From the NCBI RefSeq assembly GCF_002863865.1, contig NZ_CP022684.1:4717990-4781989 (forward strand): a stretch of 64,000 nucleotides of DNA, in the 5' to 3' direction. Below are positions 1 through 64,000 of the stretch, in pieces (position 1 is the stretch's first letter; every line of letters starts with the position of its first letter). Below the pieces are notes generated by a model that was not told where the DNA came from, did no database searches, and worked only from the letters and a program-made list of their open reading frames with translations. Origin of the DNA: Ketobacter alkanivorans (GTDB lineage Bacteria > Pseudomonadota > Gammaproteobacteria > Pseudomonadales > Ketobacteraceae). A program made the translations under genes and the position numbers.

Positions 1-363
1 GACGTCAAACGTCAGGCCGGTGAGATGCTGGAGCGGGTAGGTCTGGGTCATCGAATACAACACAAGCCTTCTGAACTATCCGGCGGCGAGCGGCAGCGGG
101 TCGCCATTGCCAGAGCCTTGGTGACTCAGCCATCCTGCGTTATGGCCGATGAACCCACCGGTAACCTGGATGTGCATACGGCCCATGAGATTCAAATGCT
201 GATGCATGAATTGAACCGCAGCCTGGAAACGTCGTTTCTGATTGTGACCCATGATTTGGGTTTGGCGCGTCAGGTAGATCGGGTTGTTAAGATGGAGGAC
301 GGGCACCTAATGGAGGCCGACAAGTCAGCCCTGGAGCGTTTGGGCGATATTATTGCCGGTTAG
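1..363 (+). CDS. lolD: Lipoprotein-releasing ABC transporter ATPase LolD (3' part only)
   Basis: This is the C-terminal 120 residues of an ABC ATPase; the gene begins before the window and reading is open from base 1. The ABC signature [15 protein letters not shown], the Walker B stretch [10 protein letters not shown] and the H-loop IVTHD are all visible. The family energises LolCE in the inner membrane, which extracts lipoproteins and hands them to LolA for transport to the outer membrane. LolD is preferred over other ABC ATPases because of the GNLD form of Walker B and because the following DUF2062 and comEC genes flank lol genes in Pseudomonas. The Walker A motif is outside the window, so LolD rather than a related MacB/FtsE-type ATPase is partly a context call. 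Confidence 0.85.
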
Positions 364-926
364 TGGGAGCTCTTTTTCAGGCGGCGTTCCTGACGATGGT
401 TCCAGGAACGGTAAATGTGAAGACGCCAAACCAACCTGATAGCAATGAAGCTCAGGGTGGCGCTGGTCAGGCCCACAATGGCGCATCCCAGAAATAAAGG
501 CCCCATGGCTTTCCAGCCCACTTCCGCCAGTTGTTTCAGAAACGCATCAAAATCCGTCAGAATGATATCGAAATTGACTCGAATGGGGTTGCCCGTCGTG
601 TCAACGGGTACGCCTACGATCCAGGCACCCACCTCGTAACAAAAGAAATACAAGGGAATGTAGGTGAAAGGATTACTCACCCAGGTTGAAGCAACCGATA
701 TCGGCAGATTGCCGTGGATAAAAAAACAAAAGAAAATGGCCACGAAGATCTGTATTGGTAGCGGAATAAAGGCGCAAAGCACTCCGGCGAAGATCCCGGC
801 CGATACGGAGCGCCGGTTCAAATGCCAAAGATTGGGATCTTTGATTCTCGGCCCAAGCTTGGATAGCCAACGATTTTCTGTGATCGTGTGGGGCGCTGGA
901 ATGTACTTTCTAAATAGTTTTTTCAA
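360..926 (-). CDS. DUF2062 membrane protein
   Basis: A 188-residue protein of the DUF2062 family, with the family-like stretch [19 protein letters not shown] near residue 30. Hydrophobic segments lie at about residues 40-75, 82-105 and 145-170, so it is a small inner-membrane protein; its function is not known. The start is a TTG at 926, which gives [15 protein letters not shown] and matches where relatives begin; no strong ribosome site precedes it. The last codons overlap the end of lolD by four bases in convergent orientation. It is divergent from comEC, with 66 bases between the two starts. The family assignment is from remembered sequence character. Confidence 0.8.
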
Positions 927-992
927 GGCCGACGGTTACTCGATTCCTGCAAAAGCGCGCTTATTATGCCGACAATGGAGGCATAACACTAG

Positions 993-3305
993 ATGTGGAC
1001 GTTAGTACTTGGCATTCCGGTGGGAATTGTTGTGGGTGTCGTTATGCTTTCGGGCATTTTTGGCCAAAATACTACAGTTATCCTGCTGTTAGCTGCGATT
1101 TCTCTTGCTGCGCTTTACCTTGTCGGGCCCCGCTTTTCTGACCGCTTAATCACCGTCATACGGGTGGTTTGTTTGCTGCTTGCACTGATTGTGGGCATGA
1201 GTATTGGGAGCCTCGCCAAACACCGATTCCAACCAATGGCCTTGGATACCAATCTTACTTATTACCTCACTGGAACCGTTACCGGGGTGCCCCGCTGGGG
1301 TAAATACAGCCGTCGCTATCAGGTCGAAGCAGCCTGTGTGGGCAGTCAGGCACAGCAGTGTGATCTGTATCGGAGCAGTCTGCCCTTGTGGCCTGTGGTT
1401 ATCGAGGTAACCGCCACCGGAGCGCAACCGGAGCTGGTGCCGGGTCAGCGTCTACAGATTCAAGTCAGGCCCAAACAGCAACAATTGCAGGCAAGCCCTG
1501 CCGCGTTCGATGTGAAGCGCTGGTTGCTGTCGACACACACGGTGGCGCGCACGGCGCTGTTGAAGGGCAGTGAAGTCAAGCTGCTGGGGCAACGGGTGTT
1601 CACACTTGACCGGTTTCGCGCCCAACTGAATCGATATCTGGCAGATAGAAGGGAAGATCCCCGCTGGGCAGGGTTAACCTCCTATCCGGTGATATTGGCC
1701 CTGGTGAGTGGTGATCGCAGCTTGATGAACGATAACCATTGGGATGTTTTCAACCGCACGGGCACCACTCATCTGGTGGCTATCTCGGGTTTGCATATTG
1801 GGTTGGTGGCTGCCTTTGCAATGTTCGTTCTGCAGCCAGTGTTCAGGCGTTGGCGCTGGTTCACCAATCGCTATCCTGCCAGTCATGGAGCCGTCTTTGG
1901 CGCCTGGTGGGTGGCGCTGTTTTATACGGCGATGGCGGGGTTTGCGCTGCCCACCCAGCGCGCGTTGATCATGCTGACCGTGTTTGTAGTGTTGAAACTG
2001 CTGGGGCGTGCCCGGCAATTGTGGTTTGGTTTGGCGGCAGCTTTTTGTCTGGTGTTGTTGTGGGATCCCGTGGCCTGCCTTTCCATGGGGTTCTGGCTTT
2101 CTTTCACAGCCGTGTATTTGATCCTGTGGTTAATTGGCGGTGAAGTTGAAAAGTCATCAGCCACCTCGCAATGGATCACCGTGCAGTTGGGGCTGTTTGT
2201 TGGGCTGGCCCCGGTGTTGCTTTGGACGGTGCATTCGGTATCTCTGGTGTCTGCGTTAACAAATGTGGTGGCCATACCGGTTATTGGTTTTGTTGTGGTG
2301 CCAGTATCGCTGCTGTGGGCTCTGCTGTGGAGTGTGTTTGGGGATCAGGTCGGGTTCCTGCTGGATTGGGCTGCAGCGTTACAGGATGGATTGTTGTGGC
2401 TGTTGCAAGTAAGTGCGGGTTGGCGTTACAGCGTTTGGACCGTTGGCGAGCGCGGTTTTGCCAGCATGGCGCTGGCCATGGTCGGAGTGTTGTGGCTGGT
2501 AAGCGCCGGGGTGCCGGGTAGAATCTGGGGTGCTGTGTTGATGTTGCCGTTGCTGATGCCCCAGGTCCATGGCTTGGGCGCCTATGTTATGGGGGCAGGC
2601 TCTGGCCGTTTGGTTTTTCACTTTGAAGACCGCGTTGTGTCTTTATCCCGAAGTCATTGGCCTCAGCCGTTGGCCAGTTGGCAAGCGGATCTGATGGCGC
2701 ATTGGGGCATAGGTATACCGCCAGGAGCCATTACGGTAAACAATAGCAAGGCACTGTGGTTGTCGACCGGTGCGGTGATGAGTGAGTTTGAGCTTTCCAG
2801 CAACCCCTTGGGGGCGCGTCAGCTAGAGCGAATGACATACTTTGATCTTTGCAAGCAGCTCCCAAATGACTTGGATGGGGAGGGTGAACGTGAAGGTGAC
2901 AATATCAGCATGGTGCCTTGGCTGGATACCCGCTACCCAAAACATTGCGCGGTGGAAATTCAGTGGCAAGGCCCGCGATCCACAAGGCAGCGTTGGCTAT
3001 ATTGGCCAATCGACAGCGTCCGAGTGCAGCGCAGCCTGCTAAAACAGCTGGCCAACGAACGTTTCGATCTGATCCTGCTGGATGTAGGCAAAGGTAAATC
3101 GGTAGAGGAAGGGGTTTTGAGCCTGTTAAAGGCAGGCAAATCCCTGATTATTACCATGAAGCCCGTGCCAGATGCTCTGCGTACCATCATGCAGCAACGA
3201 GGGTTACAGCTGCATACGATTACAGTCGATGGCTATTATTCGGTGCCACTGGCGGAGCCCGGTAGCGCTACGCTCCATGAATCGGCTGAAATTGGATCAA
3301 AATGA
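993..3305 (+). CDS. comEC: ComEC/Rec2-type DNA-uptake channel lacking the metallo-beta-lactamase motif
   Basis: A 770-residue polytopic membrane protein. The N-terminal part has several membrane helices and a DUF4131-like soluble segment (about residues 25-190). The competence domain (about 220-500) carries the hallmark HLVAISGLHIGL near residue 258. ComEC carries single-stranded DNA across the inner membrane during natural transformation. Most relatives end in a metallo-beta-lactamase domain with an SHxDxDH metal site; I searched the last 240 residues and found no such motif, only a soluble region containing FDLILLDVGKGKSVEEG. The ATG at 993 has a GGAGG eleven bases upstream. Long-chain uptake function is therefore plausible, but a nuclease role for this copy is doubtful. 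Confidence 0.85.
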   Translation: MWTLVLGIPVGIVVGVVMLSGIFGQNTTVILLLAAISLAALYLVGPRFSDRLITVIRVVCLLLALIVGMSIGSLAKHRFQPMALDTNLTYYLTGTVTGVPRWGKYSRRYQVEAACVGSQAQQCDLYRSSLPLWPVVIEVTATGAQPELVPGQRLQIQVRPKQQQLQASPAAFDVKRWLLSTHTVARTALLKGSEVKLLGQRVFTLDRFRAQLNRYLADRREDPRWAGLTSYPVILALVSGDRSLMNDNHWDVFNRTGTTHLVAISGLHIGLVAAFAMFVLQPVFRRWRWFTNRYPASHGAVFGAWWVALFYTAMAGFALPTQRALIMLTVFVVLKLLGRARQLWFGLAAAFCLVLLWDPVACLSMGFWLSFTAVYLILWLIGGEVEKSSATSQWITVQLGLFVGLAPVLLWTVHSVSLVSALTNVVAIPVIGFVVVPVSLLWALLWSVFGDQVGFLLDWAAALQDGLLWLLQVSAGWRYSVWTVGERGFASMALAMVGVLWLVSAGVPGRIWGAVLMLPLLMPQVHGLGAYVMGAGSGRLVFHFEDRVVSLSRSHWPQPLASWQADLMAHWGIGIPPGAITVNNSKALWLSTGAVMSEFELSSNPLGARQLERMTYFDLCKQLPNDLDGEGEREGDNISMVPWLDTRYPKHCAVEIQWQGPRSTRQRWLYWPIDSVRVQRSLLKQLANERFDLILLDVGKGKSVEEGVLSLLKAGKSLIITMKPVPDALRTIMQQRGLQLHTITVDGYYSVPLAEPGSATLHESAEIGSK

Positions 3306-3387
3306 GATCCAGCTAACGCCCCGGTTCCGAAAAAATGCTACAGTGTGCTACAGTAAAAATCAGTTAAAAAATAGGAGATTACAGCGC

Positions 3388-4029
3388 GTGCGAGTGCTTG
3401 ATTTGATTTTAGCTGGGGGCATGGTCATGTACCCCATCATTTTGTGCTCGATTTTGGCGTTGGCCATCATCGTTGAGCGTTTGTGGGCGCTGCGTGTGAA
3501 TAAAATTAGCCCCCGCAACCTGATTTCTCAGGTATGGGGATGGGTGAAAAACGGCAAACTCGATGGCAAAAAAGTCAAAGAATTGCGTGACTCATCACCA
3601 TTGGGGCGGGTGTTGGCGACTGGTCTTATCAACGCCAAACACGGCCGTGACATTATGAAGGAAGCCATTGTCGATACCGCCACCCATGAAATTCATGAAA
3701 TGGGGCGCTTTCTTAACCTGTTAGGTTCGATTGCTGCAGTCGCTCCCTTGCTGGGTCTGCTGGGTACGGTTATCGGTATGATTAAAGTATTCAATGCCAT
3801 TGTGTTGGAAGGCGCTGGCAACGCGGCGATTCTGGCCGGTGGCATTTCCGAAGCGCTGTACACGACTGCCGCCGGCTTGGTGGTGGCGATTCCTGCACTG
3901 TTTTTCCATCGTTTTTTCAGTCGACGTATCGACGAGATCGCGGTCATGATGGAGCAGGATGCAGTCAAGTTAGTGGATGTAATTCACGGTGACCGGGAAG
4001 CGGAATCTTCCGAAGGTGATAAAAAGTGA
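3388..4029 (+). CDS. exbB: MotA/TolQ/ExbB-type proton channel
   Basis: A 213-residue inner-membrane protein. I chose the GTG at 3388, which has AGGAG eleven bases upstream and gives the typical start VRVLDLILAGGMVMYPII; a longer reading from 3172 would overlap comEC by over 130 bases. Membrane segments are at about residues 10-30, 105-130 and 150-175; the second and third contain the conserved glycine-rich stretch LLGLLGTVIGMIKVF and the T-A-A-G-L segment. With ExbD it forms a proton-driven motor that energises TonB-like or Tol-like proteins. Its stop overlaps the exbD start (GTGA), so the two are translationally coupled. The TonB partner is not in the window. Confidence 0.9.
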   Translation: MRVLDLILAGGMVMYPIILCSILALAIIVERLWALRVNKISPRNLISQVWGWVKNGKLDGKKVKELRDSSPLGRVLATGLINAKHGRDIMKEAIVDTATHEIHEMGRFLNLLGSIAAVAPLLGLLGTVIGMIKVFNAIVLEGAGNAAILAGGISEALYTTAAGLVVAIPALFFHRFFSRRIDEIAVMMEQDAVKLVDVIHGDREAESSEGDKK

Positions 4030-4442
4030 AGTTCCAGCGCCAACCGGTGGAGGAGGTTAATGTTAACCTCACGTCGTTAATTGATGTGGTGTTTCTGCTG
4101 CTGATATTTTTCATGGTGTCGACCACGTTTACCCGCGAGCGAGAGTTGACAGTGGAGCTGCCTGAAGCGGTCGCTGAAGGAGCAGCAGAGGCGGCAGAAT
4201 TCATAGAAATTGAAGTCAATGCAGAAGGCGAATACGCAGTTAATAAGCAGTTGTTGGTGAACCGCGACCGCGAAACTCTGGCAAAGGCACTGAAGGATCA
4301 GTCCAAGGGTAACTTCGATCTGCCAATGATAATCACCGCCGATGCGAACGCCACCCATCAAGCAGTGATGACGGCCATGGATGTGTCAGGGGAGCTTGGT
4401 TTCACCAAGTTGAGACTTACCGCCCAGCAACCGGAGCAATAG
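4026..4442 (+). CDS. exbD: ExbD/TolR-type proton-channel subunit
   Basis: A 138-residue protein with one N-terminal membrane helix (about residues 17-37, LTSLIDVVFLLLIFFMV) and a periplasmic domain, the standard ExbD/TolR layout. The aspartate in LIDVVF is the conserved proton-carrying residue of the family. The GTG start lies inside the exbB stop as GTGA. The next gene, lpxK, begins 13 bases after the stop, so exbB-exbD-lpxK-kdsB read like one operon. This lpxK-linked pair is commonly annotated as a TolQR/ExbBD biopolymer transport pair; its specific client is unknown. Confidence 0.9.
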   Translation: MKFQRQPVEEVNVNLTSLIDVVFLLLIFFMVSTTFTRERELTVELPEAVAEGAAEAAEFIEIEVNAEGEYAVNKQLLVNRDRETLAKALKDQSKGNFDLPMIITADANATHQAVMTAMDVSGELGFTKLRLTAQQPEQ

Positions 4443-4455
4443 CGTTTCGGTTGCC

Positions 4456-5511
4456 ATGACTGTGTTGCATCGCTTCTTCAACTCGCTCTGGTATGGTCAT
4501 AACCCACTGGCCTGGTTGTTTTGGCCCCTCTCTTTAGTATTCAAGTTCATCTCTCGCCAGCGCCGCAATCGTTATCTGAATGGCCAATCCCCGGCGCATC
4601 ACCCTGAGGTGCCGGTCATTGTGGTAGGCAATATCAGTGTGGGCGGTACCGGCAAAACCCCTGTCACCATTTGGCTTATTGAACAACTGCAAAAGCAGGG
4701 TTTGCGGCCGGGTGTCGTGAGTCGTGGTTATGGTGGAAAGGCCCCCCGTTACCCCCACACTGTCACTGACAGTGATAGTGCCTCCGTGGTGGGGGATGAG
4801 CCGCTGATGATTCACCTTCGTACTGGCGTGCCTGTGGTGGTGGACCCTGATCGTTCGGCGGCGGCTCGATCTATAACAGGTAGTGGTGCGGTTGATGTGA
4901 TCATCAGCGATGATGGGCTGCAGCATTATGGGCTTTCCCGCACGGTTGAATTGGTGGTGGTCGATGGCAGTCGCGGATTTGGCAATGGCAAAGTGCTGCC
5001 AATGGGGCCCTTGCGAGAGCCGATTCACCGCCTGCAGTCTGTGGATGCCGTCATTGTTAACGGTGGCGACGCCAGCCTACCTTGTTCTGGCGGGATGCTT
5101 TCCCGTTGGGGGGTGCCGGAGCAGAAATGCTTTCCCATGCAGGTGGAGCCGGGTGAGGCCGTAGGACTTAATTCGGACTCCAGCTCCTTACTGCATGAAG
5201 CCCTGCAGCAACAGGTCACAGCCATTGCCGGTATTGGCAACCCGCAGCGTTTTTTCAGCACGTTACAGCATCAGGGCATTAAACATCTGCCGGTATCCTT
5301 TCCGGATCATCATGACTACAGTGAGCTGGACCTGGAACCGTACCAGTCCGGTTTTGTGCTCACCACCGAAAAAGACGCGGTTAAACTACGTCGATTCACT
5401 GGCCTTAAAGGGGCCTATTTGCCCATAAATGCGCAGATTCAGCCTGAGCTTATCGATGTTATAATGCAACGATTGGAGCACTTCCAGGCACATCACCGCC
5501 ATCTTTACTAA
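4456..5511 (+). CDS. lpxK: Tetraacyldisaccharide 4'-kinase LpxK
   Basis: A 351-residue lipid A synthesis enzyme that phosphorylates the 4' position of the tetraacyldisaccharide precursor at the inner membrane. The Walker A loop is GNISVGGTGKTP at about residues 57-68, placed after a short hydrophobic N-terminal segment (LAWLFWPLSLVFKFI), as in the family. Downstream motifs SRGYGGK, DEPLMIH and SDDGLQHYGL are characteristic of LpxK. Length is normal. It sits between exbD and kdsB, both within 25 bases, so it is co-transcribed with KDO activation. Confidence 0.96.
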   Translation: MTVLHRFFNSLWYGHNPLAWLFWPLSLVFKFISRQRRNRYLNGQSPAHHPEVPVIVVGNISVGGTGKTPVTIWLIEQLQKQGLRPGVVSRGYGGKAPRYPHTVTDSDSASVVGDEPLMIHLRTGVPVVVDPDRSAAARSITGSGAVDVIISDDGLQHYGLSRTVELVVVDGSRGFGNGKVLPMGPLREPIHRLQSVDAVIVNGGDASLPCSGGMLSRWGVPEQKCFPMQVEPGEAVGLNSDSSSLLHEALQQQVTAIAGIGNPQRFFSTLQHQGIKHLPVSFPDHHDYSELDLEPYQSGFVLTTEKDAVKLRRFTGLKGAYLPINAQIQPELIDVIMQRLEHFQAHHRHLY

Positions 5512-5534
5512 GTACATTGATATTGAGATAAGCC

Positions 5535-6299
5535 ATGACTGAGTACCGCGTCATCATTCCCGCCCGTTATGCATCCACACGTCTGCCAGGCAAACCTCTG
5601 TTGGACATTGCCGGTAAACCCATGATTCAGCGAGTCTACGAGCAGGCCTGCTTGAGTGGCGCAAAGGAAGTGGTGGTGGCCACAGACGATATTCGAATTG
5701 AAGAAGCTGCCCGTAGTTTTGGCGCCAACGTGGTGATGACCCGGGTAGATCATGAGTCGGGCACGGATCGCCTGCAGGAAGTGGTCAGCAAATTGTCATT
5801 GGCCGATGATGATATTGTGGTGAATGTGCAAGGCGATGAGCCCTTGATTCCACCGCAGGTCATCGATCAGGTGGCACAGAATCTTGCGGGTTCCAATGCG
5901 GGTATATCGACCCTGAGCGAACCGATCGAGAGCATCGACACCGTGTTTGATCCCAATGCGGTAAAAGTGGTGGCCGATGCCAGCGGGTATGCGCTCTATT
6001 TCAGTCGGGCCCCGATCCCATTCAGTCGCGACACCTATGAGGCGGCCACTCGAAGTGGCAGTTTGCCGGTGCACATGCCAGTGCAGCGCCACATCGGCAT
6101 ATACGGTTATCGAGTGGCCTTGCTGCATAACTTTGTGCGCTGGGGTTCTTGCCCGCTGGAGAAGACGGAATGCCTGGAGCAGCTGCGGGCTATGTGGCAC
6201 GGGGTGAAAATTCATGTGGAGCAGGCAGCGGTGAAACCGCCTGCCGGTGTTGATACCCAGCAGGATCTGGATCGGGTTCGGGCGCTGTTTGCAGGTTGA
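5535..6299 (+). CDS. kdsB: CMP-KDO synthetase (3-deoxy-manno-octulosonate cytidylyltransferase)
   Basis: A 254-residue cytoplasmic enzyme that activates KDO with CTP to CMP-KDO for the lipopolysaccharide inner core. The N-terminal nucleotide-binding motif [17 protein letters not shown] and the stretches [14 protein letters not shown] and GIYGYR are diagnostic. The gene follows lpxK by 23 bases. In Pseudomonas I recall a small Trm112-like zinc-finger gene between lpxK and kdsB; there is no room for it here. Next downstream is a low-molecular-weight phosphatase gene after 36 bases. Confidence 0.96.
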
Positions 6300-6335
6300 T
6301 ATTCAGCTGCACTATTAATTAAAAGAGATCAGGTT

Positions 6336-6803
6336 GTGAAAAAGGTTTTGTTCGTCTGTCTAGGCAATATCTGCCGCTCTCCCACGGCTGAAGCCGTGTT
6401 TCGGGTGAAGGCTCGAGAGTTGGGGCTTGAGCAGCGTATCATCCATGATTCCTGCGGTACGGCGGCATATCACGTGGGCGAAGCACCTGATCGCCGGGCA
6501 TCGGAAGCGGCCCAGCACAGAGGCTACCCTATGTCCGATCTGCGAGGCCGCCAGGTGTGTGATCAGGATTTTGAAGAGTACGATTATATCCTGGCAATGG
6601 ATCGCTCCAACTTTGCCGATTTAAAGCGCCGGGCTCCGCAGCACCATCATCCTAAAATTCAGCTGTTCCTGGTGTACAGTTCCAGCGACGAGCGTGAAGT
6701 GCCCGATCCCTACTATGGCGGTGCAGAAGGCTTCGATCATGTGCTGGATCTGGTGGAAGACGCCTGCGATGGCTTGCTGCTGCGACTGCAGAGCGACCTG
6801 TGA
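6336..6803 (+). CDS. Low-molecular-weight protein tyrosine phosphatase
   Basis: A 155-residue cytoplasmic phosphatase of the LMW-PTP family. The catalytic CX5R loop is CLGNICRS at residues 8-15 and the general-acid loop is DPYYGG near residue 128. The start is GTG at 6336, ten bases after a GAGATCAGG stretch. The stop overlaps the murB GTG start (GTGA), indicating coupling. LMW-PTPs often dephosphorylate tyrosine kinases in polysaccharide export, but no such kinase is present here, and the same phosphatase sits between kdsB and murB in Pseudomonas, so the substrate remains unknown. Confidence 0.92.
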   Translation: MKKVLFVCLGNICRSPTAEAVFRVKARELGLEQRIIHDSCGTAAYHVGEAPDRRASEAAQHRGYPMSDLRGRQVCDQDFEEYDYILAMDRSNFADLKRRAPQHHHPKIQLFLVYSSSDEREVPDPYYGGAEGFDHVLDLVEDACDGLLLRLQSDL

Positions 6804-7813
6804 CTCTTTTATATAATCATTCACTAAAGCCCTTCAATACACTGGCTGTTGATGTGCGGGCAGAATCATTCTGTACGGTAACCTCTGTTGATGAACTGAA
6901 GAATGCGCTCAAGCAAACCACGTCTAACGAGCTGCTGGTGTTAGGGGGTGGCAGCAATATTGTGCTGACTTCTGATGTGGCGGGGCTGGTAATTCACAAC
7001 TGTATCGGCGGGGTGGAAGTGCTGGAGCAAGGGCCGCAGCAGGTTGTGATCAAAGTGGGGGCTGGTGAAAACTGGGATGGCCTGGTAGAAACCTGCGTGC
7101 AGCAGGGTTGGTATGGGCTTGAGAATCTGAGTTGGATCCCAGGCTCGGTCGGTGCTGCCCCGATCCAGAATATCGGGGCTTATGGTGTAGAGCTGAAAGA
7201 TTGTCTGGAGGCTGTGGAAACGCTGCGTCTCAAGGATCTTTCGCCGCAGCAATTCAGTTGCAAAGAATGCCGTTTCGGTTACCGCGACAGCGTATTCAAA
7301 CAAGAAGAAAAGGGGCGTCACGTTATCACCGCCGTGGTGTTGAGGCTGAACAAAACCCCCACCTTAAAGCTGGATTACGGAGAGATTCGCAACAGCGCCG
7401 ATGAGTGGGGTTATGATGTCGATCAGCTTACTGCTGCCGATGTACGCCATATAATCATTCGTATTCGTACCGAAAAACTACCGGATCCAGCGTTAGCGCC
7501 TAATGTTGGAAGCTTTTTTAAAAACCCGGTGGTGCCTGTAGCGGTATTCCAGACCATTAAAATGGCTGAGCCTTCGGTGGTTGCCTATGAGCTGCCAAAT
7601 GGACAGGTTAAGCTGGCGGCAGGTTGGTTGATTGATCGTTTGGGTTGGAAAGGAAAGCGGTTGGGGCAGGCCCGTGTTCATGATCGCCAGGCATTGGTGT
7701 TGGTCAATGAGGGGCAGTCGAGTGCAGATTTGTTGACGTTGGCTGCAAAGATACAACAACAGGTTTTGGATCGTTTTGGGGTCGAGCTGGAAATTGAACC
7801 CAGCATCATCTAA
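6800..7813 (+). CDS. murB: UDP-N-acetylenolpyruvoylglucosamine reductase MurB
   Basis: A 337-residue FAD-dependent reductase that makes UDP-MurNAc, the second committed step of peptidoglycan synthesis. The FAD-binding stretch LLVLGGGSNIVLT (about residue 45) and SWIPGSVGAAPIQNIGAYG (about residue 110) are visible, and NVGSFFKNP near residue 232 contains the conserved catalytic serine. The insertion pattern and length fit the type I (E. coli-like) form. It starts with GTG inside the stop of the phosphatase gene and is the last gene of the exbB-murB run, ending against rne in convergent orientation. Confidence 0.96.
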   Translation: MTLLYNHSLKPFNTLAVDVRAESFCTVTSVDELKNALKQTTSNELLVLGGGSNIVLTSDVAGLVIHNCIGGVEVLEQGPQQVVIKVGAGENWDGLVETCVQQGWYGLENLSWIPGSVGAAPIQNIGAYGVELKDCLEAVETLRLKDLSPQQFSCKECRFGYRDSVFKQEEKGRHVITAVVLRLNKTPTLKLDYGEIRNSADEWGYDVDQLTAADVRHIIIRIRTEKLPDPALAPNVGSFFKNPVVPVAVFQTIKMAEPSVVAYELPNGQVKLAAGWLIDRLGWKGKRLGQARVHDRQALVLVNEGQSSADLLTLAAKIQQQVLDRFGVELEIEPSII

Positions 7814-7866
7814 CTCATTTCCCGTTCAGTTAAGTTCTTTCAAAGCTAGCTGCTATTGAAAGATAT

Positions 7867-7895
7867 GCGCTTACCCTGAAGGTCAGGGTAAGCGC
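7867..7895. terminator. Hairpin between convergent murB and rne
   Basis: A perfect 13-base inverted repeat, GCGCTTACCCTGA and its complement, separated by a three-base loop. It lies in the 89 bases between the two stop codons. No clear T-run follows on either strand, so it may act as a weak bidirectional terminator or as a 3' end protector rather than a classic intrinsic terminator. Confidence 0.5.
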
Positions 7896-7902
7896 ACCGG
7901 GT

Positions 7903-10740
7903 TTAGCTGTCTTTCTTTACTTCTGTCGCGGCGGCGGCTTTGGCTTTGGCGGCCTCTTGCTGCTGGCGACGGCGTATTTCCCGCGGATCGTTAGAAGCAC
8001 GCTGCCCGGGCTGTTCTGCTTCCTGTGGCTTGGGAGCAGGTTTGGCTGCTGCCGGAGCCGCTGGAGCACTTGGCTTTGCTGCTGCCGGAGTAGCTGCTGC
8101 CGGAGTAGCAGGTGCCGCCGGTTTTGGGGCTTCTACTTTGGCTTCAACCTTGGCAGGCGCAGCTGGCGCGGCAGCAGGTTTAGGCGCTTCGGCTTTTGGC
8201 TGTGGCGCTGACTGCTGGGGCTTGGTTTCTGCTTGCGCATTACCCTGCGGTTTACTGGGCTGAGGTTTTGGAGCCTCTTGTGGTTTAGGCGCTTCTGCAG
8301 CAGGTTTCGCAGCAGCCGGAGCGTCGGCTTTGGGTGCTGCCGGTTTCGGCTGCTGAGCTTTGTTTGCCTGGGCTTCTGCCGTTGGTTTGGCTTCAGCTGA
8401 TGCGCCATTGGCCGGTGGAGCTTTTGGCGTTTCGGCTTTAGCAGGAGCCGCTGGCTTGGAGTCAGTTGCGTCCGACTTGGTAGCCTCAGGTTTTGCTGCT
8501 TCAGCTTTCGGCGCTTGCGCAGGTTTGTCTGAGCCTTGGGCAGGCTTCGGGGCTACAGCGTCAGTTTGAGCATTACCAGACTCGGTTTGATTAGACTGCT
8601 GATCGCGCTCACCGGCTTGCGCTTTGCTCTGACGGCGACGGCGATTGTCATTGGAGCTGCGACGACGGCCGCGACGGGCGTTCCCCGACTCCTGGCCTTC
8701 CTCATTGCTACTGTTGCCGTCAGCAGGCTTTTGCTTGTTCTCGGCTGGCTGTCTGCTACGGTTGCCTTGCTGATCTTTCTTCTGGTTGCGGCCCCGTCCC
8801 TGCTTCTGATCGCGGTTCTGGTTTTGGTTTTCGTTGGCCGAATCCTTAGCGGCATCCTTATTTGCAGCTTCTTTATTATCGTCCTTTTCCGCGTTGGTAT
8901 TGTCGCGGCGGTTACGGCCACGCTGGTTGCGATTTTCACCGCCACGCTGGTTGCGGTTGCCACCACGCGGATTACGGTTTCCGCCACGCTGGTTGCGATT
9001 TGGCTGGTTACGTTTCTGTTCTACCTGTTTGGTTTCCTGCTCTTCATTGCTGCTGAACAGCTGGGCGAACCATGCGAACAGGCGAGCGAAAAAGCTTGGA
9101 TCTTTTTTCACTATGGGTGTTGGCGCAGGGGTGTTGGGCTGAATCATTTGCACCGCTGCTTCTTCCTGGCGGTGAATGGGGCTTTCACCCGGAGCCAACA
9201 GATCCTCTTCAAGCTCATCAGCGGCATCAATCAGGTCATAGCTGGCAATGCCTTCACCCTCTACCTGATCACTGCGGATACGGTTGACTTCATAATGTGG
9301 AGTTTCCAGATTCGGGCTGGGCAGAATCAATACACGTACTTTGTTGCGGCTTTCGATGGCCACAATATTGTCGCGCTTTTCATTCAGCAGGTAGGTCGCC
9401 ACATTAACAGGTACTTTAGCGTGGATTTCACCACTGTTCTCTTTCAGCGCTTCTTCTTCAATCAAGCGCATAATGTTCAGAGATAATGAGTGCAGGTCGC
9501 GAATGAAGCCTACGCCACTGCAGCGGGGGCAGATATGGCCACTGGTTTCACCTAACGAGGGTCGCAGGCGTTGACGGGATAGTTCCATCAGGCCAAAGCG
9601 GGAAATGCGGCCCACCTGAATACGGGCACGATCCACTTCCAGCGCATCACGCATGCGGTTTTCCACTTCGCGCTGGTTGCGGTTGGCGTTCATATCGATG
9701 AAATCCACTACGATCAGTCCACCGATATCACGCAGGCGCAGTTGGCGGGCGATCTCGTCAGCAGCTTCCAGGTTGGTCATCAGAGCAGTTTCTTCGATAT
9801 CTGCGCCTTTGGTGGCCTTGGAGGAGTTGATGTCGATGGACACCAGTGCTTCGGTAGGATCGATCACGATAGAGCCGCCGGAAGGCAATTTCACTTCGCG
9901 TTCGAAAGCGGTTTCGATTTGGGATTCGATCTGATAACGATTGAACAGGGGGATATTATCGGTATACAGCTTGATCTTGTTTTCGTACTGCGGCATTACC
10001 TGACGCACGAAAGTCAGAGCTTCTTCGTACACTTCCTTGGTGTCGATCAGCACTTCGCCGATGTCCTGGCGCAGATAATCACGCACCGCACGGATAATAA
10101 CGTTGCTTTCCTGATAGATCAGGAATGGGGCAGAGCGCTTTTCGGAGGCCTCACTGATGGAGGTCCACAGGGTCAGCAGGTAGTCCAGATCCCACTGCAG
10201 TTCTGCCACGCTGCGGCCGATACCGGCAGTGCGGATGATAACGCCCATATCCTGAGGGATATTCAGGCCGTTCATAACGTCCCGCAGAGCGGCTCGCTCA
10301 TCGCCATCGATGCGACGTGAAATGCCGCCGGCACGGGGGTTGTTAGGCATCAGTACCAGATAGCGTCCGGCCAGGCTGATGAAGGTGGACAGGGCTGCGC
10401 CCTTGTTGCCGCGCTCTTCTTTACCTACTTGCAGGATGACTTCCTGACCTTCCTTGATCACATCCTTGATGGTGAAGCGACCTTGGATGTCTTTGGGGTT
10501 TTTTACGAAATACTCGCGGGAGATTTCTTTCAGTGGCAGAAAACCGTGGCGTTCAGAGCCGAAATCAACAAACGCGGCCTCTAGACTGGGTTCTATGCGG
10601 GTGATTCGGCCCTTGTAGATGTTTGACTTTTTCTGTTCTCGGGTGCGGTGTTCAATGTCCAGATCATACAAACGTTGGCCATCGACCAGAGCAACACGTA
10701 GCTCTTCTGAGTGTGTTGCGTTAATGAGCATTCTTTTCAT
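7903..10740 (-). CDS. rne: Ribonuclease E
   Basis: A 945-residue endoribonuclease, the core of the RNA degradosome. I chose the ATG at 10740, giving [21 protein letters not shown], the family's usual start; an upstream ATG adds six residues. The N-terminal half carries the S1 domain (about residues 35-120), the catalytic region with VDFIDMN near residue 340, and the zinc-link CPRCSG near residue 400. The C-terminal part is low complexity: a hydrophobic stretch [16 protein letters not shown] near residue 550 (likely membrane anchor), an Arg/Gly/Asn-rich repeat (about 574-612) that should bind RNA, and about 300 residues rich in Ala, Pro and Lys. Transcription runs from a 928-base upstream gap. 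Confidence 0.97.
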
Positions 10741-11120
10741 GCAGGGTGTATCCAGCAATCTATGCGGATAACAGAAAGGAGGCGGATTACGGGCAGGGAA
10801 GCAGTATTAAACCGATCTGAGCAACGTCACTACAGACCAGCGGCCTGACCCATCATAATGGCAGGCAATTGTGATAACAGCATGTCTTGTTTGGCACCTG
10901 TTATCCCATACGCTGTATCCGGTATGAACTGCTATCGCTTTCAGTACCGGTTAATATGCTTCTTGCCGGGTCGAGCAGCTCGCACCGTTTGCGTTGGCTG
11001 TCACTTCCCTTATCAGGCCATGATGCTCCATTTTTGATTGCACTGTGTGATTCCGTCTGTGCAATGGACTAATTGAGCGTTTCGGATCAGGCCGGATAAA
11101 TAATTTCGTCTCTCTTGCTC

Positions 11121-11140
11121 TGTTAAACGCGTGTTTAACA
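11121..11140. promoter_or_regulatory. Palindromic operator candidate TGTTAAAC-N4-GTTTAACA
   Basis: Two perfect 8-base half sites separated by GCGT. The core AAAC-N4-GTTT resembles the PsrA-type fatty-acid regulator box of Pseudomonas, although the flanking bases differ (T/A rather than G/C). It lies about 380 bases upstream of the rne start and 530 upstream of rluC. The binding protein is unknown. Confidence 0.4.
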
Positions 11141-11502
11141 TTCACGCTGCGCTGTCCTCTATGGGGCAGGGCTAACGTACCTTTTTAGCATTTGTCTTAC
11201 ATTTGTTTGCGCTGTCCGGCACATAAAGGGGTGCTCTGTTGCACGAGAGCGTGCAGGTTCAGATGCATCCGTTGTGTCGGCGCTGGTGTCTTATTGGGGC
11301 CGGTAAAATAGGCACAGCAATAAAAGCAATCATCTTTTGCGGTCTCGGTCAGTTGGCTGGTTGAGCCTTTACTAAAACTGAGGCATCCGCTTGGGATAAC
11401 GTTGACCACGTTGTAATTCGCCCGCCGTAATAATTACGAGTCGGAACCATCGTGATCCTTCACCTGTTATGGCAACGCGGCAGGATAATTAGGTGATTGC
11501 AG

Positions 11503-11520
11503 GTATTCTAGGTAGAATAC
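11503..11520. promoter_or_regulatory. Palindrome GTATTCTA-GG-TAGAATAC upstream of rluC
   Basis: A perfect 8-base inverted repeat with a two-base centre, 149 bases before the rluC start. The spacer is too short for an RNA hairpin, so a dimeric DNA-binding protein is the more natural reading. The right arm contains TAGAAT, which could double as a -10 element, but no matching -35 was found. Confidence 0.4.
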
Positions 11521-11668
11521 TCAGCCCCCGGTCGTCTTGCCATTGTGTGGCTGGACTGTGCAAGGGGATGAACCTGGCTAGCCTTGCCCGTCGCTTTTAT
11601 AGGCACACAGCAATATAGCAGGAAATGTTAACCTCATCAAACAGATAGCATTAAGTCCTTGATTCCTC

Positions 11669-12616
11669 ATGAGCAGCAATGATAACCGCACTGCGGTGGC
11701 CATGGTCACTGTAACCGAAGACCAGCACGGCCAACGGCTCGACAACTTTCTGATGTCGCGCCTGAAAGGTGTACCAAAATCAGCCATTTATCGCATGATT
11801 CGTAAGGGCGAGGTGAGGGTAAACAAGGGCCGAATCAAGCCTGAGCATAAGCTCCAGGACGGTGATGTGGTGAGGGTGCCCCCCGCACATACCAAACCCG
11901 CTTCGGAAGAATCCCTGTTTGTGGGAGATAATCTGAAAAGTCAGCTGGAAGCCGCCATTTTGTACGAAGATGATGGTTTGATTGTGATTAACAAGCCCAG
12001 CGGGTTGGCCGTTCACGGTGGCAGCGGCGTCAGTCTTGGCGTGATTGAGGCCCTGCGGTTGATGCGTCCAAGTCAACGCTTTCTGGAGCTGGTTCACCGT
12101 CTGGACAGGGACACCTCTGGCTGCCTTATGGTGGCCAAAAAGCGTAGCGTTCTGAAAAAGCTGCATGAAGATCTGCGTGATGGCAACAACTTGCAGAAAA
12201 CATACATAGCCCTGCTTTGGGGGCGCTGGAATGGCCTTGAGCATCGCATCGAGGCCCCGCTACGGAAATTTCATCTGCCTTCCGGTGAAAGGGTGGTTCG
12301 GGTGTCTACCGACGGTAAGCAATCCTTGACGCTGTTTCGCCAGATGGAGCTTTACGATAATGCCACCCTGGTAGAGGCAAAGCCGATTACCGGGCGAACC
12401 CACCAGATCAGGGTGCATGCTCAGCATGCCGGTCATGCCATTGCCGGGGATGAAAAATACCTGCATCGGGAACAAGCCGCCTATTTTGTGGACAAAGGAC
12501 TCAAGCGGTTGTTCCTGCATGCCGCCAAGTTGGAGTTAGTAGACACTGAGGGGCAAAGGCGGGTGTTCGAGGCTCCATTACCAAAAGAGTTAAAAAACGT
12601 TCTCAGCAGGTTGTAG
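11669..12616 (+). CDS. rluC: Ribosomal large subunit pseudouridine synthase RluC
   Basis: A 315-residue RluA/RluC-family enzyme that converts uridines in 23S rRNA to pseudouridine (positions 955, 2504 and 2580 in E. coli RluC). An N-terminal S4 RNA-binding domain (about residues 18-80, RLDNFLMSRLKGVPKSAIYRM) precedes the catalytic domain with HRLDRDTSG near residue 140; its second aspartate is the catalytic residue. RluC rather than RluD is chosen because of its position beside rne, conserved in E. coli and Pseudomonas. The next gene starts four bases after the stop. Confidence 0.94.
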   Translation: MSSNDNRTAVAMVTVTEDQHGQRLDNFLMSRLKGVPKSAIYRMIRKGEVRVNKGRIKPEHKLQDGDVVRVPPAHTKPASEESLFVGDNLKSQLEAAILYEDDGLIVINKPSGLAVHGGSGVSLGVIEALRLMRPSQRFLELVHRLDRDTSGCLMVAKKRSVLKKLHEDLRDGNNLQKTYIALLWGRWNGLEHRIEAPLRKFHLPSGERVVRVSTDGKQSLTLFRQMELYDNATLVEAKPITGRTHQIRVHAQHAGHAIAGDEKYLHREQAAYFVDKGLKRLFLHAAKLELVDTEGQRRVFEAPLPKELKNVLSRL

Positions 12617-12620
12617 AAGT

Positions 12621-13277
12621 ATGTCTGAATATAAACTGATCGTATTCGATTGGGATGGAACCCTGATGAACTCGCTTTCCCGTATTGCAGCCTGCATGCA
12701 GGCTGCAGCAAGTGATGTTGGAATCGAGCCGGCCACTGACGAGCAAGTCCAGGATATTGTGGGTCTGGCCCTGGAGCTGGCGATTTTGCGCCTTCACCCG
12801 GTGTTGGATGGTACCCAAGTGCAGCTCATGCGGGAGCGATACTCCCATCATTATGTGGTGGCAGAATCCACCCCCAGCCCCTTTTATGAGGGCATACCCG
12901 GCATGTTGGGCAGCCTCAGTGAGCGCGGTGTGCTGATGAGTGTGGCAACCGGTAAAAGCCGTAAGGGTTTGTCTCGGGTCTTTAATGCTCATGGTGTTGG
13001 CGCGCTGTTCCACAGCTCCCGTTGCGCCGATGAGACCCGGTCTAAGCCAGAGCCGCACATGTTGTTGGAAATTCTGGATTTTCACGGTTTACAGCCCCAC
13101 GAGGCAGTGATGGTAGGCGATACCGAGTTTGATCTGGAGATGGCCAGTCGCGCCGGGGTGGACTCCGTTGGCGTTACCTGGGGTGCTCATGATATAAAGC
13201 GGCTCCAGCGCCATAATCCGAAAGTCTGTGTGGGCAGCGTTAACGACCTCTCCACCTGGTTGCACCAAGCAGTTTAA
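12621..13277 (+). CDS. HAD-family phosphatase (Gph/YrfG-like)
   Basis: A 218-residue HAD hydrolase. Motif I DWDGTLMNS is at residues 10-18, the threonine of motif II is in VATGKSRKG near residue 110, and motifs III/IV are KPEPHML and MVGDTEFDLEMA (about 140 and 165). The cap is the C1 alpha-helical type, so small phosphorylated metabolites such as phosphoglycolate or nucleotides are likely. It is packed between rluC and sppA in one operon, as in Pseudomonas. The exact substrate cannot be read from sequence. Confidence 0.88.
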   Translation: MSEYKLIVFDWDGTLMNSLSRIAACMQAAASDVGIEPATDEQVQDIVGLALELAILRLHPVLDGTQVQLMRERYSHHYVVAESTPSPFYEGIPGMLGSLSERGVLMSVATGKSRKGLSRVFNAHGVGALFHSSRCADETRSKPEPHMLLEILDFHGLQPHEAVMVGDTEFDLEMASRAGVDSVGVTWGAHDIKRLQRHNPKVCVGSVNDLSTWLHQAV

Positions 13278-13296
13278 GTGTTAAGGAAAGTACTCA

Positions 13297-14310
13297 ATGA
13301 GCGAGAATCAGAATACCAATAACGGAAACTACCAGCGCAGTGGTAATGATCGCGGGCGTTTTAATCGGCCGCGCTCGAACAAAGAGTGGAAGTTGATCGA
13401 GAAGATGGTGACGTCTTCTCAGGATGAGCATCGTAAAGCCCGTCGCTGGGGGATTTTCTTTAAATCACTCACCTTTGTTTATTTGTTTGTGATGCTGATG
13501 GTGTTCAGCCCCGGCATGTGGGGTTCATCCGGTGTCAGCGCAAATAAACCGCATACTGCCCTGGTGGATTTGAAAGGGGCGATTATGGATGATTCAGAAG
13601 CCAGTGCGGATAGGCTGGTGTCGGGCTTGCGTGAAGCCTTCGAGGCGGAGCACTCCAAAGGTATTATCATTCGGGTGAACAGCCCCGGTGGCAGCCCGGT
13701 ACAGTCCGGTTTGGTGTATCGGGAAGTGCAGCGATTGAAACAACAGTACCCAGAAAAGAAAGTGTATGCGGTGATTACCGATATTGGCGCGTCTGGTGCC
13801 TATTACATTTCTGCCTCTGCTGATGAAATATACGCCGATCCTGCCAGCCTTGTGGGCTCCATTGGTGTGGTCAGCGATGGTTTTGGGTTTGTGGGGGTCA
13901 TGGATAAAGTTGGGGTAGAGCGCAGGGTTTACACATCAGGCACCAATAAGGCAATGCTCGACCCGTTCTCGCCAGAGGATCCTAAGCAGAAAGAGTTTTT
14001 TGCTTCCATTCTGACGGACGTGCATCAGCAGTTCATTGATGCAGTCAAAGAAGGCCGTGGCGATCGTATCAAGGATGACGAAATCGTGTTCTCCGGTTTG
14101 TTCTGGTCCGGGCGACAGGCTTTGGAATTGGGTTTGGTGGATGGTCTTGCCAGTCCTGGCCAAGTAGCTCGTGAAATTGTCGGTGAAGAAGATATCGTTG
14201 ATTACACCCCCCGTGTTAGTCCGTTTGACGCGTTTACAGGGCGCTTGGGTGTAGCGATGGCAGACCATGTTATGGCTTCATTGGGTATTGGTACCATCAC
14301 GCTTAAGTAG
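13297..14310 (+). CDS. sppA: S49 signal peptide peptidase SppA (short form)
   Basis: A 337-residue inner-membrane protease of family S49 that degrades cleaved signal peptides. A basic, asparagine-rich N-terminus is followed by one membrane helix (about residues 56-76) and a single S49 domain. ITDIGASGAYYISASADEI near residue 160 carries the nucleophilic serine (ASGAYY), and SLVGSIGVVS follows near residue 190. It is the short single-domain form, which works as an oligomer, not the double-domain E. coli SppA. A strong terminator lies just downstream. Confidence 0.92.
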   Translation: MSENQNTNNGNYQRSGNDRGRFNRPRSNKEWKLIEKMVTSSQDEHRKARRWGIFFKSLTFVYLFVMLMVFSPGMWGSSGVSANKPHTALVDLKGAIMDDSEASADRLVSGLREAFEAEHSKGIIIRVNSPGGSPVQSGLVYREVQRLKQQYPEKKVYAVITDIGASGAYYISASADEIYADPASLVGSIGVVSDGFGFVGVMDKVGVERRVYTSGTNKAMLDPFSPEDPKQKEFFASILTDVHQQFIDAVKEGRGDRIKDDEIVFSGLFWSGRQALELGLVDGLASPGQVAREIVGEEDIVDYTPRVSPFDAFTGRLGVAMADHVMASLGIGTITLK

Positions 14311-14322
14311 AGTCTTGCTCCA

Positions 14323-14371
14323 CCAATAAAAAAGCGGAGCCGCTATTCAGGCAGCTCCGCTTTTTTATTGG
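14323..14371. terminator. Bidirectional intrinsic terminator
   Basis: A perfect 18-base stem (14323-14340 with 14354-14371) closed by a 13-base loop. The stem has a GC core GCGGAGC flanked by an A-run on one side and a T-run on the other, so it works in both directions. It separates sppA (plus) from the tetR gene (minus). Confidence 0.93.
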
Positions 14372-14380
14372 AAATAATAA

Positions 14381-15019
14381 TCAGTTTATATTCAGTAACC
14401 GATTGATGATAGTGTCTACCGTCGACTGCATGGAATGGTATTCAACGTAAACGTTGCCTTCCTCGTCATTGCGGGTGGGGAGCCAACTTAATCGAATCAG
14501 CATGAAACCATGCACGCTCGCGGTAAAGTCAGCGGCACCGATTTTGTTTTCCGCGCCGCAGCATCGATCAATCAAGCTCTGCACTCGGTTGTGCATATCA
14601 TTTATTTCAGAAGGCAGGCTGAAATTTTGATTGACTGCCGCACGATGATTCAACGGATCGTATCCCAGCGGTACGGACTGATCACGTAGCATCAGGCGGA
14701 AGTAGGCAGGACGATCGCCAAGAAATATAAGCATCTCTTGAGCGCCGCGTTTTAACGTTTCAATGGGGGCTTCGCCAGGCTTGGCGACATAGAGTTGCGT
14801 AATGCCCTTACTGATGCGGCTGCCCATTGCGGCAAGGATGTCTTCTCTGCCGCTGAAGTGCGCATACACAGACGGCAGCTTAATGCCAATCTTGTCCGCA
14901 ACGTCCTGCAGTTTTAAATGTTCAATACCATGCAACGCAGCCAATGCTTCGGCTTCGTCGATTATTTTCTCTTTGGTATTTCTACGTCTTGGTTTGTTAA
15001 TCTGAATATCATCGGCCAT
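14381..15019 (-). CDS. TetR/AcrR-family transcriptional regulator
   Basis: A 212-residue regulator. The start is taken at the ATG at 15019 (MADDIQINKPRRRNTKEK), which has GAGGCGA seven bases upstream; a longer reading to 15076 exists. The helix-turn-helix is near residues 25-60 (LKLQDVADKIGIKLPSVYAHF). The C-terminal ligand domain has no family I can name. It lies downstream of maf on the same strand, with 113 bases between. Its target and effector are unknown. Confidence 0.88.
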   Translation of the reverse strand: MADDIQINKPRRRNTKEKIIDEAEALAALHGIEHLKLQDVADKIGIKLPSVYAHFSGREDILAAMGSRISKGITQLYVAKPGEAPIETLKRGAQEMLIFLGDRPAYFRLMLRDQSVPLGYDPLNHRAAVNQNFSLPSEINDMHNRVQSLIDRCCGAENKIGAADFTASVHGFMLIRLSWLPTRNDEEGNVYVEYHSMQSTVDTIINRLLNIN

Positions 15020-15132
15020 CGGTTTTTCGCCTCGTAACACCGGGTGCGCGACAAGCGCTCGCACACGCCGTAGCACCTAACTATATAAGTGTAGACGCCC
15101 GATGAAATTTGTTCAGAAATTGGCAAAAAAAA

Positions 15133-15711
15133 TTACGGAATTTGTATACCTAAATTTCTGAACATTTCAGCTAATTTTATTAGGGGTAAGCCAATCAATG
15201 CGTTAGGGTCGTTACCCTCCAATTTTTGGAACAAGGTAATGCCCAGTCCTTCTGATTTAAAACTGCCTGCGCAGTTAAAAGGCGTCTCTTTTTCCAGATA
15301 TCGTGTGATTTCGCCATCATTCAGATCGCGAAAATGCACGTGAAACGGTTCAACCACTAACTGGTTTTGGCCAGTCTTCGCATCATAAAGACAAAGGCTG
15401 GTTAAAAACGTGACGGTGTTTCCGCTACTGGATTTGAGTTGGGTAAATGCGTTCTCAAAATTGCCCGGTTTACCGTTGATGTTGCCCTGCAAAACGGAGA
15501 CTTGGTCGCTGGCAATAATCAGCGCCTCGGGGAACTGCTGTGCGACCGCTGCGGCCTTTTTCAGGGCTAGCCTTTGCACCAGATCAGTTGGGGATTCGTC
15601 GGCAAGGGGGGTTTCGTCGATATCCGGGGAGCAGGTGGTGAAGTCCGGTATCAGTTTTTGCAGCAGCTCTTTGCGAAAAGGGGAGCTGGAACCCAAAACG
15701 ATCTGTTGCAC
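15133..15711 (-). CDS. maf: Maf-family nucleotide pyrophosphatase
   Basis: A 192-residue house-cleaning nucleotide pyrophosphatase that hydrolyses non-canonical or modified nucleoside triphosphates. I chose the GTG at 15711: GGAG lies six bases upstream and it gives MQQIVLGSSSPFRKELL, the normal Maf start; a TTG at 15741 would add ten residues. The motif SSSPFRKELL and the catalytic segment ALIIASDQV near residue 70 are visible. It corresponds to the YceF type by its position next to yceD-rpmF. It is divergent from yceD. Confidence 0.92.
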   Translation of the reverse strand: MQQIVLGSSSPFRKELLQKLIPDFTTCSPDIDETPLADESPTDLVQRLALKKAAAVAQQFPEALIIASDQVSVLQGNINGKPGNFENAFTQLKSSSGNTVTFLTSLCLYDAKTGQNQLVVEPFHVHFRDLNDGEITRYLEKETPFNCAGSFKSEGLGITLFQKLEGNDPNALIGLPLIKLAEMFRNLGIQIP

Positions 15712-15865
15712 TGGACACTCCGAAAGCTGGCAATAAATCAAAGGTTTAGTGATGTTGCGGGCTCCGAACCAGAGAAGCTTAGGCTTGAATGGGCCGAAAC
15801 CGAAGGGCGGCCATCATCGCATAGGGAAAATGCTTGATCCAGTTGAAAAAAGCCTGTTAAAGCCT

Positions 15866-15894
15866 TTGACAGAGTGACACCTTGACCCTAGAAT
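15866..15894 (+). promoter_or_regulatory. Strong sigma-70 promoter of the yceD-rpmF operon
   Basis: A TTGACA -35 box (15866-15871), a 17-base spacer and a TAGAAT -10 box (15889-15894). The expected start of transcription is about base 15901, only about three bases before the yceD ATG at 15904, so the message would be almost leaderless. Confidence 0.75.
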
Positions 15895-15903
15895 TGCGCG
15901 CTT

Positions 15904-16434
15904 ATGTTTGAGCACCCACTGCCTATAACCATTAAACCAGTCAAACTTGCGCGTCAGGAAGGCAAGCTTACTGGCTTTATGCCGTTAAAGCAGCTTACCA
16001 CCCTGGCTGCTGACTGCGTGTCGGACGAAGGCCGAGTTGAAGCTGATCTGGCATTACGAATGGAGCGGGCACGGCCTGAGATTCATGGTAAGGCCAGCGC
16101 TTCCGTAAAACTGGTCTGTCAGCGTTGTCTGGAGCCGGTGGATGTAAAGGTCGATGTCAGTATTGATCTGGGGTTTGTTCAAACCGAAGAGCAGATCAGC
16201 GAGCTGCCTGGAAGCCTCGAGCCGTTTATGCTTGAGGAAGAGGAAATTACGCTGGCCAGCTTGCTTGAGCAAGAGTTAATACTGGCGTTGCCCATAGTGG
16301 CCTATCATGATGCTTGCGAACCATTTCCTTACGCGGGCAAAGAAGAGGCAGAAGCAGCGGCAGTGGAAGAAAAACCCAACCCTTTTGCTGTTCTTGAGCA
16401 GTTGAAGGGTAGTTTGAAGAAATCCGATAAATAG
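15904..16434 (+). CDS. yceD: YceD/DUF177 protein (23S rRNA accumulation protein)
   Basis: A 176-residue protein of the DUF177/YceD family, known to be needed for normal 23S rRNA levels in E. coli and maize plastids. The conserved VCQRCLEPVDV motif is near residue 77. A low-complexity Glu/Ala segment precedes the C-terminus. The ATG is the only sensible start and lies right behind a strong promoter without a ribosome site, so translation may start from a leaderless message. rpmF follows after 27 bases, the standard partner. Confidence 0.9.
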   Translation: MFEHPLPITIKPVKLARQEGKLTGFMPLKQLTTLAADCVSDEGRVEADLALRMERARPEIHGKASASVKLVCQRCLEPVDVKVDVSIDLGFVQTEEQISELPGSLEPFMLEEEEITLASLLEQELILALPIVAYHDACEPFPYAGKEEAEAAAVEEKPNPFAVLEQLKGSLKKSDK

Positions 16435-16461
16435 AGTTGTAACGTAAGTCAGGAGCATACA

Positions 16462-16644
16462 ATGGCAGTTCAGCAGAACCGTAAAACCCGATCCAAGCGT
16501 GGCATGCGCCGTTCTCACGACAGCCTGCCCGGTAGCACTCTGTCTGAAGACGTAACCACCGGCGAGACCCATCGTCGTCACCACGTAACTCCAGATGGTT
16601 TCTACCGTGGTCGTCAGGTTATCGCTAGTAAAGACGAAGAGTAA
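16462..16644 (+). CDS. rpmF: 50S ribosomal protein L32
   Basis: A 60-residue basic ribosomal protein with the usual [20 protein letters not shown] start. It belongs to the zinc-free form typical of gammaproteobacteria: no Cys pairs are present. AGGAG lies seven bases before the ATG. It is placed between yceD and plsX, the conserved yceD-rpmF-plsX-fab arrangement that ties ribosome and lipid synthesis. Confidence 0.98.
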
Positions 16645-16658
16645 GCCAAGCCGTCAGC

Positions 16659-17648
16659 ATGGTTACCCTTGCGGTTGACGCAATGGGCGGGGACTTTGGT
16701 CCCGATGTAACAGTACCCGCAGTTCTGCGCGCTTTGTCTGAGCAGCAGGATTTGCGGGTTTTGTTGTTTGGCGAAGAAAGCAAAATGCGAGCTCTGCTGG
16801 GGCCTCGCAATGTGGACCGCCTCTCACTCTGCCATGCGGAACAGGTTATTGGTATGGGTGAATCCCCGGCGGTCGCCCTCCGTACGAAAAAGCAATCCTC
16901 CATGGCGCTGATGCTGCATGCTGTCAATGATGGCAAAGCCGATGGCTGTGTCAGTGCCGGTAACACTGGTGCGCTGATGGCGCTCAGTCGGCATATTCTC
17001 AAAACCAGTGATTCCATCGATCGTCCAGCCATTATTTCCGCGTTACCCCGAGAAGACGGCAGGCATACTTTTGTCCTGGATCTGGGGGCCAATGTGGGTT
17101 GTGATTCCGAACAACTGTATCAGTTCGCTGTGATGGGGCAGGCCGTTGCCCAGGTGCTTGATGGTGGCCGCAAACCCACCGTAGCGCTGTTAAACATTGG
17201 CAGTGAGGATATCAAAGGCAATGATCAGGTGAAGGCCGCCAATGACCTGTTGCGTGGCGATGAAGATCTCAATTATATCGGATATGTCGAAGGCTCTGAC
17301 CTGTTTACCGGTAAGGCTGATGTGGTGGTGTGTGATGGGTTTGTGGGTAATGTAGCTCTTAAAACCATAGAAGGGCTGGCTCGTTACGTGATGTCTGAAG
17401 TGCGGCGTGAGTTCAATCGTAACTGGTGGCATCGAATATTTGGGCTGTTGGTGGCCCCCCTTTGGCGTAGGGTGGAACAGCGGATTAATCCCAGCGGTTA
17501 TAACGGAGCGGCTTTCGTCGGGCTGCGCGGTGTGGTGGTAAAAAGCCATGGCAATGCCGATGCGGCCGAGTTCAATCAAGCCATTTGTTCCGCCCGTCAG
17601 TACGTCGACAAAAAATTGCCGGATAAAATTGAGAGCCTGCTTAAATAG
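16659..17648 (+). CDS. plsX: Phosphate acyltransferase PlsX
   Basis: A 329-residue enzyme that makes acyl-phosphate from acyl-ACP, the donor for PlsY in phospholipid synthesis. The start MVTLAVDAMGGDFGPDVTVPA is diagnostic, as are SAGNTGALMALS (about residue 98) and ALLNIGSEDIKGNDQVK (about 175). It lies 14 bases after rpmF. A 163-base gap separates it from fabD, so fabD may have its own promoter. Confidence 0.97.
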   Translation: MVTLAVDAMGGDFGPDVTVPAVLRALSEQQDLRVLLFGEESKMRALLGPRNVDRLSLCHAEQVIGMGESPAVALRTKKQSSMALMLHAVNDGKADGCVSAGNTGALMALSRHILKTSDSIDRPAIISALPREDGRHTFVLDLGANVGCDSEQLYQFAVMGQAVAQVLDGGRKPTVALLNIGSEDIKGNDQVKAANDLLRGDEDLNYIGYVEGSDLFTGKADVVVCDGFVGNVALKTIEGLARYVMSEVRREFNRNWWHRIFGLLVAPLWRRVEQRINPSGYNGAAFVGLRGVVVKSHGNADAAEFNQAICSARQYVDKKLPDKIESLLK

Positions 17649-17811
17649 GGTTGCTAAATTTTGTTACTTTTCCGTTGAGCAGGTTTGATGTTCTGCGGGT
17701 ATGATTGGGGAAATTTCTGCAAGGTCTTGGAAAATACGGCCAGATTCAGTACCGAATTCATCAAATTGAAATTCGAGTGTCGCAGAATAGACAATGGTAT
17801 CAGGGTATTTC

Positions 17812-18750
17812 ATGAATAAAGAACTCGCATTTGTTTTTCCTGGTCAGGGCTCACAATCAGTCGGCATGATGGCTGATTTGAACCAGGCTCATCCGCAGGT
17901 CAAGGAAACGTTCGATGAGGCGTCTGAGGTGTTCGGCCAGGATATGTGGGCGATGGCACAGCAGGGGCCGGAAGCATTGCTTTCCCAAACCGAAGTCACC
18001 CAGCCAATCATGTTTGTATCTGGTGTGGCAGCATGGCGCGCATGGTGCGCCGCTACCGAGATCCGCCCCGCGCTGATGGCCGGTCATAGTCTGGGTGAGT
18101 ACACTGCCTACGTCTGCGCTGGTTCTATTTCTCTTCAGCAGGGAGTGGAGCTGGTTAAGCGCCGTGGTGAGTTAATGCGTGATGCATGCCCTGGCGGCCA
18201 GGGGAAAATGGCAGCAATCCTGGGTCTGGATGATGACAAAGCGATCGCTGTGTGTGCTGATGCTGCCCAGGGGCAAGTAGTACAGGCGGTTAATTTTAAT
18301 TCTCCTGGACAGGTTGTGATCGCCGGTCATGCCGAGGCGGTGGACAGAGCGGTGGTGCTGGCGAAGGAGGCGGGTGCCAAAAAGGCTATGCCCCTGTCAG
18401 TGAGCGTGCCGTGCCACTCGGATTTGATGAGAACGGCAGGTGATGAGCTGGCGGAAAAATTACGGGCGACGACGATTGAGCGTCCGGTTGTGCCAGTGGT
18501 AAATAATATTGATGCAGAAATTGAGCTGGACCCAGCCAGGATACGCGACAAATTGATCGCCCAGCTTTACAGCCCGGTGCTTTGGGTGGCTTCTGTGAAC
18601 ACTATGGCTGCCACAGGCATCACGACGCTGGTAGAATGCGGCCCCGGCAAAGTGCTGTGTGGTATGAGTAAGCGAGTGGTGCGCGGTATGAACGTAAACT
18701 CGCTGCAAGATCAAGCCGGGTTTGACAGCACGCTTGAGGCATTGAGCTAA
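17812..18750 (+). CDS. fabD: Malonyl-CoA:ACP transacylase FabD
   Basis: A 312-residue enzyme loading malonyl groups from CoA onto ACP for fatty-acid elongation. I chose the ATG at 17812 (MNKELAFVFPGQGSQ), the family's usual start; an in-frame ATG 18 bases upstream exists. The GQGSQ oxyanion motif is at residues 11-15, the nucleophile motif GHSLGEYTA near residue 92, and the catalytic histidine is in SVPCHSDLM near residue 200. It is followed by fabG after 33 bases. Confidence 0.97.
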   Translation: MNKELAFVFPGQGSQSVGMMADLNQAHPQVKETFDEASEVFGQDMWAMAQQGPEALLSQTEVTQPIMFVSGVAAWRAWCAATEIRPALMAGHSLGEYTAYVCAGSISLQQGVELVKRRGELMRDACPGGQGKMAAILGLDDDKAIAVCADAAQGQVVQAVNFNSPGQVVIAGHAEAVDRAVVLAKEAGAKKAMPLSVSVPCHSDLMRTAGDELAEKLRATTIERPVVPVVNNIDAEIELDPARIRDKLIAQLYSPVLWVASVNTMAATGITTLVECGPGKVLCGMSKRVVRGMNVNSLQDQAGFDSTLEALS

Positions 18751-18783
18751 TCATTTAACATAACAACGAATAAGGAGTGCGAA

Positions 18784-19524
18784 ATGTCCCTAGAAGGTAA
18801 AGTGGCGCTGGTAACCGGTGCCAGCCGAGGGATCGGTAGGGCTATCGCGGAATCACTCATAGCGCGGGGAGCGGTGGTGCTGGGTACAGCTACTTCTGAG
18901 TCCGGCGCTGAAAATATAACCAATTATATCAAGGAAGCGGGCGGCAATGGTCGTGGCTTCTGTCTGAATGTAACGGATCCCGCCAATATTGATGTGGTGA
19001 TGAATGAAATTCAGAAAGAATATGGCGTGCCTCAGGTGCTGGTAAACAATGCGGGCATTACTCGCGACAACCTGATGTTGCGCATGAAAGAGGAAGAGTG
19101 GGATCAGGTGATTGATACCAACCTTACTTCGGTTTATCGCATGAGCAAAGCCTGCTTGCGCGGCATGACCAAAGCCCGCTGGGGCAGAATCATCAATATC
19201 AGTTCAGTGGTTGGCTTGATGGGAAACATGGGGCAGGCCAATTACAGTGCTGCCAAGGCAGGCCTGGAGGGCTTTACCCGCTCGCTGGCCAAGGAAATCG
19301 GCTCCCGTGGTATCACCGTCAATTCGGTGGCTCCGGGCTTTATCGATACGGATATGACCAAAGAGCTGCCTGCCGCCAGTAAAGAGGCTATGTTAGCGCA
19401 AATTCCAGCAGGTCGTCTGGGTCAGCCGCAGGAGATCGCAGCAGTGGTTTCCTTCCTGGCCGGTGAAGAATCTGGTTACATTACAGGAGCAACAATTCCT
19501 GTTAATGGCGGTATGTATATGTGA
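18784..19524 (+). CDS. fabG: 3-oxoacyl-ACP reductase FabG
   Basis: A 246-residue NADPH-dependent short-chain dehydrogenase that reduces beta-ketoacyl-ACP in fatty-acid synthesis. The cofactor motif TGASRGIG is at residues 11-18, NNAGITRDN near 88, the active-site serine in INISSVVG near 138, and the YSAAKAG (YxxxK) motif near 152. A strong AAGGAG precedes the ATG. Position between fabD and acpP fixes its role in the main pathway. Confidence 0.97.
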   Translation: MSLEGKVALVTGASRGIGRAIAESLIARGAVVLGTATSESGAENITNYIKEAGGNGRGFCLNVTDPANIDVVMNEIQKEYGVPQVLVNNAGITRDNLMLRMKEEEWDQVIDTNLTSVYRMSKACLRGMTKARWGRIINISSVVGLMGNMGQANYSAAKAGLEGFTRSLAKEIGSRGITVNSVAPGFIDTDMTKELPAASKEAMLAQIPAGRLGQPQEIAAVVSFLAGEESGYITGATIPVNGGMYM

Positions 19525-19584
19525 TATAGTTGCCGCACTGGTTTGATGGTGCCGGTTATGATTCCTTCTGTTTGTTTGAAAAGG

Positions 19585-19612
19585 TTGTAACGGGTGCAAT
19601 GCTTTATATAAA
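19585..19612 (+). promoter_or_regulatory. Candidate acpP promoter
   Basis: TTGTAA (19585-19590), a 16-base spacer and TATAAA (19607-19612), followed by an untranslated leader of about 45 bases before acpP. acpP is very highly expressed and often has its own promoter inside the fab cluster, which supports the reading. The -35 match is moderate. Confidence 0.45.
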
Positions 19613-19662
19613 CTATAAAACCCTAATTTCTGTAGGGACAATTCACAGGAGATACGAGTCAA

Positions 19663-19899
19663 ATGAGTAGCAATATCGAAGAGCGCGTTAAGAAAATCGT
19701 TGCCGAGCAGCTTGGCGTTAAACTGGAAGAAGTCAATAATGATTCTTCTTTCGTCGAAGATCTGGGAGCCGACTCTCTTGACACCGTCGAGTTGGTAATG
19801 GCTCTGGAAGAAGAATTCGAAACTGAAATTCCTGACGAAGAAGCTGAGAAAATCACCAAGGTTCAGGAAGCGATTGATTACGTGCAATCTAACCTATAA
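19663..19899 (+). CDS. acpP: Acyl carrier protein
   Basis: A 78-residue acidic carrier protein. The phosphopantetheine attachment serine lies in [10 protein letters not shown] near residue 37. ACP carries growing acyl chains for FabD, FabG and FabF, and supplies lipid A and phospholipid synthesis. CAGGAGA precedes the ATG by eight bases. The gene ends at an intrinsic terminator 20 bases later, so fabF is transcribed separately or by read-through. Confidence 0.98.
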
Positions 19900-19915
19900 G
19901 CACGCTGTTCAATTA

Positions 19916-19949
19916 GAAAAGGCCGCTGTAACTTCAGCGGCTTTTTTTT
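19916..19949 (+). terminator. Intrinsic terminator after acpP
   Basis: The stem GCCGCTG (19922-19928) pairs with CAGCGGC (19935-19941) and is followed by eight T residues; an A-run precedes it, so it could also stop transcription from the other side. Confidence 0.93.
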
Positions 19950-20039
19950 GCCTGTAGTTACTTGCCTGTATTTACTTCTGGTTACGAAACCTTTTGAAAG
20001 ATATTTCAGGTATATAACAATAATGTAACAAGGGTAAAC

Positions 20040-20053
20040 TAGCGTTTACGCTA
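20040..20053. promoter_or_regulatory. Operator candidate TAGCGT-TT-ACGCTA upstream of fabF
   Basis: A 6-base inverted repeat with a two-base centre, 44 bases upstream of the fabF start. The AGCGTn half sites recall those bound by TetR-type fatty-acid regulators such as E. coli FabR, but the match is loose. A TTGAAA (19994-19999) upstream could be part of the fabF promoter. Confidence 0.35.
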
Positions 20054-20096
20054 ATCTATTTTTAGGTCTTTGAGAAAGCCGTTTGGAGGAAGTGTC

Positions 20097-21332
20097 GTGA
20101 GTCGCAGAGTGGTTATCACCGGAATGGGGGCAGTTACACCCCTTGGTAACAGCGTCGAAGAAACGTGGAAAGGGCTGCTGGATGGAAAAAGCGGCATTGC
20201 GCTCATCGATAACAGCGATGTATCCAGTTTTAGTACCCGGTTTGCCGGGCAAATCCGCGACTTGGACATCACTGAATATATGTCCACCAAAGAGGCGCGC
20301 AAAATCGACCCTTTCATCCAGTATGGATTGGTGGCAGGTATTCAGGCGATCAGGGATTCCGGGCTTGAAGTAACAGATGCGAACCGTAAGCGCATTGGCG
20401 TTGCCATCGGTTCCGGTATCGGTGGTATAGGAACCATTGAGCGCAACAAAGAGCTAATGGATAAGGGCGGCATTCGCAAAGTAAGCCCGTTTCTTGTGCC
20501 AGGTTCCATCATTAACATGATCTCCGGCAACCTGTCGATTATGTATGGTCTGCAGGGGCCGAACTGGGCTATTACAACAGCATGTACTACCGCGACACAC
20601 TGTATAGGTTATGCCTCGCGCATGATCAAATACGGCGATGTGGATGCGATGGTCGCCGGTGGTGGTGAGTGTGGATCCTCACCTCTGGGTATGGCGGGTT
20701 TCGTGGCCGCCCGAGCACTGTCCACCCGTAATGATGATCCCGCAGCCGCCAGTCGGCCCTGGGATCGAGACCGCGACGGCTTCGTATTGGCAGATGGCGC
20801 TGGTGTGCTGATGCTGGAGGAATATGAGCACGCCAAGAAGCGTGGAGCTAAGATATACGGTGAACTGATTGGCTTTGGCGCCAGCAGTGATGCCCATCAT
20901 ATTACCTCACCACCGGAAGACGGTAGAGGTGCGGCAGACTCGATGTTAAATGCACTGCAAGATGCAAAAATCGACAGCTCTGCCGTGGATTATATCAATG
21001 CCCACGGCACATCAACCATGGCAGGCGATATTGCTGAAACCAATGCTATCAAAAGCGTTTTTGGTGATCATGCTTACAAGCTTTCGGTCAGTTCCACCAA
21101 GTCTATGGTGGGCCATTTGTTGGGGGCTGCCGGTGGTGTAGAAGCGGTCTTTACCTTACGTGCGCTGCAGGATCAGGTCGCCCCTCCCACTATCAATCTT
21201 GATAATCCTGATGACGGCTGTGATCTGGATTACGTACCCCATACCGCAAAAGAGCGTGACATCGATATCGCTGTTTCCAACTCTTTCGGTTTTGGCGGTA
21301 CGAATGGAACATTGATCTTCAAGCGTGCCTGA
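20097..21332 (+). CDS. fabF: 3-oxoacyl-ACP synthase II FabF
   Basis: A 411-residue condensing enzyme that elongates acyl-ACP. I chose the GTG at 20097: GGAGGA lies six bases upstream and it yields [17 protein letters not shown], the normal start; a TTG at 20070 adds nine residues. The nucleophile is in [13 protein letters not shown] near residue 163, and the two histidines are in [10 protein letters not shown] (about 302) and [13 protein letters not shown] (about 338). The pabC start overlaps the stop by eight bases. Confidence 0.97.
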
Positions 21333-22170
21333 TCACGCACAGATACCTTGCTGGGTTAATGGTGCTCCCGCTGATGGGGTATCCGTTGCTGATCGCGGGT
21401 TGGCCTATGGCGACGGTGTGTTCGAAACCGTCCGGGTTGCCTGCGATGGCCCGGTTTTACTGCCGTATCATCTACAACGTCTGCAAGAGGGGCTGCTACG
21501 ATTAAATATCGCTGTAGATTGGGCCGCGCTTGAGCAAGAAATACGTCAGTATCCCGGTTGGCGGCAGCCCGGTGTTGTTAAGCTGATCATTACCCGTGGC
21601 AGCGGCGGGCGTGGTTATGGCACGGTAAATGTGCAGGGTCCCTCCCGGGTTTTTTCCGCGCATCCTGCTCCGCAGTATCCTGAACGATACACCCAGTTGG
21701 GTGTTCGCATATACTCCTGTGAAACTCGCTTATCTATTAATCCGCAATTGGCAGGCATTAAGCATCTTAACCGGTTGGAGCAGGTGCTGGCACGTCAGGA
21801 ATTTCAGTCCGATTCATGCCAGGATCAATACCAGGAGGGCTTGATGTTGAGTCAGTCTGGCTGTGTCATAGAGGGTGTACTCAGTAATCTGTTTTTGGTA
21901 CAGGATGGCAGTTTGCATACGCCGGATCTAAGTCAGTGTGGTGTGGCTGGAGTGATGCGGCGCTGGCTGCTTGAACAGATGCAGGAGTGTGGAATCAAGG
22001 TAAATGTTGGGCCTGTCACGTTGCAGGATATCGAGCTTGCCGATGAATGGTTTTTTTGCAACAGTGTTTACGGAGTATGGCCGGTGAGCCATTGGGAAAA
22101 CAGAACCTGGACGGTGGGCCCCTTAACCGCTCAAGTTCAGCAGTGGGTAAAAGATCGTTGGCAATTCTAA
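21325..22170 (+). CDS. pabC: Aminodeoxychorismate lyase PabC
   Basis: A 281-residue PLP enzyme of fold type IV that splits 4-amino-4-deoxychorismate into p-aminobenzoate and pyruvate for folate synthesis. [16 protein letters not shown] near residue 23 and the PLP lysine in [15 protein letters not shown] near residue 140 are visible. It starts with GTG inside the end of fabF. The fabF-pabC-mltG-tmk-holB order is a conserved gammaproteobacterial run. Confidence 0.93.
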
Positions 22171-23198
22171 AAAAATTATTTTTGTTGGTGCTGGTGTTAG
22201 CTGGCAGCGCAGTTGCCGCTGCATTGTACGGTGTTTCCTGGCTGAACCATTGGGCTGAGACGCCTATGGAGCTGACCCAAGATCAAGTGTTGGAAGTGCC
22301 TCAGGGATCATCCCTTTATCGTCTTTCCAATGAGCTGGAGCAGCAAGGCCTGATTGAGCACGGGCGTTGGTTGCGTTGGTACGCGAGGGTTAATCAACTG
22401 GGACACCTTATCCAGGCGGGGGAGTATCGTGTGCTGGTGGGCACAACGCCTCAGCAACTTATAAAACAAATTCAATCCGGCGCTGTAGTTAAATATTCAG
22501 TCACCTTGATCAATGGCCATACATTCCGTGAATTCATCACGGCCCTGCAAGCTGATCCAGTTTTAATCAAGCGCCTGCCGGATATGGATAGTGCGCAGAT
22601 TCTGCAAGCACTGGATGAACAGCGAGATCACCTGGAAGGGCTGTTTTATCCCGATACCTACTATTTTCAGCGGGGAGACTCCGATCTGGATATTCTGGTT
22701 AGGGCCCATGATCGCATGCAGACCTTGTTGCAGCAGGCGTGGGATAATCGAGCCGAGGGTCTGCCGTATCAGTCTCCTTATGAGGCGTTAATCATGGCTT
22801 CGATTGTGGAGAAAGAAACCGCAGTGGGGGAGGAGCGCTCTCTTATCGCCGGGGTGTTTGTGAATCGCCTCAATAAGAAGATGCGCCTGCAAACTGACCC
22901 CACCGTGATCTATGGTTTGGGCGACCAATACAAGGGCAACATTACCAAAGCCCACCTGAAGGCTTATACCCCCTACAACACCTACCGTATTAACGGGTTA
23001 CCACCCACGCCCATTGCCAACCCGGCCTTACCCGCAATTGAGGCAGCACTGCACCCAGAGACAACAAACGCGTTATACTTTGTCGCCAAAGGTGACGGCA
23101 GTCACCACTTTTCTGCCACTTTGCAGGAGCATGAGAAAGCGGTGCGCCAGTATCAATGGAAGCGTCGTGCCGATTATCGCTCCAGCCCACAGCAATAA
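22143..23198 (+). CDS. mltG: Endolytic peptidoglycan transglycosylase MltG
   Basis: A 351-residue inner-membrane lytic transglycosylase that cuts nascent glycan strands. One membrane helix (about residues 9-30, LFLLVLVLAGSAVAAALYG) is followed by a LysM-like part and the YceG catalytic domain, with the catalytic glutamate in MASIVEKETAVGEER near residue 220 and TDPTVIYGLG near residue 260. The start is uncertain: GTG 22143 gives normal length; ATGs at 22047 and 22077 would overlap pabC by about 100 bases. The reading frame ends directly before tmk. Confidence 0.93.
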   Translation: MGKRSLAILKKLFLLVLVLAGSAVAAALYGVSWLNHWAETPMELTQDQVLEVPQGSSLYRLSNELEQQGLIEHGRWLRWYARVNQLGHLIQAGEYRVLVGTTPQQLIKQIQSGAVVKYSVTLINGHTFREFITALQADPVLIKRLPDMDSAQILQALDEQRDHLEGLFYPDTYYFQRGDSDLDILVRAHDRMQTLLQQAWDNRAEGLPYQSPYEALIMASIVEKETAVGEERSLIAGVFVNRLNKKMRLQTDPTVIYGLGDQYKGNITKAHLKAYTPYNTYRINGLPPTPIANPALPAIEAALHPETTNALYFVAKGDGSHHFSATLQEHEKAVRQYQWKRRADYRSSPQQ

Positions 23199-23213
23199 GT
23201 GAATACAGGCTTC

Positions 23214-23852
23214 ATGACCCCACGCGGCAAATTTATTACGGTTGAAGGTACCGAAGGGGTGGGTAAGACCACCAACCTTGAGTACATCAAAAGTTGGCTT
23301 CAACGCAACAAAATTGACTTTATTGCTACCCGAGAGCCGGGAGGCACGCCGCTGGCTGAGCAGCTTCGGGACTTGCTGTTGCAGCCCCGCAATGATGAAA
23401 CGGTGGCAGAAAACGCAGAATTGTTGATGGTGTTTGCCGCCCGCGCGCAGCACCTTAACCAGGTTATCAAACCGGCTCTGGAAAGCGGAACCTGGGTGTT
23501 GTGTGATCGTTTCACCGATGCCACCTACGCCTATCAGGGCGGTGGTCGATGCATGGATCAGGCGACCATCGCCATCCTAGAGAACCTGGTACAAGGGGAT
23601 TTGCGCCCCGATGCCGTGATCCTGCTGGATGTGTCGGTTCAGATCGGCTTGGCCCGAGCCCGCGGGCGGGGCGAGTTAGATCGGTTTGAGCAAGAAGATG
23701 TCGCCTTCTTCGAACGGGTTCGAGCCGCGTATCGCAGCCGGGCGGACGGTAATTCAAGTTACCATGTGGTGGACGCCGGACAGGAATTGGATCGAGTGCA
23801 GCAGCAGTTGGCCATAGTGTTGGAGCAATTGGGCAAGCGGTGGCTGCCATGA
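23214..23852 (+). CDS. tmk: Thymidylate kinase
   Basis: A 212-residue enzyme that phosphorylates dTMP to dTDP. The P-loop is EGTEGVGKTTN near residue 10, the DR motif is CDRFTDATYAYQGGGR near residue 98, and the LID contains arginines (RARGRGELDRFE). The ATG at 23214 gives MTPRGKFITVEG, the family-like start, with AGG five bases upstream; a GTG at 23199 adds five residues and abuts the mltG stop. Confidence 0.96.
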   Translation: MTPRGKFITVEGTEGVGKTTNLEYIKSWLQRNKIDFIATREPGGTPLAEQLRDLLLQPRNDETVAENAELLMVFAARAQHLNQVIKPALESGTWVLCDRFTDATYAYQGGGRCMDQATIAILENLVQGDLRPDAVILLDVSVQIGLARARGRGELDRFEQEDVAFFERVRAAYRSRADGNSSYHVVDAGQELDRVQQQLAIVLEQLGKRWLP

Positions 23853-24856
23853 GTCTGGCCGAGGTGAATCACGTCCAGGTGGCGATGCCCTGGCAGCAGG
23901 TTCAATGGGAAGGGTTGCTGGCTCGCCTGCAGGAGGGGCGGATGCCCCATGCGCTTATGCTGCGGGGCGAGGAGGGTACCGGCAAGAACCAATTTGCGCT
24001 GGCGCTGGCTCAGCTTCTGCTGTGTAATCGGCCCGTGGCCAACACGGCCTGTGGTAAGTGTAAGGGCTGCCAGCTGAACTTGGCGGGGTCCCATCCGGAT
24101 CTGGCCATTCTTGAACCGGAAGAAGCAGGCAAAGCCATCAAGGTGGATCAGGTTCGTGCTGTGGTGGACTTTGTTGGTAAAAAAGCCCAGTTGGACGGCT
24201 TTCGGGTGGTTCTGGTTAGCCCCACCGAGGCTATGAACGTCAACTCCTCGAATGCGTTGCTGAAATCCCTGGAAGAGCCCGGCGAAAAAACCGTGCTGAT
24301 ACTGGTTTCCCACCAAATTACCGGTGTGCTGCCTACGATCCGTAGCCGCTGCCAGGTGATGGATTTCCCCATCCCGAACCGGCAGCAGGCATTGAGCTGG
24401 CTAAATACACTGGTGAGGGATGCTGCCAAGTCCGAAAAGCTGCTGAATGTCGCCGGTGGTGCCCCGGTACGAGCCCTGGCGCTGAACGAAAGCGAATGGC
24501 TTGGGGAGCGAGCTACGGTATTGCAGCAGTGGTTGGCGGTATTGAGCGGCAAACGTGACCCGGTGCGGACAGCCGATGGTTGGGCACAGTACCCTCTGAA
24601 AGACCTGATGGCGTGGCTGTTGGCTTGGCAGATCGATTTGGTCAAGCTGGTATCCGTTGGTGGGCGAGACATCATGAATCAGGATCTACGCCAGGATCTG
24701 CAGGCGGCCAGCACGATGGTTAACCTGGAACGGCTGTTCGCCTGTCATGATCATCTGCTGCACGTTAAGCGTCTGCTGAACAGCCAAGCTAACCCTAACC
24801 CTCAGTTATTATTAGAAGAAATTTTGTTGAAATGGTCACAGGTACGGTTGCGTTAG
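23849..24856 (+). CDS. holB: DNA polymerase III delta' subunit
   Basis: A 335-residue clamp-loader subunit. It has the degenerate P-loop GEEGTGKNQFALAL near residue 45, and four zinc-binding cysteines in CNRPVANTACGKCKGCQL near residue 65. The SNALLKSLEEPGEKT stretch (about 137) is the conserved clamp-loader segment. I chose the ATG at 23849, which overlaps the tmk stop as ATGA; a GTG nine bases earlier is possible. PilZ follows after 66 bases. Confidence 0.94.
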   Translation: MSLAEVNHVQVAMPWQQVQWEGLLARLQEGRMPHALMLRGEEGTGKNQFALALAQLLLCNRPVANTACGKCKGCQLNLAGSHPDLAILEPEEAGKAIKVDQVRAVVDFVGKKAQLDGFRVVLVSPTEAMNVNSSNALLKSLEEPGEKTVLILVSHQITGVLPTIRSRCQVMDFPIPNRQQALSWLNTLVRDAAKSEKLLNVAGGAPVRALALNESEWLGERATVLQQWLAVLSGKRDPVRTADGWAQYPLKDLMAWLLAWQIDLVKLVSVGGRDIMNQDLRQDLQAASTMVNLERLFACHDHLLHVKRLLNSQANPNPQLLLEEILLKWSQVRLR

Positions 24857-24922
24857 CTGGCATTGAATTTTGCAGATGCTAAACTGACAATCAAACATAA
24901 GTGAATTTGGTTCAAGACGACT

Positions 24923-25270
24923 ATGGCAATAGGCGGTTCCCGAAGCGGTATCCTGTCCCTCACCATCAAGGATAAAGCGGTGCTTTATGCCGCATATATG
25001 CCTTTCATCAAGAATGGCGGCCTGTTCATTCCCACCAATAAGCAATACAAATTGGGGGAAGAGGTGTTTCTGCTGTTAAATTTGATGGAAGAAACCGAGA
25101 AGATCCCTGTGGCGGGCAAAATTGTCTGGGTTACCCCCAAAGGCGCTCAGGGTAACCGAGCAGCGGGCATCGGCGTTCAATTCAATGATCAGGATGACAC
25201 CGCTCGCTCCAAGATCGAGACCTACCTGGCGGGTGCCCTGCAGTCAGATCGCCCCACTCACACTATGTAG
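24923..25270 (+). CDS. pilZ: PilZ-domain protein (type IV pilus PilZ)
   Basis: A 115-residue single PilZ domain of the type seen in Pseudomonas PilZ, which is needed for type IV pilus biogenesis. NGGLFIPTNKQYKLGEEVFLLL and AAGIGVQF are typical. The RxxxR and D/NxSxxG motifs required for c-di-GMP binding are not seen, as in the founding PilZ, which does not bind c-di-GMP well. Its position after holB and before tatD is the same as in Pseudomonas. Confidence 0.9.
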   Translation: MAIGGSRSGILSLTIKDKAVLYAAYMPFIKNGGLFIPTNKQYKLGEEVFLLLNLMEETEKIPVAGKIVWVTPKGAQGNRAAGIGVQFNDQDDTARSKIETYLAGALQSDRPTHTM

Positions 25271-25271
25271 A

Positions 25272-25305
25272 ATCAGGCTTCAGAGCCGGTGCGCACCGGC
25301 CTGAT
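25272..25305. terminator. GC-rich hairpin between pilZ and tatD
   Basis: The perfect palindrome GCCGGTGCGCACCGGC (25285-25300) is nested inside the outer repeat ATCAGGC/GCCTGAT. It begins two bases after the pilZ stop. No T-run follows, so it may be a weak terminator or a 3' stabiliser. Confidence 0.35.
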
Positions 25306-25392
25306 GCATTGCCTCGAATCACCCTCGCTATCCGTGTAAAATCACACCATTATCCATCCGATTGATTATCACAACCCCAGGACCCCAAATTC

Positions 25393-26187
25393 ATGCTGGT
25401 TGATTCCCACTGCCATCTCGACAAACTGGATCTCAGCGCCCATGGTGGCGACTTGCACAAAGCATTGCAGGCGGCTTTTGAGCGTCAGGTGAACCACATT
25501 TTGTGTATTGGTATCGATCTGGAGCATATTGACGACGTCGTAGGGCTGGCAGAACAGCATGAGGCCGTATTTGCCTCAGTCGGTGTGCATCCGCTGTATC
25601 GCGAGAGTCGAGAGCCAAAGCTTAGTGACCTGATCGAGATAGCCCGACACCCCAAAGTGGTGGCCATTGGCGAAACGGGGTTGGACTACTTTTACGGTGA
25701 AGGGGATCTGCAGTGGCAAAAGGATCGATTTATCACCCATATAGAGGCTGCCAGACAAACACAGTTGCCCCTTATTATCCATACGCGCGGTGCCAAAGCA
25801 GACACGCTGGCCTACCTGCGTGATCATGGGAAAGGGGAGGTGCAGGGCGCACTACACTGTTTCACCGAAGATCTGGACATGGCAAAACAAGCGGTTGATA
25901 TGGGGTTTATGATCTCAATATCGGGCATTGTCACCTTTGCCAATGCCACCGAACTGCGGGATGTGGTGAAAGCTCTGCCTCTGGATCGCCTGCTGGTGGA
26001 AACCGATGCCCCTTGGCTGGCACCCGTGCCTCATCGTGGCAAAAAGAATGAGCCTCAGTACGTAGTGGAAGTGGCTGAAAAAGTCGCCGCACTAAAAGGT
26101 GTGTCGTTGCAAGATGTGGCCAAAGTGACGACCGATAACTTTTTTACCCTGTTTGCCAAGGCCTGTGGCACCGGAGAAGCCAACTGA
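25393..26187 (+). CDS. tatD: TatD-family metal-dependent DNase
   Basis: A 264-residue TIM-barrel hydrolase. Metal-binding motifs are VDSHCHLD (residues 3-10), AIGETGLDYFY near residue 94, the histidine in HTRGAKAD near residue 130, HCF near 155 and ETDAPWLAP near residue 203. The family has 3'-5' DNase and possibly D-aminoacyl-tRNA deacylase activity. rmuC begins one base after its stop, so they are co-transcribed. Confidence 0.93.
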   Translation: MLVDSHCHLDKLDLSAHGGDLHKALQAAFERQVNHILCIGIDLEHIDDVVGLAEQHEAVFASVGVHPLYRESREPKLSDLIEIARHPKVVAIGETGLDYFYGEGDLQWQKDRFITHIEAARQTQLPLIIHTRGAKADTLAYLRDHGKGEVQGALHCFTEDLDMAKQAVDMGFMISISGIVTFANATELRDVVKALPLDRLLVETDAPWLAPVPHRGKKNEPQYVVEVAEKVAALKGVSLQDVAKVTTDNFFTLFAKACGTGEAN

Positions 26188-26188
26188 C

Positions 26189-27688
26189 ATGGATATTCAA
26201 ATATTAACGGTGCTGGGTGGTGGCCTGGCGTTGGGGTTGATTCTTGGTGGCTTGATTGGGCATTTTCGAGCCCAGGCGCAACTGCAAAAACTTCGCTCTG
26301 AGGCCGAACGGGAGCAGGCTCTGCATCAGCAAGTGCAAGAACAAAGGGCGCATGTACAGTCCCAACTCGAGCAGCAAAGCGCAGAGCAGCAACAGCAACT
26401 GGACGCCATGCGGGCGCAGACCAGTCAGCTCGAGCGGGCGCTGGCTCAAGCCCAGGAGCAAGGGCGTCAGCAGGCAGCACTGGAAGAAAAACTGGCAGAG
26501 AAAGAGCGATTATTGTCCGAGCTGCAGGGAGAACTTAAGCGTGAGCATGGGCAGGTAACCGATCTTAGGGCCCGCCTGGAGGCATCGCAAAAAGAAACCC
26601 ATGAGAAGATTCAGCTCTTGCAGGAAGCCAAAGAGCAAATGAAACTGGAGTTTCAAAGCATTGCCCATAAATTGTTTGAGGATAAGAGCGAGAAATTCAC
26701 CCAGCAGAACAAAAGCAATATGGGAGAGATCCTAACTCCCTTGAAAGAACAGCTATCCGACTTCAAAAAGCGCGTGGAAGACGTGTATGACAAAGAAAGC
26801 CGCGATCGCTTATCCCTCTTTAACGAGATCGTGGCACTAAAAGACCTCAACAGTAAAATGACGGTTGAGGCCCTTAACCTTACCCGTGCCCTTAAAGGTG
26901 ACAGCAAAACCCAAGGTAACTGGGGTGAAATGGTGCTGGAACGGGTGCTGGAGGCATCCGGCTTACAGAAGGGGCGTGAGTACGAAACCCAGGGTCAATA
27001 CAGCAATGAAGATGGCCAGAGACTACGCCCGGATGTGATTGTGCATTTGCCTGATGCCAAACACATCATTATTGATTCGAAGGTGTCACTTACCGCATGG
27101 GAGCGATACAGCGCCAACGAGGATGAGTTGAATGAGCAGCACTTACTGGCCCATATAGACTCCATCAAGTCCCACATCCGGGATCTCAGTGCCAAAAACT
27201 ACCCGGATCTCTATGGCATCAACGCACCGGACTACGTACTGATGTTCATCCCTATCGAGCCTGCTTTCCTTAAAGCGCTGGAATCGGACCCAGCGTTGTT
27301 TGGGCAGGCGTTTGATCGCAACATCATGTTGGTTTGCCCCTCCACCTTGTTGGTGAGCTTGAAGACCATTCACAATATCTGGCGTTACGAATATCAAAAC
27401 CGCAACGCGTTGGAGATAGCCCGTCAGGCTGGAGGGCTGCATGATCAGTTCGTGTTGTTTGCAGAATCTCTGCAGGATGTAGGTGATAAGATTGATAAGG
27501 CGCGTCAGTCTTATGACACCGCCCATCGGCGTTTGGCTTCTGGGAAAGGCAATTTGGTTCGCCGGATAGAGCAATTGGAAGTGCTGGGAGCCAAAGCCCG
27601 CAAGAAAATACCTGACTCCTTGAAGGAAAGTGCCGAAGGTGAGATCGAGGCTGATCTGGAGGCACTGGTGCAACCAGAGGGTAATTAA
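26189..27688 (+). CDS. rmuC: RmuC-family DNA recombination limiter
   Basis: A 499-residue protein. An N-terminal membrane helix (about residues 5-22) is followed by a long Gln/Glu-rich coiled coil (about 25-180) and the RmuC (DUF195) domain with its nuclease-fold signature GNWGEMVLERVLEASGL near residue 245 and DSKVSLTAWERY near 292. RmuC limits recombination at inverted repeats in E. coli. I chose the ATG at 26189, one base after tatD. Confidence 0.93.
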   Translation: MDIQILTVLGGGLALGLILGGLIGHFRAQAQLQKLRSEAEREQALHQQVQEQRAHVQSQLEQQSAEQQQQLDAMRAQTSQLERALAQAQEQGRQQAALEEKLAEKERLLSELQGELKREHGQVTDLRARLEASQKETHEKIQLLQEAKEQMKLEFQSIAHKLFEDKSEKFTQQNKSNMGEILTPLKEQLSDFKKRVEDVYDKESRDRLSLFNEIVALKDLNSKMTVEALNLTRALKGDSKTQGNWGEMVLERVLEASGLQKGREYETQGQYSNEDGQRLRPDVIVHLPDAKHIIIDSKVSLTAWERYSANEDELNEQHLLAHIDSIKSHIRDLSAKNYPDLYGINAPDYVLMFIPIEPAFLKALESDPALFGQAFDRNIMLVCPSTLLVSLKTIHNIWRYEYQNRNALEIARQAGGLHDQFVLFAESLQDVGDKIDKARQSYDTAHRRLASGKGNLVRRIEQLEVLGAKARKKIPDSLKESAEGEIEADLEALVQPEGN

Positions 27689-27791
27689 TTCTGCAGATAC
27701 ACCCTTAAAATATCTGAGCTATAGTTATTAAATCAGCGGGTTATCGGGTTCTGCCGCCCTCGCTCAACTATACGTTCTTGGATATATACCT

Positions 27792-30700
27792 ATGACCCCT
27801 GAATCCCCAAATCAGGATCTTTTGCCCGGATACAAGATACATGAAATGATCTTTGATAAGGGTACCACCAGAGTGTATCGGGCTGAACGCCTGTCTGACG
27901 GCAGGAGTGTCATGCTAAAGGCATTGCGCGACGACGGCGATATACTGGATTCCACGGCCTCCCTTAAGCATGAATATGATATTGCCAGACAATTTAATGC
28001 CGATGGCGTGATTCAGGTTATTGGTCTAGAGCAGTTCCAGAACCGACCAATGATCGTGCTGGAGGACTTTGGCGGGGTATCTCTCAGTCGTTTGATCGAG
28101 AGCAACAGAACCATTTCGCTGCCGGAGTTGCTTTCAATAGCCATTCAGTTGTCGCAGGGCCTCAGTGACATTCATAGCGCTAACATCATTCATAAAGACA
28201 TCACACCCTCGAACGTGGTTTACAACCCGGACACGGGGAAGGCAAAAGTCATTGATTTTGGTATCTCAACTTATTTAACGCGCGAGCAGGCGGCGATTGC
28301 CAATCCTAAAGTGGTGGAGGCCAGCCTACCCTATATTTCGCCGGAGCAAACCGGGCGCATGAATCGCTCGGTGGATTATCGCAGTGACTTCTATTCCTTC
28401 GGCGTTACCCTATTCGAACTGCTTACGGGTCGACTGCCTTTTGTGGTCAGTGAGCCTATCGAATGGTTTCACTGCCATATTGCCAAACAACCACCGACAC
28501 CATTCCAGATCGATCCCACCATACCTCAGCCAGTTTCCGACATTGTAATGAAGCTGATGGAGAAAATGGCTGAGAACCGCTATCAAAGCGCACAAGGGTT
28601 AAAGGCCGATCTACAGCGCTGTTTGGATCAACTGAATCAATCAGGCACCATCGAACCGTTTGCGTTGGGCACGGATGACATTAGTCAGCACTTTCAGATA
28701 CCTCAAACCCTTTATGGCAGGGAGCAGGAAGTAAAGCAGTTGCTGGCAAGCTTCGAGCGGGTTAGCCAGGGCAGCAACGAGTTGATGCTGGTGTCAGGAT
28801 ATTCAGGCATCGGAAAAACCTGCCTGATACGAGAAATATATAAGCCCATTACCGAGCGACGTGGTTTTTTTATCGCGGGGAAATACGATCAACTGCATCG
28901 GAATGTGCCTTATAGCGCGTTGGTTGCAGCGTTGCGTGATCTGGTGCGCCAGCTACTTACAGAGAACGAAGAGCGGCTCGCCACTTGGCGGGAGAAAATT
29001 CTTGCAGCGGTAGGTGTTAACGGTCAGATCATGGTGGATTTGCTGCGGGAGCTGGAGTTGGTGATCGGGCCTCAGCCGGACGTTGCTGTTTTACCACCGC
29101 TGGAATCAGAGCAGCGTTTCCATCTGGTTTTTATGGCATTCATAAAGGTATTTGCCAGTGCAGCGCACCCGCTGGCTATTTTTCTGGATGATTTGCAATG
29201 GGCGGACAATGCCAGTCTCAATCTGCTGGAGTCATTAATTCATCCGGAATCAAAATTGCCATATTTGTTGGTGATTGGGGCGTTTCGCGATAACGAAGTG
29301 CAGCAGGGGCACCCGCTGAGACTCAGTATTAAGTCCATTGCAGAACATGGGTGCCCGGTTGAAGAAATTAGGCTTAGCCCTCTGAGCCTAGAGCATCTCG
29401 CGGCTCTTCTTAGTGATACGCTTGGCCTGAAGCGTGACGATGTCATGGCTTTAGCGCAACTGATTCAACAGAAAACAGCAGGTAATCCATTTTTTACAGA
29501 GGAATTTCTAAAAACCCTGCATCAAAAAGGGCTGATTGCTTTTGATACGAGGTTGCGGTGTTGGACGGGCGACGTTGATCTAATCCGCCAACAACAAATC
29601 ACAGACAATGTGGTTGATCTGATGGCAGAAAAATTATGCCAGCTGGAGCCACAAACTCTGGAACTGATTAAGCTCGCCGCCTGTATAGGAAACCGTTTTC
29701 CTTTGAGTCTGTTGATGCTTGTTTCTGATCAGTATCCGGCGCAGATCGAGGCCGGGATAAAATCGGCAATGAAAGCGGGAGTGATTGCTCCGATCGGCGA
29801 TACCTATCAGATTATGGAGCTGAAAGATCGCAAGCTGAATGAGGTAACGGTTGAATTTGCGTTTGCGCACGATCGCATACAGCAGTCGGCCTATGCGCTA
29901 CTGGATAAAGCGCGACGCAAGCAGGTCCATTTGCAAATCGGGCACTTGTTGTTACGCAGATTAAACGATGAAAAACGCCATGAGCGGCTTTTTGATATTA
30001 CTAACAGTCTGAACTTCGCAATCAAGCTGATCAATGATCCTGCAGAACGGGCGCAGCTGTGTCAACTGAACCTTTTGGCAGGCAAGCGCGCGAAAGCATC
30101 GACTGCTTATGATGCAGCTAAGAGCTATTTTAACTTTGCGCTCGGCTTGCTGCCTGAAGATTCATGGCAGCAAGCATACGAACTCACGCTTGAACTGCAT
30201 AATGAAGCGGCAGAGGCCGCTTATTCATTAGCTGATTACAGCGCGTTGCAAAAACTGTTAGAGGCGGGCTACGCCGGTGCAAAAACATTGATTGATAAAA
30301 TAGATTTATACCTGGTGCAGATATCAGCACTCATTGCACAAGGACGTCTGCAGGAATCTCTGGATCTAGCAAAGCCGGTCATAGCTAAATTGGATTACCA
30401 CTATCCGGATAAGCCCAATAAACTTCAAGTTATGATCGAGTTGTTTAAGAGCATTATTTATCTGCGTAAAGTTGATATCAAAAAGCTTGAAACGTTGCCC
30501 GCGATGACTGATCCCCGTCATATCGCTGCGCATCTGATCGGTTCTCGTATTGGGGCTCCGGCCATGTTTCTGCAGCCGGAACTGTTGTCGATGATGGCCT
30601 TCCGCTCCCTGCGTATTCAGTATAAGCACGGCCACTGCGTACACGCACTCAATGCCTGGACGCTCTACGGTATGGTGTTGGCGAGTCGTTTGTACAAGTC

Positions 30701-32771
30701 TGGGAAAGGCGATGCATTTGGTAAGCTTGCTCTCATGTTAACCAAGCGCTTTAAGTCTCGTGCTATGGCCGCTCGGGTTGAACATCTTTACAACGCGGTG
30801 GTTCGTCATTGGCATGAGCCATTGCGCAACTGTATTGATCCTTTGCAGCAGGCCTATAGGCTGGCTATAGAGAACGGGGATTTCGAATACGCGGTATTGG
30901 CCTTGGTTGTGCGCATGATAGATCAGTTGGATTCGGGGCTTGATTTGGACACATTGCAGTCCGAGTTGAGGGAGTATCACGGCGCAATAAAACAGTTGCA
31001 CCAGGGAGATACGCTTGACTACGTGGATATCTATTTGCAGTTCTGCGAGAACATGAGTGGTAAAGCGAAAGATCCAACAGTGCTTATTGGTAAACATTAT
31101 GATGTAGAGGCAAAGCGCAAGGTACATGAGAAGAAAGGTGATAAAAGCCTGATCGTAATTGATCATGATATGACGTTATTGACTCGTTACCTTTTCGGCG
31201 ACGTCAAGGGTGCGTTAATTGAAGCCGATACGATGTCGGTCGATGATGCCAGTGTTGCGGGATTCTTTATGTCAGCGCGGATGACGTTGCTCGATACGCT
31301 GATTCGGTTTGCCAATGTCCACGGTGCCACTCGCAAAGAACGCAAGAATCTGATGCGAAAGGCAGCCGGGAATCAAGCAAAAATGAAAGCTTGGTCTAAA
31401 AACAACCCAGATAATTTTCGTAACAAATACTGTTTGATTGAGGCTGAGCGTTTGCGAGTTATGGAGAAAGGGCTGGAGGCGCATCCTTGGTATGATGAAG
31501 CGATTCGGCTTGCTGCAGAGCAGGGGTTTATCCATGAACAGGCACTTGCAAACGAGCTGTGCGGTGCGATGCATTGTGCAGCAGGACGAATGACCATCGG
31601 TATGCCTTATCTTGCTCAAGCTCTTGAGCTATATCAGCGCTGGGGCGCATTGGCTAAAGTTGAAAACTTGCAACAGCGTTACCCTCAGCTGATCAGAGCA
31701 GTGCGGCATAAGGATTCAACCATACTGGGGGGCACCACACGTACCGAACAGTTGGTTAGTATCGACATCACCGCATTGATGAAAGCGTTGAAAGCCATCG
31801 CTGAAGAGAAGGCTCATGGCCGAATGGTGGAATTGATACTGGCGTCGGCACTGGAGTTCGCGGCAGCGCAACAGGGCTTGTTAATATTGCGAAACGCCGA
31901 GGGCAAGTTCTTTATAGAAGGGGAGGCCAGTGTTGATGGCAGCAAATCCAATGTCCTACGTTCACTGCCTTTAACCGATGAGCGTTTGCCACGATCGTTG
32001 ATCAACTATGTCATTCGCACTAAGGCCAGTATCGTAGTGCATGATGCTCAACAGGCGGTTGATGATATACCTGGTTTGACTGTGGATCCCTATATCCAGA
32101 AAAATGGGATTCGTTCACTGCTTTGCTTGTCTATTGTGACCGGCAGCGCTGATGAGAGCGAGCTGATTGGTTTGCTTTATCTGGAGAATAACCTGGCTGT
32201 AGGTAGTTTTATTCAAGAACGTTTTGACACCCTTGAAATCATCGGTATGGCAGCTGCTGGACGCCTGGAGCTGTCACGTAAGGCATCGTTTGATGGGCTG
32301 ACCGGCTTGTTTAATCACGAATATTTTCAAAACATGTTACGGCAGGAGTTTGCCAGTTCGCGGCGCTACCAGCTTGGCCTTGGTCTTATTCTTATCGATA
32401 TAGATCATTTTAAGCAGTTTAATGATACTTGGGGGCATCAGCTCGGCGATCTTGTGTTGCGGGAGGTGGCTCAGCTGATCAAATCCCATTGCCGTGATTG
32501 CGATGTTGTTGCCCGTTACGGTGGCGAAGAGATGGTCATCATCATGCCCAGCACCACAATGCCCTATGCTGAGGAAGTGGCAGAACGCATACGTGCCGTT
32601 GTTGAAAATCACCGGGTTATCCATGAAGGGCACGAACTGACTGTTACCATCAGTTTGGGGCTATCCATGCTGGGAGAGAATACTGTGGATAAAGACGAAC
32701 TTATTCGTGTGGCGGATGAAGCTCTGTACGTGTCTAAAAGAAATGGGCGAAATCAGGTTACCGTTGCTTAG
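27792..32771 (+). CDS. Giant Ser/Thr kinase - AAA ATPase - GAF - diguanylate cyclase
   Basis: A 1659-residue cytoplasmic signalling protein with no membrane helix seen. Kinase domain at residues 10-280: lysine K43, HKDITPSN at 134-141 (the usual HRD appears as HKD) and DFG at 155-157. An AAA/orc-like ATPase follows, with Walker A GYSGIGKT at 336-343 and Walker B FLDDLQWAD near 460. A helical, TPR-like region spans about 640-1290. A GAF domain lies at about 1335-1490, and a GGDEF domain at about 1495-1657 with GGEEM at 1577-1581 and an I-site RDCD at 1568-1571, exactly five residues before it. Kinase-AAA-GAF proteins usually end in a histidine kinase; here the output is c-di-GMP synthesis. A convergent Cache protein gene ends 10 bases away. 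Confidence 0.9.
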   Translation: MTPESPNQDLLPGYKIHEMIFDKGTTRVYRAERLSDGRSVMLKALRDDGDILDSTASLKHEYDIARQFNADGVIQVIGLEQFQNRPMIVLEDFGGVSLSRLIESNRTISLPELLSIAIQLSQGLSDIHSANIIHKDITPSNVVYNPDTGKAKVIDFGISTYLTREQAAIANPKVVEASLPYISPEQTGRMNRSVDYRSDFYSFGVTLFELLTGRLPFVVSEPIEWFHCHIAKQPPTPFQIDPTIPQPVSDIVMKLMEKMAENRYQSAQGLKADLQRCLDQLNQSGTIEPFALGTDDISQHFQIPQTLYGREQEVKQLLASFERVSQGSNELMLVSGYSGIGKTCLIREIYKPITERRGFFIAGKYDQLHRNVPYSALVAALRDLVRQLLTENEERLATWREKILAAVGVNGQIMVDLLRELELVIGPQPDVAVLPPLESEQRFHLVFMAFIKVFASAAHPLAIFLDDLQWADNASLNLLESLIHPESKLPYLLVIGAFRDNEVQQGHPLRLSIKSIAEHGCPVEEIRLSPLSLEHLAALLSDTLGLKRDDVMALAQLIQQKTAGNPFFTEEFLKTLHQKGLIAFDTRLRCWTGDVDLIRQQQITDNVVDLMAEKLCQLEPQTLELIKLAACIGNRFPLSLLMLVSDQYPAQIEAGIKSAMKAGVIAPIGDTYQIMELKDRKLNEVTVEFAFAHDRIQQSAYALLDKARRKQVHLQIGHLLLRRLNDEKRHERLFDITNSLNFAIKLINDPAERAQLCQLNLLAGKRAKASTAYDAAKSYFNFALGLLPEDSWQQAYELTLELHNEAAEAAYSLADYSALQKLLEAGYAGAKTLIDKIDLYLVQISALIAQGRLQESLDLAKPVIAKLDYHYPDKPNKLQVMIELFKSIIYLRKVDIKKLETLPAMTDPRHIAAHLIGSRIGAPAMFLQPELLSMMAFRSLRIQYKHGHCVHALNAWTLYGMVLASRLYKSGKGDAFGKLALMLTKRFKSRAMAARVEHLYNAVVRHWHEPLRNCIDPLQQAYRLAIENGDFEYAVLALVVRMIDQLDSGLDLDTLQSELREYHGAIKQLHQGDTLDYVDIYLQFCENMSGKAKDPTVLIGKHYDVEAKRKVHEKKGDKSLIVIDHDMTLLTRYLFGDVKGALIEADTMSVDDASVAGFFMSARMTLLDTLIRFANVHGATRKERKNLMRKAAGNQAKMKAWSKNNPDNFRNKYCLIEAERLRVMEKGLEAHPWYDEAIRLAAEQGFIHEQALANELCGAMHCAAGRMTIGMPYLAQALELYQRWGALAKVENLQQRYPQLIRAVRHKDSTILGGTTRTEQLVSIDITALMKALKAIAEEKAHGRMVELILASALEFAAAQQGLLILRNAEGKFFIEGEASVDGSKSNVLRSLPLTDERLPRSLINYVIRTKASIVVHDAQQAVDDIPGLTVDPYIQKNGIRSLLCLSIVTGSADESELIGLLYLENNLAVGSFIQERFDTLEIIGMAAAGRLELSRKASFDGLTGLFNHEYFQNMLRQEFASSRRYQLGLGLILIDIDHFKQFNDTWGHQLGDLVLREVAQLIKSHCRDCDVVARYGGEEMVIIMPSTTMPYAEEVAERIRAVVENHRVIHEGHELTVTISLGLSMLGENTVDKDELIRVADEALYVSKRNGRNQVTVA

Positions 32772-32781
32772 AGTCCAGTGC

Positions 32782-33363
32782 TTAGTGTCCAGCTTCACCT
32801 TTACAGGGTTGGGAAAAATCAATTACAAATTGATCGAAGCCTATGACTAAAACGCCAATGGCGTGTTTGGCTCTGGGGTTGTATATCGGTGTTGATACTT
32901 TTACCAACATCAGGTGGGTGCTTTCATCCAGTGTCTCGGATTGGAAATAGGCTTCTCCCTGTTTTAAGTTGATGGCTCTTAGAAATTGCGCTTCATCCCC
33001 TTGCCAAAAGTCCGTTGTTTTCTCGGTTGCTGCAACTAGCCCGCCATTTCGCCCAATCAATAAGCCTTCTCCTTGAATTGAAATATTAGCAATCCATTTA
33101 CGCATCGCATCTGCTGACGGATTAGCTATTATGGCGTTAAGTACACTGTCTGATTCTCTTAGTTTGGGCCATACCCTATCAATTTTGTGGGGGTCAGGAG
33201 GTGAGGTGTTGTAGTTGTTTACATCTGTAATCAGAATTGGGTTAGTGGCCAGTTCCGCAACTTGTTTTCCAAGGCAGCGCCAGCGAATGTCTTCGTCTGG
33301 GTTGTTTGGTGTAGCGAACGTTGTTGAGCTAATCAAACACACTAAGATGCAGATGTGTCGCAT
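32782..33363 (-). CDS. Secreted Cache/PDC-like sensor-domain protein
   Basis: A 193-residue protein with a signal peptide (cleavage near TTFA-TPNNP, residue 17). The remainder looks like a single stand-alone PDC/Cache fold: a long helix with paired segments (ESDSVLNAIIANPSADAMRKWIANI), then GEGLLIGRNGGLVAATEKTTDFWQGDE near residue 100, the typical 'G-G-xVAxT-x-T-D-F-x-x-G-D-E' stretch, and STPIYNPRAKHAIGVLVIGFD. It has no membrane helix after the signal and no output domain. It may bind a small ligand in the periplasm. It converges on the kinase-GGDEF gene, but a link to it is inferred from adjacency only. Confidence 0.75.
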   Translation of the reverse strand: MRHICILVCLISSTTFATPNNPDEDIRWRCLGKQVAELATNPILITDVNNYNTSPPDPHKIDRVWPKLRESDSVLNAIIANPSADAMRKWIANISIQGEGLLIGRNGGLVAATEKTTDFWQGDEAQFLRAINLKQGEAYFQSETLDESTHLMLVKVSTPIYNPRAKHAIGVLVIGFDQFVIDFSQPCKGEAGH

Positions 33364-33414
33364 TGGGTGTTGCTCTCCAGCCTTGAACTATTGTTATTTA
33401 TTTTCGCCAAAAAA

Positions 33415-33443
33415 AACCCGGAGCCTGGGGGGGGATCCGGGTT
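33415..33443 (-). terminator. Intrinsic terminator on the minus strand
   Basis: AACCCGGA (33415-33422) pairs with TCCGGGTT (33436-33443); on the minus strand an eight-base T-run starts at the stem's end (the A-run at 33409-33416 on plus). It would stop transcripts coming from the YiiX-like gene, before the Cache-like gene. Confidence 0.75.
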
Positions 33444-33663
33444 AAGACCAATAGGAGTTAAATATGCGGTACTCGATCCTCGGTACCTGGACCACACAAG
33501 GCGACCCAACCAATGCAATTCTCACGTTTGGGGGGAAGTGAGCAACATCAGTAATGGTAAGTATTGCTGAGGATCCTGAAACATCCAGTAAACGGTTAAA
33601 TTTATTTGTGATTAAAAATACCAAAAGTAAAAGCATTTCGAATAAGTGAATTGAAAGCTTCAT
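33442..33663 (-). CDS. Small hypothetical protein with signal-like N-terminus
   Basis: A 73-residue frame starting MKLSIHLFEMLLLLVFLITNK, a hydrophobic start that resembles a signal or membrane segment, then a short soluble tail. It lies just downstream of the YiiX-like gene on the same strand and its stop overlaps the terminator stem at 33436-33443. No ribosome site is clear and I recognise no family. It fills the 311-base gap between its neighbours. It may be a real small gene or an accident of a gap. Confidence 0.35.
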   Translation of the reverse strand: MKLSIHLFEMLLLLVFLITNKFNRLLDVSGSSAILTITDVAHFPPNVRIALVGSPCVVQVPRIEYRIFNSYWS

Positions 33664-33674
33664 TTTACACACAC

Positions 33675-34586
33675 TCAGTCTTGTCGAGAGTTGATGGGGG
33701 TTACCTTGCTTTCATCAACCGAAACGGCGCTATCTTCGGTATTGCTTTCCTTGTTGGTGTTATTGGGTTGAAACACCAAAGCAGGATCCTGTTCCATGCC
33801 AGAATATACGCCGCTGCCTTTCCACGGAATCAGTCGCTCATGCTCATACAGTTTGAAATCTATAAACGGGTACTTAACGATTTCAAAGTTAGGTGATTGG
33901 TCGATTTCATAGGGCATACAGAGTATGGGGTGGCGTCGTAGCAACTGAACACCCTGATCACCGGTAATTTTTACTAGCGGATAAACCGGGAACTGAATAA
34001 ATCCGAAGCACTCTGCGATGAAAGCGGCCGTTACATTTTTGGTGTGTCGTCCCGCCCAGCGACGAAAACTGCTGCCTCTCCAGTTTGTAGGCCACATTCC
34101 CCATGGAAAGAAAAAGCGGAACAGATCAAACAGGTATCCGCCGCCTTTGTGGGAACCAAGACGGTTTACCGCAAAACGAACCACTTGGCTTGCGTCTTTT
34201 TCATTGAGGCTTTTGGGGCGACATACGCGCAAGTGCTCATTTTCATATAGGTCAAGCGGGTTAACTACAATGCCTTCCCCCAGCCGTGATTCGATAACCA
34301 GAGGAGTGTCTGGGGATCCATTAAAGAAATGACCTATGATGGTTTTCAGGTCGGAGTCGACTATATCCAGAGGGCGGCCAATGTAGAGCGCTGCATGGCT
34401 CCAGGGGCTGCGGGTAACGGTCTGGATCACGCTGTCGGAGCGGCTGGTACCCTCCACTAAGACCACATCGCATGGTTTGATTTCCAGGCGTATACGGTCA
34501 AAGTCGCTGAGCCCGTGATCTTTGGGTTCTCTTGGACGAGTAAGCCATTCCAGAATGAAGGCGATGAATTGTTTAAACACCTGCAT
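33675..34586 (-). CDS. YiiX/YebB-like NlpC/P60-type cysteine hydrolase
   Basis: A 303-residue protein that I place near the YiiX/YebB-like papain-fold hydrolases. The segment CDVVLVEGTSRSDSVIQTVTRSPWSHAALYIG near residue 40 has the first histidine of the permuted fold (SHAALYIG), and FIAECFGF near residue 190 offers the cysteine. A basic N-terminus (MQVFKQFIAFILEWLTRPRE) is amphipathic and could contact membrane. AGGA lies six bases before the ATG. Substrate unknown; the class acts on peptides or lipids of the envelope. Its C-terminus is polar and disordered. Confidence 0.65.
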   Translation of the reverse strand: MQVFKQFIAFILEWLTRPREPKDHGLSDFDRIRLEIKPCDVVLVEGTSRSDSVIQTVTRSPWSHAALYIGRPLDIVDSDLKTIIGHFFNGSPDTPLVIESRLGEGIVVNPLDLYENEHLRVCRPKSLNEKDASQVVRFAVNRLGSHKGGGYLFDLFRFFFPWGMWPTNWRGSSFRRWAGRHTKNVTAAFIAECFGFIQFPVYPLVKITGDQGVQLLRRHPILCMPYEIDQSPNFEIVKYPFIDFKLYEHERLIPWKGSGVYSGMEQDPALVFQPNNTNKESNTEDSAVSVDESKVTPINSRQD

Positions 34587-34613
34587 ACATTATCCTGATT
34601 GTCGCCTATGTTG

Positions 34614-35741
34614 CTAGGCGGGTATAAGTTCAACTGCTCGGGCCAGCTGAGACTCGGGCGTGTAAAAGTGTGGCGAGAATCGAACGCCTCCTCCACGGCA
34701 GGCGCAAATCACGCCTTGAGCCATCAGCTGACTATACAATGATTCTGAGCTTATTTTACGGTGACGGAAAGTCAAAATACCGGATCTGCGTGTTCGTTCC
34801 GTGTCGGTTATCAGCTCCAGGTCATTATGTCTTATAAGCGCTTGCTCCAGAAAAGCCACCTTACTCAGCAGTTCTCGCTGGACGTTGTCCATGCCGTATT
34901 CCAGTAGTAGGCTGAGGCTGGCGTTGAGTGCGTATGCTCCCATCATGTTGGGGCTTCCACATTCAAAGCGCTTGGCATCCTGCGCTACCTCCCAGGTTTT
35001 GACGTTGTAGTTGCCGCGATCTTCCACCATGTGCCAGCCGTATTGGTTTAGGCTCAGCTTATCCATGGCCTGATCGCTCACATAGAACAGAGCCAGACCT
35101 TCGGGCCCCAGCATCCACTTATGTCCATCAGCCACAACAAAATCCGCTTGGCATTGATTCACGTTGAAGGGGAGGGCTCCAATGCTTTGGATGGCATCGA
35201 CGCAAAACAGAATGCCTTTTTGGGAGCAGGCTTCACCCAGAACATCCAGATCCAGTACCAACCCCGTTCCATATTGAACTGAACTGACCGACAACAAGCG
35301 CACCGATTCATCCAGGGCGTCAATAATAGCATGCTCAGGGGAGGCACTGGTCAGGGAAACTTCGCACAGCGTTACACCTTTATCGGCGAGTGATTCCCAT
35401 ACGATACGGTTGCTGGGGAATTCCTGGTCGGTAATGACGATTGTGTCCCCAGCACGCCAATTCAGACCATAGGCGATGGCCGATAAGCCCTCTGATGTGT
35501 TTTTCTGCAGCGCAATATTACGGGGTGACTGAGCGCCGATCAGTTCCGCTAGGCGGTTACGCAGTGTCTGCTCGACTTTCATCCAGGCAGGGTAGTTGGC
35601 GGCTCCTCGTTGTGTGTTTTCTCGCGCAAAGTCGCATACTGCGTCAGCCGTGCGTTTGGGCCAGGGGGCTACGGCGGCGTGGTTCAGGTAGCAAATAGAC
35701 GAATCCAACGGGAATTCCTGGTGGAGCGAGATGTCTGGCAC
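34614..35741 (-). CDS. Class-V aminotransferase, SufS/NifS-like
   Basis: A 375-residue PLP enzyme of fold type I. The PLP lysine is in ADGHKWMLGPEGLALFYVS near residue 205, DTIVITDQEFPSN lies near 100, and the substrate arginine region is GGGVRFSPHFYTP near the end. The start is GTG with a strong AGGAGG ten bases before it. It lacks an obvious conserved cysteine loop of a true cysteine desulfurase, so I call it an aminotransferase or selenocysteine-lyase-like enzyme. It is divergent from a TetR gene with 215 bases in between, which may regulate it. Confidence 0.8.
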   Translation of the reverse strand: MPDISLHQEFPLDSSICYLNHAAVAPWPKRTADAVCDFARENTQRGAANYPAWMKVEQTLRNRLAELIGAQSPRNIALQKNTSEGLSAIAYGLNWRAGDTIVITDQEFPSNRIVWESLADKGVTLCEVSLTSASPEHAIIDALDESVRLLSVSSVQYGTGLVLDLDVLGEACSQKGILFCVDAIQSIGALPFNVNQCQADFVVADGHKWMLGPEGLALFYVSDQAMDKLSLNQYGWHMVEDRGNYNVKTWEVAQDAKRFECGSPNMMGAYALNASLSLLLEYGMDNVQRELLSKVAFLEQALIRHNDLELITDTERTRRSGILTFRHRKISSESLYSQLMAQGVICACRGGGVRFSPHFYTPESQLARAVELIPA

Positions 35742-35791
35742 GGGTTTACATCCTCCTTGTTTTATTCGGATAGTCTATAGTGTGAGGTGAA

Positions 35792-35807
35792 ATGACTCAA
35801 AGGTCAT
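35792..35807. promoter_or_regulatory. Operator candidate ATGAC-N6-GTCAT between aminotransferase and tetR
   Basis: Two perfect five-base half sites in the 215-base divergent gap, about 50 bases from the aminotransferase start. A tandem pair AATTGCGCAT/AATTGCGCAC lies nearer tetR at 35911-35930. Either could be the site of the adjacent TetR protein. Confidence 0.3.
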
Positions 35808-35910
35808 CTTGTGTTGGGCTTTTAGATTGTTCTACAACCTATTGATCTATAGAGCTAATGAGGACAAAAACCTGCATAATTAGCCCATAAGGAATAGGAA
35901 AAAGTGACCA

Positions 35911-35930
35911 AATTGCGCATAATTGCGCAC
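35911..35930. repeat. Tandem direct repeat AATTGCGCA
   Basis: Two adjacent 10-mers, AATTGCGCAT and AATTGCGCAC, 27 bases before the tetR start. Ten-base spacing equals one helical turn, which suits protein binding on one face of DNA. Confidence 0.4.
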
Positions 35931-35956
35931 CAAATCGCGGTGTCGGAGTTAGATAG

Positions 35957-36589
35957 ATGACTGATATGCAGAAAGCCAGCCAGAAGGCGCAGGAATTTCG
36001 CAAACGTGAAGAAGAAATTCTGGAGCGTGCCCAGGAGCTGTTTATCGCACACGGGGAAGACAAAGTTACGGTCGAGATGATTGCCGATGCGGTTAATATT
36101 GGTAAAGGCACCATCTATAAGCATTTCGAAACCAAGGACGAAATCTACCTGCGGTTGATGATTCGGTATGAAGAAGAGCTGGCGGAGATGTTTGATCGCC
36201 TCAATCAGGGTGAATCCAAGGATCGGGCGCAGCTGGCTAAAGATTACTTTTCGTTCAGAATGAGAGATCCCGATCGATATGCCTTGTTTGATCGTCTGGA
36301 ACACAAACTGACCAACAAAACATCCTGCCCGGATTTGGTTGCCAAGTTGCATGAAATACGTGCGAGTAACATGGATAAGCTGGCCAGTGAGATTCAGGCA
36401 AAAATTGACGATGGCACCTTGGAAGACGTGCCGCCTTATTTTCATATTTTTTCTGCCTGGGCGTTGGTACACGGTGCAGTGGCACTGCATCACTCCAAGT
36501 TTTACCAGGAATTCATCGATGATAAGGACGGTTTCTTTAACTTCCTGGCGGATGTTGGTATTCGCATGGCCAACCGCCGCAAACGATAG
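35957..36589 (+). CDS. TetR-family transcriptional regulator
   Basis: A 210-residue regulator. The helix-turn-helix is at about residues 18-60 (VTVEMIADAVNIGKGTIYKHFETKDEIY). The C-terminal ligand domain has an aromatic patch (YFHIFSAWALVHGAVALHH) that is common in lipid- or acyl-CoA-responsive members. As I recall, a TetR gene sits between tatD and the DUF4823 lipoprotein gene in Pseudomonas, so this may be the core gene with the accessory stretch inserted before it. Its target is unknown. Confidence 0.9.
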   Translation: MTDMQKASQKAQEFRKREEEILERAQELFIAHGEDKVTVEMIADAVNIGKGTIYKHFETKDEIYLRLMIRYEEELAEMFDRLNQGESKDRAQLAKDYFSFRMRDPDRYALFDRLEHKLTNKTSCPDLVAKLHEIRASNMDKLASEIQAKIDDGTLEDVPPYFHIFSAWALVHGAVALHHSKFYQEFIDDKDGFFNFLADVGIRMANRRKR

Positions 36590-36670
36590 GCTGCAGCTGC
36601 CTGTTAATGCAGCCTGTTGAAATATAGCCACTTTCCCTTATCGCCCCGTTAACTATACTGAAGGCAGGAT

Positions 36671-37366
36671 ATGCAACGGGGGAACGTTATTTTGCGCGCC
36701 AGAATCGTACTAATGGCTTTGGGTATAGCCGCAAGTGTGGCTATGAATTTGACTTTGAGTGCTTGCAGCTCAGATTCGTATATTGCCAATGCCTCTACCA
36801 ATTCTTTTGATAAAATGTCGCCGGTGGGCAGTCGCCAGGTTACCCGCCAGCAACAACTGGCATTGGCCCCGCACTATCGAATACAGGTGGCTTACGCTGA
36901 AAACGGTATTCGCAGCGAGGACATCGACGACTTGAATCTGCTGGCACGTGATGCGCTTGCCCGCCACCTCAAGCGTTATTTTTCCCATGTTGATGTGGCT
37001 GATAAACCGCAAAACCTCAATCAGGCGTTGGCGGCAGCTGCTGCCGGTCAAGCCAACATCTTGATGTACCCCCGCATTGAAAACTGGCCCAACATTGAAC
37101 CCCTGCGATTGCAGGAATGCACGAATGCAGAAGGCGAAGTGAAAACCAGCCTGGGGGAGTGTGAAGAAAAGGACGATGCCCAGACCGACGAATTGGTTGT
37201 CATGGTGGGCATATATGATGTGTTGTCCGGCCAACAGGTTGATGCTATCCATGCCCGTTCTCGCCGCGGGCTCGCTTCGTATTTATATGAAGACAGCAAA
37301 AACGAATTGGAGGAGTTGAATAAACTGATGCTGCTGAGGCTTGCACCCAACTCCGGTCAGCGCTGA
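36671..37366 (+). CDS. DUF4823 lipoprotein
   Basis: A 231-residue lipoprotein: signal peptide with lipobox LSAC (Cys near residue 32), followed by a domain like DUF4823, containing YRIQVAYAENGIRSEDIDDLN near residue 69 and a repeated Ala-rich helix. AAGG lies six bases before the ATG. Family function is unknown; position after TetR matches Pseudomonas. The segment ECTNAEGEVKTSLGECEEKDD has a cysteine pair that could form a disulfide. Confidence 0.75.
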   Translation: MQRGNVILRARIVLMALGIAASVAMNLTLSACSSDSYIANASTNSFDKMSPVGSRQVTRQQQLALAPHYRIQVAYAENGIRSEDIDDLNLLARDALARHLKRYFSHVDVADKPQNLNQALAAAAAGQANILMYPRIENWPNIEPLRLQECTNAEGEVKTSLGECEEKDDAQTDELVVMVGIYDVLSGQQVDAIHARSRRGLASYLYEDSKNELEELNKLMLLRLAPNSGQR

Positions 37367-37531
37367 AGGTTATACATTCTACATTGTTTGATGTTAATAT
37401 TATTTGTCAGACAGTAATACAGAACTAGAATAAAGCTCAGTGCACTATTGGGTATCAGGGAAGTACGAAGTGATTCAACTTCACGAACATACTGCGGCGT
37501 TTTCTGCGGTCATGGATAGGGGGATAATTGT

Positions 37532-39961
37532 GTGAAGCAATTGTTTGATCGGTTGTCCGTTGCAAACAAGCTGGTGCTTATAAACCTCATCGTTGTCATC
37601 GCTGCGCTTGCTTCTGCTTTACTGTACTTTGTTATCTCCGAGCGATCAGAGCATCGCGAACATTTTATCGACGATCTTCGTATCCAGAGCCGCATGATGG
37701 CTCAGTCTCTTTTGCCCACTCTTACAGCCCGTGACACAGCCCAGGCACAGCACCTATTGAATGCCTATTCAGTGGATAAAGCCATTATCGAAGTCATCGT
37801 GTTTGATGCCGACCGGCAAGTCATTGCTTACTACAATCGTGAAGGAAAACCTTTGGCCGAAACGGATTACGCTTATTTGTACGGTGGGCGCCTGCAATGG
37901 CCCGGCGACAATGAGCGCTCGGTGATTTTCTCTCGCCAGGGTGTGTTTCTGTTTGAGCAGATTGACGATGGCCAAGGGCCCGTGGGCGGTTTGTTTGTGT
38001 ATTCCTCTTTGGCGCAGGTGGAGGAACATAAAAGCCAAAGCTTCTGGATTATGGCCGGTGTTTTTGTGGTGGCGCTGATTGTATCGTTACTGATTATTCG
38101 TCGCATGATTGCGCTGGTTACAGAGCCGATTCACAAGGTGTTGAATGCTGTCAAAGCTGTCAGCGAAGAGGGTAATTACACGGTTCGAGTGGATGGCCAT
38201 ACCAGCGATGAACTGGGGGAGCTGGCGGAGGCATTTAATAAAATGCTGCATGCCATAGGTGAGCGTGATTCAGAACTGAGCAAGCAGCACCTTAAGCTTG
38301 AAGCGGAAGTTCAGGAGCGCACCCAGGAGTTGCGTATCACCAATGAAAATCTTGAGAAGACCATAAAAGCCTTGCAGCAGGCTAACCGCGCTATCCGCAT
38401 ATCGGAAGAGAATAAACGTATTGCAGAAGCCAGCGCGCGATCCAAAGCCCACTTTCTTGCCAATATGAGTCATGAGCTGAGAACGCCTATGAATGGCGTT
38501 CTGGGTATGCTGTCACTGATGAATGACACTGAATTGAATGAGGAGCAGCGTGAATACCTGAGTGTGGCCTATGAGTCGGGACACGTGTTGCTTGAGCTGA
38601 TCAATAATGTGCTCGATCTGTCCAAGATTGAGCAGGGTAAGCTGGTATTGGAGTCCATTCCGTTTGACTTACGGGAGTGTCTGGAAGAAGTATTTGCTAT
38701 CGTTGCGGAATCGGCTCAGAGCAAAGGGCTGGAGCTTGCTTTGGATTGGACGCCATCGACCCCAAGCAAAGTGATCGGGGATCCAGTGCGCTTTAAGCAA
38801 TTAATCATCAACCTGGTGGGTAACGCCATCAAGTTTACGGAAAGTGGCCACATTTTGGTGATGTTCCGGCTGGTAGGGGATTTTGGTGTTCGCAAGCGCT
38901 TTCGATTCGAGGTGTGTGATACGGGCATCGGCATTAAGGATGATGTACGGAATCTGATATTTGAGAAGTTCTCTCAGGCTGATACTTCTACGACCCGAGA
39001 ATACGGTGGTACAGGCCTTGGTTTGGCGTTATGCAAACAGTTGACCCATCTTATGGAGGGCAATATTGGGGTGCAGAGTGATGCTGGCAAAGGCAGCACC
39101 TTTTGGTTTGAAGTGTATTTCCAAGAGCAGCAAAACTATGAGCAGGAGCGCATATTTGCACCTGGTTCGGCCCGCTTTTTATTGTTGGAACCGAGCCGGG
39201 CGGCCCAGTCCAGTTTTGCATCCTATCTTGGCGCTATGGGCGGCAGAACCGATGCGGTTACCGATATGGAAAGCTTTTTAGGTCGGTTGGAATCGCGAGA
39301 TCAGGTTTACCATGGTGTCATTATGAGCCTTAACGCAGGTATTGATGTGGTTCACCCCATGCTTGCCGCATCTCTGCTTACCCAGCGATTCAGCAATGCG
39401 CAGATTATTGTGTCTGGGACCGCTCAGCAGCGACAGAGGCTTACCCCCGAAGAACGCTTGCTGTATACGTTTGTCACCAAGCCTTTGCGCTTCGAGCGAC
39501 TGCGAGCTGCGTTGTCTGTTGCTGTTGGGGAGAAAAACTCCGCCGACATGGTTATAGAATCGGAAGGCAAGGTTGTGCCATTACAACACCGTAAGCTGCT
39601 GGTAGTGGAGGATAACCTGGTAAATCAGCAGGTGGCCTGCGGGCGGCTTGAGCGGATGGGGTTTGATGTTCATGTGGCTGAAAACGGAGCTGCTGCGTTG
39701 GAACTCTATAATCAGGGCCAGTTTGATCTGATTTTTATGGATTGCCAAATGCCGGTGTTGGATGGGTATCAGGCCACACGCAAGATACGTGAAGCCGAGC
39801 AGAGAGGGGCCGGTAAGCGAATCCCGATCATTGCTATGACAGCCCATGCTCTGGCGGGGGATCGTGAACACTGCATTCAGGCCGGAATGGATGATTACGT
39901 GTCTAAACCTTTTAAGACGGAAGAGTTGAAAATCATATTGGAGCGATGGCTAAAGAGTTAG
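37532..39961 (+). CDS. Hybrid sensor histidine kinase with two receiver-like domains
   Basis: An 809-residue inner-membrane kinase. Layout: membrane helix (residues 12-35), periplasmic CHASE8-like domain (36-175), second helix (178-198), HAMP (199-252), coiled coil, HisKA with phosphoacceptor H314 (NMSHELRTPMNG), HATPase with NLVGNAIKFTESG, DTGIGI and YGGTGLGL (415-535), a degenerate receiver (about 545-670, lacking a clear phosphorylatable Asp), and a true receiver (688-805) with D737 in FMDCQMPVLDG. No HPt domain is seen, so phosphorelay would need another protein. GTG start with AGGGGG upstream. No partner regulator is adjacent; the signal is unknown. Confidence 0.92.
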   Translation: MKQLFDRLSVANKLVLINLIVVIAALASALLYFVISERSEHREHFIDDLRIQSRMMAQSLLPTLTARDTAQAQHLLNAYSVDKAIIEVIVFDADRQVIAYYNREGKPLAETDYAYLYGGRLQWPGDNERSVIFSRQGVFLFEQIDDGQGPVGGLFVYSSLAQVEEHKSQSFWIMAGVFVVALIVSLLIIRRMIALVTEPIHKVLNAVKAVSEEGNYTVRVDGHTSDELGELAEAFNKMLHAIGERDSELSKQHLKLEAEVQERTQELRITNENLEKTIKALQQANRAIRISEENKRIAEASARSKAHFLANMSHELRTPMNGVLGMLSLMNDTELNEEQREYLSVAYESGHVLLELINNVLDLSKIEQGKLVLESIPFDLRECLEEVFAIVAESAQSKGLELALDWTPSTPSKVIGDPVRFKQLIINLVGNAIKFTESGHILVMFRLVGDFGVRKRFRFEVCDTGIGIKDDVRNLIFEKFSQADTSTTREYGGTGLGLALCKQLTHLMEGNIGVQSDAGKGSTFWFEVYFQEQQNYEQERIFAPGSARFLLLEPSRAAQSSFASYLGAMGGRTDAVTDMESFLGRLESRDQVYHGVIMSLNAGIDVVHPMLAASLLTQRFSNAQIIVSGTAQQRQRLTPEERLLYTFVTKPLRFERLRAALSVAVGEKNSADMVIESEGKVVPLQHRKLLVVEDNLVNQQVACGRLERMGFDVHVAENGAAALELYNQGQFDLIFMDCQMPVLDGYQATRKIREAEQRGAGKRIPIIAMTAHALAGDREHCIQAGMDDYVSKPFKTEELKIILERWLKS

Positions 39962-39976
39962 CTGTGCGGGAAAATC

Positions 39977-40543
39977 ATGAGCGATAAGTTGAATCTGAGC
40001 GACCTGGCAGGTCAAGTTAGTAGCAATGACGGCAAAGAAAAAAAGTTGCCTCCTATTGAAAAGTGGAATCCTCCATTCAGCGGTGATTTGGATATGCGAA
40101 TCCAGCGGGATGGAAAATGGTTTTATCTGGGTTCGGAAATTAAGCGCCAAGCTTTGGTGAACTTGTTCTCGGGCATTTTACTGCGGGAAGGTGATGATTA
40201 TTTTCTGGTGACTCCGGTGGAGAAATATCGGATTCAGGTTGAAGATGCGCCTTTTATCGCTGTGCTGGTGGAGACGGTTGAGCAGGATGGTCGCCCATGC
40301 CTGAAATTTCACACCAATGTGGGTGATACTGTGGTGGCAGATAGTGAGCATCCGATTCGTGTGGCGCTGGATGACGCTACCGGTGAGCCTTCGCCCTATA
40401 TCCTTGTGCGCAGAAACCTGGAAGCTTTGATCTCGCGTAACGTCTTTTATCAGCTGGTGGATCAGGCAGAGGTGGTGTCGGAGGGCAGTAATGAGCTGGT
40501 GATTCACAGCGCAGGCTGTCGTTATAGTTTGGGGCGGTTCTAA
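39977..40543 (+). CDS. DUF1285 family protein
   Basis: A 188-residue protein with the DUF1285 family features PPIEKWNPPFSGDLDMRIQRDGKWFY near residue 26 and EKYRIQVEDAPF near residue 80. No signal peptide and no membrane segment, so it is cytoplasmic. It begins 15 bases after the hybrid kinase stop. Function unknown; next to etf-QO as in Pseudomonas, though convergent here. Confidence 0.85.
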   Translation: MSDKLNLSDLAGQVSSNDGKEKKLPPIEKWNPPFSGDLDMRIQRDGKWFYLGSEIKRQALVNLFSGILLREGDDYFLVTPVEKYRIQVEDAPFIAVLVETVEQDGRPCLKFHTNVGDTVVADSEHPIRVALDDATGEPSPYILVRRNLEALISRNVFYQLVDQAEVVSEGSNELVIHSAGCRYSLGRF

Positions 40544-40613
40544 GTTAAGTATCCTGCTTGCTCGTGAACATCAAAGCTAATGCTCACAAGTCAAAGCAGA
40601 AGGTGCCAGGCAT

Positions 40614-40645
40614 AAAAAAAGAGCAGGTATTCCTGCTCTTTTTTT
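40614..40645. terminator. Bidirectional intrinsic terminator
   Basis: A perfect 14-base stem (40614-40627 with 40632-40645) and a four-base TATT loop. The A-run and T-run flanks make it functional for the DUF1285 gene and for etf-QO, which converge on it. Confidence 0.93.
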
Positions 40646-40669
40646 GGTTATAAACTACCCGCTAGCTTG

Positions 40670-42310
40670 TTACATGTTGGGGTAGTTCGGGCCACCGGTG
40701 CCTTCTGGTACGACCCAAGTGATGTTCTGGCTTGGATCTTTGATGTCACAGGTTTTACAGTGTACGCAGTTTTGAGCATTGATCTGGAAGCGTTTGCTGC
40801 CGTCTTCATTGTCCATTACTTCGTATACGCCAGCAGGGCAGTAGCGCTGTGCTGGTTCGGCCCATTTCTCCAGGTTGACGTTGATGGGTATGTTGGCATC
40901 GGTCAGCTTCAGATGGCAGGGCTGATCTTCTTCGTGGTTGGTGTTCGACAGGAACACAGAACCCAGCTTGTCGAAGCTCAGTTTACCATCGGGCTTGGGA
41001 TAGCTGATGGGGGAGAAGTTGGCAGCGGGTTTGATGCACGCGTAATCGGGAGTGGTGTCGTGCAGGTTGACCGGCAATTTTCCGTTGAAAATGTTCTGAT
41101 CGATAAAGTTGAACGCTGCGCCGATAAAAGTACCGAATTTGTGCATGGCGGCACCGAAATTGCGGCTGCGGAACAGTTCGTCGAATACCCAGGAATTTTC
41201 AAACTTGGTGGTGTAGGCAGTCAGTTCTGTAGGCGCTGTCTCTTGGGCCAAGCCTTCTACAATGGCTTCGGCTGCCAGCATGCCGCTCTTCATGGCGGTA
41301 TGGGTGCCTTTGATTTTGCTGAAGTTCAAGGTTCCAGCATCGCAACCAATCAGCAGGCCACCGGGGAAAGTCAGTTTGGGCAGTGAATGCAGGCCACCTT
41401 TCACTACTGCGCGGGCGCCGTAGGAAATACGCTTGCCGCCACTCAGTGTTTCGGCGAACAGCGGATGGTGTTTCATGCGCTGGAATTCGTCGAACGGGCT
41501 CAGGTAGGGGTTGTCGTAGTTTAGGTCGGTGATCAGACCTACAACCGCTTGATTGTTTTCGGTGTGGTACAGGAAGAAACCGCCAGTGGCACCATTTTCA
41601 GCCAGTGGCCAGCCAGCGCCGTGTACTACCAGGCCTTCTTTGTGCTTGGACGGGTCGATGTCCCACAGTTCCTTGATGCCGATACCGTAGTGTTGGGGAT
41701 CTTTGCCGGCATCCAGGTTGAATTTCTTGATCAGCTCTTTACCCAGATGGCCGCGACAGCCTTCAGAGAAGATGGTGTATTTGGCGTGCAGTTCAATACC
41801 CTGGGTGTAGCTGGCTTTTTGTTCGCCGGAATGGGATACGCCCATGTCGCCAGTGGCCACACCTTTTACGCTGCCGTCTTCGTTAAACAGGATTTCTGCT
41901 GCGGCAAAACCGGGATAGATTTCAACGCCCAGACCTTCGGCCTGTTCGCCCAGCCAACGGCACACATTGCCCAAGCTTACGATGTAGTTGCCATCGTTGT
42001 GCATGGGTTTGGGGATGCCGAAATGGGGGACTTTTTGCGCTTTGGTGTCGCTGGTGAGAAAGTAGACCTCGTCTTCTTTTACCGGCACGTTCAGAGGGGC
42101 ACCCAGCTCTTTCCAGTTGGGGAACAGTTCGTTCATGGCGCGGGGTTCGATGACAGCACCGGACAGGATGTGGGCTCCAACTTCGGAACCTTTCTCCACT
42201 ACACACACGGTAATCTCTTCGTTTAGCTGTTTCAGTTTACATGCAGTCGATAGTCCTGCGGGACCCGCACCGACGATGACTACATCATATTCCATCGATT
42301 CACGTTCCAT
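40670..42310 (-). CDS. Electron-transfer-flavoprotein:ubiquinone oxidoreductase
   Basis: A 546-residue membrane-associated iron-sulfur flavoprotein that takes electrons from ETF (reduced by acyl-CoA dehydrogenases) to ubiquinone. The FAD motif VVIVGAGPAGLSTACKL is at residue 9, and the C-terminal 4Fe-4S ligands are in CPAGVYEV and NCVHCKTCDIKDP near residue 505. AGGAG lies seven bases before the ATG at 42310. No etfA/etfB genes lie beside it, unlike Pseudomonas. Confidence 0.95.
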   Translation of the reverse strand: MERESMEYDVVIVGAGPAGLSTACKLKQLNEEITVCVVEKGSEVGAHILSGAVIEPRAMNELFPNWKELGAPLNVPVKEDEVYFLTSDTKAQKVPHFGIPKPMHNDGNYIVSLGNVCRWLGEQAEGLGVEIYPGFAAAEILFNEDGSVKGVATGDMGVSHSGEQKASYTQGIELHAKYTIFSEGCRGHLGKELIKKFNLDAGKDPQHYGIGIKELWDIDPSKHKEGLVVHGAGWPLAENGATGGFFLYHTENNQAVVGLITDLNYDNPYLSPFDEFQRMKHHPLFAETLSGGKRISYGARAVVKGGLHSLPKLTFPGGLLIGCDAGTLNFSKIKGTHTAMKSGMLAAEAIVEGLAQETAPTELTAYTTKFENSWVFDELFRSRNFGAAMHKFGTFIGAAFNFIDQNIFNGKLPVNLHDTTPDYACIKPAANFSPISYPKPDGKLSFDKLGSVFLSNTNHEEDQPCHLKLTDANIPINVNLEKWAEPAQRYCPAGVYEVMDNEDGSKRFQINAQNCVHCKTCDIKDPSQNITWVVPEGTGGPNYPNM

Positions 42311-42471
42311 AGCGTGTCTCCTCTGGCAAGCCTATGGATAAACAGGGAAGGGCGGCCAAAACCTGGCCCAAAGTATGGTTGGCCCAAAGATCAGAAATGG
42401 GGGGCGCCCGCTATTTCAAACGGGCGTATTATATGAGAGAAGTGAAACAAAACCAATGAATTGCGCAGAAA

Positions 42472-44226
42472 TCAATGTTTCATTTGGTTGCGGGAGCTAA
42501 TGTGGTTTGGTTTTGAATCCAGCAAGGGCAGTTCAATCAGCCCTTCCAGGGAGGCATCCATAAACCAGCCGGTGTGGCTGAAGCGGTACTGGTTGTGGTA
42601 GCCAAACAGCCAGACCCCGACAATATCACCCGCTTCGAGGTGCGTGCTGATGGCCATTAACTCGCTGCTGTGATCGCCCACGCTACGTAATGGGGTGACC
42701 TGATCGCTGATCAGCTCGTAATAGCGACCATTGGCCCGTTTTACGGCGACTCCCAGGAACACGATGGGGTCTGATTCTGTGTCAGTGGCGGAAAGGTGGC
42801 CCTGAAAGCGCGGAATGCCGACCAGATCCTGTTCTTCTCTGGCAACATAAAGAGGGCTGAAGGCAGGCCGCAGGGAGCCGCTGGCTGGTTCGGATCGTGC
42901 CTCTGGGGTGCGATCTGTGGGTGTAAACCAGCCCAGCATGCGCTCCATTGGCCAGATGGGGGTTTCGAAAAAGCCGGTGAAACCTGAGGTGATGGTGAGG
43001 GGCTCGATCCGGAACTGGCGACCACCCTGTTGTATTTGGTCGGTGACGATGCCTCGATCGTAGCTCTGAGTAAGGCACATGCCAGGGATGTATGCGGCTT
43101 TGCCGAATTCGCCTTTCAGTTTTTCATCCAGCCAGTCAACCGCCGCCTGGGTCAGGTTCAGGGTGTGGTCACCGCAATGTACTTCTGCTTCAACTTCGTA
43201 ACCGGGAGTTGGGAACGACCATTGGGTAAAGGGCAGCAGGTGGCCGCCCTGGGTCGCGATCAGGCGTACGTCGGCGCCGTTCTGATTCAGGCAGGCCATG
43301 TTCTTCACGGCTTCGTTCACCGGAAAGGCTACATCGCGAAACCCCTGAATCAACAGGGTGTCTGGCTGGGCGGCATGGGTCTGGTTGCAGTAGGTCTTGG
43401 GGGAGCGGACGGTTAGGTAGGCTTCGATGTCAGCGCCCATTGCGCCGTCTCTGGCCTCCCAGTAGGAGGCGTTGATAATGGGATCCATGGAGCCAGGGTT
43501 TAAGGTATTGCTGACCATCAATAAAGTGGTGAGCCAGCCGCTTTTGGGAACCCGGTTGGGAGCCAGGCTGCCAGGGAAATCGTACCATGTGGTGATGGGA
43601 ATCATGGCATCGATGCGGGGTTCCACCACGCTGCTCAGCAACATGGCACCGCCGCTGTAGCTCTCACCAATGGTGCCGATGAGGGGGTCGCCGCTTTCAT
43701 CCCGACTGATACGTTTCAGGTTCGCCAGTGACCAGTCGATCACCGAACTCAGATCCCGCACCTCATGATCAGGTGACATCAGTCGGTTGATGTCTTCGCT
43801 GTCGCCGTGGCCTCGTTGATCGTAACTGATCACCCAGTATCCGGCTTTCCAGGCAGCCAGTGCGGCTTCGCCGCTGAACACCAATTGTCCGTATACGCTC
43901 ACCGGTGCGGACATGCGGAACACACCAAAACCATGACTGTGGATGACAAGAGGTGTCTGCTGGCCGGGTTTCAGAGTGGGTTGGAATACCGTTGCCCGCA
44001 GTTGTTTTCCATCGTGGGTGGTGATGGCCACGTCATAATAATCGGCGCTCACGGAATCGTTTTTTTGAAGGTATTCAGGCCCTTTCGTGGGAACGGTGCT
44101 GCAGGCGGTCAGGGTTGCCAGCGCCATGATGGCGATCCAAGCACCTAACCGGTTAAGACCGGTTTTAGTCCTGAAATGGCCAAAACTGTATAAATGCATC
44201 TGATATGTTGAGAGTGGAATTACCAT
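42472..44226 (-). CDS. CocE/X-Pro-peptidase-like lipoprotein hydrolase
   Basis: A 584-residue alpha/beta hydrolase of the CocE/NonD/X-Pro dipeptidyl-peptidase-like superfamily. It begins with a signal with lipobox LTAC (Cys near residue 42), so it is membrane-anchored. The nucleophile is S191 in GESYSGG; DQRGHGDSE precedes it near residue 140, and H in TQGGHLLPF is a likely catalytic histidine. A jelly-roll-like C-terminal part (about 400-584) is present. Two starts are possible, 44226 and 44199; the second gives a shorter signal. Substrate (ester, amide or peptide) not certain. Confidence 0.8.
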   Translation of the reverse strand: MVIPLSTYQMHLYSFGHFRTKTGLNRLGAWIAIMALATLTACSTVPTKGPEYLQKNDSVSADYYDVAITTHDGKQLRATVFQPTLKPGQQTPLVIHSHGFGVFRMSAPVSVYGQLVFSGEAALAAWKAGYWVISYDQRGHGDSEDINRLMSPDHEVRDLSSVIDWSLANLKRISRDESGDPLIGTIGESYSGGAMLLSSVVEPRIDAMIPITTWYDFPGSLAPNRVPKSGWLTTLLMVSNTLNPGSMDPIINASYWEARDGAMGADIEAYLTVRSPKTYCNQTHAAQPDTLLIQGFRDVAFPVNEAVKNMACLNQNGADVRLIATQGGHLLPFTQWSFPTPGYEVEAEVHCGDHTLNLTQAAVDWLDEKLKGEFGKAAYIPGMCLTQSYDRGIVTDQIQQGGRQFRIEPLTITSGFTGFFETPIWPMERMLGWFTPTDRTPEARSEPASGSLRPAFSPLYVAREEQDLVGIPRFQGHLSATDTESDPIVFLGVAVKRANGRYYELISDQVTPLRSVGDHSSELMAISTHLEAGDIVGVWLFGYHNQYRFSHTGWFMDASLEGLIELPLLDSKPNHISSRNQMKH

Positions 44227-44303
44227 TTGTCTGTAAGCCGCTGGTTTCTTGTGTGGTGGTTTTCGTATGAGTGATTCTGTTTTCGAAAAATATCAAAAAC
44301 TCA

Positions 44304-44333
44304 TTGTGGTCGAACTATAAACGAAAATATAAT
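44304..44333 (+). promoter_or_regulatory. Candidate promoter of the FadL-like gene
   Basis: TTGTGG (44304-44309), an 18-base spacer and a perfect TATAAT (44328-44333). Transcription from about 44340 gives a 120-base leader. A direct repeat TCGAATAT at 44336-44343 and 44351-44358, spaced 15 bases, overlaps the start and could be a regulator site. Confidence 0.5.
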
Positions 44334-44460
44334 GTTCGAATATGTTTGAATCGAATATTTTTGTTTTCGATTAAGGCTGAAAGCTGCGGTTATAGTCTTA
44401 AAGCTGAAGGTTGGCCCGAAAATAAAAAAATAATAAAAGTATCAAGAGTAGTCATTTTAT

Positions 44461-46101
44461 GTGCCCAAATGCTGTCCGTTATGCCCTTTTCTGGGGGGGC
44501 TGGGTTGTGCGATGCTGTATGCCTCTGTCGCGCAAGCTCAATTAGCCCAAAACCTGTTTATCGGAAACCCGAAAGCGCTGGCTCTTGGCAATGCTGTCAC
44601 GGCGGACCCGCCGGGCATCGATTCGATTCATTTCAACCCTGCCGGACTGGCGCGCCTTAAGGGGCGTCAATTTGAACTGAAGGGTATCGCTGGGGATTTG
44701 TCGCTGGAGGCTGAGTTTACGCCGGGCCCTGAATTGGCGTATGCCTTTGAGCAGTTTCCGGATAGCCTCTCAGACCCCACCGTTAATGGGCAGAAAAGTG
44801 AGCTGAGCGGTACGTCGGTGATGCTGCCTTTTTTTGGATTGACCGAGATTCCAGCCTTGGTGGCGGCCACTGGAGGAGCCAGTTTCGAGGTGGAAGACCG
44901 CAATATGGTGCTGGCCACGGGGGTATTTACCCCTATGTTACTGGGCTTAAAGCGGGAGCCGGGCGATGCGGGCGTGTATTCAGGCGAGGAGGTGGGGATC
45001 ACCCGGTTAACCTACTTTTCTCCCTCCATCGGCTATCGGATCAGCGATAAGCTGTTCGTCGGTGCTGCGCTGAATTTCAGCTATGTGGGTGTGGGGCTTA
45101 ATTTTGATATGCGCCTGCCCAACTTCACCTTCGGGGCCTTTGATACCCTGCAGGATGGTGGGTGTTTTGATCAGAATGGGGATGTGAATAGCAATCCTTT
45201 GAATGACATCATCTGCACCGGGAGCCTTTCGCCGTTTCAGACCATGGCTTTCATCGAGGCTGAGTTTGAGCGTGGCCTGTCTACCACCATGAACGTGGGC
45301 GTGTTATGGGAGGTGGAGCCCTGGTTAACGCTGGGTATGACCTATATGAGCGGAGCCAGAGATAAAATCGACGGTGATGTTCGAATTGAGTACAACTCTG
45401 GCGTGCAGGATTTTATTAACAACCTGGCGCAGGATACCAGCATAGTGGGTATTGTGGCGGGGGCCTTGGGTGTAGATGAGATCGGGGTGGATGAAACCCC
45501 AGCCAGTATGGTACTGGAGTATCCCCAACACTTTTCCATGGGGGCCTCGATCAAAGTGACGCCCCGTTTCAAAACCAATATTGATGTTAAGTGGACGGAT
45601 ACGGCGGTCTGGAATGAGTGGGACATCAAGTTTGATGAACAGGTTCAGTTTCTGGGCGTGCTGGGTGTCATCAGTGACAGCCTGAATCAAGGCACGACGG
45701 GGGGAGCCATTGGTGCTGACGGTTTATTGTTGCCCCGTGGTTACGAGAGTGTCTGGACCTGGGCTATTGGTTTTGAATACCAGTATACCGACCGGCTTGC
45801 ATTTCGATTGGGGTATGAGCCTCGCGGCGCGTCTATCCCTGAAGGTAAGCGTGATTTGTTTGTGCCAATTGGTGAAACCACTCTGTATTCCACAGGCTTT
45901 GCGTTTCAGTGGTCGAAAGATACTTTTGTTGATGGATCCTTGGGGTATGTTCATTCAGAGCAGAATATCCCTTCCAACGGCAGTACCAATGCCACCTCTA
46001 CCGCGATTGATAATTTCATCTATAACCCCTACGCCGGTTACAACATGAAAACGGAGCTGTCGGTGATTGTGGGTGAGATCAGTATTCGCTCAACGTTCTA
46101 G
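44461..46101 (+). CDS. FadL/OmpP1/TodX-like outer-membrane porin
   Basis: A 546-residue outer-membrane protein. A signal-like start (MPKCCPLCPFLGGLGCAMLY, cut near AQA-QLAQ) precedes LFIGNPKALALGNAVTADPPGIDSIHFNPAGLARLKG, the FadL N-terminal hatch feature (NPAGLA). Repeated strand-rich segments follow and it ends with phenylalanine (EISIRSTF), the outer-membrane assembly signal. The family imports long-chain fatty acids or hydrophobic compounds. The start is unsure: the frame opens with GTG at 44461 and a seven-G run at 44491-44497 lies within the signal region. Terminator downstream. Confidence 0.85.
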   Translation: MPKCCPLCPFLGGLGCAMLYASVAQAQLAQNLFIGNPKALALGNAVTADPPGIDSIHFNPAGLARLKGRQFELKGIAGDLSLEAEFTPGPELAYAFEQFPDSLSDPTVNGQKSELSGTSVMLPFFGLTEIPALVAATGGASFEVEDRNMVLATGVFTPMLLGLKREPGDAGVYSGEEVGITRLTYFSPSIGYRISDKLFVGAALNFSYVGVGLNFDMRLPNFTFGAFDTLQDGGCFDQNGDVNSNPLNDIICTGSLSPFQTMAFIEAEFERGLSTTMNVGVLWEVEPWLTLGMTYMSGARDKIDGDVRIEYNSGVQDFINNLAQDTSIVGIVAGALGVDEIGVDETPASMVLEYPQHFSMGASIKVTPRFKTNIDVKWTDTAVWNEWDIKFDEQVQFLGVLGVISDSLNQGTTGGAIGADGLLLPRGYESVWTWAIGFEYQYTDRLAFRLGYEPRGASIPEGKRDLFVPIGETTLYSTGFAFQWSKDTFVDGSLGYVHSEQNIPSNGSTNATSTAIDNFIYNPYAGYNMKTELSVIVGEISIRSTF

Positions 46102-46127
46102 ATCCCGTTTCGGGGCATGATTGAACA

Positions 46128-46152
46128 GAAAGGCACCTTTGGGGTGCCTTTC
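46128..46152 (+). terminator. Intrinsic terminator after the porin gene
   Basis: GAAAGGCACC (46128-46137) pairs with GGTGCCTTTC (46143-46152) around a five-base loop. A short T-rich stretch follows. Confidence 0.7.
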
Positions 46153-46287
46153 GTGTTTCTGCGTCTGCTGGGTGAGTGAAGGTAAAGCGGGGCGCAAACT
46201 GTTTTTTTGCAATATTTTGATGCTGTTGCCAGGAGCTGGCATAGCTCTTGATGAGATTATGGCACGTAATTGTTGATGTGAGTCGTC

Positions 46288-47664
46288 ATGATCAAGCCTC
46301 AAGTTTATGCAGATCAGGAGCGCCAGGAGCATACCCCTGCTGTCAGTTCAGGCAACGTAGAGCATCTTAGGGTGTTGGTCATTGTCGGCAGCGGACCGGT
46401 GGGCGTGCAGTTCGCCGAGGAGCTGCTGCAGCGTGGTTTTAAAGGTTTGATCAAGTTGTTTGGTGATGAACCATGGCGACCTTATAACCGGGTTCAGTTG
46501 TCCTCTTTGCTGGCGGGCGAAGTGCGTTACAGTGACATTTTGATTCCTGAAATTGCCAGCGACAGTCAGCATTTCCAGTTTCTTAACCGCAGGGTCGCTC
46601 AGCTGGATACAGCCAAATGCACGCTGCAGGATGATAAAGGCGTCACCCATCATTTCCATCAATTGGTGTTTGCTACCGGTTCTAAACCCTGGGTGCCGAA
46701 CGTTCGTGGAATTGCGCTCGCAGGCGTTTATGTATTTCGGGATCTGAATGATGCGCAGAACCTCATGGCTCGCAGCGCAAGAACCCGCCGCACGGTAGTG
46801 GTGGGTGGCGGTTTGTTGGGTGTGGAAGCGGCGCGGGCGATGCAGCGCAACAATACTGAGGTTCTGTTGGTGCATCAAAGTAACCGCTTAATGAACCGGC
46901 AGCTGGATATAGAAAGCGGTGCCATTCTTAAGCGGACATTGGAAGGATACGGTATTGAGGTGTTCCTTAATTCGGGTGTGCGCAGCATTTTAGGCGCTCG
47001 GCAAGTGGAAGCAGTGGAGTTTCGTAACGGCAGGACGATCGACTGCGATACGGTCATTTTCGCAACGGGCATCCAGCCAAATATCGAATTGGCTCGCGCG
47101 GGAGGGGTGAAGGTGAATCGCGGTATAGTGGTGGACGACCAGCTGCAGACCAACCGGCAGCATATTTTTGCCATCGGCGAGTGCACCGAGCATCGTGGTG
47201 AGTTGTATGGTTTGCTGGCTCCGGGGCTGGAGCAGGCGGCTATCCTGGCAGAGCGGCTGTGCGGTGGCACCGCTGCTTATAGCGGCTCTACGGCGGCAAC
47301 CCAGTTAAAGGTGCTTGATCTGCCCATTGTTACCGTTGGCTGGATTGGTGATGAGTATGACAACCTGATTGATAACACCGTTACTTTTCACAATGCGAAC
47401 GGGGATTACCGCAAACTGTTCTTAAAGCGCAACCATCTTAAAGGTGTGGTGGCGGTTGGCCGTTGTGATGAAAGTGACCGCTTGCAGCAAGCCGTTTTGA
47501 CTGAGCAGCGGATTTTCCCATGGCAGGTTTCCCGGTTCCGGCGAGAGGGGCGTCTGTTTGCGCAGGCGTGGGCCAAAACCACAAAGGGAAGGTCGACAGC
47601 GGCGGTGGCCATTGGCTTATTCGCAGTGGGGGTGGCACTTGTTCTGGTTGGCTTATTGGGTTGA
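46288..47664 (+). CDS. FAD-dependent NAD(P)H reductase with C-terminal membrane anchor (NirB N-terminus-like)
   Basis: A 458-residue pyridine-nucleotide disulfide oxidoreductase. The FAD motif is VIVGSGPVGVQF near residue 30, a NAD motif VVVGGGLLGVEAARAM near residue 172, and GECTEHRGELYGLLAPG near 306 is the FAD end motif. The C-terminal part resembles the beginning of NirB/NasB-type nitrite reductases. It has no [2Fe-2S] BFD or sirohaem domain. The last 20 residues (AAVAIGLFAVGVALVLVGLLG) form a membrane helix, unusual for this family. It could pass electrons from NAD(P)H to a rubredoxin-like or other partner. Substrate unknown. Confidence 0.8.
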   Translation: MIKPQVYADQERQEHTPAVSSGNVEHLRVLVIVGSGPVGVQFAEELLQRGFKGLIKLFGDEPWRPYNRVQLSSLLAGEVRYSDILIPEIASDSQHFQFLNRRVAQLDTAKCTLQDDKGVTHHFHQLVFATGSKPWVPNVRGIALAGVYVFRDLNDAQNLMARSARTRRTVVVGGGLLGVEAARAMQRNNTEVLLVHQSNRLMNRQLDIESGAILKRTLEGYGIEVFLNSGVRSILGARQVEAVEFRNGRTIDCDTVIFATGIQPNIELARAGGVKVNRGIVVDDQLQTNRQHIFAIGECTEHRGELYGLLAPGLEQAAILAERLCGGTAAYSGSTAATQLKVLDLPIVTVGWIGDEYDNLIDNTVTFHNANGDYRKLFLKRNHLKGVVAVGRCDESDRLQQAVLTEQRIFPWQVSRFRREGRLFAQAWAKTTKGRSTAAVAIGLFAVGVALVLVGLLG

Positions 47665-47745
47665 GCTTCTTAATCCCCTATACTACGCGGCAGTAGTGTA
47701 GGCACTGGCCCCTGCCGGTGCGTTGAACGGGATCATTTAGACCAT

Positions 47746-49425
47746 ATGAGCAAAACCGAGTCAGTTAAACCTGCCCATTTTATTCGTCAGATCATCAGTA
47801 AAGACCTGGAAGCAGGCAAGAACGGCGGCCGCGTGGCCACGCGCTTTCCACCAGAGCCCAATGGCTATCTGCACGTGGGCCATGCCAAGTCAATTTGCTT
47901 GAATTTCTCCATGGGAGAGGAGTTCGGCGGCACCTGTAATCTGCGCTTCGACGATACCAACCCTGAAAAAGAGAGTCAGGAATACATCGAGGCGATCCAG
48001 CGGGACGTCAGCTGGCTTGGGTTCCAGTGGAATGGTGAGATTCGATACGCGTCTGGTTATTTTGATCAGTTGCATGATTTTGCTGTCGAGTTGATCAAGC
48101 AGGGCAAAGCCTATGTGGATGAATCCACCCCGGAAGAGATCCGCACCATGCGCGGGTCACTGACTGAGGCAGGTCAGGACAGCCCTTATCGCAGCCGCAG
48201 TGTGGACGATAACCTGCAGCAGTTCGAGCGTATGCGTAACGGCGAATTTGCCGATGGAGCCGCCGTGCTGCGCGCCAAAATCGATATGGCTTCCCCCAAT
48301 ATCAATATGCGTGATCCGGTGTTGTATCGGGTACGGCGTGCGCATCATCATCAAACCGGTGATAAGTGGTGCATATACCCCATGTACGACTATACCCACT
48401 GTGTATCTGATGCCCTGGAAGAGATAACGCACTCCCTGTGTACCCTGGAGTTCGAAGATCATCGCCCCTTATATGACTGGGTTCTGGATCAGCTGGACGT
48501 GCCATGCCATCCCCAGCAGATCGAATTTGCCCGCCTGAATCTGAACTACACCATCACCAGTAAGCGCAAGCTCAAGCAGTTGGTGGATGAACAGCACGTT
48601 GATGGCTGGGATGACCCGCGCATGCCTACTATTGCTGGCCTGCGCCGCCGAGGTTACACACCGGCCTCCATTCGTAATTTCTGCGAGATGATCGGTGTCA
48701 CCAAGAGCGAAGGCGTGGTTGACATGAGCATGTTGGAATTCTCTATCCGGGATGACCTGGACAAGAGCGCGCCTCGGGCCATGTGTGTAATGCAGCCGCT
48801 GAAAGTGGTAATCGAGAACTGGCAGCAGGAAGAACAGCCCTTGTCCATTGCCGCTCACCCCAAGGATGAATCACTGGGGGTACGCGAGATCTTTTTCGGT
48901 AAAGAGCTGTACATCGATCGCACAGATTTTGAGGAGGAGCCGCCAAAAGGTTTCAAGCGCTTGATCCCCGGTGGTGAAGTGCGCTTGCGCGGTGCCTATG
49001 TGATTCGCTGCGATGAGGTGATCAAGAACGAGCAGGGCGAAGTGGTGGAGCTGCGCTGCAGCTATGATGACCAGACCCTGGGCAAGAACCCGGAGGGGCG
49101 CAAAGTGAAAGGGGTGGTGCACTGGGTGTCTGCCGCCAAGGCGTTACCGGTGGAAGTGCGGCTTTACGATCGCCTGTTCAACCATGAGAGCCCGGATGCG
49201 GCCAAAGACGGCTCCTCGTTCCTGGATCACATCAACCCTGATTCCTTGACTGTGGTTGAGCGCGCCTATGCTGAACCCTCCCTGGCTAATGCCAGAGCAG
49301 ATCAGCCCTACCAGTTCGAACGGGAGGGGTATTTTGTGTTGGATGGTGTCGACAGCAGCGAAGGGAAGCTGGTGTTTAACCGTACGGTAACCCTGCGGGA
49401 TGCCTGGGCCAAGACACAAAAGTAA
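47746..49425 (+). CDS. glnS: Glutaminyl-tRNA synthetase
   Basis: A 559-residue class I aminoacyl-tRNA synthetase charging tRNA-Gln. The HIGH motif reads HVGH in [15 protein letters not shown] near residue 45, and the KMSKS-like loop is ITSKRKL near residue 270. Normal length. It is followed by a terminator, so it is a single-gene unit with its own upstream region. Confidence 0.97.
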
Positions 49426-49450
49426 AATCGAAAGTTGCTGTTTGGCTTAT

Positions 49451-49482
49451 AAGGCTGCCCCGGAAACGGAGCAGCCTTTTTT
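49451..49482 (+). terminator. Intrinsic terminator after glnS
   Basis: AAGGCTGC (49451-49458) pairs with GCAGCCTT (49471-49478), extended inside by CCG/CGG, and followed by a T-run ending in TTTTTTA. Confidence 0.85.
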
Positions 49483-49598
49483 ATGCTCGACAATGTTGAC
49501 CGCTATACACAATCCACAGCAATCAATTTGGGATATAAAGGAATTTAAGCATACGGAAAGCACCACCTATAAAAACAAAAGCAAATAGGAGAACAGGT

Positions 49599-51464
49599 AT
49601 GTCGTTGATTCGAAACGCGGCCCTTGTGGCGATGGCCGGTTGCAGTCTGGTCCTGACGGGTTGCTATAACCCTGATGGCCCGATCCCGGAAGCCAAAAAA
49701 GACAAAATCCAACCTCTGTGGAGCGATCAGGATGTGGCTGATGTGGTGTCCATCACCTATGAGTCGGTTCCCGCTATTCATCAAATCGACGATCCGCTGA
49801 TGCCGGAGCAGTGCAAGGATGTGAACTTCCTGCGCTTTAAAACCCGATCCAGCAGCGATGATGCGGCCCTGGCGGACGCGGCGGTGTTATTGGTGCCAGG
49901 CATTCTCGAGGGGGCGAACGGTTTTGAGTACATCGGTCGCCAGCTGGTGTATATGGCCAAGGTGTTCCGCGATAAAGATATCGAGATCTGGGCCATGGAT
50001 CGCCGTGCCAATTGTCTGGAAGATCTCACCGGTATGCAGGCCGCAGAGCAGGCCGCTAGCGTGGAAGAGGCCGAAGACCTCATTCTGGGTTATTACTACG
50101 AAGGCCAGCAAGTCAACGGCCGAACATTCGATGGCTTTCTGCGCGGCCGTGATATGCCGTTCATGTTGAATTTTGGTATGGAGCAAGCCACCGAAGATAT
50201 GTACGCAGTGATCCAGGCCATGATCCCCGATCCTGCCGTGAGCCGTCAGAAAGTGTTCGTGGGTGGCCATTCTCTGGGGGGTGCACACACCTCCATGTTC
50301 CTGGCCTGGGATCTGGATGGTGACACCAGCACCACAGATGATCAGGGTGCCAATATGGTTGCCGGTGCCATCGGTTTTGATACTTCCATTGGTGCGGTGA
50401 GCGATTCCATTGGCTCCTCCAACGCTATTATTCCCGTGATGGATCTGGAATCCACCATGGCCGACGCCACGGCCGAGGCAGCAGCCGAAGGGGACACCGA
50501 TGCCGATGCCGGTTATCGCCGCACCCTGAGTTGGATAGAGCGAGGCATCTTGCCCAAAAACATCGACATCCCCTTGGTGTTCAGTGCCGAGGCCATTGCC
50601 TTGCCAGAGGCCGTGGGCATTCTGGCGGGCAAAGCGCCTGATCAGGAGGCTACGGTGTTGGGCCGCTTGCCCATGTCTCCGGTGCTGAAGAACCTGTTCC
50701 GCTTCTTCCATACCCGTGATGCCAATAACTACAGCTATGGGCCGTTCATAAAGGATTTCCGCTACACTAACGAGGCTCAAGTGGGGCTGATGTTTGATGA
50801 TCACTTCTCTATCCTAAGCTTCCTGCAAACCAGTCTTGGCCATATGAACGGTGGTGCCGTAGTGCCGAAATCGCCCCTGTTCAATGCCATCCGCAGCGTG
50901 CCTTTGCTGGGTGACCTGGTCAGTGCTGTATCCGGCCCCAAGCAACAGCATATAGCAGCAGACGCTGGCCCGGATCAGCGTCATCTGGGCGAGGGCCCTT
51001 TGTATTCATGGGCGGATATGGATGAAATCGGCAGCTCTGATGATCCTAGTTATACCGATGAAAGCGGAGACTACGAGTATACGAACCTGACCGAAGAAAT
51101 GGTGCGCATGGAAGACTTCACCCGCGCCCTTTATATTGGCGAAACCAACCTGACGGAATGGTATTTCCCCACCCGCATCGTGGTGGACATTGATGCCGCC
51201 AGTAAACCCTTTGCGCCCCAGTACGGCCTCAATACCTACTATCAAGAAGCATACAAGCAAGTGCCGACGTTGTTGCTGATGGCGAAAGGAGGCGGCTTGT
51301 CGTTCCCAATGGCGGATGAGCCGGACAGGTTGCTGACCATTATTGATCTGGAAGGCCAGTCGCACCTTGATCCCATGTTTGCCAGTGTGAACATGCCCAC
51401 CCTGCATAATAATCAGGTGGCTGATAACCTGCTGGACTTTGTGTTTACCAATATTGAACCCTGA
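49599..51464 (+). CDS. Alpha/beta-hydrolase lipoprotein
   Basis: A 621-residue lipoprotein: signal with lipobox LTGC (Cys near residue 22), then an alpha/beta hydrolase. The nucleophile is S225 in GGHSLGGAHTSMFL; an oxyanion-like VPGILEGANGFEYIG is near residue 100, as in lipases and polyester depolymerases. AGGAG lies eight bases before the ATG. It converges on a diguanylate cyclase gene with only six bases between stops. The substrate is likely an ester or lipid, but the family name is not certain. Confidence 0.78.
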   Translation: MSLIRNAALVAMAGCSLVLTGCYNPDGPIPEAKKDKIQPLWSDQDVADVVSITYESVPAIHQIDDPLMPEQCKDVNFLRFKTRSSSDDAALADAAVLLVPGILEGANGFEYIGRQLVYMAKVFRDKDIEIWAMDRRANCLEDLTGMQAAEQAASVEEAEDLILGYYYEGQQVNGRTFDGFLRGRDMPFMLNFGMEQATEDMYAVIQAMIPDPAVSRQKVFVGGHSLGGAHTSMFLAWDLDGDTSTTDDQGANMVAGAIGFDTSIGAVSDSIGSSNAIIPVMDLESTMADATAEAAAEGDTDADAGYRRTLSWIERGILPKNIDIPLVFSAEAIALPEAVGILAGKAPDQEATVLGRLPMSPVLKNLFRFFHTRDANNYSYGPFIKDFRYTNEAQVGLMFDDHFSILSFLQTSLGHMNGGAVVPKSPLFNAIRSVPLLGDLVSAVSGPKQQHIAADAGPDQRHLGEGPLYSWADMDEIGSSDDPSYTDESGDYEYTNLTEEMVRMEDFTRALYIGETNLTEWYFPTRIVVDIDAASKPFAPQYGLNTYYQEAYKQVPTLLLMAKGGGLSFPMADEPDRLLTIIDLEGQSHLDPMFASVNMPTLHNNQVADNLLDFVFTNIEP

Positions 51465-51470
51465 TCAGAT

Positions 51471-53321
51471 TCAGGAGGGAGGAAGTGCAGAATCGGTCTG
51501 GCTTTCTGATGCGTTGAAGAATTGAACTTGATTGCGGCCATTACCTTTGGCCGCATACAGGGCTTTATCAGCGTAGGACAGAAAGTCAGCAGGTTCTTGT
51601 GCTGTATTGGGTATTGCTGCGTAACCACCGATGCTGACGCTTAAGTTAAGCGGGCCGATTCTGGTATTGACCGGAGCCTCTGCCACCGATTTGCGTATCC
51701 GTTCTGCCACAATGTTAGCTCCTGCCAAACCAGTGTCCGGTAGGATCACACAAAACTCTTCGCCACCGTAGCGGGCGGCAATGTCTCCGGGCCAGCGGGT
51801 TTCATTCTCCACGCGTCTGGCTATTTCCTGCAGGCAGTCATCTCCCACTTGGTGGCCGTGGGTATCGTTGATGGGTTTAAAATGATCTGCGTCGATCAGC
51901 AATACGGTCATAGAACGCTGCGATTCCGCAAAGCGTCTGATCTGTTTGTCCAAGTAGAGATCAAGAAACCCCCGGTTCTTGATGCCGGTAAGCTGATCGG
52001 TTTGGCTTAATTCCAGCAGCTTGTGGTTCGCTTCCTCTAATTCTTGAGTGCGCTCAGTTACCCTAAGCTCCAGCTCTTCTCGAGCCTGAGTCTGTGATTG
52101 TAAGGCTTGCTGTTGCGCATTGAAGCGCAGCGCTCGCTCTTGATTAATGCGTTCTGCCATGGCAAACGAAAGCAATACCGCTTCCAGCAGCGTGCCAGCT
52201 TGGATCGCATTTTCGGTAATCACGTTGCTGGGCAGTATATGGACTTTGCTGAGCGCCAGAACCAATGCGCTGATCAGCAACATGGCCCAGGCCACCGTGT
52301 AATAACGGGCAGCGGCCAAGCCCCTGTGCCAGGCAAACACCCCAAGACCTAAACCCCACGAACAGATAATGGCAGCTATGGCGATCACCAGGCGAATGGA
52401 GAGGTTGTATGGCAGAACCAGAGTCAGCATCGCCACGATCAGGCTCGAAGACACAACGACGTTTTGTATGCTGTGTATGGACTTTGATATGTCCCGGGTG
52501 TTCAGGAACAGTCGCACAAACATGCTGCCGCTGAACAGAGCAATCGAGAGAAACAGAACAATAGCCCGGTCGTTCCAGTCTGTGGCATTGGGCCAGAAAT
52601 ACTGGAAGGCCCATCCACCCAAACAGGCGACAAACAGCGCCACACAAACAACGTAGCCCACGTAGTACAGGTAGGCACGATCTTTAAGGGCAAGAAACAT
52701 CAGCAGATTGTAAATGGCAATAATGCCTAGCCCACCGAAGAAATAGCCCTGGAGAGCAGAGCGCTGCTCGTTGTGTTGATTGAACGACTCCGGCTGCCAT
52801 ATATTGATTGGCACCTGTACGGCGCTGGTGGTGCGTACTTTGACGAGTATCTCTGCACGGGTTGCCGGGGTAACACGAATCGGTATCAAAAAGTTGCGGT
52901 GCAGAATGGGGCGGGCAGTAAAAGGCTTCTTATCGCCCAGCAACCAGCTCTGTTTGATTTGGTTGTTTTCGATCAGGTAGACGTCCAGATGATCCAATAC
53001 CGGATAAGATATTTCCATAATCCACTCGTGGATTTGGCTGCGGTTGTCTATGGGAAAGCGCAGCCACCAGGAGGAATGATTGTAGCCCTGATTGAAGATA
53101 GCATCCGGGTTCTTCCGCCAGTTCGGTTGTGTTTGCAGTAACTGCTGGGGTGAGAGAGAGTGTTCCGGGTCTTCCAGATATTGGATGTCGTGTTTGACTT
53201 CTATCAGTGAGTGTCGGCTGTGCAGTTCAACGGCCTGAGCGCTCCAGACGCAGCACCACATTAACATTGCCGTCAGGGCGCGGGTCAGGGTCTGTAATCC
53301 AGGGCTGTGTGATGTTTGCAT
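51471..53321 (-). CDS. 7TMR-DISM diguanylate cyclase
   Basis: A 616-residue inner-membrane enzyme that makes c-di-GMP. Order: signal peptide (1-30), 7TMR-DISMED2-like periplasmic domain (35-165, RHSLIEVKHDIQYLEDPEHS start), seven membrane helices (about 185-395), coiled coil (395-440), GGDEF (445-605) with GGEEF at 519-523. The I-site RxxD is absent: the position reads WPGD after an R. The periplasmic part should bind carbohydrate-like ligands. Product feedback is therefore likely weak. A small secreted protein gene follows upstream on the same strand, 37 bases away. Confidence 0.92.
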   Translation of the reverse strand: MQTSHSPGLQTLTRALTAMLMWCCVWSAQAVELHSRHSLIEVKHDIQYLEDPEHSLSPQQLLQTQPNWRKNPDAIFNQGYNHSSWWLRFPIDNRSQIHEWIMEISYPVLDHLDVYLIENNQIKQSWLLGDKKPFTARPILHRNFLIPIRVTPATRAEILVKVRTTSAVQVPINIWQPESFNQHNEQRSALQGYFFGGLGIIAIYNLLMFLALKDRAYLYYVGYVVCVALFVACLGGWAFQYFWPNATDWNDRAIVLFLSIALFSGSMFVRLFLNTRDISKSIHSIQNVVVSSSLIVAMLTLVLPYNLSIRLVIAIAAIICSWGLGLGVFAWHRGLAAARYYTVAWAMLLISALVLALSKVHILPSNVITENAIQAGTLLEAVLLSFAMAERINQERALRFNAQQQALQSQTQAREELELRVTERTQELEEANHKLLELSQTDQLTGIKNRGFLDLYLDKQIRRFAESQRSMTVLLIDADHFKPINDTHGHQVGDDCLQEIARRVENETRWPGDIAARYGGEEFCVILPDTGLAGANIVAERIRKSVAEAPVNTRIGPLNLSVSIGGYAAIPNTAQEPADFLSYADKALYAAKGNGRNQVQFFNASESQTDSALPPS

Positions 53322-53358
53322 AGATCTCTCTACGGATTACAAATACAGCGTCAGTTGA

Positions 53359-53841
53359 TCAGCGACGCTCGATGGCGCGCAGGGCAGCGCCAGAGCCCCG
53401 AAGGCTTTCTTTCATTTCAGTGCCATCAGGTAGCCGAATGATTAAGTGGTTGCCTTGTTTCAAGCCATCCCAATGACGACGGTCGATCTCCACAGTAATC
53501 AGTTTCAGATCATCGTGTATGTGGCCTTGGGCGGTTCGGTAATATTTATCGACCTCCACCGCCACTTCGATAAAAGGGAAATTGGGAGATTTGCGATGTT
53601 TGTGCAGATCGGGCAGCTGCTCTTCGCTGACCGGGATATTGATCTTTCCCCACACCATTTCGCTGGGGCGGGCCTGTTGATAGACCTGCAGCTTGTAGGT
53701 GGGTGTGATGGCCATCAGATTGCCGTTGATGGTCTGGTTGGTCCAGCCATCTGCTGCCTGAGCGTGGCTGATTACCAGCATCAGTAAAAGCGTCAAGGGA
53801 GCCAGAATGCTGGTCAGAGTGCTACGGGTAAGGGTGTACAC
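53359..53841 (-). CDS. Small secreted protein of unknown function
   Basis: A 160-residue protein; I chose the GTG at 53841 with GAGGA seven bases upstream. A signal peptide (cleavage near SHAQA-ADGW, residue 30) precedes a soluble domain with WGKINIPVSEEQLPDLHKH and VAVEVDKYYRTAQGHIHDDLKLITVEIDRRHW, an alternating pattern that suggests beta strands. I recognise no family. It is 37 bases before the 7TMR-GGDEF gene on the same strand and may be co-expressed, possibly as a periplasmic partner. Confidence 0.7.
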   Translation of the reverse strand: MYTLTRSTLTSILAPLTLLLMLVISHAQAADGWTNQTINGNLMAITPTYKLQVYQQARPSEMVWGKINIPVSEEQLPDLHKHRKSPNFPFIEVAVEVDKYYRTAQGHIHDDLKLITVEIDRRHWDGLKQGNHLIIRLPDGTEMKESLRGSGAALRAIERR

Positions 53842-53918
53842 GGGTATATCCTCGCGTGGTGTTTGATAAAGCATAGCGCACAACTGGAATAAAATACGTT
53901 TTCGTTCAGCAGGTTGCC

Positions 53919-53947
53919 TTGAATTGGCGCACGAAATAGGGAATAAT
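53919..53947 (+). promoter_or_regulatory. Promoter of the 4.5S RNA gene
   Basis: TTGAAT (53919-53924), a 17-base spacer and AATAAT (53942-53947), followed by a GC-rich discriminator (CGCCCACC). This is the layout of stable-RNA promoters and places the start about 9 bases before the mature RNA. Confidence 0.65.
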
Positions 53948-53962
53948 CGCCCACCTTGTTAT

Positions 53963-54075
<113 letters not shown>

Positions 54076-54208
54076 CTAATTCCTGTTGTACCCCCTCTGT
54101 TTGTCGTTTCACATTTCCTTATTTTTCAATTCATTGGTTTATCAATGGCCGCAGCCGTATTACACTGGTTGCCTTCTATTGGCCCCCGGAAATCAGCATC
54201 AAAAATTC

Positions 54209-56125
54209 ATGAGTTATCAGGTTCTTGCACGTAAGTGGCGCCCCAAGACATTTCGCGAGATGGTGGGGCAGGAACACGTTCTGAAAGCCCTAATCAATGC
54301 CCTTGATCATGGTCGACTGCACCATGCCTATCTGTTCACCGGAACCCGTGGGGTGGGTAAAACCACCATCGCCCGTATTCTGGCCAAATCCCTCAACTGT
54401 GAAACCGGCATCAGTTCGGAGCCCTGCGGTCAGTGCAGCGCCTGTCAGGAGATCAATGATGGCCGCTTTGTTGACCTGATTGAGGTGGATGCGGCGTCTC
54501 GCACCAAGGTTGAAGACACCCGCGAGCTGCTGGAAAATGTGCAATATGCGCCCACCCGAGGCCGCTATAAGGTGTACCTGATCGATGAGGTGCACATGTT
54601 GTCGGGGCACAGTTTTAATGCCTTGCTGAAAACCCTGGAAGAACCCCCCGAGCACGTTAAATTCCTGTTAGCCACCACCGATCCTCAAAAATTACCGATT
54701 ACTATTCTATCCCGCTGTTTGCAGTTCAGCCTTAAGGCAATGACCCCCGAACGCATCGTCGGCCACCTGAAAATGGTGCTGGAAGCCGAGATGGTGGAGT
54801 TTGAAGAGCCTGCGCTGTGGCAGTTGGGTCGCTCTGCTGACGGCAGTATGCGGGATGCCATGAGCCTCACCGATCAGGCCATCGCCTTCGGTAATGGCAA
54901 GGTTGTGGAGTCCGATGTGCGGGCGATGCTGGGCAGCATTGATCGCGAGTACGTATTCGGCATCATCGACGCACTGGCTCAGAACAACGCCGAAGCACTG
55001 CTGCAGCGGGTGGCAGAGATGTCCGAGCAGAGCCCTGATTACGCAGATGTGCTGGGTGATTTGATCAGCACCCTGCACCGTATGGCGGTGGCTCAAATCG
55101 CCCCTGAGGCGGTGGATGACAGTGATGGTGATCGTAATCGAATCGTGGAGTTTGCGGGTCAGTTTGCCCCCGAACAGTTGCAGTTGTTCTATCAGACGGC
55201 GTTGCTGGGGCGTAAGGATCTGCCGCTGGCACCGGACTCTCGCAGTGGCTTTGAAATGACGCTGCTGCGGTTGCTGCTGTTCAAGCCGCAGGGAACGCTG
55301 CCTCCAAGCCAGGGAGCACCCCAGTCGGGAAAGTCTCCTAGCCCTGCTGCGGCAGGGCACGCTTCCGCAAACCCTGCACACAACATCCCTGCCCGCGAGC
55401 TGGGCAGTGGCAGTGACCATCTCTCCAAGGTGAAGGCAGCCCTGGGAGGCAATCAAACACCGGCGAGGCCCGCGCCTTCTGCCGTGGGTGCTGATTCGCC
55501 GCCCCAACAGGCTCCGGCCTCGGCCCCTGTGTCTGCGCCGGCCATAGCTTCGGAACAACCAAAGCAGCATGATCCGGTAGCGCCCTCAAGCGCGCCTGCG
55601 CCTCAAGCTATCCCCGACCAACAGCCAGGCAGTGGCCCAGCTCAAGCGAGCCCCAAGCCCGCATCTGCTGCGGGGGAGCAGCCAGAAACATCGGCCCCAG
55701 TAAAAGTGGCGCCCACAGTGAAAACCAAAGTCATCAAGTTGGATGATGAATGGGCTGACTTGATAGGCATCATGGAGCTGGACGGGCCGGTGCGTAACTT
55801 TGCCCGCAACTGCTCTTTGGAGCAGAAAGACGGTGCGGTTTGGACCTTGGCGGTTAGTCCGCGTTTTGGGGCGCTCTACCGGGATGACAATCGCGACTTA
55901 TTGGCGCAGGCGTTGTCGGAAAACCAGCAGCAATCCATTACACTCAAGGTAGAGCTGGCAGAGCCCTCCCATCCCACCCCTGATCAGTTGCTGGCAAAAT
56001 ACAAGCAGCAGCGCCGGGAGGAGGCGGTGGTTCTGATGCAGCAGGATTCCTTCGTACAGGATTTACAGACTTTGTTTGGTGCGACCCTGGATTTAAATTC
56101 CGTCACACCGATTGATGACGATTGA
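54209..56125 (+). CDS. dnaX: DNA polymerase III subunits tau/gamma
   Basis: A 638-residue clamp-loader ATPase. I chose the ATG at 54209 (MSYQVLARKWRPKTFREMVGQ); an earlier in-frame start would read into ffs. Walker A GTRGVGKTT lies near residue 45, the zinc motif CGQCSACQEI near residue 75, Walker B LIDEVHML near 127, and TLEEPPEHVKF near 150. A Pro/Ala/Ser-rich linker (about 370-515) leads to domain V (tau-specific). I do not see the A-AAA-AAG slippery site that makes gamma in E. coli. Confidence 0.96.
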   Translation: MSYQVLARKWRPKTFREMVGQEHVLKALINALDHGRLHHAYLFTGTRGVGKTTIARILAKSLNCETGISSEPCGQCSACQEINDGRFVDLIEVDAASRTKVEDTRELLENVQYAPTRGRYKVYLIDEVHMLSGHSFNALLKTLEEPPEHVKFLLATTDPQKLPITILSRCLQFSLKAMTPERIVGHLKMVLEAEMVEFEEPALWQLGRSADGSMRDAMSLTDQAIAFGNGKVVESDVRAMLGSIDREYVFGIIDALAQNNAEALLQRVAEMSEQSPDYADVLGDLISTLHRMAVAQIAPEAVDDSDGDRNRIVEFAGQFAPEQLQLFYQTALLGRKDLPLAPDSRSGFEMTLLRLLLFKPQGTLPPSQGAPQSGKSPSPAAAGHASANPAHNIPARELGSGSDHLSKVKAALGGNQTPARPAPSAVGADSPPQQAPASAPVSAPAIASEQPKQHDPVAPSSAPAPQAIPDQQPGSGPAQASPKPASAAGEQPETSAPVKVAPTVKTKVIKLDDEWADLIGIMELDGPVRNFARNCSLEQKDGAVWTLAVSPRFGALYRDDNRDLLAQALSENQQQSITLKVELAEPSHPTPDQLLAKYKQQRREEAVVLMQQDSFVQDLQTLFGATLDLNSVTPIDDD

Positions 56126-56154
56126 ACAACGATGATTGAGCAGAAGGTGAAACC

Positions 56155-56478
56155 ATGAAAGGTCAATTCGGAGATCTGATGAAGCAGGCGCAGGAAATGC
56201 AGGAGCGCATGCAGAAGATGCAAGAAGAGATTGCCAACACTGAAGTCACTGGGGAATCCGGTGCCGGTATGGTCAAAGTCACCATGACCGGGCGTCATGA
56301 TGTAAAGCGCGTGCAAATCGACGATGGCTTGATGTCAGAAGAGAAAGAAGTGCTGGAAGATCTGTTAGCGGCGGCAGTGAACGATGCCGTGCGCCGTGTT
56401 GAGCAAAACAATCAGGATAAAATGGGCGGCTTGGCATCAGGCATAAACCTGCCCCCCGGCTTTAAGTTTCCTTTCTAA
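56155..56478 (+). CDS. ybaB: YbaB/EbfC nucleoid-associated protein
   Basis: A 107-residue small DNA-binding protein. [20 protein letters not shown] forms the first helical part, and [20 protein letters not shown] and [10 protein letters not shown] are the family strand and end. It sits between dnaX and recR, as nearly everywhere in bacteria. Confidence 0.95.
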
Positions 56479-56496
56479 ATTATTGATATATAAAAG

Positions 56497-57093
56497 ATGA
56501 GCTTTAGTCCCCTAACATTACGCTTGATCGAATCCCTTACCTGCTTGCCGGGGGTGGGCCCCAAGTCTGCCCAGCGCATGGCGCTGCATTTGTTGGATCG
56601 GGATCGGGTTGGGGCACAAAAACTGGCGGATTCCCTGCAGTTGGCGATGGAGAAAATCGGTCGTTGCCAGCGCTGTCGTAATTTTTCCGAAGAAACCGTT
56701 TGCCACACCTGCCGCCAGACTTCCCGCGATCCTGCATTGCTCTGTGTTGTGGAAACCCCCGCCGATGTCATCGCCATTGATCAGTCCGGCAGCTTCAGGG
56801 GTTATTACTTTCTGTTGCTGGGGCATCTTTCACCCATCGACGGAATCGGCCCGGAAGACATTGGAGCCGACGTGCTGGATGAGCGCCTGGCAGAAGGCGA
56901 GGTTAAAGAACTGGTCATCGCCACCGGTACCACGGTGGAGGGTGAGGCCACAGCCCACTATCTTTCCGAGATGGCGCGCCGCCATAACGTTGTGGCATCC
57001 CGAATTGCCCACGGAGTGCCAATGGGTGGTGAGCTGGAATATGTTGACAGTAATACCCTAAGCCTCGCGTTGCAGGGGCGAAAGATCCTCTGA
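56497..57093 (+). CDS. recR: Recombination mediator RecR
   Basis: A 198-residue protein that with RecO loads RecA on SSB-coated single strands. HhH region [16 protein letters not shown] near residue 15, zinc finger C-x2-C...C-x2-C at residues 56-72 (CQRCRNF...CHTC) and Toprim domain with [15 protein letters not shown]. Starts 18 bases after ybaB. Confidence 0.96.
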
Positions 57094-57175
57094 GCGATGT
57101 CATGGATGCCCGCCGCAGCTCTGATGCTTTGAACCCAGCGGTTATCAACCCTTTCAAATGATAGATCACAAGACC

Positions 57176-57204
57176 TTGTCAGCCTCAATCAATTAATGTA
57201 CATT
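57176..57204 (+). promoter_or_regulatory. Promoter of the arsR-type gene
   Basis: TTGTCA (57176-57181), a 17-base spacer and TACATT (57199-57204). The -10 box overlaps the inverted repeat that starts at 57201, so a repressor bound there would block polymerase. Confidence 0.7.
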
Positions 57205-57222
57205 TCGTTAAATGGCGAAATG
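57201..57222. promoter_or_regulatory. Operator of the ArsR-type regulator (copy 1)
   Basis: CATTTCG-N8-CGAAATG, a perfect seven-base inverted repeat, 12 bases before the arsR ATG. A second copy in front of the next gene (57557-57577) matches it at 14 of the first 18 positions. Confidence 0.65.
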
Positions 57223-57234
57223 AAGGTGTGAGAG

Positions 57235-57540
57235 ATGAGCAAGCCGCAATTCAACCCTACTGCGACCGATGCCCTGTTGGCGTTTTCCAAGGCGCTTGCC
57301 AATGAAAAGCGCCAACAGATCCTGTTGAGCATCTTTGTCGACAAGCAGGAGCACACTGTGGGGGAGATTGCCGAACGAGTGGGAATTGCACCATCAACCG
57401 CATCCGAGCACTTGGCCATTCTCAGGCGTGGTGGGATCCTGGTGGCCAACAAACGGCAGAAAGAAGTGTATTACACCGTTAACAAGGAGCGGGTGCAGGA
57501 ACTGGTAAGCGTCATTCAGGCGTGGCTGACCTGCTGTTAA
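57235..57540 (+). CDS. ArsR-family transcriptional repressor
   Basis: A 101-residue winged-helix repressor. HTH at about residues 42-68 (TVGEIAERVGIAPSTASEHLAILRRGG) and the wing NKRQKEVYYTV near residue 76. The classic metal-binding ELCVCDL of ArsR is absent; the protein ends in a Cys-Cys pair (WLTCC) that might sense redox or metal. Binding sites precede both itself and the following serine hydrolase, so it probably controls both. It is 63 bases before the hydrolase. Confidence 0.9.
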   Translation: MSKPQFNPTATDALLAFSKALANEKRQQILLSIFVDKQEHTVGEIAERVGIAPSTASEHLAILRRGGILVANKRQKEVYYTVNKERVQELVSVIQAWLTCC

Positions 57541-57556
57541 TTAATATTTAGAAATA

Positions 57557-57577
57557 CATATCGTTATATTCCGATGT
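57557..57577. promoter_or_regulatory. Operator of the ArsR-type regulator (copy 2)
   Basis: Motif CATATCGTTATATTCCGATG lies 27 bases before the serine hydrolase ATG. It follows the consensus CATnTCGTTAnATnnCGA shared with the copy at 57201. The embedded TATATT (57565-57570) could be a -10 box, but the -35 is weak. Confidence 0.6.
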
Positions 57578-57603
57578 AACGTATTAAAGATTGGGAGAGC
57601 ACA

Positions 57604-58797
57604 ATGAATCCGTACCGTATGATGATGGTTTTTTCGTTAGTTGCAGTCACTGCGCTGGGTTATCTGTTTACCCAATACGCTTACCCCAAAATCACGTTGT
57701 TTGATGCTGAACGGGTTAGTGACAATTTCCGCCATCTTGATCGAGTGTTTCCTGTTCGAACCATTGCATCATCTTCCATGCCGATGACGCTGACACAGGC
57801 ACCGCAGAGCGTATCTGTACGCTATCACTATCAAGGCCGGGACTCCTCGTTGGAAGAATTTCTGCAACGCAGTCGAACCACTGGGTTTCTTGTACTGCAC
57901 AAGGATCACATTATTGATGAGCGATATTTTTATGGATACAGCGCTAACGATAAAGCGACTTCCTTTTCTGTTGTTAAATCGTTTGTGGCGACCCTGGTGG
58001 GTATCGCGCTGGAGGAGGGGTTGATCCGCAGTGTTGATGATCCCATTACCGATTATGTGCCGTCGTTGCTGGGGTCTGGGTTTGCGGGGGCCAGTATTGC
58101 CGACGTTTTACAGATGTCCTCCGGCATCGCTTTCAGTGAAATATACGGCGATCACAGTTCTGATGCGTATCGTATCTTTGATGATATGTATCTCTGGCTG
58201 GGCTCTATTAGTGGTATTACGGCGAGCTATCCCCGTGCCACAGCCCCGGCTCATGTGTTTCATTACGCCAGTATCAACACGCAAGCGCTGGGGATGCTGG
58301 TTCGTGAGGCGAGTGGCCAGCCGATTAGCACGTACCTTCAAGAAAAGCTGTGGCAACCGATGGGGGCTACCAGCGAGGCCAGTTGGATGACGGATATCTA
58401 TGGCGAAGAGGTGACTTTTATGGGGCTCAATGCCACCTTGCGAGATTTCGCACGATTGGGTTTGCTGTACCTGCATGAGGGCAGGTTGAACAATCAGCGC
58501 ATTGTCTCTGCTGAATGGGTGAGGCGCGCCACGACTCCCGATAAACCGTGGCTACAGCCGGGTGAGATTGATGGAGACTGGGGCTACCAATATCAATGGT
58601 GGATTCCGCGGGATGGTCACGGTGATTACAGCGCCATCGGCATTTGGGGGCAGTTTATTTACGTCAATCCTGAGGCCGAATTGGTAATTGTTAAAACCAG
58701 TGCCGATGCTGATTTCAAGCCCCACGAGTTTGAGGCTATTACTGTATATCGCAAGATAGCCTCCATGTTGCTTGAACGTAGTAAGGCGGGAGGCTAA
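57604..58797 (+). CDS. Serine hydrolase, class C beta-lactamase-like
   Basis: A 397-residue serine hydrolase of the beta-lactamase/penicillin-binding-protein-like family. An N-terminal membrane helix (MMMVFSLVAVTALGYLF) anchors it in the inner membrane with the body outside. The SxxK motif is SVVK in TSFSVVKSFVATLVG near residue 122; the second motif YxN appears as YAS in FHYASINTQALG near residue 222. Substrate could be an ester, peptide or beta-lactam. GGGAGAG precedes the ATG. Controlled probably by the ArsR protein upstream. Confidence 0.85.
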   Translation: MNPYRMMMVFSLVAVTALGYLFTQYAYPKITLFDAERVSDNFRHLDRVFPVRTIASSSMPMTLTQAPQSVSVRYHYQGRDSSLEEFLQRSRTTGFLVLHKDHIIDERYFYGYSANDKATSFSVVKSFVATLVGIALEEGLIRSVDDPITDYVPSLLGSGFAGASIADVLQMSSGIAFSEIYGDHSSDAYRIFDDMYLWLGSISGITASYPRATAPAHVFHYASINTQALGMLVREASGQPISTYLQEKLWQPMGATSEASWMTDIYGEEVTFMGLNATLRDFARLGLLYLHEGRLNNQRIVSAEWVRRATTPDKPWLQPGEIDGDWGYQYQWWIPRDGHGDYSAIGIWGQFIYVNPEAELVIVKTSADADFKPHEFEAITVYRKIASMLLERSKAGG

Positions 58798-58826
58798 ACC
58801 CTCTAACATGATGCATCCGTTGCGCT

Positions 58827-59834
58827 TTAATGATTGAGGTATTTGTCGCGGTATAGCCCTGGTGGCATTCCCAGTATGCGCTGACTAAAGCGATAAAAGC
58901 TTCGAATGTCAGCAAACCCCAGCAATTGTGATGCTTCCTGTAGAGTAATGGTTGGGTCGGCCAAATACTGCTTGGCAAGCTTTTCACGCACTTCATCCAT
59001 AACGCCGCTGAACGTGTTTTGTTCCAGTTTCAATTTTCGTTGTAATGTTCGGTCTGATATATGCAGTTTGGCGGCAATGTCTCGGCGTCGAGGTTCTCCG
59101 TTTTTCAAGTGCTGAAAAATTTCGTTATACACGTGGAAGTAAACTGATGTGTAGCCGAGGCGGGCGATTTGTTCATCCAGATACTTTTTTTGCATGTCGT
59201 ACATACTGGTATTGGCTGTAGGTATTGGTATGTCTAAATCGCTCTGTCGGATCTTGATTCGATTGGCGGGTTGACCAAACCGGGGCCTGATTGAGAAAAC
59301 ATCTTGGTAGATGGCGCAGTTATCCGGTTCGGGGCATTCCCATTCAATGGCTAAGGGCATAATGCTTTGGCGTGTAAGCCACGAAAATAACCTTAACGTC
59401 ATTAGCGTTCCGAATTCTAAGCGGCTTGAGTACGCGTGGTGATGCCTGAAAATATCGGTGTACATCCAAAGGCCATCGCGAGTGTTTTTTAACTCTATCA
59501 GTGTGTCGTTTGAAATCACCGCGAAGTAGTTTTTCATCAAAACGATGGCATCGTACAGGGTCTGGCTCGCAGACATGCCGTAACCCACTTGATAAAAACT
59601 AACCAGTCGATCACATAATTCTATATTTAATCCCAGGTGCTTGTTTTCTGAGATCTCTACGGCGGTGTCCCAAAGCAGGGTAAGGGTTTCTATTGAAAAG
59701 CGCCGATCAGGTTGGTCCAGTTGCTCCTCAGGTATGCCAACGATATCGAGCAAACTTGATATGCAAAGGCCCTCGTGTGAGAACATATCGCACAACGTTT
59801 TCACCCATATGGCGGAGATACTTCGTTGGTTCAT
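58827..59834 (-). CDS. AraC-family transcriptional regulator
   Basis: A 335-residue regulator. The N-terminal half resembles the Arabinose_bd family (VGIPEEQLDQPDRRFSIETLTLLWDTAV near residue 28), followed by the AraC double HTH at about residues 230-330 (DIAAKLHISDRTLQRKL and SQLLGFADIRSFYRFSQ). It is divergent from the secreted lipase-like gene at 60133, with about 300 bases between, and is the natural candidate to control it. Effector unknown. Confidence 0.9.
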   Translation of the reverse strand: MNQRSISAIWVKTLCDMFSHEGLCISSLLDIVGIPEEQLDQPDRRFSIETLTLLWDTAVEISENKHLGLNIELCDRLVSFYQVGYGMSASQTLYDAIVLMKNYFAVISNDTLIELKNTRDGLWMYTDIFRHHHAYSSRLEFGTLMTLRLFSWLTRQSIMPLAIEWECPEPDNCAIYQDVFSIRPRFGQPANRIKIRQSDLDIPIPTANTSMYDMQKKYLDEQIARLGYTSVYFHVYNEIFQHLKNGEPRRRDIAAKLHISDRTLQRKLKLEQNTFSGVMDEVREKLAKQYLADPTITLQEASQLLGFADIRSFYRFSQRILGMPPGLYRDKYLNH

Positions 59835-59923
59835 CGTTTCCCATCCATCAATAAGTGCGGGTGAATTTTAGGCAGATATCACGGCGGCTATCAACCAGCA
59901 GTTGTGAAAAATTGGCCACTTGG

Positions 59924-59948
59924 TGTCACTCTTCTGTCTCTTACTGTC
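59924..59948. promoter_or_regulatory. Phased TGTC repeats in the araC-lipase gap
   Basis: TGTC occurs at 59924, 59935 and 59945, spaced 11 and 10 bases, that is one per helical turn. AraC proteins bind two direct half sites about two turns apart, which fits TGTCACT and TGTCAGA. Rest of the 298-base gap shows no gene. Confidence 0.4.
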
Positions 59949-60132
59949 AGATCCATTGCCCTCATTGTTATTTAACATGTCGCTGTCACTGTAAATGTAT
60001 GAGTTCTTTTCCAGACGTGACGTATCCGATTGGATTACGAAGGTGTTGTCAGTCCGATATTAGGGGCTGGCGGCAACCTGGAAATTCGACCATTTCAATT
60101 TGCACGCCCTACGCTTTAAGAGGTATACAATT

Positions 60133-61626
60133 TTGTCATCTACGAATTATTTAGCGGCTATTCTTGCGGCTTCAGGCCTGTTCGTGTCTGTAACGCAGGC
60201 TCAGGCTGCAGTTGAGAAAATATCACCGTACAGTTCAGATAGCACATTCTTTGAAGAGGTTGACTCAGACGCTGGTGCGCCAGGCACATTAATCCGCTAT
60301 CAACGTGTGCTCAAACTGGATGATTATCCCGGCGAGCTTTATCGTGTCCTATATTGGTCAACTGTTAGAACCATCAGCTATCCCGGCGACGATATTGATC
60401 ATAATGTCTGTCATTTCTATCAATGGGAGAATAACGAGTGGGGCACTGAGTATCGCTGCGAAAAGCCCATCGTTACGTCCGGCCTGGTTCGTATCCCTAA
60501 GGCAGCTCCACCAGCACAGGGTTTTGCAACAGTGGCATTTACCCACGGTACCGTGGGTCTGATTCCTGAATGTGGCCCAAGTACTGGTTATGGCCCACTG
60601 TGGCGAGACTGGATGGTGAGCGATCGTGTTACAACGGTGGCCGCTGATTACCCCGGCCTGGGTTACGACTCTGGTTTGCGCAGCGCTGATGCGATGTATA
60701 CCTCTGAGCATCCCTGGTATCCCGGTACAGGCATTATGCAATCGCCATTTGATGAAACCAGCCATACGTATTCAGACAACTGGTCTCCAGGAGCAAGTAC
60801 TATCGATCTGGTTCGTGCCAGCAAACAGCTTGAGGTGGTCACTGATGCGTCGAACGGTGTGTCCAACCCGAATTTTATTGTTGTCGGCTCTAGCCAGGGT
60901 GGTGCTGTTGCGATTGGAACCGCTCAACTGATGAGCGCAGATTATGCCCCTGAGCTGCAACTTAAAGCGGTGCTGGCCGGTGCTCCCGGCAGCAACCTGG
61001 GTGATTTAGAAAGCGCCGACAGCCCGTTGGCCTATGGCATTCTTTCTGGTGGGATCGTAGGCGCATCGGTGTCAGATCCAAGCTTGCATCCGTCCGAGTG
61101 GCTATCACCTATCGGACAGGCTAACTATGAACGCACCACCGAAGCAATGTGTTCTGGTGCTGGCGATTTTGAATCGTACTTGTGGTGGGTTAATGCTCTT
61201 TACAGTTATCCATTCAATGCGCCTTTGACAACACTGGGGGCTCAGGTTGAATGGCAGCGCTACGCTGCGCGTCAGGATCTTGCGGCAACACCGATTGCAG
61301 CACCTATCTATATCGGACAAGTAGATGATGATCCATTAGTGCCTCAGGCTAGAACGGATGCGTTTGCAGCAAGGTTGGCCCAAATCGCGGATGTGACTTA
61401 TTGCGTCTACCAAGGTAATGGTGATAACGGGGTGGATGAGAATGGTGATCCTGCGGTTACCTTCAGTTCAATGGAAAACCATACAACGGTATTGGATAGA
61501 ATGGGTGATGAAGATTACACCGCAGCCTCTCCAGAACCCAGTTGTGTAAGCAGTGCTTCAACCGCTTCTTTATCCGCTAAAGCGTTTCTGATCCAGCAAG
61601 GTTTTGATGCGTTATCGTCTCAGTAA
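60133..61626 (+). CDS. Secreted lipase-like alpha/beta hydrolase (copy 1)
   Basis: A 497-residue exported hydrolase. I chose the TTG at 60133: AAGAGGT lies eight bases upstream and yields MSSTNYLAAILAASGLFVSVTQAQA, a clean signal peptide; a TTG at 60100 lengthens it. The nucleophile is S254 in VVGSSQGGAVAIG; the acid and histidine are likely in YIGQVDDDPLVP and SSMENHTTVL. The fold resembles the secretory (LIP) lipases. Its neighbour downstream is a second enzyme of the same type, so this is a tandem pair. AraC and phased repeats lie upstream. Confidence 0.8.
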   Translation: MSSTNYLAAILAASGLFVSVTQAQAAVEKISPYSSDSTFFEEVDSDAGAPGTLIRYQRVLKLDDYPGELYRVLYWSTVRTISYPGDDIDHNVCHFYQWENNEWGTEYRCEKPIVTSGLVRIPKAAPPAQGFATVAFTHGTVGLIPECGPSTGYGPLWRDWMVSDRVTTVAADYPGLGYDSGLRSADAMYTSEHPWYPGTGIMQSPFDETSHTYSDNWSPGASTIDLVRASKQLEVVTDASNGVSNPNFIVVGSSQGGAVAIGTAQLMSADYAPELQLKAVLAGAPGSNLGDLESADSPLAYGILSGGIVGASVSDPSLHPSEWLSPIGQANYERTTEAMCSGAGDFESYLWWVNALYSYPFNAPLTTLGAQVEWQRYAARQDLAATPIAAPIYIGQVDDDPLVPQARTDAFAARLAQIADVTYCVYQGNGDNGVDENGDPAVTFSSMENHTTVLDRMGDEDYTAASPEPSCVSSASTASLSAKAFLIQQGFDALSSQ

Positions 61627-61645
61627 CAGCGTTCATCCTTTCACT

Positions 61646-61668
61646 GGGGCATGTTTTTGACATGCCCC
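61646..61668 (+). terminator. Hairpin between the tandem lipase-like genes
   Basis: GGGGCATGT (61646-61654) pairs with ACATGCCCC (61660-61668) around a five-base loop. Only a weak T-rich stretch follows, so it may allow partial read-through to the second gene. Confidence 0.55.
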
Positions 61669-61708
61669 AAACTTGTTTTATATCTTACAAACCCATCAGG
61701 ATAACGCT

Positions 61709-63166
61709 ATGAAATGGCCAACTCATGCACTCGCTTGCTCGATGCTGGTGCTTAGCTGCGCCGGCACAGCGATTAACGCTTTCGCCAATAACTGCCCGGA
61801 ATTTATTGCACCGAGAACATCATCCGGTGACTTGATCGACGCTAAACACTGGTCGCTTTACGATCCAGCGCAGGCCGGTGAAATTGCAACAAACCAGCAT
61901 GGTGCCCTGACCGGGTGTCAAACGCTCACCGCCGCTACGGTTCAAGAGGCTACCAGTCTGTCGTTTGCCGATGAGGCCTTTGCACTTCGGTTTGTCACTA
62001 AGGACGCTGAACACAATAAAGTGCTAGGCTCCGCTGTGCTTTTCACAACCAATGCCAATGACTGGAACAACGACGGTGATTTTCCTGTAGTGGTATTTAA
62101 TACCGCCACAATCGGCATTGATGCACATTGCGGCGCTACTGTACAAACCCTGAGTAACGAGTCAACTGCCCTGGTCAGCAACAAGGTTAATCGCTTTCTG
62201 CGCGACGGTTATAATGTGCTGGTGCCGGACTATTTCGGTCATGGTATTCGTGGTCAGAGCCCCCATCCTTATTTAGAGGGTAAATCCAACGCCCATGCTG
62301 TACTCGACGCCATTCTGGCGGCACGCAGTATGTCCAACGGCCTGCTGTTTCAGCAAACCTCACCGACTGCCCCGGTTCCTCTGGCTATGCAGGGCTATTC
62401 TCAAGGGGGGCACGTCACAGCTTGGGCCACAGAGTTGGCACCCAGCTACGCACCAGAGATTCAATTTAATGCTGTTCGCGCCGGTGGTGTGCCGGTAAAT
62501 TTAGAGGTGTCCATTGGCGATGCCCTGGATGCGTACGAAGCGGGTGGCCACGATTCCGGCTTTACTGCGATGATCTACAATTCACTGCTTTACGCTACGG
62601 ATACGGAAACCCAATTTACTGAGGCGGAATTAGACGAATTCATCACCGATGATCAGCATGTAGAACATGTGAAAGAGTGGGTTGGCGTGGCGCGCGACGA
62701 ATGCCGGACGACTGCTCAGGTTCTGGATTTGTTGGGCGGATTGGATACCGGCACGTTTGATACCGTTGCTTTGCGTCAAACCACTAAGTTTAAAAAATGG
62801 TTTATTCGAAACTCGCTTCGCGGTGGCTTGGCTGGGGAATTGCTGGGTGTTAACAGTGCTGAGTACATCGCCGAGGCACCCCACGAAATCACCATGTCGC
62901 GCCCCAGTGCGCCGTTTATGATTTTTGGCAGTGCCGGGGACACCATCGCGCCGAGCGCTGAATCGTATGGACTGGTCCAAGCCTGGGGCGGGCCGACTGT
63001 ATCAGAATCCAATACAGTGCTTGGTTATATCAATGTACCCAACGTTGACGGGGTTTGGGTGCACACCACCGGGCTCCATGGTCTGGATGAAGCTGATTTG
63101 TACTGGACTGCATTTGCACGCTACCGGTACACACCTGATCAGTGGCTAAAAGAGCGCATGCAATAG
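61709..63166 (+). CDS. Secreted lipase-like alpha/beta hydrolase (copy 2)
   Basis: A 485-residue exported hydrolase. The ATG at 61709 has AGGA seven bases upstream and starts with MKWPTHALACSMLVLSCAG, a signal peptide. The nucleophile is in AMQGYSQGGHVTAWATE near residue 230; the acid is in FGSAGDTIAP and the histidine in TTGLHGLDE. Same architecture as the gene before it (related active-site signature SQGG), so a duplicated pair. Substrate likely lipid or polyester; not established. Confidence 0.8.
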   Translation: MKWPTHALACSMLVLSCAGTAINAFANNCPEFIAPRTSSGDLIDAKHWSLYDPAQAGEIATNQHGALTGCQTLTAATVQEATSLSFADEAFALRFVTKDAEHNKVLGSAVLFTTNANDWNNDGDFPVVVFNTATIGIDAHCGATVQTLSNESTALVSNKVNRFLRDGYNVLVPDYFGHGIRGQSPHPYLEGKSNAHAVLDAILAARSMSNGLLFQQTSPTAPVPLAMQGYSQGGHVTAWATELAPSYAPEIQFNAVRAGGVPVNLEVSIGDALDAYEAGGHDSGFTAMIYNSLLYATDTETQFTEAELDEFITDDQHVEHVKEWVGVARDECRTTAQVLDLLGGLDTGTFDTVALRQTTKFKKWFIRNSLRGGLAGELLGVNSAEYIAEAPHEITMSRPSAPFMIFGSAGDTIAPSAESYGLVQAWGGPTVSESNTVLGYINVPNVDGVWVHTTGLHGLDEADLYWTAFARYRYTPDQWLKERMQ

Positions 63167-63188
63167 TTCTCTCACCATAGCCTTCTCT

Positions 63189-63222
63189 TTGGTTTACAAA
63201 CCAAGCAAGCGCTTGGTATAGT
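63189..63222 (+). promoter_or_regulatory. Promoter with embedded operator of the acyl-CoA dehydrogenase gene
   Basis: -35 TTTACA (63193-63198), an 18-base spacer and -10 TATAGT (63217-63222). The spacer holds the inverted repeat ACCAAGC-N4-GCTTGGT (63200-63217), a TetR-type operator, and a second overlapping palindrome TTGGTTT-AC-AAACCAA lies at 63189-63204. A bound repressor would occlude polymerase. The gene ATG is at 63255. Confidence 0.7.
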
Positions 63223-63254
63223 CGTTTCCATAATATGACTACCCAGAGATCCAT

Positions 63255-64000
63255 ATGACCGACTACCAACGCTACTTCGGTGAAACCCAAAACATCGTTC
63301 GCGATACCGTTCGCAAGTTTGTGGCTCAGGAAATCACACCCTATGTGAATGACTGGGAGGCGGCCGGCGAACTGCCTCGTTCGCTGTATGAAAAGGCGGG
63401 CGCGGCGGGCATTTTGGGGATCGGTTATCCAGAAGAGCTAGGTGGTTCCGGTTTCGATATGTTCACCAAAATCGCTGCCAGCGAAGAAATTATGGCGGCG
63501 GGTTCCGGTGGTGTGGCAGCCAGCCTGGGCTCCATTGATATTGGTTTACCGCCGGTGGTGAACTGGGGCAGTGATGAACTCAAACAGCGCATCTGCCCTG
63601 ACGTGATCGCCGGTAAGAAGATCCAATGTCTGGCCATTACCGAGCCAGGGGGTGGCTCTGATGTCGCCAGCCTGCGTACCCGAGCGGTGCGGGATGGCGA
63701 TCACTATGTGATTAATGGAGCCAAAACCTTCATCACCAGTGGCGTAAATGCAGATTACTACACGGTTGCCGTGCGTACCGGCGATGCAGGCTACGGTGGC
63801 ATCAGCTTGTTGTTGGTGGAAAAGGGCACTGCGGGCTTTGGCGTGGGCAAAAAGCTGAAAAAGATGGGTTGGTGGGCCAGTGATACCGCAGAGTTGTATT
63901 TTGAAGACTGCCGGGTGCCGGTGGCCAATCTGATCGGGCAGGAGAACGCCGGTTTCTACGTAATCATGACGAATTTTCAAATGGAGAGGCTTAATTTGGC
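63255..64000 (+). CDS. Acyl-CoA dehydrogenase (5' part)
   Basis: The frame runs from the ATG at 63255 to the end of the window (about 248 codons, incomplete). The start is MTDYQRYFGETQNIVRDTVRKF; the family motif ITEPGGGSDVASLRTRA is near residue 130, followed by GAKTFITSGVNADYY and FEDCRVPVANLIGQENAGF. It oxidises an acyl-CoA to an enoyl-CoA and passes electrons to ETF and then to the ETF-QO at 40670-42310. Chain-length specificity is not readable here, as the catalytic Glu lies beyond the window. Confidence 0.93.
   Translation, partial: MTDYQRYFGETQNIVRDTVRKFVAQEITPYVNDWEAAGELPRSLYEKAGAAGILGIGYPEELGGSGFDMFTKIAASEEIMAAGSGGVAASLGSIDIGLPPVVNWGSDELKQRICPDVIAGKKIQCLAITEPGGGSDVASLRTRAVRDGDHYVINGAKTFITSGVNADYYTVAVRTGDAGYGGISLLLVEKGTAGFGVGKKLKKMGWWASDTAELYFEDCRVPVANLIGQENAGFYVIMTNFQMERLNL

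Follow-up and report, generated by a model that had tools for sequence, protein, structure and literature searches.

A 1659-residue protein of Ketobacter alkanivorans joins a Ser/Thr kinase, a candidate STAND-like ATPase and a GAF domain to a predicted diguanylate cyclase

A survey published in 2005 lists an 1826-amino-acid protein of Clostridium thermocellum, gi|23020879, as 'Kinase + 6 TPR repeats + GGDEF' (PMC1262709). The same survey describes 'dual protein kinases' of the HstK type, consisting of a Ser/Thr kinase, a GAF domain and a histidine kinase (PMC1262709). In fungi, the Candida protein CHK1 is described with kinase, AAA_16 and GAF domains, and these domains are also named in the Schizosaccharomyces pombe hybrid histidine kinases Mak2/Mak3 (PMC9069115). 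The scheme given for STAND proteins comprises a NOD, a winged helix and a TPR sensor, with multimers forming on ATP, and PknK is named as a STAND kinase (PMC4381067). No functional study of a kinase-AAA-GAF-GGDEF protein was recognised among the papers listed from the openly licensed literature, covered mostly at the level of titles and abstract beginnings; the terms 'threonine', 'protein kinase', 'AAA' and 'TPR' are absent from the main text of PMC12943098.

The protein considered here is encoded in a 64,000-nucleotide stretch of the K. alkanivorans genome (the window). Like the C. thermocellum protein, it has an N-terminal Ser/Thr kinase, TPR repeats and a C-terminal GGDEF domain on one chain; however, the likeness is one of description, and the survey's passages on it name neither AAA nor GAF. 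With the HstK type it shares, again by description, a Ser/Thr kinase, a GAF domain and a second signalling enzyme, which is a histidine kinase in HstK and GGDEF here; 51 of the 92 relatives aligned in this work do end in a histidine kinase. The order of kinase, AAA_16 and GAF is the same as described for Candida CHK1, and the Pfam family TPR_CHK1 is weakly matched, although below its cut-off, whereas CHK1 and Mak2/Mak3, compared by description, are fungal and have a histidine kinase plus receiver output. In MalT and PknK, too, the ATPase precedes a helical/winged-helix-like part and a repeat, and PknK has a kinase as well (PMC4381067), but a sequence relation to MalT is not established (hhalign probability 37%) and PknK is likened by description. 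The TOMM kinase/cyclase family TIGR03903, by its name a kinase/cyclase fusion as in seven cyclase-ended relatives, matches the whole protein with E 4e-45, the ATPase region 306-738 being the best-matching stretch. However, the score of 154.1 bits is far from the cut-off of 705.75, and the output is a class III cyclase there and GGDEF here. This kind of architecture is already known and widespread, with the output enzyme often swapped, and the 1659-residue protein is a further member.

The reading frame contains 1659 codons and no internal stops (Table 1). Four Pfam domains score above their gathering thresholds: Pkinase (residues 26-271, 2.2e-33, 116.2 bits against a cut-off of 31.7), AAA_16 (1.6e-42), GAF (4.8e-7) and GGDEF (7.7e-48, 162.7 bits against 23.8). 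TPR_CHK1 remains below threshold (19.8 against 27 bits), and no HATPase or HisKA family occurs among the 22 Pfam matches. One-chain homologues of nearly full length, 58 and 61% identical, are present in two genomes of the same genus, which disfavours a chance read-through or frameshift fusion; the reading as two genes joined by a frameshift was rejected. The preliminary description of this DNA, which had proposed a single gene for one protein with kinase, ATPase, GAF and GGDEF parts, is thus confirmed, as are the positions that it gave for K43, HKD, DFG (155-157), Walker A, RDCD and GGEEM. A promoter and terminator scan yielded no more sites than shuffled sequence.

Table 1. Features of the 1659-codon reading frame, in protein residues and window coordinates
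Feature	Residues	Window positions	Strand	Evidence
Whole reading frame: kinase - AAA_16 - helical repeat - GAF - GGDEF	1-1659	27792..32771	+	
Hanks-type Ser/Thr kinase domain	about 14-280	27831..28631	+	Pfam, PDB fold match
Catalytic loop HKD	134-136	28191..28199	+	motif position, alignment of 92
AAA_16 P-loop ATPase	306-495	28707..29276	+	Pfam
Walker A GYSGIGKT	336-343	28797..28820	+	Lys342 in 92/92
Walker B region	461-467	29172..29192	+	Asp466 in 92/92
Helical and winged-helix-like part after the ATPase	531-740	29382..30011	+	model secondary structure, conservation
GNP motif inside the helical/winged-helix-like part	564-566		+	conservation
Long TPR-like helical repeat	about 741-1330	30012..31781	+	AlphaFold2 models; Pfam TPR_CHK1 below cut-off
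GAF domain	1346-1489	31827..32258	+	Pfam
GGDEF diguanylate cyclase domain	1498-1655	32283..32756	+	Pfam, alignment, fold matches
I-site RDCD	1568-1571	32493..32504	+	motif position
A-site GGEEM	1577-1581	32520..32534	+	motif position

The AlphaFold2 model of residues 1-1200 (mean pLDDT 89.6, pTM 0.83) contains, in this order, a kinase-like N-terminal part, the ATPase, helices with a winged-helix-like stretch, and an all-helical repeat. The assignment of residues of about 605-692 as winged-helix-like is our reading of the model elements. The TPR-like helices of the preliminary description are seen in the model as this repeat, although TPR_CHK1 lies below the Pfam cut-off. The model of the C-terminal part (residues 1104-1659, built from an alignment of 20) has pLDDT 81.2 but pTM 0.45, and therefore leaves the mutual arrangement of its domains uncertain. 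All 50 fold matches listed for it are GGDEF proteins. Kinases fill the 50 matches listed by each PDB fold search with the 1-1200 model, so that the ATPase and the repeat were barely probed by these searches. Both the kinase and the GGDEF fold, for which a Pfam and structure check had been suggested, were thus found.

The gene follows tatD and rmuC on the same strand, 103 bases from rmuC. Convergent genes lie downstream: one for a small dCache-like protein, one for a C92-peptidase-like protein (both matches below the Pfam cut-offs) and one that is class V aminotransferase-like. The start of the dCache-like protein (window 32782-33363, minus strand) looks by eye like a signal peptide. No signalling partner was found in the directly adjacent genes scanned. 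The gene occupies the same place in two other genomes of the genus (G001 and G002). In G002 (L130, 6100-10920, minus strand), a stop separates a kinase-AAA frame of 747 amino acids from a repeat-GAF-GGDEF frame of 859 amino acids, near the boundary of the ATPase part and the repeat; this may be a decayed gene or two proteins. In G003, G004 and G005 the gene is absent between rmuC and the dCache gene, which are adjacent there; G004 has homologues at other places in its genome. Since only three of the six genus genomes, including that of K. alkanivorans, have the gene at this site, it is accessory there.

The family was sampled from loci that gave the best matches, up to 30 per search. Removal of two duplicates and 23 frames not reaching GAF (contig or stretch ends, split genes and output-less genes) from 117 matched reading frames left 92 rows, among them the 1659-residue protein and its paralogue. 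Outputs were labelled with HMMs, built mostly on Pfam-checked seeds; 26 of the 92 rows extend up to the edge of the DNA stretch taken, five of these being cut off and unlabelled, and some labels rest on a partial domain (L078 was labelled as a histidine kinase by a HisKA match alone). The same front end is followed by a histidine kinase in 51 rows, GGDEF in 21, GGDEF with EAL in three, a class III cyclase in seven and no recognised output in ten, the last consisting of the five cut-off rows and five complete short ends. As the query itself contains GGDEF, these shares lean somewhat to GGDEF. A histidine kinase is indeed the commonest end, as the preliminary description had supposed. However, its view of a c-di-GMP output as unusual does not hold: GGDEF ends, including GGDEF-EAL, make up 24 of the 92 rows of this GGDEF-leaning sample, and the combination of kinase, TPR and GGDEF was published in 2005. 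A fusion of kinase and GGDEF unique to this protein was rejected on the same grounds.

Several members deviate from these classes. L067 from the Clostridium thailandense genome apparently has both a histidine kinase part and GGDEF after GAF, and one member of alignment A2, used below for the GGDEF domain, matches Pfam His_kinase (5.8e-23). Five proteins from the search of the Clostridium magnum phylum (L074, L076, L081, L083, L094) form a clade with about 100 residues after GAF and no recognised output; the kinases of all five are degenerate. Front ends of about 1300 amino acids lacking GAF and output were observed in L028 (1480-5385), L038 (1188-5090) and L062 (1435-5379). Those of L028 and L038 lie in tandem on the same contig, and the nearest reading frames beyond those of L028 and L062 look by eye like membrane proteins, not signalling outputs.

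Judged by the front-end trees, outputs are exchanged between front ends in this family, because the GGDEF-bearing front ends do not form one clade. A quick front-end tree built from all 92 rows implies 13 changes of the GGDEF label, and starred branches force no fewer than nine of these. For the ATPase region, uniting the 21 GGDEF-bearing rows in a single clade, apart from 35 others, lowers the log-likelihood by 305.7 and is rejected by an AU test (p-AU 1.8e-56) run on a quick tree without a mixture model. This region resolves few branches (8 of 53 starred), and output labels in its quick tree are hardly more clustered than shuffled labels. In a tree of the GGDEF domains (23 fusion rows and eight domains from the K. 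alkanivorans genome), however, a single clade of fusion GGDEFs is not rejected (p-AU 0.115), and thus the number and direction of the swaps are not fixed. An independent capture of GGDEF in the lineage of the 1659-residue protein is not claimed: the front-end trees demand exchange, but the GGDEF tree does not speak against a single clade.

The kinase fold matches PknB of Mycobacterium tuberculosis (PDB 5u94; Z 31.6, rmsd 2.0, 257 residues aligned). The 1659-residue protein has K43, D136, N141 and D155, and so do both intact same-genus homologues and the paralogue. The glycine-rich loop GxGxxG was not found, residues 21-28 (FDKGTTRV) being degenerate; the column of residue 24 has glycine in 10 of 92 rows, with 12 gaps. 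This loop is degenerate in some active kinases. HKD in place of HRD, pointed out in the preliminary description, occurs in the family more often than any other catalytic triplet (40/92, against 8/92 for HRD) and is therefore no anomaly.

The description had missed that, by the aligned residues, it is the kinase and not the ATPase whose enzymatic capacity is often lost. K43 is retained in 71 of 92 rows (11 gaps), the catalytic Asp136 in 55 (two gaps), Asn141 in 64 (two gaps) and Asp155 of DFG in 71 (one gap), and all four occur together in 46 rows, or 46 of the 81 ungapped rows. The complete set is kept in 27/51 histidine kinase, 14/21 GGDEF, 0/3 GGDEF-EAL, 4/7 cyclase, 0/5 short-ended and 1/5 cut-off rows; one of the seven plain-GGDEF rows lacking it is truncated. 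The catalytic Asp is gone in GGDEF-bearing rows such as L040, L048 and L052 and in all three GGDEF-EAL rows, and plain losses are visible by eye in the kinase segments, such as HKA and GFG in L040. Structural positions are kept: the APE-like motif retains its Pro and its Glu in 90/92 rows each, and Arg263 is present in 92/92. After exclusion of four rows whose N-terminus is incomplete or gapped, the front-end tree holds 45 intact and 43 degenerate kinases; their distribution requires 18 changes, of which starred branches force at least 12. Thus, as far as residues tell, the family keeps the kinase fold but often not kinase chemistry, whereas the ATPase motifs are never lost in the 92 rows. In the lineage of the 1659-residue protein the kinase is probably a working enzyme, since the four residues are all present and its identity to the two genus homologues (63-67%) is close to that of the AAA part (68-70%); the repeat is 52-53% identical.

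Walker A Lys342 and Walker B Asp466 are each present in all 92 aligned front ends, and it looks as if the ATPase is the obligatory engine of the family and the kinase an optional enzyme. The relation to STAND ATPases is less clear-cut. Of 56 aligned members, 39 match nSTAND1 and 38 match nSTAND6 at E <= 0.01, but the 1659-residue protein itself is below the Pfam gathering scores of nSTAND6 (22.1 against 27.7 bits), nSTAND1 (17.3 against 27.1) and NB-ARC (14.1 against 23.5). Comparison of the ATPase profile with Escherichia coli MalT by hhalign covered just 68 columns, with E 0.00035 and the low probability given above; the secondary structure after the ATPase in the model fits a layout of winged helix and repeat. 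The profile matched 212 PDB sequences. In the 60 of these that were listed (Clp, ORC/Cdc6 and others), it is mainly the P-loop that is matched, and we recognised no STAND protein among them. The protein has the P-loop Walker A and B motifs and is a candidate member of the STAND ATPases.

The GGDEF domain is likely an intact diguanylate cyclase. Its core positions, to which we assign metal- and guanine-binding roles presumably as in PleD, are invariant in the 20 aligned rows of A2, this protein included, and the GG[DE]E motif is present. The RxxD I-site, reported in the preliminary description as RDCD, was found five residues ahead of the motif. GGDEF proteins do not all have such a site; by our count from the list, 18 of 23 GGDEF fusions have RxxD. 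Together with the Pfam match and the GGDEF fold matches listed, the core positions make the c-di-GMP output suggested earlier likely. The fifth residue of the motif is Met in all four rows of the protein's own clade and in none of the 27 others, which have Phe. In this clade GGDEF follows GAF almost directly, whereas, by our reading, an LExxVxxRT-type linker is kept in 14 of the remaining 16 GGDEF rows in A2.

We consider it an even chance that the protein is a STAND-like ATPase switch of a kind that unites dimer-dependent outputs, the output here being a feedback-limited diguanylate cyclase. It would be a one-chain signalling switch, probably soluble. A partner or ligand would bind the repeat and/or GAF, the closed ATPase would thereby switch to its ATP-bound form, and clustering of the protein in STAND fashion would follow. 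Within the cluster, GAF domains would be paired, and so would the GGDEF domains attached directly to them, leading to c-di-GMP, which would be made by dimers only and capped by the I-site. The kinase, intact here, would most likely phosphorylate its own chain or a client and thus tune the switch, not being an obligatory step. The ATP-dependent assembly put forward in the preliminary description is plausible in this form. Histidine kinases, GGDEF domains and class III cyclases all work as dimers, and a clustering ATPase switch would suit all of them, which would explain the free exchange. The switch is favoured because the Walker residues are universal while the full kinase set is kept in half of the rows, because 82 of 92 outputs belong to these dimer-working kinds, and because most of the 56 aligned members match nSTAND1 and nSTAND6. 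It is weakened by the short and improbable MalT match, the nSTAND and NB-ARC scores below gathering thresholds, the lack of a recognised STAND among the 60 of 212 PDB matches listed, the failure to find a ligand or partner, including any signalling partner in the adjacent genes scanned, and the GGEEM motif peculiar to the own clade.

Alternatively, the Ser/Thr kinase could be the input enzyme, phosphorylating the chain, for example at the repeat or GAF, and so turning GGDEF on, with the ATPase just supporting. The retention of the four residues in the own clade and a conservation nearly at the level of the AAA part mean that the kinase may matter as an enzyme here, and two thirds of the plain-GGDEF relatives keep the set; but the catalytic Asp is lost in some other GGDEF-bearing and in all GGDEF-EAL members, and such a relay is rather unlikely. 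The tail could also be an ordinary GAF-gated cyclase that the kinase, ATPase and repeat merely place in a complex without controlling its activity. GAF-GGDEF is a common architecture, the two G002 frames separate the kinase-AAA and repeat-GAF-GGDEF parts, and output-less front ends exist; however, the G002 split may be mere gene decay, and the recurrence of the same front end with unrelated outputs after GAF argues for functional coupling, which makes a passive scaffold unlikely. That GGDEF would instead act as an effector, binding c-di-GMP at its I-site and thereby controlling the kinase, we regard as highly improbable: the I-site is there, but the core positions of the domain are intact and other relatives have other enzymes in its place.

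If the ATPase switch is the correct reading, it makes a prediction open to test, namely that output should depend on the ATPase and not require the kinase. An ATP-driven switch would then be joined to c-di-GMP synthesis in one chain, and a large family, perhaps together with the fungal CHK1-type sensors, whose domains follow the same order, would be activated by a common mechanism. More tentatively, with the balance somewhat against it, the kinase fold, STAND-like ATPase, TPR and GAF might form a universal clustering cassette to which any enzyme that depends on dimers can be joined, be it a histidine kinase, diguanylate cyclase, GGDEF-EAL or nucleotide cyclase, the kinase repeatedly becoming a pseudokinase regulator and the ATPase active site being kept in every relative examined. 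The main value of the comparison is that, at the family level, the ATPase is invariant and the kinase dispensable, a contrast for which no report was seen among the matches listed, mostly from the openly licensed literature.

At E <= 1e-100, the protein has matches in 17 of 57 relatives, in 39 of 398 genomes of the phylum and in 33 of 398 genomes of the phylum of C. magnum; at E <= 1e-120, it has matches in 15 of 369 genomes of the class. Each count includes the own genome or, for the phylum of C. magnum, the centre genome. GGDEF-ended homologues spanning query residues 11-1659 are present in C. thailandense and C. magnum.

The K. alkanivorans genome encodes a second full-length copy with 37% identity. 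This paralogue (L131, G000:C1:2927000-2945000, 6945-11987, plus strand) is located directly after the TRAP-transporter gene dctP and before convergent dctM/dctQ. By our count, 65 of 77 matches in a search of the own genome overlap a GGDEF domain at least partly, and thus many GGDEF proteins are predicted in this genome, the 1659-residue protein being one of them. A further predicted diguanylate cyclase in the window, at 51474-53321 on the minus strand, is a 7TMR-DISM sensor with GGDEF.
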